Assembly: GCA_026387895.1 (NCBI GenBank)
Contig: JAPLKT010000146.1
Coordinates: 43,694-92,652, forward strand
Length of the DNA stretch: 48,959 nucleotides
Source of the DNA: Gemmatimonadota bacterium
GTDB lineage: Bacteria; Gemmatimonadota; Gemmatimonadetes; Gemmatimonadales; Gemmatimonadaceae
Direction: 5' to 3'
Shown: in pieces, positions 1 through 48,959 of the stretch
How positions within the stretch are numbered: the stretch's first letter is position 1
Layout of the letters: each line of letters begins with the position of its first letter
Program-made: the position numbers and the translations under genes
The notes under the pieces: model-generated
Seen by the model: only the letters and a program-made list of their open reading frames with translations
Told to the model about the DNA's origin: nothing
Databases searched by the model: none

Positions 1-1164
1 ATACACAATCGTGCGTGGGTCCACGGCGCGGATGTACCAGAACCGCGTCACTAAGATTCCGCGCTCAGTGGACTTGATCATGTCCGACGTGCTCGTGGTG
101 CCGCCCAACATGCGCAGCGAGCGCGGGCCACCAAAGCCACCGCCACCGGAACGCGTGGGCTCCACGCCCTGCTTCTGCGCCCAGAAACGATCATAGGCGA
201 GATTCTTGACCACACCATTCTCGATCCACACCACCTTCTCCAGCGGGAGGCCGTCGCCGTCATATCCGCCGCCGGTGCTCGGACTGTCGGCAGGATCGGT
301 CAGCAGTGTGACCCGCTCGTCCACAACCTTCATCCCGATCTTGTTGCCACCGCCGGCCTTCGAGAAGAACGAGCGCCCTTCGTCGGCGGAGCGTGCCTGC
401 GTGGCCCCGGCAATCAACTGCACGAGATTCCCCACAGCCGTCGGCTCGAGAATCGTCACGTAGCGACCGGGCTCGATCGCCACGGGGTTCCGTGACTGCA
501 ACGCCTTCTGCACGGCGGTTTCGGCCACGCGATCCGCGTCGATATCACCAAACACTTCACCATCGCTGCACGCCCAGCCAGAGCCGGTGCCATCCGTAGA
601 GCGCACAGTGGCCGTCATTGTGACCACCGCGCTCGCGTCATATGCGAACAGTCCCTTGGAGTTTGCGAGCGCTGTCGCACCGGCTCGGCATTCGATAAAA
701 CCCGTCGCAATGAGTCCAGCGGCGCGCGCCTTGTCGGTGACCTTCTTGGCCGCTGCGGCGCGCTCTGCGGGCGTGGGCAAGGTCACCGCACGCTCGCGCG
801 GGGTGGGGTAGTTCTGCGCGCCGAGTTCTGGCATCCGCTCCGGGTTCGGCGGCACAAGCTGTGCGATCTCGTACGCCTGCTTGGCCGCGGACGAGAGTGA
901 CGCTTCGTCCAAGCGATTGGTGGTGACGCTCGCCGACCGATTGCCGGCGATCGCGGTGATCGTCACCGTGGTGTCGGCGTTCTGACCGCTGGTGGTGACT
1001 TGGTTCAACGCAAAGCGCGTGTCGGCGCGTGCCGAACTGTTGATATTGACGCGCGTTTCAGGAGCGGGTGAGTTCTTGATCGCGCGCGTGCAGATCTCTT
1101 GCGCCTCGCTGCGGGAGAGGATCCCGGCGGGCATGTAGAGTGAGTTGGGGGCTGAGCGGCTCAT
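1..1164 (-). CDS. tldE: TldE/PmbA-family peptidase subunit (3' end beyond window)
   Basis: Open reading frame of 388 codons that runs off the left edge with no stop. It begins at an ATG (1164-1162) that overlaps the TGA of the upstream tldD-like gene as ATGA, so translation is probably coupled. The protein starts MSRSAPNSLYMPAG and has no signal peptide. A segment near the edge reading VTRFWYIRAVDPRT, together with GGYDGDGLP and a Gly-rich stretch (GGGGFGGPRS), matches the C-terminal half of TldD/PmbA proteins. In characterised pairs TldE/PmbA is the partner of the metallopeptidase TldD and has no metal site itself; I see no HExxxH here. The family cleaves unfolded peptides and processes modified peptides such as microcins. 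The substrate here is unknown. Only the last part of the protein is missing, judging from a usual length of about 440-550 residues. Confidence 0.9.
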   Translation of the reverse strand, partial: MSRSAPNSLYMPAGILSRSEAQEICTRAIKNSPAPETRVNINSSARADTRFALNQVTTSGQNADTTVTITAIAGNRSASVTTNRLDEASLSSAAKQAYEIAQLVPPNPERMPELGAQNYPTPRERAVTLPTPAERAAAAKKVTDKARAAGLIATGFIECRAGATALANSKGLFAYDASAVVTMTATVRSTDGTGSGWACSDGEVFGDIDADRVAETAVQKALQSRNPVAIEPGRYVTILEPTAVGNLVQLIAGATQARSADEGRSFFSKAGGGNKIGMKVVDERVTLLTDPADSPSTGGGYDGDGLPLEKVVWIENGVVKNLAYDRFWAQKQGVEPTRSGGGGFGGPRSLRMLGGTTSTSDMIKSTERGILVTRFWYIRAVDPRTIVY

Positions 1165-2780
1165 GCCTTTCTCCCGGTGTTCAGGATGTTGCACTGGGTG
1201 AAGATCGCCGGCACGCAGCCGTGACTCACGGAGTTGGATTGGCCTGGCTGTCCCTTGGCATCGCCAAAGGCACCGCCGAGCTCGTAGCTCTTGGCGCCAC
1301 CGATGGCGCGCATTGAGCCCCAGAAGAGCGGCGTCTTGAACTGGTACGCCACGTCCTTGAGCTGCCCGACGATCTTCCCGCCCTTCACCTCGTAGAACAC
1401 CTGGCCGGCGAACTGGCCGTTGTAGCGCTGCTGGTCGATCGAGAACGATCCGTCGCCAACAATCGCGATCCCCTTGTCCATCTGCCCCACGAGATCGTTC
1501 CACGACCAATCATTCTTTCCAGGCTGCAGCGAGACGTTCGGCATGCGCTGGAACTGCACATCGCTCCAGCTCTGCGCGTACGAGCAGCCGTAGCTCTTCA
1601 CCGGCTTGTTGGCCTTCTTGTAGTAGTCGCTCAGCATCGATGCCTGTTCGCGCGTGGTCTGGTAGTCCACGAACACACCGTTCTTGATGATGTCGAACTT
1701 GGTCGGCTTCACCGCTTCGTCGTCCCATCCGATCGCGCCGAGCGAGCCGGGCTGTTCACGATCGCCGACGATGTTCATCACATCGCTGCCGAACTTGAGC
1801 TTGCCGAGCACCTGATCTGGCGGGGCAACAAAGCTCGTGCCGGCGTAGTTGGCTTCGAAGCCCAGCGCGCGATCCAACTCCGTCGGATGCGCAACGGTCT
1901 CGTGAATCGTGAGCCACATGTTGCTGGGGTGGAGCAGGAGGTCGTAGCGTCCAGGCTCCACCGGCTTGGCGCTCAGCTTCGCGACCGCATCGGCGGCGAA
2001 TTCCGGCGCGCGCTCGAGCATGCGGCTGTCGGTCACCCACTCGTAGCCGAGTCCCATGGGCGCGATATCGCTGCTGGCGCGCGTCTGGAAATCGGTGAAG
2101 TCACTGCTCACAGCCGTGATGCTGATCGACGGCGAGGTGCGATAAATCGTCTGCACGATGTAGGAGCCGTCGCTCGTCATCAGCGTCTTCTCCTCGCGGA
2201 GGAAGAACATCGACGAGCTCACGTTGCGAACGCCCTTCACCTTGAGCGCGGCCTCATTGGCCGCGAGCAACAGCGCGACTTTGTCTGGAATCGAGACGGT
2301 GAACGGATCGGTCTTGATCGGGCTCTTCCACTCACCGACCTGATTGCCCGGCGTGGGGGCCAGCACCACCGGCTTCAGCTGGCTGGCGCGATTGGCCTTG
2401 GCTTGGTCGAGCGCCGAGCGCGTGGTCGCGGCGATCGAGTCCTTGGTGAGCACGCTGGTCGCGGCAAAGCCCCAGGCGCCGTCCACCAGGGTGCGCACGC
2501 CGAGTCCGAAGGTGTCGGTGTCGCTGACGCCCTGCACGATGCGCTCGCGCGTGTTGACGTTCTGTTGGCGGCGCGCCGAGACGCGCACATCGGCGTAGCC
2601 CGCGCCGCCGCTCTTGGCGACGTCGAGCGCCACTTGCATAAGCGCCTTGATGGCAGGGTCTCCGGCCGAGGGAACGGAGGAGGCGAACGCGTCGCCCGCG
2701 GTGAGAATCCGGTTGCCAATCGCCGTGGTAGCGGCGACGGCTGCCGAGGTCTTCACGAAGTCGCGGCGTGAATGGGTCAC
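1161..2780 (-). CDS. tldD: TldD-family metallopeptidase with Tat signal
   Basis: 539-residue protein from a GTG at 2780. I chose this start because it puts the twin-arginine motif SRRDFVK at residues 4-10, followed by an Ala-rich hydrophobic stretch (TSAAVAATTAIG), so the protein appears to be exported by Tat. The open frame extends upstream to 3095, but that part overlaps the divergent dinB-like gene and looks like a shadow. The catalytic motif HETVAH (H293-E294-H298) is the HExxxH zinc site of TldD proteins. The C-terminal region contains SGMRAIGG-like and GGAFGDAKGQPGQ segments typical of the TldD/PmbA fold. It overlaps the downstream TldE-like gene by 4 bases, so the two should form the usual heteromer. 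E. coli TldD is cytoplasmic; the Tat signal here is a difference. Confidence 0.92.
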   Translation of the reverse strand: MTHSRRDFVKTSAAVAATTAIGNRILTAGDAFASSVPSAGDPAIKALMQVALDVAKSGGAGYADVRVSARRQQNVNTRERIVQGVSDTDTFGLGVRTLVDGAWGFAATSVLTKDSIAATTRSALDQAKANRASQLKPVVLAPTPGNQVGEWKSPIKTDPFTVSIPDKVALLLAANEAALKVKGVRNVSSSMFFLREEKTLMTSDGSYIVQTIYRTSPSISITAVSSDFTDFQTRASSDIAPMGLGYEWVTDSRMLERAPEFAADAVAKLSAKPVEPGRYDLLLHPSNMWLTIHETVAHPTELDRALGFEANYAGTSFVAPPDQVLGKLKFGSDVMNIVGDREQPGSLGAIGWDDEAVKPTKFDIIKNGVFVDYQTTREQASMLSDYYKKANKPVKSYGCSYAQSWSDVQFQRMPNVSLQPGKNDWSWNDLVGQMDKGIAIVGDGSFSIDQQRYNGQFAGQVFYEVKGGKIVGQLKDVAYQFKTPLFWGSMRAIGGAKSYELGGAFGDAKGQPGQSNSVSHGCVPAIFTQCNILNTGRKA

Positions 2781-2888
2781 TGGCGGTCCTGGTGTGAGGT
2801 GAACGAGCCTGCCCCACAAGATACGGCGGGCGATAGATTTCGGCACCAGCCCCACTGTGAGCCCTGCCTCTTGATTCGGAGCCCTATC

Positions 2889-3413
2889 GTGTCTGATGCC
2901 ACCACCCGCCCTATCGCCGGCGAGTTCGCCCCGTACTACGGCAACTACGTGGCGCAGGTCGCGGACGGCGACATTCGCGCCACGCTCCGCACCCAGCAGC
3001 GGGCCGTGCTCGACGCCCTCGCCGGCGTCTCCGAGGCGCTCGGCGATCACGCCTACGGGGTAGGGAAGTGGACGCTCAAGGAGTCGGTGCTGCATATGGT
3101 CGACACTGAGCGGGTCTTTGCGTATCGACTCCTCCGCGTGGCGCGGGCCGATGCCACCCCGCTTCCGGGCTTCGATCAGGACCGCTGGGTCCCGACCTCC
3201 GACGCCACGCTCCGAACTGTGGCGAGCCTCGCCGAGGAGTTTTCCGCCGTCCGTGCGGCGACCCTGACGCTCGTGGATTCGCTCACGCCGGCCGCATGGA
3301 CACGCACGGGGACGGCGAGCGAAAAGCCGGTTTCAAGTCGTGCGATCGCGTGGATCATTGCGGGGCACACTGCGCATCACATGACGCTGCTGCGCGAGAA
3401 GTATCTCGCCTAG
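2889..3413 (+). CDS. DinB-family (YfiT-like) four-helix protein
   Basis: 174-residue protein from GTG 2889; upstream codons in the same frame run into the tldD promoter region and lack similarity, so I start here. The protein has the DinB/YfiT pattern: HAYGVGKWTLKESVLHM with H69, and a C-terminal GHTAHH with H160 and H164, giving the three-His metal site of the family. DinB-superfamily members are metal-binding helical bundles, many acting as thiol-dependent S-transferases (bacillithiol or mycothiol) or as damage-induced proteins of unknown role. The gene is divergent from tldD (108 bases between starts) and convergent with lpdA. No partner gene hints at a substrate. Confidence 0.85.
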   Translation: MSDATTRPIAGEFAPYYGNYVAQVADGDIRATLRTQQRAVLDALAGVSEALGDHAYGVGKWTLKESVLHMVDTERVFAYRLLRVARADATPLPGFDQDRWVPTSDATLRTVASLAEEFSAVRAATLTLVDSLTPAAWTRTGTASEKPVSSRAIAWIIAGHTAHHMTLLREKYLA

Positions 3414-3432
3414 CCTGCTATCCTGTTGAAAC

Positions 3433-3469
3433 ACCGAGGGGCGATGCGTCTGACGCATCGCCCCTCGGT
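3433..3469. terminator. perfect 17-bp hairpin between convergent dinB-like and lpdA genes
   Basis: Bases 3433-3449 and 3453-3469 are exact reverse complements with a 3-base loop (CTG). It lies 20 bases after the dinB-like stop and 21 bases before the lpdA stop. There is no clear T-tract on either side, so it may work as a bidirectional or Rho-assisted terminator, or protect both 3' ends. Confidence 0.7.
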
Positions 3470-3490
3470 GGTTAGCTGCACACAGGATAC

Positions 3491-4903
3491 TTAGATGTGA
3501 ATCGCGTGCCCCCGCACCGCGAGGGCCGCTTCCTTGACCGCTTCGCTCAACGTCGGATGCGAATGCACGGTGATCCCGATGTCCTCGCTCGTGCCGCGGA
3601 ACTCCATCGCCAGGACGACCTCGGTGAGCAGGTCGCTCGCGTTCGCGCCGATCAGGTGCGCGCCAAGGATCTCGTCCGTCGCGGCGTCGCAGATGAACTT
3701 CACGAAGCCGCTCGTCTCGGCCATCGTGCGCGCGCGCCCATTCGCACTGAACGGAAACTTTCCAACCTTGTACGCGCGGCCGCTGGCCTTCACTTCCGCT
3801 TCGGTCAGCCCCACCGTCGCAATCTCGGGCCACGTGTAGACCACGCCTGGCATGTTGTGGTAGTGCATGTGCACCGGCTTCCCTGCGATCACTTCAGCAG
3901 CAATTACCCCTTCCTCTTCCGCCTTGTGCGCCAGCAACTTGCCGCCCACCGCGTCGCCGATCGCGAACACGTTCGGGAGGTTGGTGCGCATCTGGTCGTT
4001 CGCTGCGATCTCACCGCGAGGTCCGAGGGCGAGTCCGAGGGCTTTCGCATCGATTCCGAACAACGCCGGCTTCCGCCCGATCGAGACGAGCACGTAATCC
4101 GCCTCAAGGGTGCTCGGCGTGCCGTCCTTCTCTACCTGCACGGTCACCATGTCGCCCGCGCGCGCGCCGCCGATGACTTTGGTGCCCGTCATGATGGTCA
4201 GTCCCTGCTTCCGGAAAATCTTGTCCGCTTCCTTGATGATCTCGTCGTCGTTGCCGGGGAGGATCGTCGGGGCGTACTCCACCACCGTGACCTTCGCGCC
4301 AAGGCGGCGCCACACCGAGCCGAGCTCGAGCCCGATCACGCCGCCGCCAATCACAATCAGATGCTTCGGCACCTCGGGAATCTTGAGCGCGCCGACATTC
4401 GAGAGCACCCGCTCCTCATCGAACGGCAGGAAGGGCAGAGCGCTCGGCACCGAACCGGTCGCAATGATCACATGCTTTGCGCGATACGTGGTCACGACGC
4501 CGTCGTGTCCCTTCACATCGACCACGTTGCCGGCCTTGAGCTGTCCCCATCCCTTGGCCCAGGTGACTTTGTTCTTCTTGAAGAGGAACTCGACCCCCTT
4601 GGTGTTGGCACCCACCACATCGTCCTTGCGCTTCATCATCTGCGCGAGGTTGAGCGTCACGCCGCCCACCGAGAAGCCATGCTCCTCAGCGTGCAGCCGC
4701 GTGAACTCGTAGTGTTCGGAGCTGCCGAGGAGCGCCTTGGAGGGGATGCACCCGACGTTCACGCAGGTGCCGCCGAGGGTCTTGTCCGCTTCAACGCACA
4801 CGACGGAGAGCCCGAGTTGTGCGGCGCGAATCGAGGCAACGTAGCCCCCTGGGCCGCCGCCGATCACGACGACGTCGGGGGTGAGAAGAGAATCGGTGGT
4901 CAT
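3491..4903 (-). CDS. lpdA: dihydrolipoyl dehydrogenase (E3)
   Basis: 470 residues, the normal length. E3 reoxidises dihydrolipoamide on the E2 of 2-oxo acid dehydrogenases, passing electrons through FAD to NAD+. Visible features: N-terminal FAD-binding GGGPGG (residues 15-20), the redox disulfide motif GGTCVNVGC with C47 and C52, an NAD-binding VIGGGVIGLELGSV segment in the middle, a second FAD motif FAIGDAVGG, and the C-terminal HSHPTLSEAV, which carries the catalytic His-Glu pair supplied to the other subunit. The gene follows sucB by 29 bases on the same strand, so it most likely serves the 2-oxoglutarate dehydrogenase complex. The E1 gene (sucA) is not in the window. Confidence 0.97.
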   Translation of the reverse strand: MTTDSLLTPDVVVIGGGPGGYVASIRAAQLGLSVVCVEADKTLGGTCVNVGCIPSKALLGSSEHYEFTRLHAEEHGFSVGGVTLNLAQMMKRKDDVVGANTKGVEFLFKKNKVTWAKGWGQLKAGNVVDVKGHDGVVTTYRAKHVIIATGSVPSALPFLPFDEERVLSNVGALKIPEVPKHLIVIGGGVIGLELGSVWRRLGAKVTVVEYAPTILPGNDDEIIKEADKIFRKQGLTIMTGTKVIGGARAGDMVTVQVEKDGTPSTLEADYVLVSIGRKPALFGIDAKALGLALGPRGEIAANDQMRTNLPNVFAIGDAVGGKLLAHKAEEEGVIAAEVIAGKPVHMHYHNMPGVVYTWPEIATVGLTEAEVKASGRAYKVGKFPFSANGRARTMAETSGFVKFICDAATDEILGAHLIGANASDLLTEVVLAMEFRGTSEDIGITVHSHPTLSEAVKEAALAVRGHAIHI

Positions 4904-4932
4904 GGGGTATTGGGCTGGGCGACCGACTGGTG

Positions 4933-6183
4933 TCAGTCGATCAGCATTGAGGCCGGATCTTCCATCAGCTCCTTGACCTTCACCAAGAAGAGCACCGCCT
5001 GCTGCCCGTCGATGATGCGGTGGTCATAGGAAAGCGCGATGTACATCATCGGGCGAATCACGACCTGTCCGTTGAGCGCGATCGGACGGTCCTGCGTTTT
5101 GTGGAGGCCGAGGATGGCGACCTGCGGATAGTTGATGATCGGCGTCGAGATGAGTGAGCCGAACACGCCACCGTTGGTGATCGTGAAGGTGCCACCGGTG
5201 AGATCATCCATCGTGAGCTTGCTGTCGCGCGCGCGCTTGGCGACCGCAGCGATGTCGCGCGAGATGCCGAGAAGGCCAAGGCGATCCGCGTCCTTCACAT
5301 TGGGGACAACGAGTCCTGCTTCGCTCGCCACCGCGATGCCCAGGTTCACGTAGTGCTTGTAGACGATCGAGTCGCCGTCGATCTGGGCGTTGACGCTCGG
5401 GAAGGCCTTGAGCGCGAGCGTCGCGGCTTTGGCGAAGAAGGGCATGAAGCTGAGCTTCACGCCGTGTTCTTTTTCGGTTTTTTCCTTGATTCGTTCGCGG
5501 AGCGCCATGATTGCGGTCATGTCGATCTCGTTGAACGTGGTCAGGTGCGCGGTGGCGTGCTGCGCGAGGAGCAGGTTCTCGGCGATCCGCTTGCGGCGCG
5601 TGGTCATTTTCTCGCGCGTTTCGCGGGTACCGTCGGCCGGGCGTGATGCGACCGGCGCGGCAGGGGCCTTGGGCGCCGCGGGCGTTGTGGCCGTCGTGGC
5701 CGCCGTGGCCGCCGTGGCCGGCGTCATGGCGGCGATCACGTCAGGCTTGCTGACGACCCCACCGCGACCGGTGCCGGCGACGGTGGCGAGGTTCACTCCG
5801 GCCTCGTCGGCGAGGCGGCGCGCGGCTGGCGCGCTGCGAACCGATGAGTCTTGGGCAGCGGCACTCGGAGCGGCACTTGGAGCGGCGGCAGGGGCCGCAG
5901 GGGCCGCAGGGGCCGCAGGGGCCGCAGCAGTCGCCGGAGCGCCCGCGCCTGCCTCGTCGATTTCGCCGAGCGTATCATTCACCGCCACGACGTCACCCTC
6001 GCCTTTGGCGCGCGAGGCCAGACGCCCGGCTTTGAGCGCGGGCACTTCGACCGTAATCTTATCCGTCTCCAGTTCCACCAACGTCTCGCCGGCGGCGATC
6101 GCGTCGCCCTCCTTCTTGAGCCACCGCGATACGGTAGCTTCGGTGATAGACTCTCCGAGGGGCGGAACCTTGATGGCAATCAT
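4933..6183 (-). CDS. sucB: dihydrolipoyllysine succinyltransferase, E2 of 2-oxoglutarate dehydrogenase
   Basis: 416 residues from the ATG at 6183, where the protein begins [12 protein letters not shown], the canonical start of a lipoyl domain; the longer open frame to 6801 is antisense to the next gene and was not used. Domain order: lipoyl domain 1-77 with the modified lysine K42 in ETDKI; a long Ala/Pro linker; the peripheral-subunit-binding domain ([14 protein letters not shown]...[11 protein letters not shown]); a second Ala/Thr/Pro linker; the catalytic domain ending in SYDHRIIDG with H388 and D392. The catalytic segment and the pairing with lpdA fit succinyl transfer to CoA in the TCA cycle rather than acetyl transfer. 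Both linkers contain 9-base tandem repeats, so their length may differ between strains. Confidence 0.95.
5687..5722. repeat. 9-base tandem repeat, 4 copies, in sucB linker 2
   Basis: Four head-to-tail copies of a 9-base unit close to GTGGCCGCC (5687-5695, 5696-5704, 5705-5713, 5714-5722), with single-base differences. On the coding strand they encode Ala/Thr tripeptides in the linker between the binding domain and the catalytic domain. Confidence 0.85.
5891..5926. repeat. 9-base tandem repeat, 4 exact copies, in sucB linker 1
   Basis: Four identical copies of GGGGCCGCA, at 5891, 5900, 5909 and 5918. They encode Ala-Ala-Pro units in the flexible linker after the lipoyl domain. Unit length is a multiple of three, so gain or loss of copies keeps the frame. 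Confidence 0.92.
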
Positions 6184-6318
6184 TGCTCTGCTGACTGAAG
6201 TCGAGGGACGGGCTGGAAGGGGCGCATTGCTACCACGCCACGTAACACCGAAATATAACCTGCTCCACTTCGACCACTGCAGATTCTGCGCTTCGTTTCT
6301 CACGACCCACGACTGATT

Positions 6319-7356
6319 ATGCGTGCCCTGACCCTCGATGCCCACGGTGGACTGGACCAGATCACCGTCCGGTCCGAGCTCCCCGCGCCTGAAGTCTCCA
6401 GTCCGCTCGATGTTCGGGTGCGGCTGAGCGCGGCCGCCCTCAACCGGCTCGACCTGTTCGTGGTGGGCGGGCTGCCGGGCCATAGCAACGCACCGGGATG
6501 GGTGTTGGGTGCCGACGGGACCGGCCGGATCGACGAGTGCGGGGCCGCCGTCACCGGACTCCACGTGGGCGACCGGGTGGTTATCAACCCGGGCATCTCC
6601 TGCGGCAGCTGCGACTACTGCCTGGCCGATCAACAACCGCTCTGCATCAAGTTCGGGGTGCTCGGGGAGCACCGTCCGGGCACCTTTGCGGAGTATGTGA
6701 CCGTCCCTGCGACCAATGTGCAGCGAATCCCCGACGACCTCGACGACGCCACCGCCGCCGCCTTCACCCTGGCGACGCTGACCGCGTGGCGCATGGTGCA
6801 CACCCGGGCCAAGGTGCAGCCCGGCGACACCGTGCTGGTGCAGGGGATCGGCGGCGGTGTGGCAATCGCCGCGCTGCAGATCTGCAAGCGGATTGGCGCC
6901 CGCGTGATCGTCACCTCAGGGAGCGACCGTAAACTCGCACGCGCCTTCGCGCTCGGCGCTGACGACACCATCAACTACCGCACCAGCGACGTCGCCCGAG
7001 AGGTGCGTGCCCGCACCGGCAAGCGCGGCGCCGACGTGGTCATCGACAGTGGAGGCACCGACAGTTGGGCTGCCTCGCTCGGCAGCCTCGGTCGCATGGG
7101 GCGGCTTGTGACCTGCGGCGGCAGTACCGGCCCGACCCTCCAGACCGACGTGCGCAAGCTCTTTTGGAACCAGTGGTCGATCCTCGGCTCGACTATGGGG
7201 AGCGCCTCGGAGTTCGCGGCCATCGTGGCCGAACTGCGCGCAGGGCATTTGTATCCGCCCGTCGATCGCGTCTTTGACTTGGCTGACGGGCGCGCCGCAT
7301 TTGAACATCTCGCGAGCGGCGCCCAGTTCGGGAAAGTCGTGCTCCAGATCGCGTGA
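6319..7356 (+). CDS. zinc-binding medium-chain dehydrogenase/reductase
   Basis: 345 residues. Medium-chain alcohol dehydrogenase fold: N-terminal GroES-like domain, then a nucleotide-binding domain with [14 protein letters not shown] around residue 175. The structural zinc loop is present as C95, C98, C101 and C109 (CGSCDYC and a fourth Cys). The usual catalytic-zinc cysteine region near residue 40 reads [10 protein letters not shown], as in quinone oxidoreductase-like members, so the catalytic zinc is probably absent and NAD(P)H-dependent reduction of an enone or quinone is more likely than alcohol oxidation. The substrate cannot be read from sequence. It starts 135 bases from the divergent sucB start and overlaps the next gene by 4 bases. 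Confidence 0.88.
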
Positions 7357-7577
7357 GCGACGCCGCGCAGTACACCCGAGAGGAGCAGGCCGCCGTTCGC
7401 GCGATCGTCGCGGCTGGCGGAACCCCCGACTGTCCGCGCTGCGCGGTGGCTATGACGCTGCGGCATATCGGCGGAGGGAGCTTCGGGCTCGGCTACGCCC
7501 GGCAACGCGAGTGGCTGATTTGCCCGTCGTGCCACCGCAGCGCGCTCTTTGACGTCAAGCGCGGGACCCGGAACTAG
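7353..7577 (+). CDS. small zinc-ribbon protein
   Basis: 74 residues from GTG 7353, whose GTGA overlaps the TGA stop of the dehydrogenase gene, which fixes the start and suggests coupled translation. It has two CxxC knuckles, C27-C30 (CPRC) and C57-C60 (CPSC), about 27 residues apart, a spacing that fits a single four-cysteine zinc ribbon. There are no membrane segments and no other recognisable domain. The role is unknown; it could be a metal-dependent accessory factor of the dehydrogenase or simply share its transcript. Confidence 0.75.
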   Translation: MSDAAQYTREEQAAVRAIVAAGGTPDCPRCAVAMTLRHIGGGSFGLGYARQREWLICPSCHRSALFDVKRGTRN

Positions 7578-7683
7578 CCTAGGACCGGTGGGCCGCATAG
7601 CGGCCGTTGGAACGTCAGGGTGCATTGAATCGTCCTATGGGGTAGAACCCTGCGATGCGCACCCTCTCGCTCTTTGAGCTCCC

Positions 7684-8820
7684 ATGATGAAAGTCTTTCG
7701 TGATCGCTCCAGCCGGCAGCGAATCATTCTTGCGTTGGTTCCTCTGGCCGCGATTGCCACCCCCAGCGTGCCGCTCGTGGCGCAGCAGCAACCCGTACCG
7801 GCGGCGGTGAGTGCACCGGTTGCACCGGTCGCGACGGCTCCCGCCGCAGAGCTGAATCGTGCCTTCGTGCGCGATCAAACGTGGCTTGGCGCAGTCGTGT
7901 ACGGCCCCTCATTTGCCACGACGATTACGTCGGAGGCCCTTGGATGGACGGCGGGCTACCTGGTGATGGCCGGCGGGTCGTTTTTCGCGGCGGCTGAACT
8001 GTCGCGCGATATCACAATCACTGAGCCGATGCGTCGGCTCGCGAATGGCGCCGCACTCCACGGGGCTGCCGGTGCGCTGGTGGTGGGCGGCCTCTCAAAC
8101 GCGGGGGCAAAAACCACTGCCGGCGCCATCTTTCTTGGCTCGTTAGGTGGTACCGCGCTCGCGCTCGCGGCAGGGAAAGGGGTGACCGACGACGAAGTCG
8201 CCGGTGCGCTGTTTGGGGCCGATGCGGGCTCACTCGTTGGGCTCGGAACGTCGCGCGCGCTGGGCGGGTCCGCCCGCGGTGCGGCAATCGCCGCATTGGC
8301 AGGTATGGCGATTGGCGCGCCATTGGGCGGCGCCTACGTGGCCAGCGTGCCGTATCGCGTGACGGCCGGCGATGTGGGCACCCTGTGGTCGAGCGCCGCG
8401 ATTGGCGCCACGGCTGGCTACGCTGCGATTGCGAACTCGCGGCCGAGTCAGGCCACGCAGTCTGGGGTACTCCTCGCGGGGAGTGCGCTGGGATTGCTCG
8501 CGGGTGATCGGTGGATGGTGCGGCGCTACGATCACACGCGTGCCGATGCCCAGCTGGTCTCCCTCGGCGCAGCGGTCGGCGGCCTGATGGGGGCGGGGGT
8601 GAGCGTGCTGACCGGGGCCTCAAAGGACCGGTTCAGTGGCAACACCGCCGCGCTCTCGGCCGCTGGTGCGCTCGGCGGGGTCGTCATGGCCGAGCGCTTT
8701 ATTACGCCGCTGGCGGATGCTGGACGGAAAATCGGGCGGATCGAGGTACATCCTGAGGGGGTGCTGGCCGCCGCCATGCGGACGCCGGGAGCCCATACGC
8801 TTCTGCAGTGGACCTTCTAG
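7684..8820 (+). CDS. exported glycine-zipper protein with internal ~50-residue repeats
   Basis: 378 residues with a signal peptide (RQRIILALVPLAAIATPSVPLVAQ, residues 11-34 in outline) and an Ala/Pro/Val-rich region to about residue 55. The rest is rich in Gly and Ala and shows three related units: about 145-188, 198-246 and 257-305. Each has a hydrophobic Gly-rich stretch, then a polar turn (GVTDDEV, RVTAGDV, DHTRADA), then a second Gly-rich stretch ending GxLxG-like (SLVGLG, ATAGYA, GLMGAG). A fourth, shorter partial unit may start at 318. The C-terminus ends HTLLQWTF, an aromatic end seen in some outer-membrane proteins. I do not recognise a named family. It is followed after 11 bases by an MscS-like gene. 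Confidence 0.8.
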   Translation: MMKVFRDRSSRQRIILALVPLAAIATPSVPLVAQQQPVPAAVSAPVAPVATAPAAELNRAFVRDQTWLGAVVYGPSFATTITSEALGWTAGYLVMAGGSFFAAAELSRDITITEPMRRLANGAALHGAAGALVVGGLSNAGAKTTAGAIFLGSLGGTALALAAGKGVTDDEVAGALFGADAGSLVGLGTSRALGGSARGAAIAALAGMAIGAPLGGAYVASVPYRVTAGDVGTLWSSAAIGATAGYAAIANSRPSQATQSGVLLAGSALGLLAGDRWMVRRYDHTRADAQLVSLGAAVGGLMGAGVSVLTGASKDRFSGNTAALSAAGALGGVVMAERFITPLADAGRKIGRIEVHPEGVLAAAMRTPGAHTLLQWTF

Positions 8821-8831
8821 ATTCCGGTATC

Positions 8832-9644
8832 GTGAATACTACTGAAACGTTTGCCCAACGGCTCCAAGAGAGCCTCTCCCAACTGTGGGAGTTCATCCCC
8901 GCACTCCTCGGCGCGGCCGCGGTCCTTGTGTTGGGATACCTGCTGGCCAAGCTCGTGCAGAAGGGCGCCTCGAAGGTGCTGCGTCGCACGCGGCTCAATG
9001 ATGTGCTACGCCGCGGTGGCGTGATGCACGCCCTCGACCGTTCCGGGACGCATTTCAATCCGGCACGCGTGATTGCGAACTTGTTGTTCTGGTTCGTGAT
9101 GTTCACCGTGGTGCTGGTCGCTGCCAACGCGCTTGGGCTCGACTCGCTCGGGCAGGTGCTCAGCGAGCTCGTCAGCTACATCCCGAGCGTCATCGCGGCC
9201 ATCGTGATTGTGATCCTCGGACTCGTGCTCGGTGACTTCGTCGCGGGACTGATTCTGGCGAGCACGGGAACGTTGCACGGCGGTCCGACGCTGGCACGCG
9301 CGGGGAAGGGCGGGGTGATTCTGCTCGCGGTGTTCATGTCGCTCCAGGAGCTTGGCGTGGCCACCGATATCGTGACGACCGCCTTCGCGATCATTTTCGG
9401 TGCCATTGCGCTCGCGCTGTCGCTCTCGTTCGGGCTTGGGAATCGTGAGCTCGCGGGGGAGGTGACGCGTGCGTGGTACGAGAGCTTCAAGGCTGAGCGT
9501 GAGGCGATTGAGCGCGGATCCAAGAGCGAGGACGTCGCGGACGGCCTCGAAGAAATGCCCGTTCTGGAGGCTGGTTCGGCGGCTGGTTCGGCGGCTGGTT
9601 CGGCGGCTGGTTCGACGGCTGGTTCGGCGAGTCATACCACATAA
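8832..9644 (+). CDS. MscS-like protein with conserved TM-helix repeats
   Basis: 270 residues from GTG 8832, which lies just after the preceding stop; an in-frame GTG at 8808 would overlap that gene and is the alternative. Two copies of the small 'conserved TM helix' motif are visible (FIPALLGAAAVLVLGYLLAK near the start, and YIPSVIAAIVIVILGLVLGD in the middle), with further hydrophobic segments, so about four membrane helices. This motif occurs in proteins related to small mechanosensitive channels, but the large MscS beta domain is absent. The C-terminal tail is charged and ends in a Gly-Ser-Ala repeat encoded by five 12-base units. A strong terminator follows, so this is probably the last gene of its transcript. 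Confidence 0.82.
   Translation: MNTTETFAQRLQESLSQLWEFIPALLGAAAVLVLGYLLAKLVQKGASKVLRRTRLNDVLRRGGVMHALDRSGTHFNPARVIANLLFWFVMFTVVLVAANALGLDSLGQVLSELVSYIPSVIAAIVIVILGLVLGDFVAGLILASTGTLHGGPTLARAGKGGVILLAVFMSLQELGVATDIVTTAFAIIFGAIALALSLSFGLGNRELAGEVTRAWYESFKAEREAIERGSKSEDVADGLEEMPVLEAGSAAGSAAGSAAGSTAGSASHTT
9569..9628 (+). repeat. 12-base tandem repeat, 5 copies, in the MscS-like gene tail
   Basis: Five copies of GGCTGGTTCGGC at 9569, 9581, 9593, 9605 and 9617; the fourth has one change (GAC at its end). They encode a Gly-Ser-Ala-Ala tail at the C-terminus of the protein. Confidence 0.93.
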
Positions 9645-9673
9645 GCAGCATGTTGGAAGTGAGAGGGTTTTGG

Positions 9674-9709
9674 CGCGCCGCCGGTCACCCCGGCGGCGCG
9701 TTGTTTTTT
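9674..9709 (+). terminator. rho-independent terminator after the MscS-like gene
   Basis: An 11-bp perfect GC-rich stem (9674-9684 with 9690-9700), 5-base loop, followed by TTGTTTTTT. It lies 29 bases after the stop codon and separates this transcript from gyrA. Confidence 0.9.
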
Positions 9710-9835
9710 GGGCCCCGCAACGGCTTGCACAGCAACGCTTTAGCGGCAGAAAAAGGTGTTGTGTTTTTCGGGCCCCAGCGAGTAGATTTGTAGGTTAGCG
9801 TCAAAGGCCGAAGAACCCCCATTTCGCCCCCATAA
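9710..9835 (+). promoter_or_regulatory. gyrA upstream region
   Basis: 126 bases between the terminator and gyrA. It holds two similar pieces, a T-run followed by GGGCCCC at 9702-9716 and again at 9764-9776. A possible sigma70-type promoter is TTGTGT (9759-9764) and TAGATT (9783-9788) with an 18-base spacer; this is a weak match. No clear Shine-Dalgarno is seen close to the ATG. Confidence 0.3.
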
Positions 9836-12367
<2,532 letters not shown>

Positions 12368-12393
12368 ACGGACCCTGACATAGGATTACCGAC

Positions 12394-13764
12394 ATGACGA
12401 CCATCGCCCCGAGCACCAGCGCTCTCGCCGCGCTACTCCACGCCCCGCTCGAGGCGCCGCCGGCGCTTGAGTCGTTGTGGATGCCGTTCACGAACAACCG
12501 CGCGTTCAAGCAGGCGCCGCGGATGCTCGTGTCGGCAAAGGATATGCACTACACGGACGCGGACGGTCGCCAGGTGCTCGATGGCGTCGCCGGCCTCTGG
12601 TGCGTGAATGCCGGGCACTGCCGAGCGCCGATTGCTGATGCGATTGCGACGGCCGCGCGTACGCTGGATTATGCGCCCCCGTTCCAGATGGGGCATTCGC
12701 TGTCGTTCGCTCTCGCTGAGCGAGTCGCTGACATGCTCCCCGGCGATCTCGACCACGTGTTCTTCACGAACTCGGGAAGCGAGGCGGTGGACACTGCGCT
12801 CAAGATTGCGCTGGCCTACCATCAGGCACGCGGTGAGGCCCAGCGCACGCGTTTTGTGGGCCGCCTGCGTGGATATCATGGAGTCGGCTTCGGCGGCATC
12901 TCGGTTGGCGGCATCCCCACGAACGCCAAGCAGTTCGCGTCGCAGCTGCTGCCGTCGGTGGATCACATTGCGCACACGCATGACCTTGCCCGCAACGCGT
13001 TCAGCAAGGGACAGCCGCAGCATGGCGCGGAGTTCGCGGATGATCTCGAGCGCGTGATCAAAGAACGCGGTGGCGACACTATCGCCGCCGTGATTGTGGA
13101 GCCAGTGGCCGGCTCCACCGGCGTCCTGATTCCCCCCGTGGGCTATTTGGATCGCCTGCGCAAGATTTGCGACGCGCATGGCATCCTGCTGATTTTTGAC
13201 GAAGTGATCACCGGCTTCGGACGTACGGGATCGGCCTTCGGAGCGACGCGTTTCAACGTCCTGCCTGATCTCATCTGCGCGGCCAAGGGGCTAACCAACG
13301 GTGCGGTGCCCATGGGCGCAGTGTTCGCGCGCCACATGATCTACGACACGGTCGTCAACGGTGCACCGGCAGGGATCGAGCTGTTCCACGGCTACACCTA
13401 TTCAGGGCACCCGCTCGCCGCGGCGGCGGGACTTGCGACGCTCGATTTGTATGAAAGTGAAGGACTCTTCCAGCGCGCGGCCGATGTGGCCCCGGCGTGG
13501 GAGCGCGCGGTGCATGCGTTGCGCGGTCGCAAGAATGTCATTGATATCCGCAACATTGGACTCGTCGGTGCGGTAGAGCTCGAGCCGCGCGAAGGAAAGC
13601 CGGGTGCGCGTGCGTGGGACGTGTTCCTGGATTGCTTCAAGCGCGGCGTGCTCGTGCGGCAGACGGGCGACATCATTGCGCTCACCCCGCCGCTTATCAT
13701 CGAGCCCGCGCAGATGCAGGACATCGTGGGCGTGCTGGGTGAGGCGATTGACGCGGTGGCGTGA
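12394..13764 (+). CDS. class III aminotransferase, beta-alanine:pyruvate type
   Basis: 456 residues. PLP-dependent transaminase of the omega-amino-acid:pyruvate group. It matches BauA-like enzymes over its whole length: LWMPFTNNRAFKQAPR at the N-terminus, DYAPPFQMGHSLSF, VFFTNSGSEAVDTALK, RGYHGVGFGG, FDEVITGFGRTG and AAKGLTNGAVPMGAV, with K298 as the Schiff-base lysine. The likely reaction is beta-alanine (or another omega-amine) plus pyruvate to malonate semialdehyde plus alanine; the exact substrate is inferred from family. A partner methylmalonate-semialdehyde dehydrogenase, often next to such genes, is absent here. It lies 26 bases after gyrA and may be co-transcribed with it. Confidence 0.88.
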   Translation: MTTIAPSTSALAALLHAPLEAPPALESLWMPFTNNRAFKQAPRMLVSAKDMHYTDADGRQVLDGVAGLWCVNAGHCRAPIADAIATAARTLDYAPPFQMGHSLSFALAERVADMLPGDLDHVFFTNSGSEAVDTALKIALAYHQARGEAQRTRFVGRLRGYHGVGFGGISVGGIPTNAKQFASQLLPSVDHIAHTHDLARNAFSKGQPQHGAEFADDLERVIKERGGDTIAAVIVEPVAGSTGVLIPPVGYLDRLRKICDAHGILLIFDEVITGFGRTGSAFGATRFNVLPDLICAAKGLTNGAVPMGAVFARHMIYDTVVNGAPAGIELFHGYTYSGHPLAAAAGLATLDLYESEGLFQRAADVAPAWERAVHALRGRKNVIDIRNIGLVGAVELEPREGKPGARAWDVFLDCFKRGVLVRQTGDIIALTPPLIIEPAQMQDIVGVLGEAIDAVA

Positions 13765-13804
13765 GCAGCGATTCGTACCTGCGTTGGCGACTCACGTCGT
13801 CCGT

Positions 13805-14389
13805 ATGAGTGCGTTCGCTCGCGCGGCCGCACTCACGCTCGCGACCACGGCAGTTATCCTGTCGCTTGCGGCGCCGCTCACACCGGCGCTCGGGGCCCAG
13901 GATGCGCCCACCACTGTTATTCTGGTTCGGCACGGAGAGAAAGCCACGACGCCGGCCAACGACCCGGGGCTGACAGACGCCGGTGTCGCCAGAGCGCAGG
14001 CGCTCGTGCAGGTACTCGCAGGAGCGAAAATCGGCGCCGTGATTGCGACCCAGTTCACGCGCACGCGCGACACCGCACAGCCGACCGCCGAGGCGGCGCA
14101 CCTCGCAATCGAGACAATCGCTACTGGTCCGAAGGACGTGCACGCGAAGGCGGTCGCTGACGCGGTGCGGCGTCATATGGGGCAGACGGTGTTGGTCGTC
14201 GGACACTCCAACACGCTTGCCTCTATCATTGCGGCGCTCGGTGGTCCAACACTCCGCGACCTGTGCGACTCGGAGTACTCTGACCTGTTCACCCTCGTAC
14301 TCGACAAAGGCAGTGCGCGTCTCGTGCGCGCGAGTTACGGCGAACCCTCGCCGGAACAACCCACCGGTTGTCCCACCGCACCGCACTGA
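13805..14389 (+). CDS. exported histidine phosphatase-family protein
   Basis: 194 residues from ATG 13805; longer in-frame upstream codons overlap the aminotransferase and are rejected. A signal peptide is evident (AALTLATTAVILSLAAPLTPALGAQ, residues 8-32 in outline). The core has the phosphoglycerate-mutase/histidine phosphatase motif LVRHGEK (R42, H43 as the phosphohistidine) and the second catalytic His in VVGHSN (H134). Size resembles small SixA-type phosphatases, but the signal peptide puts it in the periplasm or at the cell surface, suggesting a phosphomonoesterase for external substrates. It sits 40 bases after the aminotransferase gene. Confidence 0.88.
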   Translation: MSAFARAAALTLATTAVILSLAAPLTPALGAQDAPTTVILVRHGEKATTPANDPGLTDAGVARAQALVQVLAGAKIGAVIATQFTRTRDTAQPTAEAAHLAIETIATGPKDVHAKAVADAVRRHMGQTVLVVGHSNTLASIIAALGGPTLRDLCDSEYSDLFTLVLDKGSARLVRASYGEPSPEQPTGCPTAPH

Positions 14390-14408
14390 GCATCCGCGCG
14401 CTCCTATC

Positions 14409-15395
14409 GTGACCTCCCTGAACACTCCATCGCTCGTTTCCCTCGACGACATCCGCCGTGCCGCCGCCGCCCTCCGCGGTGTCGCGGTGCGTACACAGCT
14501 GCTACGCTCCGATGCGCTCGAAGCACGCGCCGGTGTCCCAGTCTATCTCAAGCCCGAGATGCTGCAGCGCGGGGGTGCCTTCAAGTTTCGAGGCGCCTAC
14601 TGGTTTGTGTCGCAGCTCTCCCCCGACGAGCGGGCGCGCGGCTTGGTTGCGCCATCCTCGGGCAATCACGGTCAGGCCGTCGCATTCGCCGCGCGAATCT
14701 TCGGCACCACCGCGACGATTGTCATGCCCACCACGGCCACGCGTGCCAAGCGCGAGGGCGCAGAACGACTCGGCGCGACGGTCGAACTCGCTGGTACGAC
14801 AAGCGCCGAACGTATGACGCGCGCCGTTGAGATTTGTGCAACGACCGGCGCGACGATGGTGCCGCCCTACGATCATCCGTGGATCATCGCGGGCCAGGGT
14901 ACACTCGGCCTGGAGATTGGCGAGGATCTTCCCGATGTGGGCACCGTTATCGTGCAGGTCGGCGGAGGTGGACTCTCGTCCGGCGTCGCGACCGCGATTA
15001 AGGCGCTTGCCCCGAATGCCCGCGTCATTGGTGTCGAACCTGAGGGCTCACCGAAGTTGAGCAAGGCGCGCGCCGCGGGCGAACCGGTCAACATCCCGCC
15101 GAATCCCACAGGACTCGCAGACGGACTGCTCGCTGTCCGCATCGGCACGCTCCCCTTCGCGCATCATCAACGCTACATAGACGACGTGGTAACCGTTCCT
15201 GATGCGGCGCTCCTCACCGCCATGCGATTCCTCTTGGATCGCCACAAGCTTGTGGCCGAACCGAGTGGCGCGATTGCGGTGGCAGCGTTGCTCGAAGGAT
15301 TCGTGAAGCCCACGGGACCCACGGTATGCATCCTGTCCGGCGGGAACATCGAGTGGGACGGCCTGCAGGAACTCCTCGGCGGGAGCGGCGCGTGA
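14409..15395 (+). CDS. threonine/serine dehydratase (PLP fold type II)
   Basis: 328 residues from GTG 14409. Fold-type II PLP enzyme: the Schiff-base lysine is K59 in GAFKFRGA, the substrate loop is SSGNHGQA, and the phosphate-binding glycine loop is VGGGGLSSG. It ends with SGGNIEWDG. There is no C-terminal ACT domain, so it should not be feedback-controlled by isoleucine and resembles catabolic threonine dehydratases (TdcB type) more than biosynthetic IlvA; serine or phenylserine dehydration cannot be excluded. Product from threonine would be 2-oxobutyrate and ammonia. Its stop overlaps the GTG of the following kinase gene by 4 bases. Confidence 0.88.
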   Translation: MTSLNTPSLVSLDDIRRAAAALRGVAVRTQLLRSDALEARAGVPVYLKPEMLQRGGAFKFRGAYWFVSQLSPDERARGLVAPSSGNHGQAVAFAARIFGTTATIVMPTTATRAKREGAERLGATVELAGTTSAERMTRAVEICATTGATMVPPYDHPWIIAGQGTLGLEIGEDLPDVGTVIVQVGGGGLSSGVATAIKALAPNARVIGVEPEGSPKLSKARAAGEPVNIPPNPTGLADGLLAVRIGTLPFAHHQRYIDDVVTVPDAALLTAMRFLLDRHKLVAEPSGAIAVAALLEGFVKPTGPTVCILSGGNIEWDGLQELLGGSGA

Positions 15396-16501
15396 AGCTG
15401 CGCTGCCCAACGTGCGGTACGCTGTACGAAGGGGACGTGAAGTTCTGCGCTAAGGACGGCGGTCGCCTGTTACCGATTGGGGGAACGCCGCTCATGCCGA
15501 CCGAGACCGGCAATCCCGACAATCCCGACAATCCCGGCGAGACCGCGCCGCGCAGTGCCGTCGATGTGGCGCACGTCAAAGAGCTTCGCCATTCCAGCAT
15601 GACAGGGCAGGTGCTGGACGGGCGGTATCACATCGTAAAGAAAGTCGGCGAGGGAGGCATGTCGTACGTGTATCTCGCGCACGATGTCTCCACCAATGTA
15701 CGCTACGCCATCAAGATTCTGTCGCCGGGGTTGGCGGAAGACACCAACGCGATGGCACGCCTTCGCCGTGAGGCCGCACTCGGCATCCGGCTCGAGCATC
15801 CGAACGTGTGTCATATCGTGCGGATGGGCGAGACGGAAGACGGGCTCGTGTATGTCGTGATGCCCTTCGTGGAAGGAGAAGTGCTCAGCGACCGCAACAA
15901 CCGACTCGGCGTGGTCCCGATTTCTCAGGTAGCGACGTGGGTCAGTGAGATCAGCGCGGGATTGCAGGTGGCACATGATCTACAAATTGTCCATCGCGAT
16001 CTAAAGCCGGAGAACATCATGATCTGCACGCGTCCCGACGGGACGGAGTCCGCGGTCGTGATGGATTTCGGGCTCGCCAAGGAGCGCCGCTCTGTCGCAG
16101 AACTCGAGAAACTCACGGCTACCGGGATTATTCTTGGCACGCCGGAGTTTATGAGCCCTGAACAACTGCGCGGCAAGACGCTCGATGCGCGTACGGACGT
16201 GTATTCGCTCGCGCTGATGACCTACGAGATGCTCACCGGCAAGCTCCCGTTCGAGGGGCGCACGCAGCAGGAGCTCATGATCGCGCGGTTGCGCGCGGAA
16301 CCGATTCCGCTGCGGGAGCGTCGCCCTGACTTAGCGTTCTCCGAGGCGGTAGAGAAAGTGCTCCTGCGTGCGATGGCGCGTGATCCCGCAGCACGGCCGG
16401 GATCGACCGTCGATTTCGCGCGCGAGTTTGCTACCGCTGCACAGCCACTCATCTCACCGCCGGCTGGCGGGGGACTGCTCGGAAAACTCTTCCGGCGATA
16501 A
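15392..16501 (+). CDS. Ser/Thr protein kinase with N-terminal zinc ribbon
   Basis: 369 residues from GTG 15392, set by the GTGA overlap with the dehydratase stop. N-terminal ribbon: C5 and C8 (CPTC), then C19-A-K-D22, a CxxC/CxxD pattern often seen before bacterial kinases. A Pro/Asn/Asp linker with a 9-base repeat follows. The Hanks-type kinase domain (about 76-350) has the glycine loop GEGGMS, K108 in YAIKIL, HRDLKPEN with D203, DFG with D225, and GTPEFMSPEQ in the activation segment. The end (GGGLLGKLFRR) is short and I see no transmembrane helix or sensor domain, so it is probably cytosolic. Targets are unknown; the tight link with a PLP dehydratase is the only contextual clue. Confidence 0.93.
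   Translation: MKLRCPTCGTLYEGDVKFCAKDGGRLLPIGGTPLMPTETGNPDNPDNPGETAPRSAVDVAHVKELRHSSMTGQVLDGRYHIVKKVGEGGMSYVYLAHDVSTNVRYAIKILSPGLAEDTNAMARLRREAALGIRLEHPNVCHIVRMGETEDGLVYVVMPFVEGEVLSDRNNRLGVVPISQVATWVSEISAGLQVAHDLQIVHRDLKPENIMICTRPDGTESAVVMDFGLAKERRSVAELEKLTATGIILGTPEFMSPEQLRGKTLDARTDVYSLALMTYEMLTGKLPFEGRTQQELMIARLRAEPIPLRERRPDLAFSEAVEKVLLRAMARDPAARPGSTVDFAREFATAAQPLISPPAGGGLLGKLFRR
15512..15538 (+). repeat. 9-base tandem repeat, 3 copies, in the kinase linker
   Basis: AATCCCGAC at 15512 and 15521 and AATCCCGGC at 15530, giving Asn-Pro-Asp, Asn-Pro-Asp, Asn-Pro-Gly between the zinc ribbon and the kinase domain. Confidence 0.85.
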
Positions 16502-16512
16502 GCCGAGGGCAT

Positions 16513-18159
16513 ATGAAGGCGATGCGAGTACTGGTAGGTGCGGTCCTGCTCGTGCGTTCGGTGTGTGCGCAGGGTACGCTCCCGACGAATTCGAACGCGC
16601 GCCCCTTTCATGTCGTCGACTACGACCTGTCGATCGATCTACCCGAGACGGGGAAGACGATTGCGGGGAATGCGCTGCTAACCATGCAGCGCTTGGGTTC
16701 TGGCGACACGTTACGCCTAGACTTACTCGACCTGACAGTCTCGCGCGTGCTGCTCGATGGAAAAGAGGTACGCTTTGTGCGCGACTCGACGTCGTTGCGC
16801 ATTGGGGTGGCAGGTGCACGCGACCGATTCACCGTGGCGGTGCGGTATGCTGGCGCCGTCACCGATGGATTGATCATTGGTACCGACAGCGCTGGGCGAT
16901 GGATAGCCTTCGGCGACAACTGGCCGAATCGTGCGCGCCGGTGGATTCCGTCGATTGATCATCCGTCCGATAAAGCGACCGTTTCGTGGACCGTAAAGGC
17001 TCCAAGCGATCGCCGCGTGATTGCGAATGGCTCGCTCGTGGAGGAAACACCCCTCCCATCACCGCGCGATCCCGATGGTTCCGCCGGTCGGCCGGTGAGC
17101 TGGACGGTGACGCGTTGGCGCGAGTCGCGGCCAATCGCCGCGTATCTCATGGTGATTGCGGCTGCTCCGCTCGTGCGTTTCGAGTTAGGCACGACCGCGT
17201 GCAAGGTCGCTGAGTTTCCTGGGTGCGTACCGCAACAGTTGTACGTTGCGCCGGAACAACGGCACATGGCCCCAGGGGAGTTCGCGCGCGCGGGCGATAT
17301 CGTCGAGTACTTTGGTCGGCTCGTGGGCCCATTCCCCTATGAGAAGCTCTCGCATCTCCAGAGCAGCACGCGGTTCGGCGGTATGGAGAACGCCAGCGCC
17401 ATCTTCTACGACGACAAGATGTTCCGTCGCAAGGGCGCTGATGCGGGATTGATCGCGCACGAGACGGCGCATCAATGGTTCGGCGATGCCGTGACCGAAC
17501 GCGAGTGGGGGCATCTCTGGTTATCAGAAGGATTCGCGACCTACTACTCGGCGCTCTATCTCGGACACGCGTTCGGCGACTCAGCGTTAGTAGGGCATCT
17601 ACGCCGCGACCGCGAGGGGCTCGTGAAGAGTGCGAATGTTGCCTCGCGTCCGGTCATCGATAGCTTGCAGACCGACCTGATGGCGTTGCTCAATGACAAC
17701 AGTTATCAGAAAGGCGGCTGGGTGCTTCACATGTTGCGCCAGGAAGTCGGTGACAGCGCTTTCTTTGGCGGTATTCGCGACTACTGGGCCGCACACAAGC
17801 ACGCGACTGCGCTGAGCGACGATGTGCGCGCGGCAGTGGAAAAGCGTGCGGGGCGCGACTTGCGCTGGTTCTTTGATCAGTGGCTGCGACGCCCTGGTGT
17901 CGCGGAGCTCACCACGTCCTGGCGCTATGATGCAGCAAAACACGAACTCCACGTGGTGGTAGAACAGGGGAGTCGCTTCGCGCCGTATCGGCTCAAGGTG
18001 CCGGTGGCGATCACCGATGCCGCAGGCTCGACACGTACCCAGGTGCTGCAAGTCGGCGCGCAGTTGCGCTCAGAGCTTGTGATCCCCATGCGGACCGCGC
18101 CGAGTGCGATGGTGGTGGATCCTGGCGTGACAGTACTCGGGACCTTTACCGCGAAATAG
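16513..18159 (+). CDS. exported M1-family aminopeptidase
   Basis: 548 residues with a signal peptide (VLVGAVLLVRSVCAQ, about residues 6-20). Gluzincin motifs are intact: the exopeptidase signature GGMEN (about 289-293), HETAH with zinc ligands H316 and H320 and catalytic E317, and the third ligand E339 after 18 residues in LSEGFATYY. It removes N-terminal residues from peptides. At 548 residues it has the N-terminal beta domain and catalytic domain but lacks the long C-terminal helical domain of PepN-type enzymes. It starts 11 bases after the kinase gene, so it is probably in the same transcript. It converges with the CoA-binding gene, 36 bases away. Confidence 0.93.
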   Translation: MKAMRVLVGAVLLVRSVCAQGTLPTNSNARPFHVVDYDLSIDLPETGKTIAGNALLTMQRLGSGDTLRLDLLDLTVSRVLLDGKEVRFVRDSTSLRIGVAGARDRFTVAVRYAGAVTDGLIIGTDSAGRWIAFGDNWPNRARRWIPSIDHPSDKATVSWTVKAPSDRRVIANGSLVEETPLPSPRDPDGSAGRPVSWTVTRWRESRPIAAYLMVIAAAPLVRFELGTTACKVAEFPGCVPQQLYVAPEQRHMAPGEFARAGDIVEYFGRLVGPFPYEKLSHLQSSTRFGGMENASAIFYDDKMFRRKGADAGLIAHETAHQWFGDAVTEREWGHLWLSEGFATYYSALYLGHAFGDSALVGHLRRDREGLVKSANVASRPVIDSLQTDLMALLNDNSYQKGGWVLHMLRQEVGDSAFFGGIRDYWAAHKHATALSDDVRAAVEKRAGRDLRWFFDQWLRRPGVAELTTSWRYDAAKHELHVVVEQGSRFAPYRLKVPVAITDAAGSTRTQVLQVGAQLRSELVIPMRTAPSAMVVDPGVTVLGTFTAK

Positions 18160-18195
18160 CGATTGCTGGTGATCGGCTCGTCCCTCGACGAGCCG

Positions 18196-18642
18196 TTACC
18201 AGCCCCACTGCCGGAGCTCGACCTGCAGGCATCGGTCCTGCACGACCCAAATGCCGGCGCGGGCGAGTTGGTCAGCGGCTTCGGCGTTCCGAATGCCAAA
18301 CTGGAACCAGACCGCCCGTGGGCGCGCCGCAATAATGTCCTCGAGATGCGCGGGGATGTCGGTGGGGCGCCGAAATATCGTGACAAGGTCGACGCGCTCG
18401 GGAATCGCAGCGATTGTCCGGTACACCTGCGCGCCGAGTATACTCTTGCCTTCGGGAAAGTAGACCGGGACTGGGATAATCGTAAATCCCTGCGATTGCG
18501 CGTAGGCCGGAACATAATTTGCTGGCAGGTCCAAGTCGGAGCCGTCCTTGATACCCAGCACCGCAATGGTCTGCACGCGATTCAGGAGCTCGCCAATGCA
18601 GTCCTCGTGTTCGACCAGTCGTCGCTTCCAGTGCTCGGTCAT
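18196..18642 (-). CDS. CoA-binding-domain protein (YccU-like)
   Basis: 148 residues. Matches the CoA_binding_2 family: IAVLGIKDG near residue 27 as the Rossmann beta-alpha start, then YAQSQGFTIIPVPVYFPE, VYRTIAAIPERVDLVTIFRRP and VWFQFGIRNAEAADQLARAGIWVVQDRCL, the last holding the conserved late cysteine region. The family shares the fold of the succinyl-CoA synthetase alpha N-terminal domain and is usually a stand-alone protein of unknown function. It is divergent from the saccharopine-dehydrogenase-like gene with 84 bases between the starts. Confidence 0.88.
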   Translation of the reverse strand: MTEHWKRRLVEHEDCIGELLNRVQTIAVLGIKDGSDLDLPANYVPAYAQSQGFTIIPVPVYFPEGKSILGAQVYRTIAAIPERVDLVTIFRRPTDIPAHLEDIIAARPRAVWFQFGIRNAEAADQLARAGIWVVQDRCLQVELRQWGW

Positions 18643-18726
18643 TTCCTAACTCTAGCGCGTCGACAGGGCTAAATTGCAGGGGCAGTCAGATTATTCTCGA
18701 CGGACCACCTTAAGGCCGGATTTCCC

Positions 18727-19878
18727 ATGAGAATGCTTGTGCTCGGCGCCGGGCTCCAAGGGTCAGCGTGCGCCTTCGACCTCCTGCAGCATCCTGACGT
18801 CACCGAAGTGCGCCTCGCGGACCGTGAGGTCAGCGCGCTCCCCGCCTTTCTGACACCCTACCGCACCGATCCACGATTGGTGTTGCTCCCACTCGATGCG
18901 CGCGACCACGCGGCCGCTCGGCAGGCGATGCATGGAGTTGCGGCGGTGATGTGTGCGCTGCCGTACTACTTCAATCTCGAGATGACCCGCGCCGCGCTTG
19001 AGTGCGGCGTACACTTCTGTGATCTCGGCGGCAATACCGGGATTGTGAATGAGCAGAAGGCGCTCGACGATCAGGCGAAGGCCAAGGGGGTCACGGTGAT
19101 CCCTGACTGCGGCCTCGCGCCGGGGATGGTGAACATCCTCGCGCAGCTCGGGATTTCGCGCTGTGATACTACCGAAAGCGTGAAGATCTTTGTTGGCGGC
19201 CTTCCGCAGGCGCCCGAAGGCCCACTCAAATACCAGATCGTGTATTCGCTCGAGGGAGTGCTCGACTACTACACGACGCTGAGCTGGATTGTGCGCGACG
19301 GCAAGCGCATGGAAGTGAAGGCGCTCAGTGAAGTGGAACCGGTGCACTTCGATACGCCCGTGGGCGAGCTCGAGGCATTTCATACCGCGGGCGGCCTGAG
19401 CACGATGGCGCAGCGCTATGAGGGCAAGATCCCGTCGATGGAGTACAAGACGCTCCGGTATCCTGGCCACGCCCACATTATGGAAGCGGTGCGCGAGCTA
19501 GGCTTGCTCGATCTCGCGCCGATAGATGTGAAGGGACAGCAGGTCAGTCCACGCGATGTGGCGGTCGCAACGATGGGCCCCAAGCTCAAGAAGCCCAAGG
19601 GGCGCGATCTGGTGGCACTTCGCGTGGTCGTACGCGGGGTGAAGAACGGAAAGCCCATTACGCACACGTGGGAGTTGGTCGACCGGTATGATGAAGCCAA
19701 GGGAATCACCGCGATGGAGCGCACGACCGGCTTCTCGTTGGCAATCACCGGGTTGCTGCAGGTTGCTGGCGTCGTGGCCCCTGCCGGCGTGCACACGCCA
19801 GACGAGGCAGTGCCCGGCGAGCGGTACATTGCGGAACTCGCGAAGCGGGGTATCCTCATCAAGGAGTTGGTCGCATGA
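18727..19878 (+). CDS. saccharopine dehydrogenase / lysine dehydrogenase-like oxidoreductase
   Basis: 383 residues. N-terminal NAD(P)-binding domain with GAGLQG at residues 7-12, then the family's LPYYFNLEMTRAALECGVHFCDLGGNT and PDCGLAPGMVNILAQ, and a C-terminal domain typical of the saccharopine dehydrogenase family, including lysine 6-dehydrogenases. The substrate is probably an amino acid such as lysine or a lysine-derived intermediate, but this cannot be decided from the sequence. The ATGA at its end starts the next gene, an exported alpha/beta hydrolase, so the two are translationally coupled even though they act in different compartments. Confidence 0.85.
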   Translation: MRMLVLGAGLQGSACAFDLLQHPDVTEVRLADREVSALPAFLTPYRTDPRLVLLPLDARDHAAARQAMHGVAAVMCALPYYFNLEMTRAALECGVHFCDLGGNTGIVNEQKALDDQAKAKGVTVIPDCGLAPGMVNILAQLGISRCDTTESVKIFVGGLPQAPEGPLKYQIVYSLEGVLDYYTTLSWIVRDGKRMEVKALSEVEPVHFDTPVGELEAFHTAGGLSTMAQRYEGKIPSMEYKTLRYPGHAHIMEAVRELGLLDLAPIDVKGQQVSPRDVAVATMGPKLKKPKGRDLVALRVVVRGVKNGKPITHTWELVDRYDEAKGITAMERTTGFSLAITGLLQVAGVVAPAGVHTPDEAVPGERYIAELAKRGILIKELVA

Positions 19879-20798
19879 CGCGTATCGCAACGCGTATCGC
19901 AACGCGTATCGCAACGATTACCCTGGCGCTGACAGCTGGCGTTTCCGCCGCATTGGCGCAGGGTGTTCCAGTCAAGCACACCGTGCAGTCGGACGGCCAC
20001 CCCATGGCGCTGTGGGAGAAGCGTGCCGCGAAGCCCACGCGTGCGATTGTATTGCTGCACGGACGCACCTGGAGTTCGCTTCCCGATTTTGATCTGCAGG
20101 TCCCGGGAGAACACCGATCGCTGATGGATGCCCTCGTGGCCAAAGGGTACGCCGTCTACGCCCTCGACCTGCGCGGCTATGGTGGCACCCCGCGCGACGC
20201 CTCAGGGTGGGTGAACCCGAATCGCTCGGCGGCCGATCTCGCGGCCGCGGTCGAATGGGTCACCAAGAACAGCGGTGTCACCGGCAAGCCCGCACTGTTT
20301 GGATGGTCGCTTGGCTCAACCGTGGCCCACCTGATGGCGCAGCAGCATCCCGAGCTGATTTCATCGCTCGTGCTCTTCGGCTACTGGAAAGATCCCGACT
20401 CGCCGAGCGTCACCGGCCCCGACACGCTTGTCCCCACGCGCGCCGCGACTACGGCGAAAGCCGCGGCGTCAGATTTTATCACGCCGACGATCAGTGCTCG
20501 CGCGATTGACCTGTATGTGAAGGCCGCGCTCGCTGCGGATCCGGTCCGGAGCGACTGGCGGCGGATGGAAGAGTTCAACGCCCTTTCGCCAGCCAAGCTT
20601 ACCGTCCCGACCTTGCTGATCACCGGCGAGCGCGACCCGATCGCCCCTGAGGCATTACAGCGCAAGTTCTTTGACCGGCTCACGGTCAAGGACAAGCAGT
20701 GGGTGACGATCAAGCAGGGCGATCATGCCGCGCTGCTCGAGGATATGCAGCCCGAGTTCGTGCGGGTGATGACGACGTTTATCGAGCGGAAGCGGTAA
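19875..20798 (+). CDS. exported alpha/beta hydrolase
   Basis: 307 residues from ATG 19875 (ATGA overlap). The N-terminus is unusual: Thr-Arg-Ile-Ala is repeated three times, encoded by three exact 12-base units, before a hydrophobic stretch and cleavage-like ALAQG. The hydrolase core has the nucleophile elbow GWSLGS with S145, an acid in TGERDPIAPEA near residue 253 and the histidine in QGDHAALL (H284), a complete triad. A lid region is likely between about 185 and 225. Lysophospholipase/esterase-like activity is possible; the substrate is unknown. It converges with dacB, 63 bases away, and no terminator-like hairpin is obvious there. Confidence 0.87.
   Translation: MTRIATRIATRIATITLALTAGVSAALAQGVPVKHTVQSDGHPMALWEKRAAKPTRAIVLLHGRTWSSLPDFDLQVPGEHRSLMDALVAKGYAVYALDLRGYGGTPRDASGWVNPNRSAADLAAAVEWVTKNSGVTGKPALFGWSLGSTVAHLMAQQHPELISSLVLFGYWKDPDSPSVTGPDTLVPTRAATTAKAAASDFITPTISARAIDLYVKAALAADPVRSDWRRMEEFNALSPAKLTVPTLLITGERDPIAPEALQRKFFDRLTVKDKQWVTIKQGDHAALLEDMQPEFVRVMTTFIERKR
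19878..19913 (+). repeat. 12-base tandem repeat, 3 exact copies, in a signal peptide
   Basis: ACGCGTATCGCA at 19878, 19890 and 19902, then a diverged ACGATT. They encode the positively charged n-region of the alpha/beta hydrolase signal peptide, beginning right after the start codon. Confidence 0.93.
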
Positions 20799-20861
20799 TG
20801 GCCCTCACTCGGGTCTTCCGCTGATCGCGCTCGCCTCGCTAGGCGGCGCTGACTGCGAGAG

Positions 20862-22457
20862 CTACCGGCTGAAGCTCGCCAGCGCCACGCCCATCTGATC
20901 CATCGAGTCTTTGGCGCGCCAGCGGTCGCGGCCATTGTAGATGAACGAGAAGGCCAGCAGCTCGCCGGTCTTGCTCGTCACGTAGCCACCGAGCGAGGCT
21001 ACGTCGTTCGTGGTTCCGGTCTTGGCATGCAGGTTCCCCATCGCTGCGGTCCACTTCATGCGCTTGCGCAGCGTCTCGGTGCGCCCAGCCACGGGAAGCG
21101 ACGCTTCGAACACGGGTCCCCAGGCGGTCTTCTTGGCGTAGCTCAGGAGCTGCACCATCGCCCGCGGGGTCACGCGATCGAGGGTCGAGAGCCCACTGCC
21201 GTCGGCGGCGAAAACTGCCTGCGGCGCAACGCGCGCTTTGTCGGTTAGGAACCGACCGAGGAGCGCATTGGCGTTCTCTGCGGTGCCGGTGCTCCCCGCT
21301 CCGCGCGAGACATTACGGAACAGCATTTCGGCGAAGTGATTGTTGCTTTCGCCGTTCATTTGCGTGACAATCTTTTCGAGCGATGGCGAGGCAACACTGG
21401 TGACACGTGGTGCATCGACCACGGCGCGCCCTGCCCGCACCGTTGCGCCGTCGACTGTCACGCCGCGCGCGATGAGTGCGGCACGGAGCGCGCCAGCAGC
21501 GAATAGGTCGGGGCGCTCGACCACAAAGTGCAAGTCGCGCTGTGCGGCGAGGCTCCCCATGGTCCCGCGCACAATCATCGTCCCCGTGGAGTCCTGCTTG
21601 AAGCTGATGCGCGAGCCGCGTGCGCCCTTCTGGATCTTCACCTCGTTGGTCAGCGGGAGCCCGCTCACCGCCGGATTGAATGACACCGAGGCGCGATCGC
21701 CCTCGGGGCGCACTATCATGGTGATCTTGTTCTCGTTGAAGCTGAGCGCCGACACGCGCGCGGCGTAGCCAGCCTGCAGGTATTTCTTCTTCCATCCGTC
21801 GGGAATGCGGCGTTCTTCGAACGCGGACGCATCGGCGACAATCGTGCCGCTGACTCGACGAATGCCGGCCTCGGCAATCCGGCGTGCAAGCGCTTCCATG
21901 GGCGGCTGACCCGCTTCATCGGTGGCTTTGCCAGCGAGCATTGGATCGCCCGCACCGCGCAGGATCAGGTCACCGCGCAGAATGCCATCGGTGCCAATGG
22001 CGCCAGCGCGTAGCACTTCGGTCTCGAAGTGTCCGCCAACTCCGAACCGGTCCAGCGCCATTGCTGACGTAAACAGCTTCATGGTCGACGCCGGCAGGAG
22101 CTGGTCGTCGCCGTGGTGGTTGAACAAGGTATCGCCGCTCGAGAGGGAGATGACGATGACTCCCCACTTGCCCTTGCTGCCCGTGCGGTTGAGCACGGAA
22201 CGGAACTGGGCATCCAACGCGTCGGCGCCAACGGGGCCTGCCGCGCGCGACGTGCTCGCGTTGGCGGTCGTGCTCACCGCAGGCTTCGCCGCTGACTTTG
22301 TTTTCTTGCCTTTCTTCTTTCCTGAAACGGCGGCGGCCGGACGCTTGGCGTCGACAGAAACAGTCGCACGCGACGCGGCATACTGGACCGGGGTCATGGC
22401 CCCGAGGTGGATCGGAAGGGCCAGCGCCAGCAGGGAAGAAAAAATCACGCGGTTCAC
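20862..22457 (-). CDS. dacB: D-alanyl-D-alanine carboxypeptidase/endopeptidase, PBP4 (S13) family
   Basis: 531 residues from a GTG at 22457 that overlaps the TGA of the upstream membrane gene. Signal peptide at residues 1-20, then a Lys/Ala-rich region (about 36-70). All three penicillin-binding motifs are present: STMK (S124, K127), SNN in ESNNHFAEML and KTG at about 479 (AKTGTTND). A large inserted domain between the first two motifs is typical of PBP4/DacB (S13). It trims or cleaves peptidoglycan peptides in the periplasm. The overlap with a NagX-like sugar acyltransferase gene suggests joint use in cell-wall turnover. Confidence 0.94.
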   Translation of the reverse strand: MNRVIFSSLLALALPIHLGAMTPVQYAASRATVSVDAKRPAAAVSGKKKGKKTKSAAKPAVSTTANASTSRAAGPVGADALDAQFRSVLNRTGSKGKWGVIVISLSSGDTLFNHHGDDQLLPASTMKLFTSAMALDRFGVGGHFETEVLRAGAIGTDGILRGDLILRGAGDPMLAGKATDEAGQPPMEALARRIAEAGIRRVSGTIVADASAFEERRIPDGWKKKYLQAGYAARVSALSFNENKITMIVRPEGDRASVSFNPAVSGLPLTNEVKIQKGARGSRISFKQDSTGTMIVRGTMGSLAAQRDLHFVVERPDLFAAGALRAALIARGVTVDGATVRAGRAVVDAPRVTSVASPSLEKIVTQMNGESNNHFAEMLFRNVSRGAGSTGTAENANALLGRFLTDKARVAPQAVFAADGSGLSTLDRVTPRAMVQLLSYAKKTAWGPVFEASLPVAGRTETLRKRMKWTAAMGNLHAKTGTTNDVASLGGYVTSKTGELLAFSFIYNGRDRWRAKDSMDQMGVALASFSR

Positions 22458-23611
22458 ACTCTAAATATGATGTTCTTGCGCCAAAGCGCCCAGAGTATAC
22501 CGTACCAGAACAGCACGAAACAGAGCGCGAAGGCCAATGACGCTACCCGAGGTTCGAACCAGGGCTGGAAGATGCTCTGGTACACCACGGACTGCACGGC
22601 GGTCTGTTTTCCGTGGAAGTCGACCTTCCACAGCGTATAAATCAGGCGCGCCATCATCCCCGATCCTACGAAGGCGATAATGGGATTCACTCCATAGATG
22701 ACGAGTGGGGGGGTCCACCACGTAACGCGCCGGACGTCGATAATCCACGAAATCGTCGCCAGAATCACGCAGGCCATGCCAGCGGTGAACACCACGTACG
22801 AACTGGTCCAGAGCGCCTTGTTGATCGGGAACGACCAATGCCACATCAAGCCGACCATCATTCCGAGCGCTCCGACGGCAAATAACCCGTTCAAACGCTC
22901 TTCCAGAGGGCGTTTCTCCGCGATCCAGCGCCCGGTGAAGACGCCGAGCATGGCTGTGCCGATCGCGGGGATCGTGGAGAGCGGGCCTTCGGGATCCCAC
23001 GTCTTCGAGCTGACCCAAAGGTGGCCGTTCAGCAGGAGCCGATCGGTCCAGGCCGCGAGGGTTCGAGGGGCATAGTCGAGCAGGCTCGCGCCGATCGCTC
23101 CTCCCTCGCCAGGGACCGGGATCAGGGTCATGGCGAACCAATAGCCATACAAGAGCGCCACAAGCACCATCACCTGCTGCTTGAGGGTGCCGCGCATGGT
23201 AATCAGCGCCGACAGCGTGTACGCCACGCCAATCCGCTTCAGTACGCCCGGGATTCGCACATGCTGCCAGCGGGCCAAATCGTAGAAGGGGAAGACGCCG
23301 ACCATCAGCCCAAAGCCCACGATCATGACTCCGCGCCGAATGATCTGGCGTTGGATATCAGACTCGGTTGCCCCCCGCGCTCGGCGCCCAGAAAGCGAGA
23401 GATGGGTGGTGATGCCTGCGATGAACAAGAAGAACGGGAAAATCAGGTCGGTGGGGGTCCACCCATTCCACGCCGCGTGCTCTAGGGGAGGGAAAATCGC
23501 TCCCCACGTGCCGGGATTATTGACGAGGAGCATCCCCGCGACAGTGGCACCGCGAAAGACATCGAGTGCAAGCAGGCGCTCGCGAGGGGCTTCAGAAGCA
23601 ACGCTGGTCAT
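22454..23611 (-). CDS. NagX/HGSNAT-like membrane acyltransferase (DUF5009 type)
   Basis: 385 residues from ATG 23611 ([21 protein letters not shown]); the frame extends upstream but without similarity. The start [23 protein letters not shown], followed by [13 protein letters not shown], is the hallmark of bacterial relatives of heparan-alpha-glucosaminide N-acetyltransferase, including NagX. About ten membrane helices are visible. Such proteins are thought to transfer acetyl groups across the membrane to amino sugars, or to handle GlcNAc/chitin products. It overlaps dacB by 4 bases, which favours a role in amino-sugar recycling from the cell wall. It lies downstream of a hairpin that ends the cox operon. 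Confidence 0.87.
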
Positions 23612-23709
23612 AGAATCCTCATGTGGCAGGCGCTGAACGGCTCGCCCAATTATGCAGAGCCGACGTGTGTTATGCGAGCGTTGGCGCTGGGTCGCGCGGC
23701 CGAATAGCC

Positions 23710-23747
23710 AACGGGCCGGCCGTACCCGAAGGTACGACCGGCCCGTT
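23710..23747 (-). terminator. hairpin downstream of the cytochrome oxidase operon
   Basis: A long stem: 23710-23719 pairs with 23738-23747 (10 bp), one C/A mismatch, then 23721-23726 with 23731-23736 (6 bp), closed by a CGAA tetraloop. It starts 16 bases past the subunit IV stop in the minus direction. There is no T-run. It probably marks the 3' end of the cox transcript. Confidence 0.75.
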
Positions 23748-23763
23748 GAAACCACACAGAGAT

Positions 23764-24078
23764 TTACAGTTTACCGAACAGCAGGAGCAGCGCGGTAATG
23801 GTGAACATGGCAATGAACAGTGGCCCCACGAACAGGGCGATGAACAGACGATTGTCGTACTTGAGGTGCATGTAGTACGCCACAACAATCGAGAACTTGA
23901 CCGCCGACATCACCAACAGGATCGGGACGAAGGCGCTCGAGGCAACAAACGCCGGAATGTAGTAGGCCCAGACTTCAACGATCGTGATCGCGAAGAGGAT
24001 AAGTGCCACCCACTTGTACTGCTTCCAATCCGGATGCTCGTGGACTTCGTGTCCCGCATGCGAAGCGTGATCGCTCAT
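23764..24078 (-). CDS. cytochrome c oxidase subunit IV (prokaryotic type)
   Basis: 104 residues. His-rich N-terminus (MSDHASHAGHEVHEHPDW) followed by YKWVALILFAITIVEVWAYYI and two more membrane helices; the second contains VMSAVKFSIVVAYYMHLKYD, a strongly conserved piece of bacterial oxidase subunit IV (COX4_pro/CtaF/CyoD-like). It is the last gene of the operon, 10 bases after coxC. The small subunit stabilises the core oxidase in the inner membrane and has no redox centre. Confidence 0.92.
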   Translation of the reverse strand: MSDHASHAGHEVHEHPDWKQYKWVALILFAITIVEVWAYYIPAFVASSAFVPILLVMSAVKFSIVVAYYMHLKYDNRLFIALFVGPLFIAMFTITALLLLFGKL

Positions 24079-24088
24079 GGTCGTCGGC

Positions 24089-24757
24089 CTACTGGATGAG
24101 GTAGATGAGCGTGAAGATGGCGATCCACACCACGTCCACGAAGTGCCAATACAGGGCGCAGATATCGACCACGAGCGTATCCTTCGGGGTCAGGCCGCGC
24201 TTCATGTCGATCGCGAGCAGGGTCAGGAGCCAGAGCACGCCGACTGTCACGTGCGCGCCGTGGAACCCGGTCAGCGTGAAGAACGACGAGCCAAAAAGAT
24301 TGGTCGTGATCTTGAGCCCTTCGTGCACGAACGAGGTGAACTCAAACGCCTGGAAGCCAAGGAAAACGGTTCCGGCGAGCGCCGTGGTGGCGAGCCAGAA
24401 CTTGGAGTTCCCCTTGAGGCCGCCGTAGCCCGGCTTGCCGCGATTCTCGACCGCGGCCAGCGCCATCACCATGAACAGCGATGACATGAGCAGGACGAAG
24501 GTCGAGGCGGAGGTGACGGGGATGTTCAGAATCGGCTTGAACACTTCGCCCGTGGGCGATGTCCAAGTCTCGTGCGGGAACGGGCCGACGCGCGACCGAC
24601 CCTTGTAGATCAGGTACGTCGAGATGAGCGACGCGAACAGCATGCACTCCGACCCGATGAACGCCCAGACGGCGATCTTCCGGTTGTCGAGCCCGGTGGT
24701 CGTGTAGTGCACATGTTCGTGGTCGTCGTGCGTTGCAGCAGCAGTGGCAGTAGACAT
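24089..24757 (-). CDS. coxC: cytochrome c oxidase subunit III
   Basis: 222 residues. N-terminal His-rich segment, then KIAVWAFIGSECMLFASLISTYLIY, the typical start of the subunit III membrane core with its conserved Glu, plus ALAAVENRGKPGYG and FFTLTGFHGAHVTVGV near the C-terminal half. The protein ends YWHFVDVVWIAIFTLIYLIQ, a diagnostic end of the family. About five membrane helices by eye, which fits the short type. It lies 16 bases after coxA and 10 before the subunit IV gene. Confidence 0.95.
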   Translation of the reverse strand: MSTATAAATHDDHEHVHYTTTGLDNRKIAVWAFIGSECMLFASLISTYLIYKGRSRVGPFPHETWTSPTGEVFKPILNIPVTSASTFVLLMSSLFMVMALAAVENRGKPGYGGLKGNSKFWLATTALAGTVFLGFQAFEFTSFVHEGLKITTNLFGSSFFTLTGFHGAHVTVGVLWLLTLLAIDMKRGLTPKDTLVVDICALYWHFVDVVWIAIFTLIYLIQ

Positions 24758-24773
24758 GGATTCGGTCTCCGGG

Positions 24774-26666
24774 TTACTCGAGCGGGCTGAACAGCCACGC
24801 GTACAGCGAGCCGATCAATAGGGCGGCACCGCTCAACGAGACCGCCATCGCGAGCGCGAAGTGGTCGAGGTGGATGAACATCAAACCGCTGAACATGATG
24901 ACGATACCCAGCGCGGTCAGCAGTGGCTTGACCGTGTTAAGAGGCATCGGAATACCGAGTTCGGCGGCGGTGTGGTGCTCCGTCTCTTCGCGCAATGGGA
25001 CGGCGTTGGCGCTGGCGACCTGCACCGGATCTGCATCCGCGTGCGCGGCGCCCGAGCTCATCTCCGGATGCTTGAGATCCCACAGCGGCGACCGCGAGGT
25101 TACGATCGGGATGCGCGCAAAGTTGTACTCCGGCGGCGGCGACGGAATGCTCCACTCGAGCGTCGCGGCTCCCCACGCGTCCTGCGGGGCGGGGAGTCCA
25201 CCCTTCCGGCTCTTAAAGAAGTTGATCACGAAGATGGCAGTCGCGATGATCAGCAACAACGTGCCGAGCGACGAGGCGAGGTTGAACTTCTCCCAGCCCT
25301 GCCCGGCATCGTAGGTGTAGATGCGGCGCGGCATGCCGAGCAGTCCGCTGAAGTGCATCGGGAAGAACGTGAGGTTCATCGCGATGAAGGTCAGCCAGAA
25401 GTGCCAAGTTCCAAGGGCTTCGTCCATGTAGCGGCCAAACATCTTGGGGAAGTAGAAGTAAATACCCCCGAAGATGCCCATCATGGAGCCACCGAAGAGC
25501 ACGTAGTGAAAGTGCGCGACGACGAAGTACGTATCGGTCTGCTGCAAATCGGCAGGCGGCGAGGAGTGCATCACACCCGAGATACCACCGATCGTAAAGA
25601 GCCCGACGAGGCCGATGGCGAACTTCATGGCGGTGACGAAGCGAATCTGACCGCCCCACAGTGTCGCAATCCAGTTGAAGATCTTCACGCCCGTCGGGAT
25701 GCCGATTAACATCGTCGCCATCGAGAAGAGCGTATCGGCCACGGCGCCCATGCCAACCGCGAACATATGGTGCGCCCACACGCCGAAGCCGAGGAAGCCG
25801 ATCATGATCCCCGAGTAGACCATCACGTTATAGCCGAAGAGCGGCTTCTTCGAGAAGGTCGGGAGGATCTCCGACACGAGCCCGAAGGCCGGGAGAATCA
25901 GGATGTACACCTCGGGATGACCAAACACCCAAAACAGATGCTGCCAGAGCAGCGGGTCGGCGCCCTTGGCGATGTCGTAGAAGGCCGTGCCGAAGAACCG
26001 ATCGAACAGCAGGAACACAAGCGCGATCGTGATCGCCGGGAAGGCGAGAATCAGCAGGAACTGTACGATGAACGACATCCACGTGAACATCGGCATACGC
26101 ATCAGGGTCATCCCTGGCGCGCGCATGTTGATGATCGTCGTGATGAAGTTGAAGGCGGCGGCCAGCGAGCTGATACCTAAGATCTGCAGGCCCATCACCC
26201 AGAAATCGATGTTCGCGCCCGGGGAGAACTGGTTCGTCGTGAGCGGCGCATACCCGAACCACCCGCCGTTCGGGGCGATGTGGAAGAAGATCGGGAAGGT
26301 GATGAACACGGCGCCGAGCAGATACACCCAGTAGCTGAAGGCGTTGAGGCGCGGGAAGGCGACGTCTCGCGCGCCAATCTGCAGCGGAATCAGATAGTTG
26401 AAGAAGGCGGCCGAGAGCGGCATGATGGCGAGGAACACCATCGTCGTGCCGTGCATCGTAAACAGCTGGTTGTACATCTCGGCGCTGATGATCGCCTGAT
26501 TGGGCCGGGCGAGCTGCACACGCATAAGCCCCGCTTCGAGTCCGCCGAAGAGGAAGAAGAAGAGGGCGGTGAAGAGGTACATCGTGCCGATCCGCTTGTG
26601 ATCGACCGTCGTGATCCAGCTCCAGATGCCCGTTTGCTCGGGCGCGGAGGAGGCGTAGGTGGTCAT
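24774..26666 (-). CDS. coxA: cytochrome c oxidase subunit I (A1-type heme-copper oxidase)
   Basis: 630 residues. Catalytic subunit that reduces O2 to water and pumps protons. HPEVYILILP with H250, E252 and Y254 provides the CuB histidine, the channel glutamate and the His-Tyr crosslink, which places it in the A1 group. WAHHMF holds the other CuB histidines and VAHFHYVLFGG the heme ligands. D-channel (GARDVAFPRLN) and K-channel (PTGVKIFNW) residues are kept. After the usual twelve helices there is a C-terminal part (from about 500) ending in two more hydrophobic segments (KPLLTALGIVIMFSGLMF and FALAMAVSLSGAALLIGSL), as in 14-helix caa3-type subunit I. It lies 19 bases after coxB. Confidence 0.96.
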   Translation of the reverse strand: MTTYASSAPEQTGIWSWITTVDHKRIGTMYLFTALFFFLFGGLEAGLMRVQLARPNQAIISAEMYNQLFTMHGTTMVFLAIMPLSAAFFNYLIPLQIGARDVAFPRLNAFSYWVYLLGAVFITFPIFFHIAPNGGWFGYAPLTTNQFSPGANIDFWVMGLQILGISSLAAAFNFITTIINMRAPGMTLMRMPMFTWMSFIVQFLLILAFPAITIALVFLLFDRFFGTAFYDIAKGADPLLWQHLFWVFGHPEVYILILPAFGLVSEILPTFSKKPLFGYNVMVYSGIMIGFLGFGVWAHHMFAVGMGAVADTLFSMATMLIGIPTGVKIFNWIATLWGGQIRFVTAMKFAIGLVGLFTIGGISGVMHSSPPADLQQTDTYFVVAHFHYVLFGGSMMGIFGGIYFYFPKMFGRYMDEALGTWHFWLTFIAMNLTFFPMHFSGLLGMPRRIYTYDAGQGWEKFNLASSLGTLLLIIATAIFVINFFKSRKGGLPAPQDAWGAATLEWSIPSPPPEYNFARIPIVTSRSPLWDLKHPEMSSGAAHADADPVQVASANAVPLREETEHHTAAELGIPMPLNTVKPLLTALGIVIMFSGLMFIHLDHFALAMAVSLSGAALLIGSLYAWLFSPLE

Positions 26667-26685
26667 GTGAGTTCTGTCCTCGGGC

Positions 26686-28056
26686 TTACTTGAGCGTCAT
26701 CAGATAGGCGACGATGTCGGCGATCTGCCGGTCGTCGAGGCCTGCGGCGAGCTTTTTTCCAGACTGGGGGTCAAGCTCCCCAGTGCCCAACGTGGGCATA
26801 ATCGACCCCGGCTTCATCAGGCGGGAATTCTTGAGCCAGCGGGCCAGAATCTTGGCATCGCTCCTGTAAATGCCGCCGGCGATCGTATGGCGCGTGCCGA
26901 AGTGGGTCAGATTCGGCCCCGAGGCGGAGTTATCCGTGAGCCCCATCATCGTCATTTCGCCCTTCACGATATGGCAGGTAAGGCAGGGGGCCTTCCCCAA
27001 GTTCGCCATACTCGTGATCAGCTCACGGCCGGCGACAGCGTTGCCGTTCGGCAGGAGCGTGTCGTCGAACTTCACTTCGCGCTCGCCCGTGGGAAGCGGG
27101 GTGCTGGGAATCGTGTGCGCAGGAATCTTGCCGACCGGGAAGACATACCCGCTGTCGGCGGCCATGTTCACGGCAGTGTTCACGGCAGTGTTCACGGCAG
27201 TGTTCACGGCAGTGTTCACGGCAGTGTTCACGGCGGGTGCGGCCGCAACCTTGGCGTCGCGCTTCATGCCGGGCATGCCGGGCATGCTCGCGGCCATCAC
27301 CGGTGTTGCCGCAATCGGCGAGCCGAGGGCTCCGGTCTTCTGGTGATCCACCCACTTCCCAAAGTCCCCTTCGGACACGGTGTACACGTGGAAGTGCATG
27401 TTGGCATGCGACGAGCCACAGTACTCGGTGCAGAAGCCGTTGAACACCTGATCGGCGATATCAGCGTTCGGCGTGTACCAGAGGTAGTTGGTCTTGTTCG
27501 AGATGAGATCGCGCTTGCCGCCGAGGTTCGGCGTCCAGAAGGAGTGGAGCACATCCTTTGTCTTGAGCGCGAAGTTCACCGTGCGGCCGGCCGGGATATA
27601 GAGCTCATTGGCCGTGGTAACGCCGAGTTCTGGATAGCGGAACTCCCACCACCACTGGTGGCCGATGACCTCGACCTGGAGCGAGCCGGCCGCGGCCTTG
27701 GCCTGGGTCTTGAAGATCGTCTTGACCGTTGGGATCGCGATCATCACGAGGATGAGCGCAGGGATCGCGGTCCACGTGATCTCCAGCAGCGCGTGGCCGT
27801 GGACCTGCTTCGGCGCAGGACTGTTCGGACGCTTCCGGAACTTGAAGATCGTGACGAGGAGGAGCACCTCGACGAAGACGAACACAATGGTCCCGAGCAG
27901 CAACAGTCGGTTCCACAGCGCGTCGGTCGCGGTGTTTAGGTCGGTGAGATGCGTGAACGTGGTGTTGGGGTACTGATCTCCACACGCCGCCAGCGCCAGC
28001 GCAGCCACCGCAACAACCAAGGCGGCGGGTAGTCGGCGCAAATGCTTACCGGGCAT
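26686..28056 (-). CDS. coxB: cytochrome c oxidase subunit II with C-terminal cytochrome c domain
   Basis: 456 residues from ATG 28056, with AAAGGA a little upstream; the open frame to 28224 lacks similarity. Signal peptide with a lipobox (LALAACGD), so probably a lipoprotein. Two membrane helices follow, then the cupredoxin domain with HQWWWEF and the CuA site C209-x3-C213-x3-H217-x2-M220 (CTEYCGSSHANM). A linker (about 240-300) with 12-base repeats leads to a cytochrome c domain with CLTCH (C358, C361, H362) and a likely Met ligand in SIMPTLG. This is the caa3-type arrangement, in which subunit II carries its own cytochrome c electron donor. First gene of the operon. Confidence 0.95.
   Translation of the reverse strand: MPGKHLRRLPAALVVAVAALALAACGDQYPNTTFTHLTDLNTATDALWNRLLLLGTIVFVFVEVLLLVTIFKFRKRPNSPAPKQVHGHALLEITWTAIPALILVMIAIPTVKTIFKTQAKAAAGSLQVEVIGHQWWWEFRYPELGVTTANELYIPAGRTVNFALKTKDVLHSFWTPNLGGKRDLISNKTNYLWYTPNADIADQVFNGFCTEYCGSSHANMHFHVYTVSEGDFGKWVDHQKTGALGSPIAATPVMAASMPGMPGMKRDAKVAAAPAVNTAVNTAVNTAVNTAVNTAVNMAADSGYVFPVGKIPAHTIPSTPLPTGEREVKFDDTLLPNGNAVAGRELITSMANLGKAPCLTCHIVKGEMTMMGLTDNSASGPNLTHFGTRHTIAGGIYRSDAKILARWLKNSRLMKPGSIMPTLGTGELDPQSGKKLAAGLDDRQIADIVAYLMTLK
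27166..27237. repeat. 12-base tandem repeat, 5 exact copies plus a diverged sixth, in the coxB linker
   Basis: GTTCACGGCAGT at 27166, 27178, 27190, 27202 and 27214, then GTTCACGGCGGG at 27226. On the coding strand it encodes Thr-Ala-Val-Asn units, located between the CuA domain and the cytochrome c domain of subunit II. Confidence 0.95.
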
Positions 28057-28282
28057 TACACAGAGTCCTTTCTGATGATGTGAGTCGGGTGTGAGGCACG
28101 GACGATGCTTCCCGACCGCTTTAAGAATATCGGGCGAGCATAGGCAGAGCAACCCAAAAGACGAGGCGGACGTCCTGTTTTCTCTGCGAGGACGTCCCCT
28201 ACTTTCCTCCCGTGTAAAGAGCAACCCAGCAAAGGGTTAGCCCACCCAAGGATCAGTGGAACCCCGAAGCGCCGCCGGCCGT
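28057..28282 (-). promoter_or_regulatory. upstream region of the cox operon with paired GGACGTCC palindromes
   Basis: 226 bases between the SET-domain gene and coxB. The 8-base palindrome GGACGTCC occurs at 28168-28175 and again at 28190-28197, 22 bases apart centre to centre, which is about two helical turns and so puts both on one face of DNA. This is a plausible site for a dimeric regulator of the oxidase operon, or alternatively a stem. A short AACCC...GGGTT inverted repeat at about 28224-28239 could end the SET transcript. I could not fix a -35/-10 pair with confidence. Confidence 0.4.
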
Positions 28283-28819
28283 TTATGCGTCTAGTAACCA
28301 GGGCGAGAGTTGGTCAGCAGCACGCACGCGTTGTTCCGAGCTGAGGTGGCGGGCACCACGAACGGTCCCCACGCACTCCGTGCTTTCGCAGTGACAGTTA
28401 AAGGGCTCCGCCATGTCGCGTTCCGTGGTGTTGTAGTCGAAGGTGATCGGCTCTCCGACCCCGATTGCTCGGCGCGCCCAGGCGGCGCGATCGCGAATGC
28501 CAACTGTCGGCTCGCAGTGGTGGTTCATGTAGCGCCAGAAATAGCGCTGCACCACCTCGTCCTCACTCCGCGCGCAGTCTTGATCGAGGTGGAGCGTGGC
28601 CCCGACCTGCAGCGAGTAGCGCGTTGGGGTCGGCGTTTCGTGGCCCGTGATGTCAAAAAGGAGCGTGCCGGCCGCAATCGGCGCGGTAGCCACCAGGCGT
28701 CGGTCGGCTTGGGTCACCAGGACTTCAACAATGGGCGATTCGCACGGCAAGAGCGTCCCCGGGGAGTGGCCCGGGGACGCGGTGTCTTGCTGTTGCGGTT
28801 CGGCGCTGGACTCGTTCAT
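28283..28819 (-). CDS. SET-domain protein (protein-lysine methyltransferase family)
   Basis: 178 residues. Bacterial SET-domain protein, with AdoMet as expected methyl donor. The motif YMNHHCEPTVGI (N99, H100, C102) matches the NHxCxPN core, EPITFDYN (Y129) is the catalytic tyrosine segment, and FNCHCESTECVG supplies the post-SET cysteines C142, C144 and C149 that bind zinc. It begins 18 bases after the stop of the M1 peptidase gene on the same strand, so the two are probably co-transcribed. The substrate is unknown; ribosomal or nucleoid proteins would be usual guesses. It has no signal peptide and should be cytosolic. Confidence 0.88.
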   Translation of the reverse strand: MNESSAEPQQQDTASPGHSPGTLLPCESPIVEVLVTQADRRLVATAPIAAGTLLFDITGHETPTPTRYSLQVGATLHLDQDCARSEDEVVQRYFWRYMNHHCEPTVGIRDRAAWARRAIGVGEPITFDYNTTERDMAEPFNCHCESTECVGTVRGARHLSSEQRVRAADQLSPWLLDA

Positions 28820-28837
28820 GCGTGGCCTATGCGCGTC

Positions 28838-30928
28838 TCACGCACCGCAGCCCCCCGCACGTCCGCCGCCGCGTCCGCCGGCCGCTGGTGTGGTTGCCGG
28901 CTCCGCGGTGGGTGCCGGAGCAGCCTTGGGCCAGACATTGTCGGACGGATCACGATCCGGGAAGCGGCAGAAGGGGTCGAAGGCGACCTTCTCAATCTTG
29001 CGCCCGCCAAAATTGAGCGCGGCGGTGAAGGTGCGATCGCCCGCGAACCAGACGTCCACGGGATACGTCACAATCGCGGTGACGCTGTCGAGCATCGTGG
29101 CGTTGGCCATCGGCCTGATGGGTGCGCCCTTCGCCTCAAAGACGACCTTGAGCACGACCGGCGACGGCATCTGCCCGTCTTGGCGCACGACCACATTCGT
29201 CGTCGTGCCCTTGGTGCTGACGCTCGCGATGGAGCCGTCGACGCTCTCGGTCGTGAAGAGCCAGTAGTACCAGAACCAGCTCAGGTCCTTCTTGAGGGCC
29301 TTGTTCATGAAGAACATGTAGTCCCATGGGGACGGATGCTTGAACATCCAGGCCTTGCCCCAGTCGCTCTGCGCCTTCCACACAGCAGAATCGCCCACGA
29401 CGCCGCCGAGCATGGAGAGCATCAGTGGGGTCTTGGAGTAGGTGGTGAAGCTGTAGTACTGCGGACCCGCGTAGTTCGCGTTCCACATCATCGGCGGCTC
29501 GGCTTCGTTGCCACTGGTGCGGCCGTAGCTCTGGCCCTGTCCGTCGAGCACGGGCGGCGCTTTCCGACTGTCGGCCGCCGAGAGGATGTTCATGTACTGG
29601 TTGAAGCCTTCGTCCATCCAGCCGTACCAGGTCTCGTTGTTAGAGACCGTCATGGGCCACCACTGGTGGCCAGTTTCGTGGTCGGCGGCGCCCTGGTTGG
29701 AGTTGATCACCATGGGGTACTCCATGCCGGCGCTGGGGCCGGCCTGGAGCGTCATCTGCGGGAACTGGTAGGGGAACCAGAGCCCTGAGTAGAACTCGAG
29801 CGCGTGGCGGGTGATGGGGCCTGCGTTGGCGAAGGTCGACGCGTTGCCGGGGAGGAAAAACATGTTCACGGGGATCGCTGTCTTTCCCGGGATGGTGGCA
29901 CGGGTGGCGGACCAGTTGAACTTCTTGGCGGTGGCCCAGGCAAAGTCGTTGACCGTGTCGGCCACGAAGTGCCAGACCAGGCGATCACCCGCGGCGGTCG
30001 CCTTTCCGGGGCCGACTTCATCTGTCCCGATGATGGTGCGGACCTCGTCGCTCTCCAGCACGTGGCTCAGCCGCTCGCGGGCGGTGGCGGTCAGCACCTG
30101 CTCGGGATTTTGCAGGAGGCCGGTGCCGCTCACGACCCAGCCGGCGGGCACATCGATGCTGACGTCGAACTTTCCGAAGTTATTGTAAAACTCAGAGGGG
30201 CCGAGGTAGAGCTCTGGGTCCCATCCGCGGAGGTCGTCGTAGACGGCGACGCGTGGATACCACTGTGTCGGCTGGTAGAGCGTGTCCGCCCAGCGCTGGA
30301 TCATGCGGTGGTTGGCGCCGGGGCCGCCGGGGATCTTGTGGCTCCACTCAACTTCCAGTGTGGCACGTCCCTTGGCGGGGATTGGGTTCACGAGCGAGAT
30401 CGTGGCGCGGCTGGTGTTCATGCCGCTCGCACGGTTCTCGCTGGGAGCAGCAGCGGCTCCGCCACCACGCCCACCGCGACCACCGGCTGCAGCCGCGAGG
30501 TTCACGGGCTGGCCATTGACCGACATCTTCGTGATGACGAACCCGTCGGTGTTCTCGCTCGGCACCCAAGGCGCGAGATGCGGGCTCTGGAAGAGAAAGA
30601 GATTCTGGTCGAGTCGCATCACGATGCTCGCGAGCGAATCGGCGGTGTTGTTGCTGATCACGATCGACTCGCGCCCGGTGATGCGCGACGTGGCCGGATC
30701 GAGCTTGGCGCTAATCGTGTAGTCGGTGCGTAGCTGTGCGTAGTTCTTTCCCGGGCGTCCCGTGGAATCGCGCGTGCCGGCGGCGAAGGCCTTGCGAATG
30801 ATGTTGGTGAGCGGGATGTCGCGTCGGACGGCGCGCTCGGGGAGCTTGCTGCTGCTCTGTGTCGAGAGCGGGGCGAGGACGGCGCTGCCGGCGAAGAGTG
30901 CCAGCAGGAGGGGTGTGCGGACGGTCAT
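28838..30928 (-). CDS. exported M1-family metallopeptidase
   Basis: 696 residues with a signal peptide (LLLALFAGSAVLAPLSTQS, about 6-24). Zinc site HETGH (H417, E418, H421) and E440 eighteen residues later in WMDEGF. The usual GxMEN exopeptidase motif reads AGMEYPM here (in the segment before QGAADHETGH). Two Gly/Arg-rich low-complexity stretches stand out: one within the N-terminal domain (about 30437-30500) and one at the very C-terminus, GGRGGGRAGGCGA, which ends close to a cysteine. It lies between the TPR-S9 peptidase gene and the SET gene on the same strand. It probably digests peptides in the periplasm or outside. Confidence 0.92.
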   Translation of the reverse strand: MTVRTPLLLALFAGSAVLAPLSTQSSSKLPERAVRRDIPLTNIIRKAFAAGTRDSTGRPGKNYAQLRTDYTISAKLDPATSRITGRESIVISNNTADSLASIVMRLDQNLFLFQSPHLAPWVPSENTDGFVITKMSVNGQPVNLAAAAGGRGGRGGGAAAAPSENRASGMNTSRATISLVNPIPAKGRATLEVEWSHKIPGGPGANHRMIQRWADTLYQPTQWYPRVAVYDDLRGWDPELYLGPSEFYNNFGKFDVSIDVPAGWVVSGTGLLQNPEQVLTATARERLSHVLESDEVRTIIGTDEVGPGKATAAGDRLVWHFVADTVNDFAWATAKKFNWSATRATIPGKTAIPVNMFFLPGNASTFANAGPITRHALEFYSGLWFPYQFPQMTLQAGPSAGMEYPMVINSNQGAADHETGHQWWPMTVSNNETWYGWMDEGFNQYMNILSAADSRKAPPVLDGQGQSYGRTSGNEAEPPMMWNANYAGPQYYSFTTYSKTPLMLSMLGGVVGDSAVWKAQSDWGKAWMFKHPSPWDYMFFMNKALKKDLSWFWYYWLFTTESVDGSIASVSTKGTTTNVVVRQDGQMPSPVVLKVVFEAKGAPIRPMANATMLDSVTAIVTYPVDVWFAGDRTFTAALNFGGRKIEKVAFDPFCRFPDRDPSDNVWPKAAPAPTAEPATTPAAGGRGGGRAGGCGA

Positions 30929-31012
30929 AAGAAGCCTCGGTGTGAAGCAGAGAAGCTAGTGCAACCCGGTGCGAATGGCGATATGGGTTCGGTTCACGGT
31001 GATCCGCAATCT

Positions 31013-34000
31013 CTATTTGTTGGCGTCTAGGAGCTTCTTCCGCTCCTGCCAGCTCTGCCCGTCGGTGATCCACTTCGCCGCTGGCTCTCCCTTCAGGTAG
31101 TGCCCGAACCACTGGAGGATGCGCCGCTCGTAGTCAACGGCATTTTCTTTCTTGCCGAGCCCGTGTCCTTCGCCGGGGTAGAGCAGCATGACGACTTCTT
31201 TTCCGGCACGGCGCGCATAGTTGTAGAACTCCACGCCCTGGCGCATGTCGACGGTGGGATCGTCGCCGCCGATTTCGAGCAGCAGTGACTTGGCGGGCAT
31301 CACGTGGATTTTGTCGAGTGGCGAGTTCTTGACCATGGCGGCCATGTCCTCCCACGGGGCGACTTCCATGCGGAACTGCCCGGTTTCCCAGTGGTCGAAC
31401 TCGGGCACGGAACTCCAGTGCATCTGGCCGGCAAAGCTGATCATGTCGCTAATGCCGGCGCCGGCGACGGCGGTGGCAAACAGGGTGCTGTGGGTCGCCA
31501 GGTAATACGCTTCGTAGCCGCCCTGTGAATGCCCCGTGTGTCCGACACGCGCCGGATCCACCAACCCGCGGGCGATAACTTTTTTCACCGCTGCTTCGAC
31601 GGAATACAGCACCGACAAGCCCGGTTCGCGCGGCCGGAACACGATGTCCGGCATCAGGACGAAGTAGCCGTTCTGCGTGAAGACGTTGGCGTTGTAATAG
31701 TCGTTCTCGCGCGGCGAGATATACCGGTGCAGCCCCTGCGAAAGGAGTTCGTAGGTGTACACAATCATCGGGTACTTCTTCTTCGGGTCGTAGTTCGCCG
31801 GGTAATACAGAATCGCCTGCAGCGGCGTGCCGATGGTGCTCGTGAAGTCCATGAGCTCGGTCTTGCCCCACGCGTAGTCCTTCTGGAAGCTGTTCGTGGT
31901 CGTGATCGCCACGACATTCGACAAATCGGCTCCGGCCGTGTACAGCGACGGCGAATCGGCGAAGCTTTGTCGCGTGAACGAGTACCGGTCGGCACTGTCG
32001 GCTTTGGCTAGTCCGCCCACCGACTGATCGGCGAGGAGCAAGCGTTGCACCTCACCCGACGGCATGAGGCGCGCGTAGCCGCTCTTCTTGCTCTTGGTGC
32101 CGTAGAGTGCGAGGTACAGCGGCTTCGAGAGATCTACGCCGCGCTCGCCCGCGGCGGCGCCGAATCCGGCTCCTCCGCCGAAGATCACGAGGCGATGCTG
32201 GAGCTTTTCCGCTGACCCGTTGGTGAGTCGCACGCCGCCCGACCCGTCGAGCGCGAGCGACCACAGGTCATAGGCGCTGTTCACCAGCAACCGGGTTCCA
32301 TCCTTCGTCCACGAGGGCTGGCCGATCGACGGCAACACATCGGTCGGGTGGTCATCCTCGCGGTCGACGAAATCCACGGCCTGCGCCGTCGATTTCGCGG
32401 TGAGTTTTGCCGTGAGATTCGTGCGCGCGCCGTTCGCGACATTCACCACCCAATAATCACGCCCGTCAAACCAAGCGAGGTGCGTGCCAGTGGGATTGCC
32501 GCCGAAATAATGACGGATTTTCTCCAGCGTCCGCGTTCGCGCACCCGTGGAAAGGTCAATCGTCCACACGTCTTCGTCGCGACGGCCGAACTTCTGACCA
32601 AACGGATACGGCTTGCGGTCAATCTCTGTGGCCACGCGGTCCCCTTCAAGCACCGTGACCGTCTCTGCAGGATCGCTGCCAATGCGCACCACGGTTCCAT
32701 CGTTCAGGTGCCAGCTCGCGAGTGTCGTCGCCCGCAGATCGCGCGCTTCCGACGACCGCTGCTCGGGAATCACATGGACGTCGTTGGTGTGCCAGATCTC
32801 CACGTCGGAGATTTTCTCCTCGCTCTTCTTGGGCGCGTCGGCAATCACATCCCGGGCGCGGAGGCCGAGGTAGAGGGCGCTCCCGTCCTTGCTCCAGCTA
32901 GGCCGGCGATAATCCGCTACACGGAGACCGCGGGGAATCGCGCTCGCGTCGGCTTCGAGTGCGCGCAGTGTTGTGCTCGCCGATGTTACGCTCCGCCATG
33001 CAAGCACCGCGTGCGCGGTGTCGGAGAACTCTTTTTCCGCTCTGGTCCGCAGCACGGCGAGATCCGTCGACTTCGGCCGCCAGGCAAGTCCACGGTAGAT
33101 CGAGGCCGACGACTCCAGCACGCGCACCGTGCTGTTGCTGCCATCAAACAGCTGCACGCTGTTGCCAGTTCCACCATCGACGGTCATGGTGAAAGCAAGC
33201 AGTGCGCGCGAATCTGCCCACGCCTGTTCGACGACGCTCGAGAAGACGAGTCGCATGCCGGTCGCGAGTTCCTGCACCACGACATCCTGCACGCGCTTCC
33301 CTTCGGCGGGATACCGCGTCATGGCAATGAAGCGCCCGTCGCCGCTGTAGGAAAACGAAGCGACGTCGCCGAGGGTGGTGGTGTCGCCGGTCGTGAGGTT
33401 GCGCACGAGGATTCCCGTGTGCACGGGCTTCTTGTCTTTCGTCAGGCGATCGCGCTCCTTTGGCGAAACGCCAACGAGATAGCTCACCCAGCGCGAATCC
33501 GCCGTGAATGACGGCGCCGATCCGTAGGGGACGACGATTGTCGTGTTGCGCATTCCACTACGGACGCGAAGCTCATTCTCCTCATTCCCACGCGAGACCC
33601 CGACGGCGATCCACTGCCCGTCCGGTGACAGTCGCGCTGCGCCCAGCGACTCCCACTTGCCGAAGTCCTTGGGGGTGACGAGAGGCTTCTTGCCCGGGTT
33701 GAGCGGAGCCGCCGTTGCGGAGCCACCGCCGGTGCGGCGCAGTTCGATCTCCGAGACGATAAATCCGAAGCCGGCCCAGCCGCCACTCGCCACGGATCGT
33801 TCGAAATACTGCCGTGCGTGCACGGTGTCGCCCTTCACGAGATAGAAGTTCCCAATCCCGAAGCTCAGGGTGGCGACTTGCACGTCGGCGGTGTCGGCAG
33901 CGGTGAAGACACGCTCAGGATCAACAAGCCCACGATACATGCGAAGTCGCGCCGCGTAGGCGTTGTCAATCGCCAGCGAGTCGGGATGGCGATCGAGCAT

Positions 34001-34579
34001 CGCTTTCGCCTCGGCGCGCTTTCCCGCGCGCGCGAGCGACATCCAGAGCCAGTCGGTGGAGCCGGCTAGTTCGCCCGCGTCAGGCGCTTTCGGGAGCGCA
34101 TGGGTGAAGGCATCTGCCGCACCACCGAAGTCGCCTTGGGCGAAGCGGACGACGCCAAGGTGGTACCAGAGTCCGTAGATCGTGGTGTCGAGCGCAATGC
34201 CGCGCGTGAGATCGGTTGTGGCGTTGTCGAACTCACGGACGGAGAGGTACCGGTGTCCGCGCCAGCGGAGCAAGAGCGCGTTGTTGGGATGCGCGGCGAG
34301 CCCTGTGGTGAAGGTCTCGATAGCCTCGCGCATCTGGCGCACCCCTGCCTGCGCGGTGCCGAGCGCAACGATCCGGTCGATATTGCGCGGGTCTGCGGCG
34401 AGCGCCTTGGTCGCAGCAACAACCGTACCGGCGGGGTCGGCTTGCGAGCGATACTCAACACCGGCCGGGGAGCGGTACTGGGCGGTGGTCGGCGCAACAG
34501 TTTGCGCAGTGAGCGGCGCCACGAGCGGAGCGACGAACGCGAGGGCGGCAATCAGCGCCGCGGAGCGATGACGGGACAT
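31013..34579 (-). CDS. exported S9-family (prolyl oligopeptidase-type) peptidase with N-terminal TPR region
   Basis: 1188 residues, longer than a standard S9 enzyme (about 700). Signal peptide at 1-25 (ALIAALAFVAPLVAPLTAQ). Residues about 45-270 form helical repeats with TPR spacing (ALAADPRNIDRIVALGTAQAG; GLAAHPNNALLLRWRGH; GIALDTTIYGLWYHLGVVRFAQGDFGGAADAF). A WD/PD40-like propeller follows (for example LGAARLSPDGQWIAVGVSRG). The C-terminal alpha/beta hydrolase domain has GHSQGGY with the serine near 1017, GGDDPTVD for the aspartate and EGHGLG for the histidine. The substrate is likely peptides outside the cytoplasm. The 84-base gap to the downstream M1 gene leaves room for either read-through or a separate promoter. 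Confidence 0.9.
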   Translation of the reverse strand: MSRHRSAALIAALAFVAPLVAPLTAQTVAPTTAQYRSPAGVEYRSQADPAGTVVAATKALAADPRNIDRIVALGTAQAGVRQMREAIETFTTGLAAHPNNALLLRWRGHRYLSVREFDNATTDLTRGIALDTTIYGLWYHLGVVRFAQGDFGGAADAFTHALPKAPDAGELAGSTDWLWMSLARAGKRAEAKAMLDRHPDSLAIDNAYAARLRMYRGLVDPERVFTAADTADVQVATLSFGIGNFYLVKGDTVHARQYFERSVASGGWAGFGFIVSEIELRRTGGGSATAAPLNPGKKPLVTPKDFGKWESLGAARLSPDGQWIAVGVSRGNEENELRVRSGMRNTTIVVPYGSAPSFTADSRWVSYLVGVSPKERDRLTKDKKPVHTGILVRNLTTGDTTTLGDVASFSYSGDGRFIAMTRYPAEGKRVQDVVVQELATGMRLVFSSVVEQAWADSRALLAFTMTVDGGTGNSVQLFDGSNSTVRVLESSASIYRGLAWRPKSTDLAVLRTRAEKEFSDTAHAVLAWRSVTSASTTLRALEADASAIPRGLRVADYRRPSWSKDGSALYLGLRARDVIADAPKKSEEKISDVEIWHTNDVHVIPEQRSSEARDLRATTLASWHLNDGTVVRIGSDPAETVTVLEGDRVATEIDRKPYPFGQKFGRRDEDVWTIDLSTGARTRTLEKIRHYFGGNPTGTHLAWFDGRDYWVVNVANGARTNLTAKLTAKSTAQAVDFVDREDDHPTDVLPSIGQPSWTKDGTRLLVNSAYDLWSLALDGSGGVRLTNGSAEKLQHRLVIFGGGAGFGAAAGERGVDLSKPLYLALYGTKSKKSGYARLMPSGEVQRLLLADQSVGGLAKADSADRYSFTRQSFADSPSLYTAGADLSNVVAITTTNSFQKDYAWGKTELMDFTSTIGTPLQAILYYPANYDPKKKYPMIVYTYELLSQGLHRYISPRENDYYNANVFTQNGYFVLMPDIVFRPREPGLSVLYSVEAAVKKVIARGLVDPARVGHTGHSQGGYEAYYLATHSTLFATAVAGAGISDMISFAGQMHWSSVPEFDHWETGQFRMEVAPWEDMAAMVKNSPLDKIHVMPAKSLLLEIGGDDPTVDMRQGVEFYNYARRAGKEVVMLLYPGEGHGLGKKENAVDYERRILQWFGHYLKGEPAAKWITDGQSWQERKKLLDANK

Positions 34580-34618
34580 GGCGGGAGCCTGACTAGAGGA
34601 GTGGAGCCCGCCTCTAAG

Positions 34619-35059
34619 CTACCGCTTCTCTGGCGGCTCCGCTTCTGGGTTCTTGCCGGTCGCTTGGGGTGAATCCACGCCCTTCGGTGCGTCCGTCACG
34701 TCGGTCTTTACCGCGTGCGTGAGCTTGACGCGGTTCTGGGCGATCTCCATTGCTGTGCGCAGTTGGGCCACATGTTCGCGAAGCGCCCGGATTTTTGTCG
34801 TATCGCCCCCGCCGCGTCCAACCGCAAGAATCATCGAGGTGACGATGTCTGAGATCATGCCGAACTGTCCCTTCAGCAGCCCTTGCAGCGGCACCGCTAA
34901 CCGTTTCACCTGCTGCGGCGCCATCGCAATGGGGCGCTGATTCTTAACGTCGTTCGCCATCCGCTCGACGAGCGCATGAATCCCTGCGAGCGCCATCAGG
35001 CCTTCTTCGAGGGTTTGCAGCTTCTGCGTGCCGGCCCCGTCGAGCTTCACCGCGGGCAC
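34619..35059 (-). CDS. small alpha-helical protein of unknown function, downstream of aspartase
   Basis: 146 residues from GTG 35059, which begins 2 bases after the aspartase stop; the GGGGGGAAA at the end of aspA can serve as its ribosome site. The longer open frame to 35194 lies inside aspA. The sequence is almost all helix: LEEGLMALAGIHALVERMANDVKNQ, then VKRLAVPLQGLLKGQFGMISDIVTSMILAVGRGG, then IRALREHVAQLRTAMEIAQNRV, with a Lys/Glu/Pro-rich tail. No signal peptide or membrane segment. I do not recognise a family. Tight coupling suggests it works with, or regulates, the fused aspartase. Confidence 0.72.
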   Translation of the reverse strand: MPAVKLDGAGTQKLQTLEEGLMALAGIHALVERMANDVKNQRPIAMAPQQVKRLAVPLQGLLKGQFGMISDIVTSMILAVGRGGGDTTKIRALREHVAQLRTAMEIAQNRVKLTHAVKTDVTDAPKGVDSPQATGKNPEAEPPEKR

Positions 35060-35061
35060 TG

Positions 35062-36918
35062 CTATTTCCCCCCAATCATGGTGACCGGGTTCAGCGCACT
35101 GTCCAGCGCCTCGCGCGTCATCCATTGCTTTTCGAGCACGAGCTCGTAGACGCCTCGGCCGGTAGCCAACGCCTCCTTTGCGATCTCGGTGCACCGCTCG
35201 TAGCCAATCACCGGCACGAGCGCGGTGACAATCCCGATACTCTGCTCAACAAAGTGTCGCATCCGGTCAGGATTCGCCGTGATGCCCTCAATGCATTTCT
35301 CGCGCAACACGACGCAGGCGTTCCGCATGGTCTTGATGCTGCACAGCAAGCGGTAGGCGATGACGGGTTCGAACACATTCAGCTGCAACTGCCCGGCCTC
35401 AGCGGCCATCGTGACCGTCATGTCGCAGCCAATCACATCGAAGCACACCTGATTCACCACCTCGGGAATCACGGGGTTCACTTTTCCAGGCATGATGCTC
35501 GAGCCCGGTTGCATTGGCGGCAGGTTGATCTCCCCGAATCCCGTGCGTGGACCGCTGGAGAGCAGACGCAGGTCATTGCAGATCTTGCTCAACTTCACCG
35601 CACAGCGCTTCAACACGCCTGAGAGTTGCACAAAGGATCCCGTGTCCGATGTGGCTTCCACCAGATCTGGCGCCGTGATCAGCGTCAAACCGGTGACCTC
35701 GGAGAGACGCTGGCGGACGAGTTCCGCGTAACCGTTCGGCGCGGTGATTCCAGTCCCGATGGCCGTTGCCCCCATGTTCATCTCGCGGATCAGCGCCTGC
35801 GCTTCTGAGAGCCGGTCGATGTCTTCCTGCATCGTGTGCGCGAACGCGGCGAACTCTTGGCCGAGCGTCATGGGGACCGCATCCTGCAACTGCGTGCGCC
35901 CCATCTTGAGGTACGGGGCGAACTCCTCGCCTTTCGCGAGGAATGCGCCGACCAGATCGGCCATCGCCGCTTTCAGTCCGATGATCGCGTGGTGCATCGC
36001 GAGTTTGATTGACGTCGGGTACACGTCGTTGGTGCTCTGCGAGTGATTCACATGATTGTTGGGGTGCACAGTGTCGTACGACCCGCGCGGCAGTCCCATG
36101 AGTTCGAGGGCGCGATTCGCAATCACCTCGTTGGCGTTCATGTTGGTGCTCGTGCCCGCGCCGCCCTGGATCATGTCGACGAGGAAGTGCTCGTGATGGC
36201 GCCCGTCGGCGATTTCGTGACACGCGCGAACAATCGCGTCGCAGACCTCGGGGCTAATGAGCCCGAGCTCCGCGTTGGCGTTCGCTGCGGCCTCCTTCAC
36301 CTGTGCGAGCGCCACGATCAACTCGGGGAACTCGCGGAGCGGGACTCCCGTGATCGGAAAGTTCTCGATTGCACGGAGTGTCTGCACGCCGTAAAGCGCG
36401 GCGTCTGGGATTTCTCGTTCGCCGAGCAGGTCGTGTTCGAGGCGGCGGGCGCCGCCGCGGAAGCGCATGCCGCGGCCCCGACCGCTCAGCGTGGCGTCGA
36501 CACTCTTCAGGCGTTCGGCAATCGCTTGCGCCGCCTTGGTGACGAGCGCTGCGTACAGGCTGGGTTGATCCCGAAGCACGGGAGCGAGCGTGGCCTTGGG
36601 AAAGAGGAGCATCGTTGTGGTCGTCACGGCGCGTGCGGACGTGCCATGCGTGGCGTCCTCGAGGAGGACCCCTTCGCCGATAATCTCGCCGGCGCCGAGG
36701 GACGCGAGCCGTTCATGGCCGACCCCGTGCTCGATAACCAGCGTACCCGTCAGGATCACGCCGAAGAATCGCCGTTCGGAACCTTCCTCGAACAAGAGCT
36801 CGTCCGGCGCGAGGGTCCGGGCTTCGGCGAGAGTGCTGAGGTTCCAGAGTTCCGATTCGGGCAGGCCGTGAAAGAAGGCCACGTTTTGCAGCAGGTCGCT
36901 GGTGTGAGAGCTGGTCAT
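35062..36918 (-). CDS. aspA: aspartate ammonia-lyase with N-terminal cyclic-nucleotide-binding-like domain
   Basis: 618 residues from ATG 36918 (MTSSHTSDLLQNVAFF). Residues about 8-130 are a CAP-ED (cNMP-binding) fold: FFHGLPESELWNLS, LFEEGSERRFFGVILTGTLVI and GAGEIIGEGVLLEDATHGTSARA. The phosphate-binding cassette keeps Gly-Glu (G81-E82), but the arginine that binds the cyclic phosphate in CRP is replaced (about G92), so cAMP binding is doubtful. From about 157 a full aspartase follows: RLEHDLLGEREIPDAALYGVQTLRAIENF, TSTNMNANEV, and the superfamily signature SSIMPGKVNP with S473 as catalytic base. Reaction: aspartate to fumarate plus ammonia. The small gene at 34619 is tightly coupled downstream. 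Confidence 0.93.
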   Translation of the reverse strand: MTSSHTSDLLQNVAFFHGLPESELWNLSTLAEARTLAPDELLFEEGSERRFFGVILTGTLVIEHGVGHERLASLGAGEIIGEGVLLEDATHGTSARAVTTTTMLLFPKATLAPVLRDQPSLYAALVTKAAQAIAERLKSVDATLSGRGRGMRFRGGARRLEHDLLGEREIPDAALYGVQTLRAIENFPITGVPLREFPELIVALAQVKEAAANANAELGLISPEVCDAIVRACHEIADGRHHEHFLVDMIQGGAGTSTNMNANEVIANRALELMGLPRGSYDTVHPNNHVNHSQSTNDVYPTSIKLAMHHAIIGLKAAMADLVGAFLAKGEEFAPYLKMGRTQLQDAVPMTLGQEFAAFAHTMQEDIDRLSEAQALIREMNMGATAIGTGITAPNGYAELVRQRLSEVTGLTLITAPDLVEATSDTGSFVQLSGVLKRCAVKLSKICNDLRLLSSGPRTGFGEINLPPMQPGSSIMPGKVNPVIPEVVNQVCFDVIGCDMTVTMAAEAGQLQLNVFEPVIAYRLLCSIKTMRNACVVLREKCIEGITANPDRMRHFVEQSIGIVTALVPVIGYERCTEIAKEALATGRGVYELVLEKQWMTREALDSALNPVTMIGGK

Positions 36919-36996
36919 AGAGGAAAAAGCTACCGAGTGTCTCGCCGCGCGGGTAGCGAAAGGCCCCCCGGAGCGAGTAGCCTTCGGTATGCAGCT
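36919..36996. promoter_or_regulatory. divergent intergenic region between the fused aspA and the glycosyltransferase
   Basis: 78 bases that must hold both promoters, or overlapping ones. AGAGGAAAAAGC lies at the aspA side. I see no convincing palindrome or -35/-10 pair. Confidence 0.3.
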
Positions 36997-38298
36997 ATGC
37001 GAGCCCCGCGCGTGACCGGAAGGCCGATCTCCGTCGCCCAGCGCATTTATCTCTCCGATGCGGCGCTGCAGGACTCCACGGTCGATGTATCGCGGATGGC
37101 GCTGCCACCGATTGTACGTCCCACGGCCCGCCTCTCGGTGTTGGATGTCACCGAGTTCTATGGTGATACGACGGGGGGCATCCGCACCTACCTGCGCCAG
37201 AAATCGGAGTACGTGGAGGCGCGCCCGCACCTGCGACAGGTGTTGGTGCTACCATCGCCGCGCGACCACATCGCGCAGAGTGACGGGGTCCGGAGTTACC
37301 GCCTCCAGGGCCCAAGGGTCCCGAAGCAGGCGCCCTACCGCTTTATGTTGGCCACGCGAAGCAACCGCCGGATCATGCTCCACGAGCGTCCCGATGTTGT
37401 AGAAGTTGGGAGCCCAGGGTTCGTCCCGTGGATCACGAAGCTCGCCACGCGCGGTCTGGATATTCCGCTGGTGGCCTTCTGGCACAGCAACTTCCCGCGC
37501 GTCCTCGCCCCCTTCCCGGACAGGGCGAACGCCTTCCGGCGGGCGCTCTGGGACCTGGGATGGCGGTATGCGCGGCAGATCGACAAGCAGGTGGCGATGT
37601 CGATCGTCTGCTCACGCTTCGTGGCCCACGACCTCCGCGCTGCCGGGATCGACCGCGTGGCGCACATCCCACTGGGTGTGGACCTCGCGCACTTTCATCC
37701 GGGGCGTCGCGTTCGTCGCGATGCGGTGCGGGCTCGGCTTGGACTGCCGACCGGCCCGGACAGCCCGGTCGCCGGTTTCATCGGCCGTTTCGCGCCTGAG
37801 AAAGAGATTGATCTCGCGATTCGCGCGTGGCCTGAGGTCTATCGGCGCACGGGGGCAGTGCTCGCGCTGATTGGTGCTGGTCCGATGCAGGAGAAGCTTG
37901 AAGCGCTGGCTCACGGTGCCGAATGGGTGCGGTTTCTCCCCTACCAGAGCGACCGCGAGGAGCTTGCCGATCTTTTTGCTGCGCTCGACCTGTTTGTGGC
38001 GCCGAGTTCGAACGAGACCTTTGGGCTAGCGCCACTTGAGGCGCAGGCTTCGGGGACCGCGGTGATTGCCGCGAACCGCGGGGGCATTGGCGAGCAGATC
38101 GAGGCCGGTGGGGCGGGGGGGATCTTCGAGGCCGGGAGCGTTGCCAGTTTCCAGGAGGTCGCCGTGCGCCTCTTACAGTCCGACTTGGCGGTTCTTGGCG
38201 GCAAAGGGCGCGCGTACGCAGAAGCGGACCACTCGTGGGACACGGTGTTTGATCGCATTTTCACTGTGTACGAGCAGGTGAAGCGTGACCATCGGTAA
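36997..38298 (+). CDS. GT4-family glycosyltransferase
   Basis: 433 residues from ATG 36997; the much longer open frame to 36043 is antisense to aspA. An alternative start is the ATG opening MALPPIVRPTARL. GT-B fold retaining transferase: the N-terminal domain has FYGDTTGGIRTYLRQK, and the C-terminal domain has GFIGRFAPEKEIDLAIRAWP, LIGAGPM, and the nucleotide-sugar motif SSNETFGLAPLEAQASGTAVIAANRGGIGE with the E-x7-E pattern. Sugar donor and acceptor are unknown; alpha-mannosyl or glucosyl transfer to a lipid or glycan is typical. It is followed after 14 bases by a DUF2334 deacetylase-like gene, which points to envelope glycan or glycolipid synthesis. Confidence 0.9.
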   Translation: MRAPRVTGRPISVAQRIYLSDAALQDSTVDVSRMALPPIVRPTARLSVLDVTEFYGDTTGGIRTYLRQKSEYVEARPHLRQVLVLPSPRDHIAQSDGVRSYRLQGPRVPKQAPYRFMLATRSNRRIMLHERPDVVEVGSPGFVPWITKLATRGLDIPLVAFWHSNFPRVLAPFPDRANAFRRALWDLGWRYARQIDKQVAMSIVCSRFVAHDLRAAGIDRVAHIPLGVDLAHFHPGRRVRRDAVRARLGLPTGPDSPVAGFIGRFAPEKEIDLAIRAWPEVYRRTGAVLALIGAGPMQEKLEALAHGAEWVRFLPYQSDREELADLFAALDLFVAPSSNETFGLAPLEAQASGTAVIAANRGGIGEQIEAGGAGGIFEAGSVASFQEVAVRLLQSDLAVLGGKGRAYAEADHSWDTVFDRIFTVYEQVKRDHR

Positions 38299-38312
38299 GG
38301 GCTGAGGGCACT

Positions 38313-39041
38313 GTGACGATCGGGAATCAGCAGCTGCTCATCACGATTCACGATGTGACGCCCGCGCTTCAGGAGCGGGTGGAGCATTTGTGGCGTCTTT
38401 GTCGTGCCCGTGGGGTCGTGCCCGGTTTGCTCGTGGTTCCCGACTGGCACGGTGGCTCCCCGATCGAGGGAGATGCCACGTTCGGCACGTGGGTTCGGGA
38501 GCGGGCGCAGGAGGGAGCCGAGATATTCCTCCACGGCGAGCGGCACGACGAAATCGGGTCGCCTCGCACATGGCGCGATGAGCGCCGCGCGTTCGGCCGC
38601 ACGAATAAAGAAGGGGAGTTTCTCACGCTGGATTTCGATGCGGCATCGGCCAAGATCACGCGCGGTGTTGCGCGACTGCGGGCGATGGGGCTGGAGCCCA
38701 TCGGGTTCGTTCCGCCGGCGTGGCTGGCCAAGATGGACACGCACGTGGCCTGTCGGAAGGCGGGACTCGCCGTGAGCGAGGACGACGGTACCGTGTTCGT
38801 GCACACGACCAAAACCGCCCTCGCTTCGCCGGTGGTGCGCTGGAGCGCGCGAGGGGCGTTCCGCTCGTACGGATCGGTGCTTCAGGAGCGACTGCGGTGG
38901 AAGTTGCAGCGCAGCGCCCCAGTCATGCGACTGGCGCTGCATCCCGCAGACCTCGACCATCCGGCGGTAGAACGGAGTATCGATCGCGCCTTGGAAGCCT
39001 GGCTCGGCCTTCGAGTACAGACCTTCTACCGTGCGCTGTAG
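38313..39041 (+). CDS. DUF2334 polysaccharide deacetylase-like protein
   Basis: 242 residues from GTG 38313, with GAGGG just upstream. It starts with the metal-binding LLITIHDVTPA (H13, D14), and later has EIFLHGERHDEI with further His/Asp ligands, GFVPPAWLAK, and a late ALHPADLDHP. This is the TIM-barrel-like carbohydrate esterase 4-related DUF2334 family, expected to remove N-acetyl groups from amino sugars with a divalent metal. It has no signal peptide, so it acts in the cytoplasm, perhaps on a lipid-linked sugar made with the preceding glycosyltransferase (14 bases away). Confidence 0.87.
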   Translation: MTIGNQQLLITIHDVTPALQERVEHLWRLCRARGVVPGLLVVPDWHGGSPIEGDATFGTWVRERAQEGAEIFLHGERHDEIGSPRTWRDERRAFGRTNKEGEFLTLDFDAASAKITRGVARLRAMGLEPIGFVPPAWLAKMDTHVACRKAGLAVSEDDGTVFVHTTKTALASPVVRWSARGAFRSYGSVLQERLRWKLQRSAPVMRLALHPADLDHPAVERSIDRALEAWLGLRVQTFYRAL

Positions 39042-39136
39042 CCCCTGAGGGACTCCTCTGGAGGCCCCGGACCTGTCCCGCTCGTGAGCCGCTCGCTACA
39101 ATAGCGGAGTACCCCCATCCGCCTTGGAGCTCAGCC
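39042..39136 (+). promoter_or_regulatory. probable promoter region before the asparaginase-family gene
   Basis: 95 bases. A -10-like TACAAT at 39097-39102 lies inside a small inverted repeat (CCGCT...AGCGG). No good -35 is seen. A separate promoter here would start a transcript for the hydrolase and the channel. Confidence 0.3.
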
Positions 39137-40306
39137 GTGCCCAACTCCCGCCGCGAATTCCTCGAGAAATCGGCTGCCCTGGCCGCCCTCGGTTTCCTCC
39201 CCCGTGAGCTTAGCGCCACCGAGTGGCTCGACGAGCGCGAGCGCGCACGACGCGCGGTGCCGACGTCGAACTTTCGCGCCCGCCCGGTGATTGTTGGCTC
39301 GGCCAACGGGTTCCACACGGATCGTCCGGCTGGCGTGAAGATCGCCTACGACAAGATCATGGCGGGGGGCGATCCGCTCGACGCCGTGATTGCCGGAGTG
39401 AATACCCAGGAACTTGACCCCACGGATCAATCCGTTGGACTTGGCGGGTTGCCCAACGAGGAAGGGGTAGTACAGCTCGACTCCAGCTGCATGCACGGCC
39501 CCACTAAGCGCGCCGGTTCGGTCGCGGGGCTCGAGGGGATTGCCACGCCGAGTCTCGTGGCGAAAGCGGTGATGGATTACACCGATCACCTGATGCTCGT
39601 TGGGGCCGATGCCAAGCGCTTCGCCCTCGCGATGGGGTTCAAGGAGCAGGATCTGCTGACGGAGAAGTCCAAGCAGGATTGGTTGCGCTGGAAAGCGAGC
39701 AAGCCGACCGGCGGCTGGACCAACGCCGACAAGCGCGCCGCGTGGCTCAAGTGGAACGCCGATCGCGGGAACCTCAAAAGCCAGCCAGAGAAGGGCGGCT
39801 TTGACGAGAACGCGGCACTCAACTGGACGCACGGCACGATCAACATGGACGCCGTGACGGCGAGCGGTGATATCGCCAGCGTCACGACCACGAGCGGGAT
39901 GGCGTGGAAGATTCCCGGTCGCATCGGCGACTCGCCGATCATTGGGGCCGGGCAGTATTGCGATAACACCGTTGGCGCGGCGGGAAGCACCGGACGCGGC
40001 GAGAGCAACATCATGGTGTGCGGCGCATTCTTGGCGGTGGAGTTCATGCGGCAGGGGAAGACGCCGGAAGAGGCGCTGATGCTCGTGATGAAGCGGGTGA
40101 TTGCCATGAGCGAGAAGCGTCTGCTCGACGACAACGGGCGCCCCTACTTCGATCTCGATTTCTATGCGGTGACCAAGGACGGTCGTGTGGCAGGCGCCTG
40201 CGCGTACGAGGGGAGTTCGTTCGCGACGTGCGACGAGAAGGGGCCGCGGCTGATCAAATCGGCGTATCTCTTCAAGGCGTCCGAGCGCCCCAAGCCGCGG
40301 AGCTGA
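39137..40306 (+). CDS. Tat-exported asparaginase/glycosylasparaginase-family Ntn hydrolase
   Basis: 389 residues from GTG 39137. Twin-arginine type signal SRREFLEKSAALAALGF at residues 4-20. The mature protein matches isoaspartyl peptidase/L-asparaginase and N4-(beta-N-acetylglucosaminyl)-L-asparaginase: GGDPLDAVIAGVN, VGLGGLPNEEG, DSSCMHGPTKRAG, and the autocleavage site HGTI with T234 as new N-terminal nucleophile, followed by GDIASVTTTSGMAWK and the glycine-rich GAGQYCDN. The precursor should self-cleave before T234. The TI/GGLPNEEG pattern resembles the glycosylasparaginase side. Products would be aspartate and ammonia or a sugar amine. It ends one base before the ATG of the channel gene. 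Confidence 0.9.
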   Translation: MPNSRREFLEKSAALAALGFLPRELSATEWLDERERARRAVPTSNFRARPVIVGSANGFHTDRPAGVKIAYDKIMAGGDPLDAVIAGVNTQELDPTDQSVGLGGLPNEEGVVQLDSSCMHGPTKRAGSVAGLEGIATPSLVAKAVMDYTDHLMLVGADAKRFALAMGFKEQDLLTEKSKQDWLRWKASKPTGGWTNADKRAAWLKWNADRGNLKSQPEKGGFDENAALNWTHGTINMDAVTASGDIASVTTTSGMAWKIPGRIGDSPIIGAGQYCDNTVGAAGSTGRGESNIMVCGAFLAVEFMRQGKTPEEALMLVMKRVIAMSEKRLLDDNGRPYFDLDFYAVTKDGRVAGACAYEGSSFATCDEKGPRLIKSAYLFKASERPKPRS

Positions 40307-40307
40307 C

Positions 40308-41354
40308 ATGAGCCATAGCGAGCACGAATTCGAGGAGCTCAAGCGCCGCGTCGTCACAGCGGCGCTGGCGCTAGTGTCCGTGTTCGTGGTCGCGGTGGTG
40401 GGCTACCGGATTATCGGTGGCGACCAGCACGGATGGCTCGACGCGCTATACATGTCGGTCATCATGCTCACGACCACCGGGTTGAAGGAGGTCGTGCCCA
40501 CCGATTCAGTTGGCGCCCAGCTTTTCACGATGGCGATTTTGCTCTTTGGAGCGACCGCCGCGGTATACACGCTCTCGATGATCACAGCCTTCATCGTCGA
40601 GGGCAACTTGACCCAGGGATTCCGGAGACGTCGCATGCAGAAACGGATCGATGCCATGACGGGGCACTTTATCGTGTGCGGCGCCGGACAGACCGGCACC
40701 AGTGTGCTTCGTGAACTTGTACGGACACAACGCGAGTGCGTGACGATCGAGCAGCACCACGCGAACATCGTCTCACTCGAAACGGAGTTGCCCGACGTTC
40801 CAGCCCTCCACGGCGACTGCTCGGACGACGACACGTTGATTCGCGCCGGCATCCAGCGTGCCGCAGGACTCGTGGTGTGCACCGATGACGACAAGAATGC
40901 GCTGGTCACCACCGTGCTCGCGCGACAGCTGAATCCGAACATCCGCGTGATTGCTCGCGTCTCCACCGACAAAGCCTCGGCTCGGTTGAAGCAGGCGGGA
41001 GCCGATGGCGTGGTGTCGCCCGCGCAGATTGGCGGCATGCGCCTCGTGAGTGAACTCATCCGTCCGACGGTCGTGACGTTCCTCGACACGATGCTGCGCG
41101 ACACGAACCGGAACCTGCGCATCGAGGAAGTCCCGGTCAGCGACGGAAGCGCACTCGCGGACCAGCCCATTGCCGCGCTGCACCTCCACGACGCGGGCGC
41201 GAGCATGCTCCTCCTGGCGATGCGGACGGCCACCGGCGAGTATCTCTTCAATCCCGCCGACAACACCATAGTTCGTGCGGGGTGTCAGCTGATCCTGATG
41301 GGCGACCCCGCGGGAGTCGCCGCGCTCAGGGAGAAGGCGACTCTGGCTTCGTGA
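40308..41354 (+). CDS. potassium-channel-like protein with RCK (TrkA-N) domain and altered filter
   Basis: 348 residues. N-terminal two-helix pore module (AALALVSVFVVAVVGYRI; AILLFGATAAVYTLSMITAFIV), then a Rossmann RCK domain starting HFIVCGAGQTGTSVLREL, and a C-terminal TrkA-C-like part (about 260-345). This is the MthK/GsuK/Kch-like layout in which cytosolic RCK domains gate a K+ pore. The pore loop reads MLTTTGLKEVVP at 53-64, where TTVGYGDxVP is canonical: the second glycine of the GYG filter is a lysine (K60) and the tyrosine a leucine. K+ selectivity, or conduction itself, is therefore doubtful. The gene is separated by one base from the asparaginase-like gene. Confidence 0.88.
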   Translation: MSHSEHEFEELKRRVVTAALALVSVFVVAVVGYRIIGGDQHGWLDALYMSVIMLTTTGLKEVVPTDSVGAQLFTMAILLFGATAAVYTLSMITAFIVEGNLTQGFRRRRMQKRIDAMTGHFIVCGAGQTGTSVLRELVRTQRECVTIEQHHANIVSLETELPDVPALHGDCSDDDTLIRAGIQRAAGLVVCTDDDKNALVTTVLARQLNPNIRVIARVSTDKASARLKQAGADGVVSPAQIGGMRLVSELIRPTVVTFLDTMLRDTNRNLRIEEVPVSDGSALADQPIAALHLHDAGASMLLLAMRTATGEYLFNPADNTIVRAGCQLILMGDPAGVAALREKATLAS

Positions 41355-41478
41355 CTGCCGCACGCTGGTGGTCGTCGGCGGCAACGTTCCGTCCGCCGCC
41401 TGGGCCACCGGTGCAGGGGAGCGGAGCAACGGGCTAGATTTCTCTTCAGGGATCCCCGCCGCTCACCGCCCAACGACC

Positions 41479-43983
41479 ATGACTGACCACCCCGCGACTC
41501 CGGACGTCCAGCGCGACGAACCGGTCGGTTACGACCCCGCTGTCGTCGAACGCACCTGGCGTGACCGCTGGCAGCAGCGCGGCACCAACCGTGCGAAGAT
41601 CGCCGACGCCACGAAGCCGTACTATGCGCTGCTGATGTTTCCCTATCCGTCGGCCGAGGGGCTCCATGTGGGCAACCTCTTTGCCTTCACGGGAAACGAC
41701 ATCTACGCGCGCTTCCAGCGGTTGCAGGGGTTTGACGTGTTCGAGCCGTTCGGGTTCGACGCTTTCGGTATTCACTCGGAGAACTACGCGCTGAAAGTCG
41801 GCGTGCATCCCACCGAAATGATTCCGCGCAACGTCGCGAACTTCACACGTCAGGTACAGCGCGCCGGTATCATGGTGGACTGGGATCGTACGGTCGACAC
41901 CACGGATCCGTCGTACTACAAGTGGACGCAGTGGGTCTTCCTGCAACTCTACAAGCAGGGGCTCGCCTTCAAGAAGAAGGCGGCGGTCAACTGGTGCCCC
42001 AACGACAAGACGGTGCTCGCCAACGAGCAAGTCGAAGGCGGCAAGTGCGAGCGCTGCGGCGCCGAAGTGGAACAGCGATTCCTCGAGCAGTGGTTCTTCC
42101 GCATCACCGACTACGCCGAGCGCCTGCTCAACAACATCGAAGGGCTCGACTGGTCGAACACGACGCGCACGGCGCAGCGCACCTGGATTGGGAAATCCGA
42201 AGGGGCGGAGCTGAAGTTCCGCGTGGTAAACCCGTTCGAAGGAGCGGGGAGCGCTGCCGTGCACGAGACGTCAGAAACGATGGCCGTGCAGGACATCACC
42301 GTCTTCACTACCCGCGCCGACACCATCTTCGGCGCCACGTACCTCGTGCTCTCGCCGGAACATCCGCTGCTCGAGGATATCACGAGCGGGGACCAGCGCG
42401 ACGCGGTGGCGGCCTACCGTCAGCAGGCGTCCAAGCAGGATTTGATTACGCGCAAGACGACCAAGACCAAAACCGGCGTGTTCACGGGCGCGTACGCCGC
42501 AAACCCAGCCACTGGGGCGCTCATCCCAATCTGGACCGCCGACTACGTGCTGATGGAGTACGGCACCGGCGCCATCATGGCCGTCCCAGGGCACGACGAG
42601 CGTGATTTTGAGTTTGCGCAGGTCTTCGATCTCCCCATCGTGCGCGTGGTTGCGGGCACGGGACAAGACGGCCGCACGCCGCTCGCCGAAGCCTACACGG
42701 ACGACGCCGACGCACGCCTCGTGAACAGCCAGCAGTTCAACGACCGACCTGTGGACGAGGCCAAGCGTCACGTCACCGCGTGGCTGGAGTCGAAGTTCGC
42801 CGGCAAGCCGGTCGTCAACTATCGCTTGCACGATTGGTGCATCTCGCGCCAACGCTATTGGGGGCCACCGATCCCGATCATCTACTGCGACGACTGCGGA
42901 ACCGTGCCAGTCCCCGAGTCGCAGTTGCCCGTGCTGCTCCCCAACATCCCCGACTTCAAGCCGGACGACTCAGGGATATCGCCGCTCGCACGCCACGCCG
43001 AGTGGTTCCACGTGCCGTGCCCAACGTGCGGCAAGCAGGCGCGGCGCGAAACCGATGTCTCCGACACGTTTCTCGACAGCGGCTGGTACTTCCTCCGCTA
43101 TCCGAGCGTTGGCCGTGACGATGTGCCGTTCGACCGCGAGACCACCAAGAAGTGGCTTCCTGTCAATTCGTACATTGGTGGCAACGAGCACGCGGTGCTG
43201 CATCTGCTCTACTCGCGCTTCCTCACGATGGTCATGAAGGACGCAGGGCATTTGGACTTCGAGGAACCGTTCACGAAGTTCCGTGCCCACGGCATGATCA
43301 TTCGTGATGGCGCCAAGATGTCCAAGTCGAAGGGGAATATCGTGCACCCCGACGACTACATCGACGCGTGGGGCGCGGATACGTTCCGTACGTATCTGAT
43401 GTTCCTCGGACCGTTCGAGGAGGGGGGTGATTTCCGCGACGCTGGAATCAGCGGTGTGAAGCGTTTTCTCGATCGCCTCTGGAAGTCAGTACACGCCGCC
43501 GCCATCGAGGGCGCGCCAGACGCTGTGGTCATGCGCGCGCTTCACGCGACCATCAAGAAGGTTGGCGAGGATGTGTCGAAGCTCTCGTACAACACCGCAG
43601 TTGCCGCGATGATGGAGTACATGAACGTGCTGCGGCGTGGCGAGCGCCACCCGCATCGTGACGAAGTGCTCCCCGTGGTGCAGCTCGTGGCGCCCTTTGC
43701 GCCGCATATCGCGGAAGAACTGTGGTCGGTACTCGGACACGAGCAAAGTGTGTTCGACTCCGGCTGGCCGACCTTCGATCCATCGCTGCTCGGCGGCGAA
43801 ACGATTACGATTGCCGTGCAGATTGGCGGCAAGACGCGTGGAACGGTGGCGGTGGCGAAGTCCGCTACGCAGGACGACGTCTATGCCGCCGCGATGACGG
43901 ATGCGTCGATTGCCAAGTTCGTGACGGGGACGCCAAAGAAAATCGTGTTCGTTCCTGGGCGTCTGCTGAGCATCGTGCTTTAG
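41479..43983 (+). CDS. leuS: leucyl-tRNA synthetase
   Basis: 834 residues from ATG 41479 (MTDHPATPDVQRDE). Class I synthetase: the HIGH motif appears as HVGN (H63) in FPYPSAEGLHVGN, and KMSKS is at 613-617. The zinc-1 module (NWCPNDKTVLANEQV and CERC), the CP1 editing domain (about 230-430, with TTRADTIFGATYLVLSPEHP and the GTGAIMAVPGHDERD core) and C-terminal anticodon-binding helices are present, so it can both charge tRNA-Leu and clear mischarged tRNA. Normal length. The 124-base upstream gap contains a -10-like TAGATT near 41437 but no T-box or attenuator that I can see. Confidence 0.97.
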   Translation: MTDHPATPDVQRDEPVGYDPAVVERTWRDRWQQRGTNRAKIADATKPYYALLMFPYPSAEGLHVGNLFAFTGNDIYARFQRLQGFDVFEPFGFDAFGIHSENYALKVGVHPTEMIPRNVANFTRQVQRAGIMVDWDRTVDTTDPSYYKWTQWVFLQLYKQGLAFKKKAAVNWCPNDKTVLANEQVEGGKCERCGAEVEQRFLEQWFFRITDYAERLLNNIEGLDWSNTTRTAQRTWIGKSEGAELKFRVVNPFEGAGSAAVHETSETMAVQDITVFTTRADTIFGATYLVLSPEHPLLEDITSGDQRDAVAAYRQQASKQDLITRKTTKTKTGVFTGAYAANPATGALIPIWTADYVLMEYGTGAIMAVPGHDERDFEFAQVFDLPIVRVVAGTGQDGRTPLAEAYTDDADARLVNSQQFNDRPVDEAKRHVTAWLESKFAGKPVVNYRLHDWCISRQRYWGPPIPIIYCDDCGTVPVPESQLPVLLPNIPDFKPDDSGISPLARHAEWFHVPCPTCGKQARRETDVSDTFLDSGWYFLRYPSVGRDDVPFDRETTKKWLPVNSYIGGNEHAVLHLLYSRFLTMVMKDAGHLDFEEPFTKFRAHGMIIRDGAKMSKSKGNIVHPDDYIDAWGADTFRTYLMFLGPFEEGGDFRDAGISGVKRFLDRLWKSVHAAAIEGAPDAVVMRALHATIKKVGEDVSKLSYNTAVAAMMEYMNVLRRGERHPHRDEVLPVVQLVAPFAPHIAEELWSVLGHEQSVFDSGWPTFDPSLLGGETITIAVQIGGKTRGTVAVAKSATQDDVYAAAMTDASIAKFVTGTPKKIVFVPGRLLSIVL

Positions 43984-43998
43984 TATGCGTCCGGATTC

Positions 43999-45126
43999 CT
44001 ACAGCGCCTTCGAAATCCACTCCCCGACGTAGTACCCAATCGCGGCGACACCGAGGCCCACGACGAACATGTCCATGCCAGAGCGAATCACGCCACGTCC
44101 GGTGAACACGCTCCGCATAGCGCCTACGAGGAAGTGACTCCCCATGGCAAGGGCGAAGCTCAGCCAGATGGCTGACGCGCCATCGAGGAAAATGAATGGA
44201 GCCACCGGAATAAACGAACCAATGGCGGTGGCCACACCGGTAATCCAGGCTTCGCGCATCGGTGAGCCTGGGTCGCCGCTGATTTTCAGTTCTTCCTGAA
44301 CTTGTTCAACGAGCATGCGTTCCGGATCCGCCATCACCTCGGTCGCGAGGGCGTAGGCCTGCTCCTTCTGCATCCCCTTCATCTCGTAAATCAGGGCGAG
44401 TTCGTCGCGCTCCACTTCCGGCATCAACGCGATCTCGTCCTTCTCCATCGCAATCTCGTTGAGATACACTTCGTGCTGAGACTTCGCCGCTAAGTAGCCG
44501 CTGGACCCCATCGATAGCGAGTTCGCGACAATGCCGGCGACGCCAGCCACAATGACGGCGTGATGCTGCGCCGCGACCGTCGCGCCAATCACGCCCGCGG
44601 CGAGGCCGAAGTTCGCGGTCAGGCCGTCGTTGAAGCCGTAGACGACGTTCCGGAGCAGTCCACCGGATTCCGTCTGATGCCACGGCTCTGCGTGCTTGCC
44701 GGCCAGCTGCGCAATTTCCGCTGCATGCTCTTTGGATTCGCGCGCGAGTAACAGCGCTTCGTCGCCACCGGCCGCGCCCTTCGGCGTCGAGCGATGCATG
44801 TCGAGGTATGCTTTGACTTCGCGTCCTTCCTCGCTCAACAGCATTGGGAGCAGGAATCCAGGACCGAAGCGACGCCCAAGGAAGGCGAGCAGTCGCGTTC
44901 GTCCGGTGGGATGGAACGCGCGCAGCGTGCCGCCGTTCTGGACAATCAGATCAGCCCAAATCGTGACGTGGCGGTCCTCCACGTCGGCGAGACGGCGGAA
45001 GACGTCAGCCTTCGACGCGTCCGGCTCTAACGTCGCGAGCAGTCGGTACAAGAAGGCGGCATCCGCCTCGTCCTGCCAGTGATGCTCGAAGGCGTGCAGG
45101 TCCGCCGATTTCAGAGAGGCACTCAT
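43999..45126 (-). CDS. mbfA: MbfA-type iron exporter: ferritin-like domain fused to VIT1/CCC1 membrane domain
   Basis: 375 residues from ATG 45126 (MSASLKSADLHAFEH); an in-frame start at 45144 adds six residues. Residues 1-140 form a rubrerythrin/ferritin-like bundle with E20 and the E50-x2-H53 pair (DVEDRH) and a second set around RESKEHAAEI (130-138). From about 150, GGLLRNVVYGFNDGLTANFGLAAGV starts the VIT1/CCC1 transporter domain with about five membrane helices and the cytosolic helical insert rich in Glu and Met (MEKDEIALMPEVERDELALIYEMKGM). Characterised MbfA proteins export iron or manganese and protect against oxidative stress. It converges with leuS, 15 bases away. Confidence 0.92.
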   Translation of the reverse strand: MSASLKSADLHAFEHHWQDEADAAFLYRLLATLEPDASKADVFRRLADVEDRHVTIWADLIVQNGGTLRAFHPTGRTRLLAFLGRRFGPGFLLPMLLSEEGREVKAYLDMHRSTPKGAAGGDEALLLARESKEHAAEIAQLAGKHAEPWHQTESGGLLRNVVYGFNDGLTANFGLAAGVIGATVAAQHHAVIVAGVAGIVANSLSMGSSGYLAAKSQHEVYLNEIAMEKDEIALMPEVERDELALIYEMKGMQKEQAYALATEVMADPERMLVEQVQEELKISGDPGSPMREAWITGVATAIGSFIPVAPFIFLDGASAIWLSFALAMGSHFLVGAMRSVFTGRGVIRSGMDMFVVGLGVAAIGYYVGEWISKAL

Positions 45127-45201
45127 ACAGAGAATATGGCGCACCGGCCGATCCGGTGGCGGCTACGCGTGGAGGAAAACGCCGAGATCGCGCTGACGTT
45201 G

Positions 45202-47196
45202 CTAGAACTCAATCTGTGTCCCAAGCTCCACGACGCGGTTCGCCGGTAACTTGAAAAACTCTGCGGCACTCCGCGCATTCTTGGACATCACGGTAAAGAG
45301 GCGTTTGCGCCATATATTCATGGTCAATCCACCCTTTTTCCATGCGATGTCGCGCGGGATAAGAAGCTCGCGCCCGAGATAGTAACTCGTGTCGAGCGTC
45401 CGGGTTTTCACTCCCTGGCGACGCAGCAGCTCCATGACCTCGTTCACATCCGGCGATTCCATGAAACCATAGCGCGCGACGGCGCGCACGAACCCAGCGT
45501 CGAGCATGGCGAACTCGACGCGCTCATCATTGTTCACTTCGGGGACTTCTTCTGTGACAATCGAGAGGAGAATCACCTGCTTGTGGAGCACCTTATTGTG
45601 CTTGAGATGATGCAGCAGCACCACCGGCGCCCCGCCCGACTCGGAGGTCATAAACACCGCGGTCCCGGGGACGCGCGGAATGTTTCCAGTCGCGACGCTC
45701 TTGAGGAACGAGTCCAGTGGCATGGTGATTTCCTGTAACCGCTCGCGCAGGATCGCCCGCCCACGCTTCCAGGTCGTCATGAGTAGGAAGAGCGTCATTG
45801 CGATCACAAGCGGAACCCACCCACCGTGCCCAATCTTCAAAGCGTTGGAGCCGAGGAAGGCCAAATCCATGGCGAGGAACGCCACCGTGAGCGACACGGC
45901 CTGCCACAGGGGCCAGTTCCAGCGCGCCGCTGCAACCACCAGGAAGAGCAGTGTCGTGATCGCCATCGTCCCCGTCACGGCGATTCCATACGCCGCACCC
46001 AGCGCGCTCGAGTTCTTGAACCCGAGCACCACCAGCACGCAGCTCACCATCAGCGCATTGTTGATCTCGGGAATGTAGATCTGCCCGGCTTCCTGTTTCG
46101 ACGTATGGACGATCGTCATGCGCGGGCTGTAGCCGAGCTGGATACATTGCTGCGTCAGCGAAAATGCACCCGAGATCAACGCTTGACTCGCAATAATCGC
46201 GGCCACCGTCGCAATCGCGATGAGCGGATACAGCATGGCGCGCGGCGCCAAGAGGTAAAACGGGTTTTCCACCGCCGATGGCACGCGCATCACAAGCGCG
46301 CCCTGCCCGAAATAGTTCAACAGCAGGCACGGGAACACGAACCAGAACCACGCGAGCCGAATCGGCTTCTTTCCGAAGTGCCCCATGTCCGCGTACAGCG
46401 CCTCAGCGCCAGTCACGGCGAGCACGACGGCGCCCAAGAGCACGAAGGCCGCCCATCCCTTGTGCATCAGGAACGTGATCGCGTACATCGGGTTCACGGC
46501 AGCGAGAATCTCCGGCGAGCGCATCACCTCGTGCAGTCCAGTGGCCGCAATCACGGAGAACCAGATCAGCATCAACGGGCCGAAGAACGCACCCACCTTC
46601 GCCGTTCCAAACTTCTGCATAAAGAACAGCCCGAAGAGCACAACGATCGAGACCGGGATAATGACGCTTTCGAAATTCGGCGAGACGATCATAAGCCCTT
46701 CCATCGCACCCAGCACCGAGATGGCCGGGGTGATGACGCCGTCACCGTAGAGGAGCGCGGCGCCAAAGAGGCCGAGCACAATCAGGAAAAAGCGACGATG
46801 CTTGCGGGTGGTATCCCTGCCGATGATAAGTGCCAGCATGGCGAGGATTCCTCCCTCGCCTCGGTTGTCCGCGCGCATGACGAAGACGATGTACTTGAGA
46901 CTCACCACAAGCATCAGCGCCCAGACAATCAGCGACAGGACGCCGTAGACGTTTTCCGCCGACGGCGTGAGCCCGTATTCTGGTTTGAAGCACTCGCGGA
47001 ACGCGTAGAGCGGGCTTGTCCCGATGTCTCCGTACACAACCCCGAGTGCCGTCAGGGTGAGGACCGCCAGTCGGCGGCCCGTCGGATTCGACTCGACATG
47101 CTCGCGCTGGCGCGGGATCGGACGCATCGCGGTCACGCCAGTCGATGGCGTGCCAAGCTGCGCGGTATCGTGTGTTAAGGGAGGTTCGGACGGCAT
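45202..47196 (-). CDS. kup: Kup-family potassium uptake protein
   Basis: 664 residues. K+:H+ symporter of the KUP/HAK/KT family. After a polar N-terminus (about 40 residues) comes the family signature LGVVYGDIGTSPLYAFRECF, then VSLKYIVFVMRADNRGEGGI, YGDGVITPAISVLGAMEG and about twelve membrane helices, with FKNSSALGAAYGIAVTGTM in the last part. The C-terminal cytosolic region (about 470-664) carries the conserved block PRVPGTAVFMTSESGGAPVVLLHHLKHNKVLHKQVILLSIVT. The gene follows a padR-like gene; a hairpin lies directly upstream of its start. It reads toward mbfA. Confidence 0.96.
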   Translation of the reverse strand: MPSEPPLTHDTAQLGTPSTGVTAMRPIPRQREHVESNPTGRRLAVLTLTALGVVYGDIGTSPLYAFRECFKPEYGLTPSAENVYGVLSLIVWALMLVVSLKYIVFVMRADNRGEGGILAMLALIIGRDTTRKHRRFFLIVLGLFGAALLYGDGVITPAISVLGAMEGLMIVSPNFESVIIPVSIVVLFGLFFMQKFGTAKVGAFFGPLMLIWFSVIAATGLHEVMRSPEILAAVNPMYAITFLMHKGWAAFVLLGAVVLAVTGAEALYADMGHFGKKPIRLAWFWFVFPCLLLNYFGQGALVMRVPSAVENPFYLLAPRAMLYPLIAIATVAAIIASQALISGAFSLTQQCIQLGYSPRMTIVHTSKQEAGQIYIPEINNALMVSCVLVVLGFKNSSALGAAYGIAVTGTMAITTLLFLVVAAARWNWPLWQAVSLTVAFLAMDLAFLGSNALKIGHGGWVPLVIAMTLFLLMTTWKRGRAILRERLQEITMPLDSFLKSVATGNIPRVPGTAVFMTSESGGAPVVLLHHLKHNKVLHKQVILLSIVTEEVPEVNNDERVEFAMLDAGFVRAVARYGFMESPDVNEVMELLRRQGVKTRTLDTSYYLGRELLIPRDIAWKKGGLTMNIWRKRLFTVMSKNARSAAEFFKLPANRVVELGTQIEF

Positions 47197-47208
47197 AGGG
47201 TGCGAAAA

Positions 47209-47233
47209 CGGGTCGCGGACAATCCGCGACCCG
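47209..47233 (-). terminator. hairpin plus T-run between padR and kup
   Basis: An 11-bp perfect stem (47209-47219 with 47223-47233) and a 3-base loop. On the minus strand it is followed by TTTT, so it fits a short rho-independent terminator for padR. It lies only 12 bases upstream of the kup start codon, so it could also act as an attenuator or hide the kup ribosome site. Confidence 0.65.
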
Positions 47234-47289
47234 TACTCGAAATGTAGTGGTCTCCCTTGAGGAGTCCAGCGACCGTGGTCGGCCTTGGC

Positions 47290-47886
47290 TTACTGCCGGG
47301 CGACCAAGGCGTCCAAGTCGCTTGCCGCCCGCCGTAAAATGGCGACCGCTTCGTCGACCAGGGGGGAATCGGCGGTGCGATGCATGGTGAGGTGCACGTA
47401 ACTCCGGCCAAGGGTGGCCATCGCTTCGTGAGCGGGGCGCATCTGCTCCCCAAAGATCGACGCCCCGAGTTGCCCTAGGCGCTCCAAGACCTCGTCGACG
47501 GTGCTGCGGTTTTCCGCGAGGTACGCTCGCCCCGCGTCCGTGATAGCATAGACCTTCTTGCCGCTCTCCTCCGGCGCAACCGAGGCATAGCCCATGTCCT
47601 CGAGCAAGGTCAGCGTCGGGTACACAGTGCCCGGGCTCGGGGAGTAGCGGCCACCCGAGCGTTCCTCGAGCGCCTTGATGATCTCGTAGCCGTGGCGTGG
47701 CTTCTCGGCCAAGAGCTGCAGAATGACGAACTTGAGGTCACCCTGCTCGAACATTCGTCCGCCTCGCTGGCCTCCGCGGCGGGGTCCGAATCCGAACCAG
47801 AACGGCCCTGAACCGGCGTCCCCCTTCCAGTCCCATCCACGTCCCGCGCCTTGGCGCTCGCTGGGTCCACGCTCTCGATTCCACAT
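47290..47886 (-). CDS. PadR-family transcriptional regulator
   Basis: 198 residues from ATG 47886, supported by a strong Shine-Dalgarno (AAAGGAG, 8 bases from the ATG). Residues 1-44 are a Gly/Arg/Trp/Phe-rich extension; the winged helix starts at MFEQGDLKFVILQLLAEKPRHGYEIIKALEERSGGRYSPSPGTVYPTLTLLEDMGYA, the standard PadR DNA-binding domain, with the wing in KKVYAITDAGRAYL. The C-terminal helical part (about 130-198) mediates dimerisation. PadR proteins repress efflux or stress genes and often their own. A palindrome inside the putative promoter (47924-47935) fits self-repression. A PadR gene near an FtsX/MacB-type permease tail (right edge) is a common pairing. Confidence 0.93.
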   Translation of the reverse strand: MWNRERGPSERQGAGRGWDWKGDAGSGPFWFGFGPRRGGQRGGRMFEQGDLKFVILQLLAEKPRHGYEIIKALEERSGGRYSPSPGTVYPTLTLLEDMGYASVAPEESGKKVYAITDAGRAYLAENRSTVDEVLERLGQLGASIFGEQMRPAHEAMATLGRSYVHLTMHRTADSPLVDEAVAILRRAASDLDALVARQ

Positions 47887-48060
47887 GACAATTTCTCCTT
47901 TAAGACATATCGGACGTTATATCACGATATATCGTTCGTCAAGGTGGTGTCGGTGCCAGTGGCGGTCGCCTGAACGCGACAGGATATTCAAAATGTACGT
48001 AACCTTGGGCGCAGCCCCACGCACGCCCCACGCACGCAGCCTTAGGTCCCTAGCGCGCCA
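47887..48060. promoter_or_regulatory. divergent padR / tonB-like intergenic region with a perfect operator-like palindrome
   Basis: 174 bases. On the minus strand TTGACG (47942-47937) and TATAAC (47921-47916) form a promoter with a 15-base spacer; shifting the -10 to TAACGT would give 17. The perfect 12-base palindrome ACGATATATCGT (47924-47935) lies between the two boxes, the usual place for a repressor site, and an ATATC/GATAT-rich stretch extends to 47907. The likely binder is PadR itself. The part toward 48060 contains a repeated CACGCCC/CACGCAG run but no clear promoter for the tonB-like gene. Confidence 0.6.
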
Positions 48061-48801
48061 ATGTTCGAAGTCCTGCTCGAATCGCGCGGCATTCATGCGC
48101 CGCGTCCCGCCATGTCCACCGCCCTGAGCGTTGCGACGCATGCCGCGCTGCTCATGGCGTCGGTCCCGGGCGCGCATTTTCTCTTCGATCATGGCCAGTC
48201 ACCACGCGAGCTCAAGTTGCTCACCGAATCGGTGCGCTATCTCCTTCCGCCGGAGCGACAAGCGGCCGCCTATTCCGACCGCCTGCGTTTTGCCACGGCG
48301 TCCGGCGGTTCAACAGCCGCCGGCATCATCGAAGACCGTACGCGCACCGTCTCCGATAACGGACTTGTCGGCACGAGCGCCCCAGGACACAACACCGCGG
48401 ATGAGGCCAGCGAGGCACCAGCGGCGACTCCGTCGCGGTCCACCGAGGCGTTCACCGTGGTGGAAGTCGACAGCGCCGCTGTCCGCGACCCGGAGTCTGC
48501 CGCTCCGGACTATCCAAAGACGCTGCTCGCGCAGGGAATCGAAGGCTATGCCGCGATGCGTTTCGTCGTGGATTCCACTGGACACATCGAGATGAACACC
48601 GTCCATGTGGTCGACGCCACGCACAACGACTTTGTGCAGGCGGTGCGTGACGTCATGCCGCGGATGCACTTCCGTCCCGCGCGCATCGGGCAGACGGCGG
48701 TTCGCCAGTTGGCGGAGCAGCTGTTCAAGTTCGAGACGAAGGTGGCGCCGTCCACTGCTGCGTCGAGCAAGAAACCACGCGACGACGACCCCGCCTCGTA
48801 A
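48061..48801 (+). CDS. TonB C-terminal-domain protein (energy transducer-like)
   Basis: 246 residues from ATG 48061. The start MFEVLLESRGIHAP followed by a hydrophobic segment (ALSVATHAALLMASVPGAHFLF, about 21-42) is a common beginning of TonB-family proteins in this sort of genome and should anchor it in the inner membrane. A periplasmic linker (about 45-145) is Ser/Thr/Ala-rich rather than the Pro-Lys repeats of classical TonB. The TonB_C domain spans about 147-225 (PDYPKTLLAQGIEGYAAMRFVVDSTGHIEMNTVHVV...MHFRPARIGQTAVRQLAEQLFKFE). A charged tail ends the protein. No ExbB/ExbD or receptor gene is in the window, so its partner is unknown. Confidence 0.88.
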   Translation: MFEVLLESRGIHAPRPAMSTALSVATHAALLMASVPGAHFLFDHGQSPRELKLLTESVRYLLPPERQAAAYSDRLRFATASGGSTAAGIIEDRTRTVSDNGLVGTSAPGHNTADEASEAPAATPSRSTEAFTVVEVDSAAVRDPESAAPDYPKTLLAQGIEGYAAMRFVVDSTGHIEMNTVHVVDATHNDFVQAVRDVMPRMHFRPARIGQTAVRQLAEQLFKFETKVAPSTAASSKKPRDDDPAS

Positions 48802-48816
48802 CGATCTCTGCACAAG

Positions 48817-48857
48817 AAAAAGCGCCGCGGGAGATTCACTCTCCCACGGCGCTTTTT
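48817..48857. terminator. bidirectional terminator after the tonB-like gene
   Basis: AAAAAGCGCCG (48817-48827) pairs with CGGCGCTTTTT (48847-48857), then a C/A mismatch and GGGAG with CTCCC around a 7-base loop. T-runs flank it on both strands, so it can end the tonB-like transcript and also the minus-strand transcript entering from the right. Confidence 0.9.
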
Positions 48858-48870
48858 GATTGTCTGCCAG

Positions 48871-48959
48871 CGCAGCGCGCTCTACTCGTAGCGCAGCGCG
48901 CTCTACTCGTAGCGCAGCGCGCTCTACTCGTAGCGCAGCGCGCTCTACTCGTAGCGCAG
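48871..48959. repeat. 21-base tandem repeat, at least 4 exact copies, running off the right edge
   Basis: CGCAGCGCGCTCTACTCGTAG at 48871, 48892, 48913 and 48934, then 5 bases of a further copy at the window end. The copies are identical and without spacers. Read on the minus strand each unit can be parsed AGC GCG CTG CGC TAC GAG TAG, i.e. Ser-Ala-Leu-Arg-Tyr-Glu-stop. Confidence 0.95.
48945..48959 (-). CDS. possible last codons of an FtsX/MacB-type ABC permease gene (rest beyond window)
   Basis: Minus-strand reading from the edge gives Leu-Arg-Tyr-Glu-stop. FtsX/MacB-like permeases very often end in ALRYE or similar, and a gene entering from the right would end before the bidirectional terminator. 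Only four codons are visible and the array continues outside, so the true stop may lie further right. Confidence 0.3.
   Translation of the reverse strand: MRYE

What the first reader, a model, noticed from the sequence alone, without database searches (positions are those of the whole stretch)
48871..48959. Tandem amplification of a gene's last seven codons, including its stop
The 21-base unit reads Ser-Ala-Leu-Arg-Tyr-Glu-stop on the minus strand, the type of ending found in FtsX/MacB-like permeases. At least four exact copies lie downstream of the presumed gene, each with its own in-frame stop and ending shortly before the bidirectional terminator. Such a repeat keeps a valid C-terminus whatever the copy number: a 3'-end buffer, a recombination point between paralogous permease genes, or a recent slippage product.
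Basis: partly seen in the sequence, partly recalled or inferred. Interest (0 to 1): 0.55.

Follow-up and report, generated by a model that had tools for sequence, protein, structure and literature searches.

The report
Slippage repeat over a gene's end
A short stretch of DNA that spans the last codons and stop codon of a membrane-transporter gene has been copied head-to-tail at least four times in an uncultured bacterium, most likely by copying slippage at a harmless spot between two facing genes; it is an ordinary kind of repeat in an unusual position.

Summary
Window 48869-48959 is a perfect 21-bp tandem array: four full copies plus 7 bp, each with TAG on the minus strand. The window edge is the contig edge, so the copy number is a lower bound. 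The gene beyond the edge is very probably a MacB/FtsX-type permease. In the closest relative held (G015) it lies in exactly this convergent position and ends ...VALRYE-stop, in single copy. The genome's own copy is cut at residue 300 of 406 at the end of contig C110. None of 15 genus orthologues has the array, nor does any of 178 other family genomes under an exact degenerate pattern. G015 alone has a 6-bp direct repeat (GCGCTG) spaced 21 bp apart across the stop, the seed that slippage needs. The 21-mer is not found elsewhere in the assembly, so exchange between paralogues is unsupported. Two more stop-spanning arrays (14 bp; 14/16 bp) lie between convergent genes in this genome; at both ends G015 carries arrays of other unit lengths (11 and 12 bp). 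Best reading: a recent slippage minisatellite in a tolerant 3'-3' junction, with no effect on the protein. A new member of a known kind; only the recurrence at gene ends is mildly unusual.

The parts
48869..48959 (-). perfect 21-bp tandem array, four full units (48871-48891, 48892-48912, 48913-48933, 48934-48954) plus a partial unit; minus-strand reading SALRYE-stop; runs off the contig end
48945..48959 (-). LRYE-stop of the copy nearest the contig edge; the permease gene's own end is this copy or one beyond the edge
   Evidence: gene identity inferred
48817..48857 (.). shared bidirectional terminator-like hairpin, 18-bp stem and 5-nt loop, conserved in G015
   Evidence: not listed by the scan
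48061..48801 (+). convergent neighbour, protein with a TonB C-terminal domain; orthologue 80% identical in G015
47290..47886 (-). PadR-family regulator, next gene inward (context only)

Best explanation
A MacB/FtsX-type permease gene converges on the TonB-domain gene, and a hairpin terminator lies between them. The ancestral 3' end of the permease carried a short direct repeat (GCGCTG, or GCGCTGCGCT in this lineage) 21 bp apart on either side of the stop codon. Strand slippage between the two copies duplicated the 21 bp that hold the last codons and the stop. Once duplicated, the perfect repeat grew to at least four copies. Because the first in-frame stop always ends translation at the same residue, and the array sits between a stop and a terminator with no promoter to damage, copy number should be nearly neutral, so the array persists. 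Shown: the array, its absence in relatives, the seed repeat in the sister, conserved gene order. Inferred: that the unseen gene joins the array in frame, that slippage is the process, and that it is neutral.
For: G015 has the same convergent junction in single copy, GTGGCG-CTGCGCTACGAGTAG-AGCGCGCTGGCAG, with GCGCTG at 21-bp spacing; 1 of 15 orthologues shows a direct repeat of 6 bp or more at that spacing. The window's array ends in the partial unit CTGCGCT, the expected remnant of such a seed. The permease has MacB_PCD and FtsX domains. The own gene, 96% identical over residues 1-300, stops at the end of C110. TonB gene and permease are convergent neighbours in 13 of the 15 genus genomes with a close permease orthologue (coordinates). 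No other copy in 178 family genomes, and the 21-mer is unique in the genome. The process recurs: arrays spanning stop codons lie at an ALDH-like gene end (14/16-bp units) and a histidine-kinase-like gene end (14-bp) in the same genome, where G015 has 12-bp x4 and 11-bp x2. Of 20 other non-genic arrays in 1.66 Mb of four genus members, 10 lie in 3'-3' junctions that make up 23% of intergenic bases (p about 0.008, heuristic gene models).
Against: The last 106 codons of the gene and the gene-array joint are not assembled, so the frame is inferred. G015's seed is only 6 bp, and its 3' flank lacks the extra GCGCT seen in the window, so one more small change is needed in one lineage. In the sample used, this genome has more arrays than its relatives (30 loci without this one in 449 kb against 38 in 1.21 Mb), which plain neutrality does not explain. 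The convergent-junction excess is modest and rests on home-made gene calls.
Confidence: 0.8

Rival explanations
1. Assembly artefact: the contig edge falsely repeats a unit that occurs once in the genome.
For: The array sits at the very end of a contig, and 2 of 47 readable contig starts also begin in tandem repeats.
Against: A single copy cannot form a loop in the assembly graph: the repeat at 21-bp spacing is about 10 bp, and in simulation loops need at least 2 copies at k=21 and at least 8 at k=141. Two contig pairs overlap by exactly 141 bases, so the last k was probably 141.
Confidence: 0.05
2. An addition to the best explanation rather than its opposite: the sampled population is polymorphic, some cells have four copies and others more, and the contig stops where the versions diverge.
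For: At k=141 a fixed array of up to 7 copies is traversed and one of 8 or more leaves 141 periodic bases, but a mixture of 4 and more copies leaves 91 (94 if the gene-side codon is GCG). The contig has 91.
Against: A plain coverage drop can end a contig anywhere (chance of this phase about 1 in 21), and C110 also stops about 318 bases short without any repeat. The last k is inferred from two overlaps only.
Confidence: 0.3
3. The array is kept by selection, as a back-up series of stop codons or as an mRNA 3' structure.
For: Each unit keeps an in-frame stop; units hold the palindrome AGCGCGCT and can pair with each other.
Against: The array folds no better than dinucleotide shuffles (z 0.09). 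It is absent from all 15 orthologues. The other two stop-spanning arrays have unit lengths that do not keep frame. After one extra stop, more add little.
Confidence: 0.1
4. Recombination site between paralogous permease genes.
For: MacB-like relatives are numerous in the genus and many match to the last residue of the query.
Against: No further 21-mer in the genome assembly at up to 3 mismatches; no exact tandem in 178 other family genomes.
Confidence: 0.02

Closest known systems
Bacterial minisatellites / VNTR loci formed by replication slippage (recalled as a class)
   Same: short perfect head-to-tail units, flanking partial unit, absent in close relatives, seed direct repeat in the sister
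   Different: unit spans a gene's last codons and stop; copy-number variation among isolates not shown here
Tandem repeats of Borg elements (PMC9879509; passages and section 2.1.3 read)
   Same: perfect units, some of 20-21 nt, flanking partial repeats; [quoted passage not shown] rapid, independent origin
   Different: Borgs are archaeal extrachromosomal elements with A-rich units; here a GC-rich bacterial genome, and the unit holds the stop codon
Mycobacterial interspersed repetitive units (recalled; the one search found no paper)
   Same: recalled as tandem units at gene ends that carry overlapping stop and start codons
   Different: MIRUs are a dispersed family; this 21-mer is found once in the genome

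Membership tests
Minisatellite (tandem repeat, unit 9-100 bp) | head-to-tail copies of one unit beyond chance | tested here: met
VNTR | copy number varies between individuals of one species | not testable with these tools
   no reads or second genome of the species; contig end only hints at it
Slippage-born tandem repeat | seed direct repeat with the same spacing in a single-copy relative | tested here: met
   G015, GCGCTG at 21 bp
MacB/FtsX-type permease (gene at the array) | MacB_PCD and FtsX domains | tested here: inconclusive
   both met in the G015 orthologue; own gene seen only for residues 1-300 on another contig
Dispersed repeat family (MIRU- or REP-like) | many copies at different genome sites | tested here: not met
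   21-mer only at this site at up to 3 mismatches

The most novel reading that the evidence does not exclude
In this bacterial genus gene 3' ends, above all where two genes converge, are recurrent birthplaces of tandem arrays whose unit includes the stop codon. The same ends re-form arrays with different unit lengths in sister species (16/14 against 12 bp, 14 against 11 bp), which suggests a process tied to gene ends (for example slippage where convergent transcription or termination meets replication) rather than random minisatellites spared by selection.
Probability: 0.12. Interest if true: 0.55.

Novelty: new member of a known kind. Interest (0 to 1): 0.22.

Why it matters
It shows step by step how a minisatellite can arise over a stop codon without changing the protein: a seed repeat in the sister, then an array here. 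If arrays really recur at convergent gene ends, they would be a natural record of where slippage is frequent and tolerated, and such loci could serve as strain markers for an uncultured lineage. On its own this array has no demonstrated function.

Tried and rejected
Paralogue exchange: rejected by the unique 21-mer. Selected RNA structure: the array alone folds like its shuffles; the strong z of the longer piece includes the terminator. A wider family of stop-spanning LRYE arrays: a degenerate pattern over 179 family genomes found only this one. The genome-contig scan found one other stretch, a Bacteroidales record with an imperfect 21-bp array in AT-rich DNA, judged unrelated (that tool warns that the window's own genome may be left out). 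Contig-end cause: k of 141 inferred from two exact overlaps among 47 readable starts (13 of 60 read as N) plus two contig ends; this does not by itself explain 91 periodic bases. Orthologue-end script: 29 rows given, 15 matched the tail expression; 14 rows (paralogues, distant copies and three own paralogue loci) did not and were not counted. Survey of arrays: gene models are longest-ORF heuristics and the classes changed between versions (in one search window 19878-19916 was flagged STOP, but by sequence it looks like part of the signal peptide of the next gene; one search counts it as a same-direction junction). Literature: the searches listed no paper on stop-spanning arrays in bacteria beyond the Borg paper (listings and abstract starts seen only); the library lacks most subscription journals, so this is not a claim of absence.

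Full report
What is there. The minus strand of 48869-48959 is an exact 21-bp tandem repeat, four full units and 7 bases more, each unit reading SALRYE-stop. The run of 70 matches at offset 21 compares with a maximum of 15 in 40 surrogates. The window is G000:C38:43694-92652 and the contig is 92652 long, so the array runs off the assembly. The 21-mer occurs only here in the genome at up to 3 mismatches; a backward-read control gave one match.

Which gene ends in it. The neighbour on the other side of a hairpin terminator is a 246-aa protein with a TonB C-terminal domain. Its closest orthologue is in G015, 80% identical. There a 406-aa protein with MacB_PCD and FtsX domains converges on it and ends VYPARRAAGLDPIVALRYE-stop, with the same hairpin between. 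Coordinates put the two genes side by side and convergent in G015 and 12 more of the 15 genus genomes that have a close permease orthologue. G007 and G010 have the two on different contigs; G012 and G013 gave no full-length permease match above 55% identity. In the window's own genome the permease is on contig C110, 96% identical to G015 over residues 1-300, and breaks off at the contig end. About 318 bases and the joint to the array are therefore missing; C110's last 250 bases match nothing else in the assembly but a 75% identical stretch, the paralogue on C114. That the permease ends in this array is inferred, not read.

Where the array came from. All 15 orthologous gene ends that my expression matched have a single ALRYE-stop or ALRFE-stop (14 further rows did not match and were not counted). 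In G015 the end reads GTGGCGCTGCGCTACGAGTAGAGCGCGCTGGCAG: GCGCTG occurs before and after the stop, 21 bases apart. No other of the 15 has a direct repeat of at least 6 bases at spacing 21 among the up to three best listed. The window's array closes with CTGCGCT, so the seed in this lineage was probably GCGCTGCGCT; the window has an extra GCGCT relative to G015, a small change in one of the two lineages. An exact degenerate pattern for two such units 21 bases apart hit 1 of 179 family genomes, the window's own. These facts fit slippage between seed repeats and later growth.

Artefact or not. Two contig pairs overlap by exactly 141 bases, which points to a last k of 141. In simulations a single copy never makes a loop at any k tried, 21 to 141. 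At k=141 fixed arrays up to 7 copies are assembled through, arrays of 8 or more leave 141 periodic bases, and a mixture of four and more copies leaves 91 or 94. The contig has 91. This is a hint, not proof, of copy-number variation in the sampled population; a coverage gap is the plain alternative.

Not alone in this genome. In 449 kb of G000, arrays spanning or touching a gene's stop at a convergent junction also occur at L157:4371-4471 (G000:C30, last codons of an aldehyde-dehydrogenase-like gene ending RPQIG-stop, units of 14 and 16 bp) and L159:6448-6495 (G000:C103, histidine-kinase-like gene ending EISAS-stop, unit 14 bp); the gene names here are my reading of the translations, not a family search. 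At the first, G015 has about four 12-bp units of which three carry an in-frame TAG; at the second G015 has two 11-bp units; G006 and G008 lack the first. Unit lengths of 14 and 16 do not keep frame, so a protein-end buffer is not the common principle. Over four genus members (1.66 Mb) I counted 21 array loci in gene junctions: 11 convergent, 9 same-direction, 1 divergent, while convergent junctions hold 31567 of 137100 intergenic bases. Without the index array this is 10 of 20, p about 0.008. The excess is what one expects if promoter regions and coding frames reject such arrays and 3'-3' junctions tolerate them.

Function. The array RNA alone folds no better than shuffles (z 0.09). Translation stops at the first copy whatever the number. 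I find no sign of a role.

Compared with what is known. The Borg paper (PMC9879509; [quoted passage not shown] This array is the same kind of thing in a bacterial genome, with the stop codon inside the unit. Verdict: real, correctly read, most likely an ordinary recent slippage minisatellite; modest interest for the recurrence at gene ends.

Noticed in passing
L157:4371-4471 (G000:C30) and L159:6448-6495 (G000:C103): Two more tandem arrays that span or touch stop codons between convergent genes; sister G015 has arrays of different unit length (12 and 11 bp) at the same gene ends.
   Followed up: partly
27165-27234: Perfect 12-bp repeat, 5.8 copies, inside a minus-strand ORF that reads like cytochrome c oxidase subunit II with a C-terminal haem-binding motif CLTCH (recalled, no family search); it encodes (AVNT)n in the linker before that motif.
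   Followed up: no
47905-47940: AT-rich inverted repeat (ATATCGTGATATAACGT-like, on the minus strand) just upstream of the PadR gene, also present upstream of the same gene in G015 (L038:10235-10280); possibly the PadR operator.
   Followed up: no
L058 (G000:C114:12346-13544): A paralogous MacB-like permease matches in two adjacent pieces (residues 3-359 and 362-406), which suggests a frameshift or assembly error near its 3' end.
   Followed up: no
G000 contigs: 13 of 60 contig starts read contain N in their first 60 bases; two readable starts begin in tandem repeats (12 and 9 bp), so repeats may often break this assembly.
   Followed up: no
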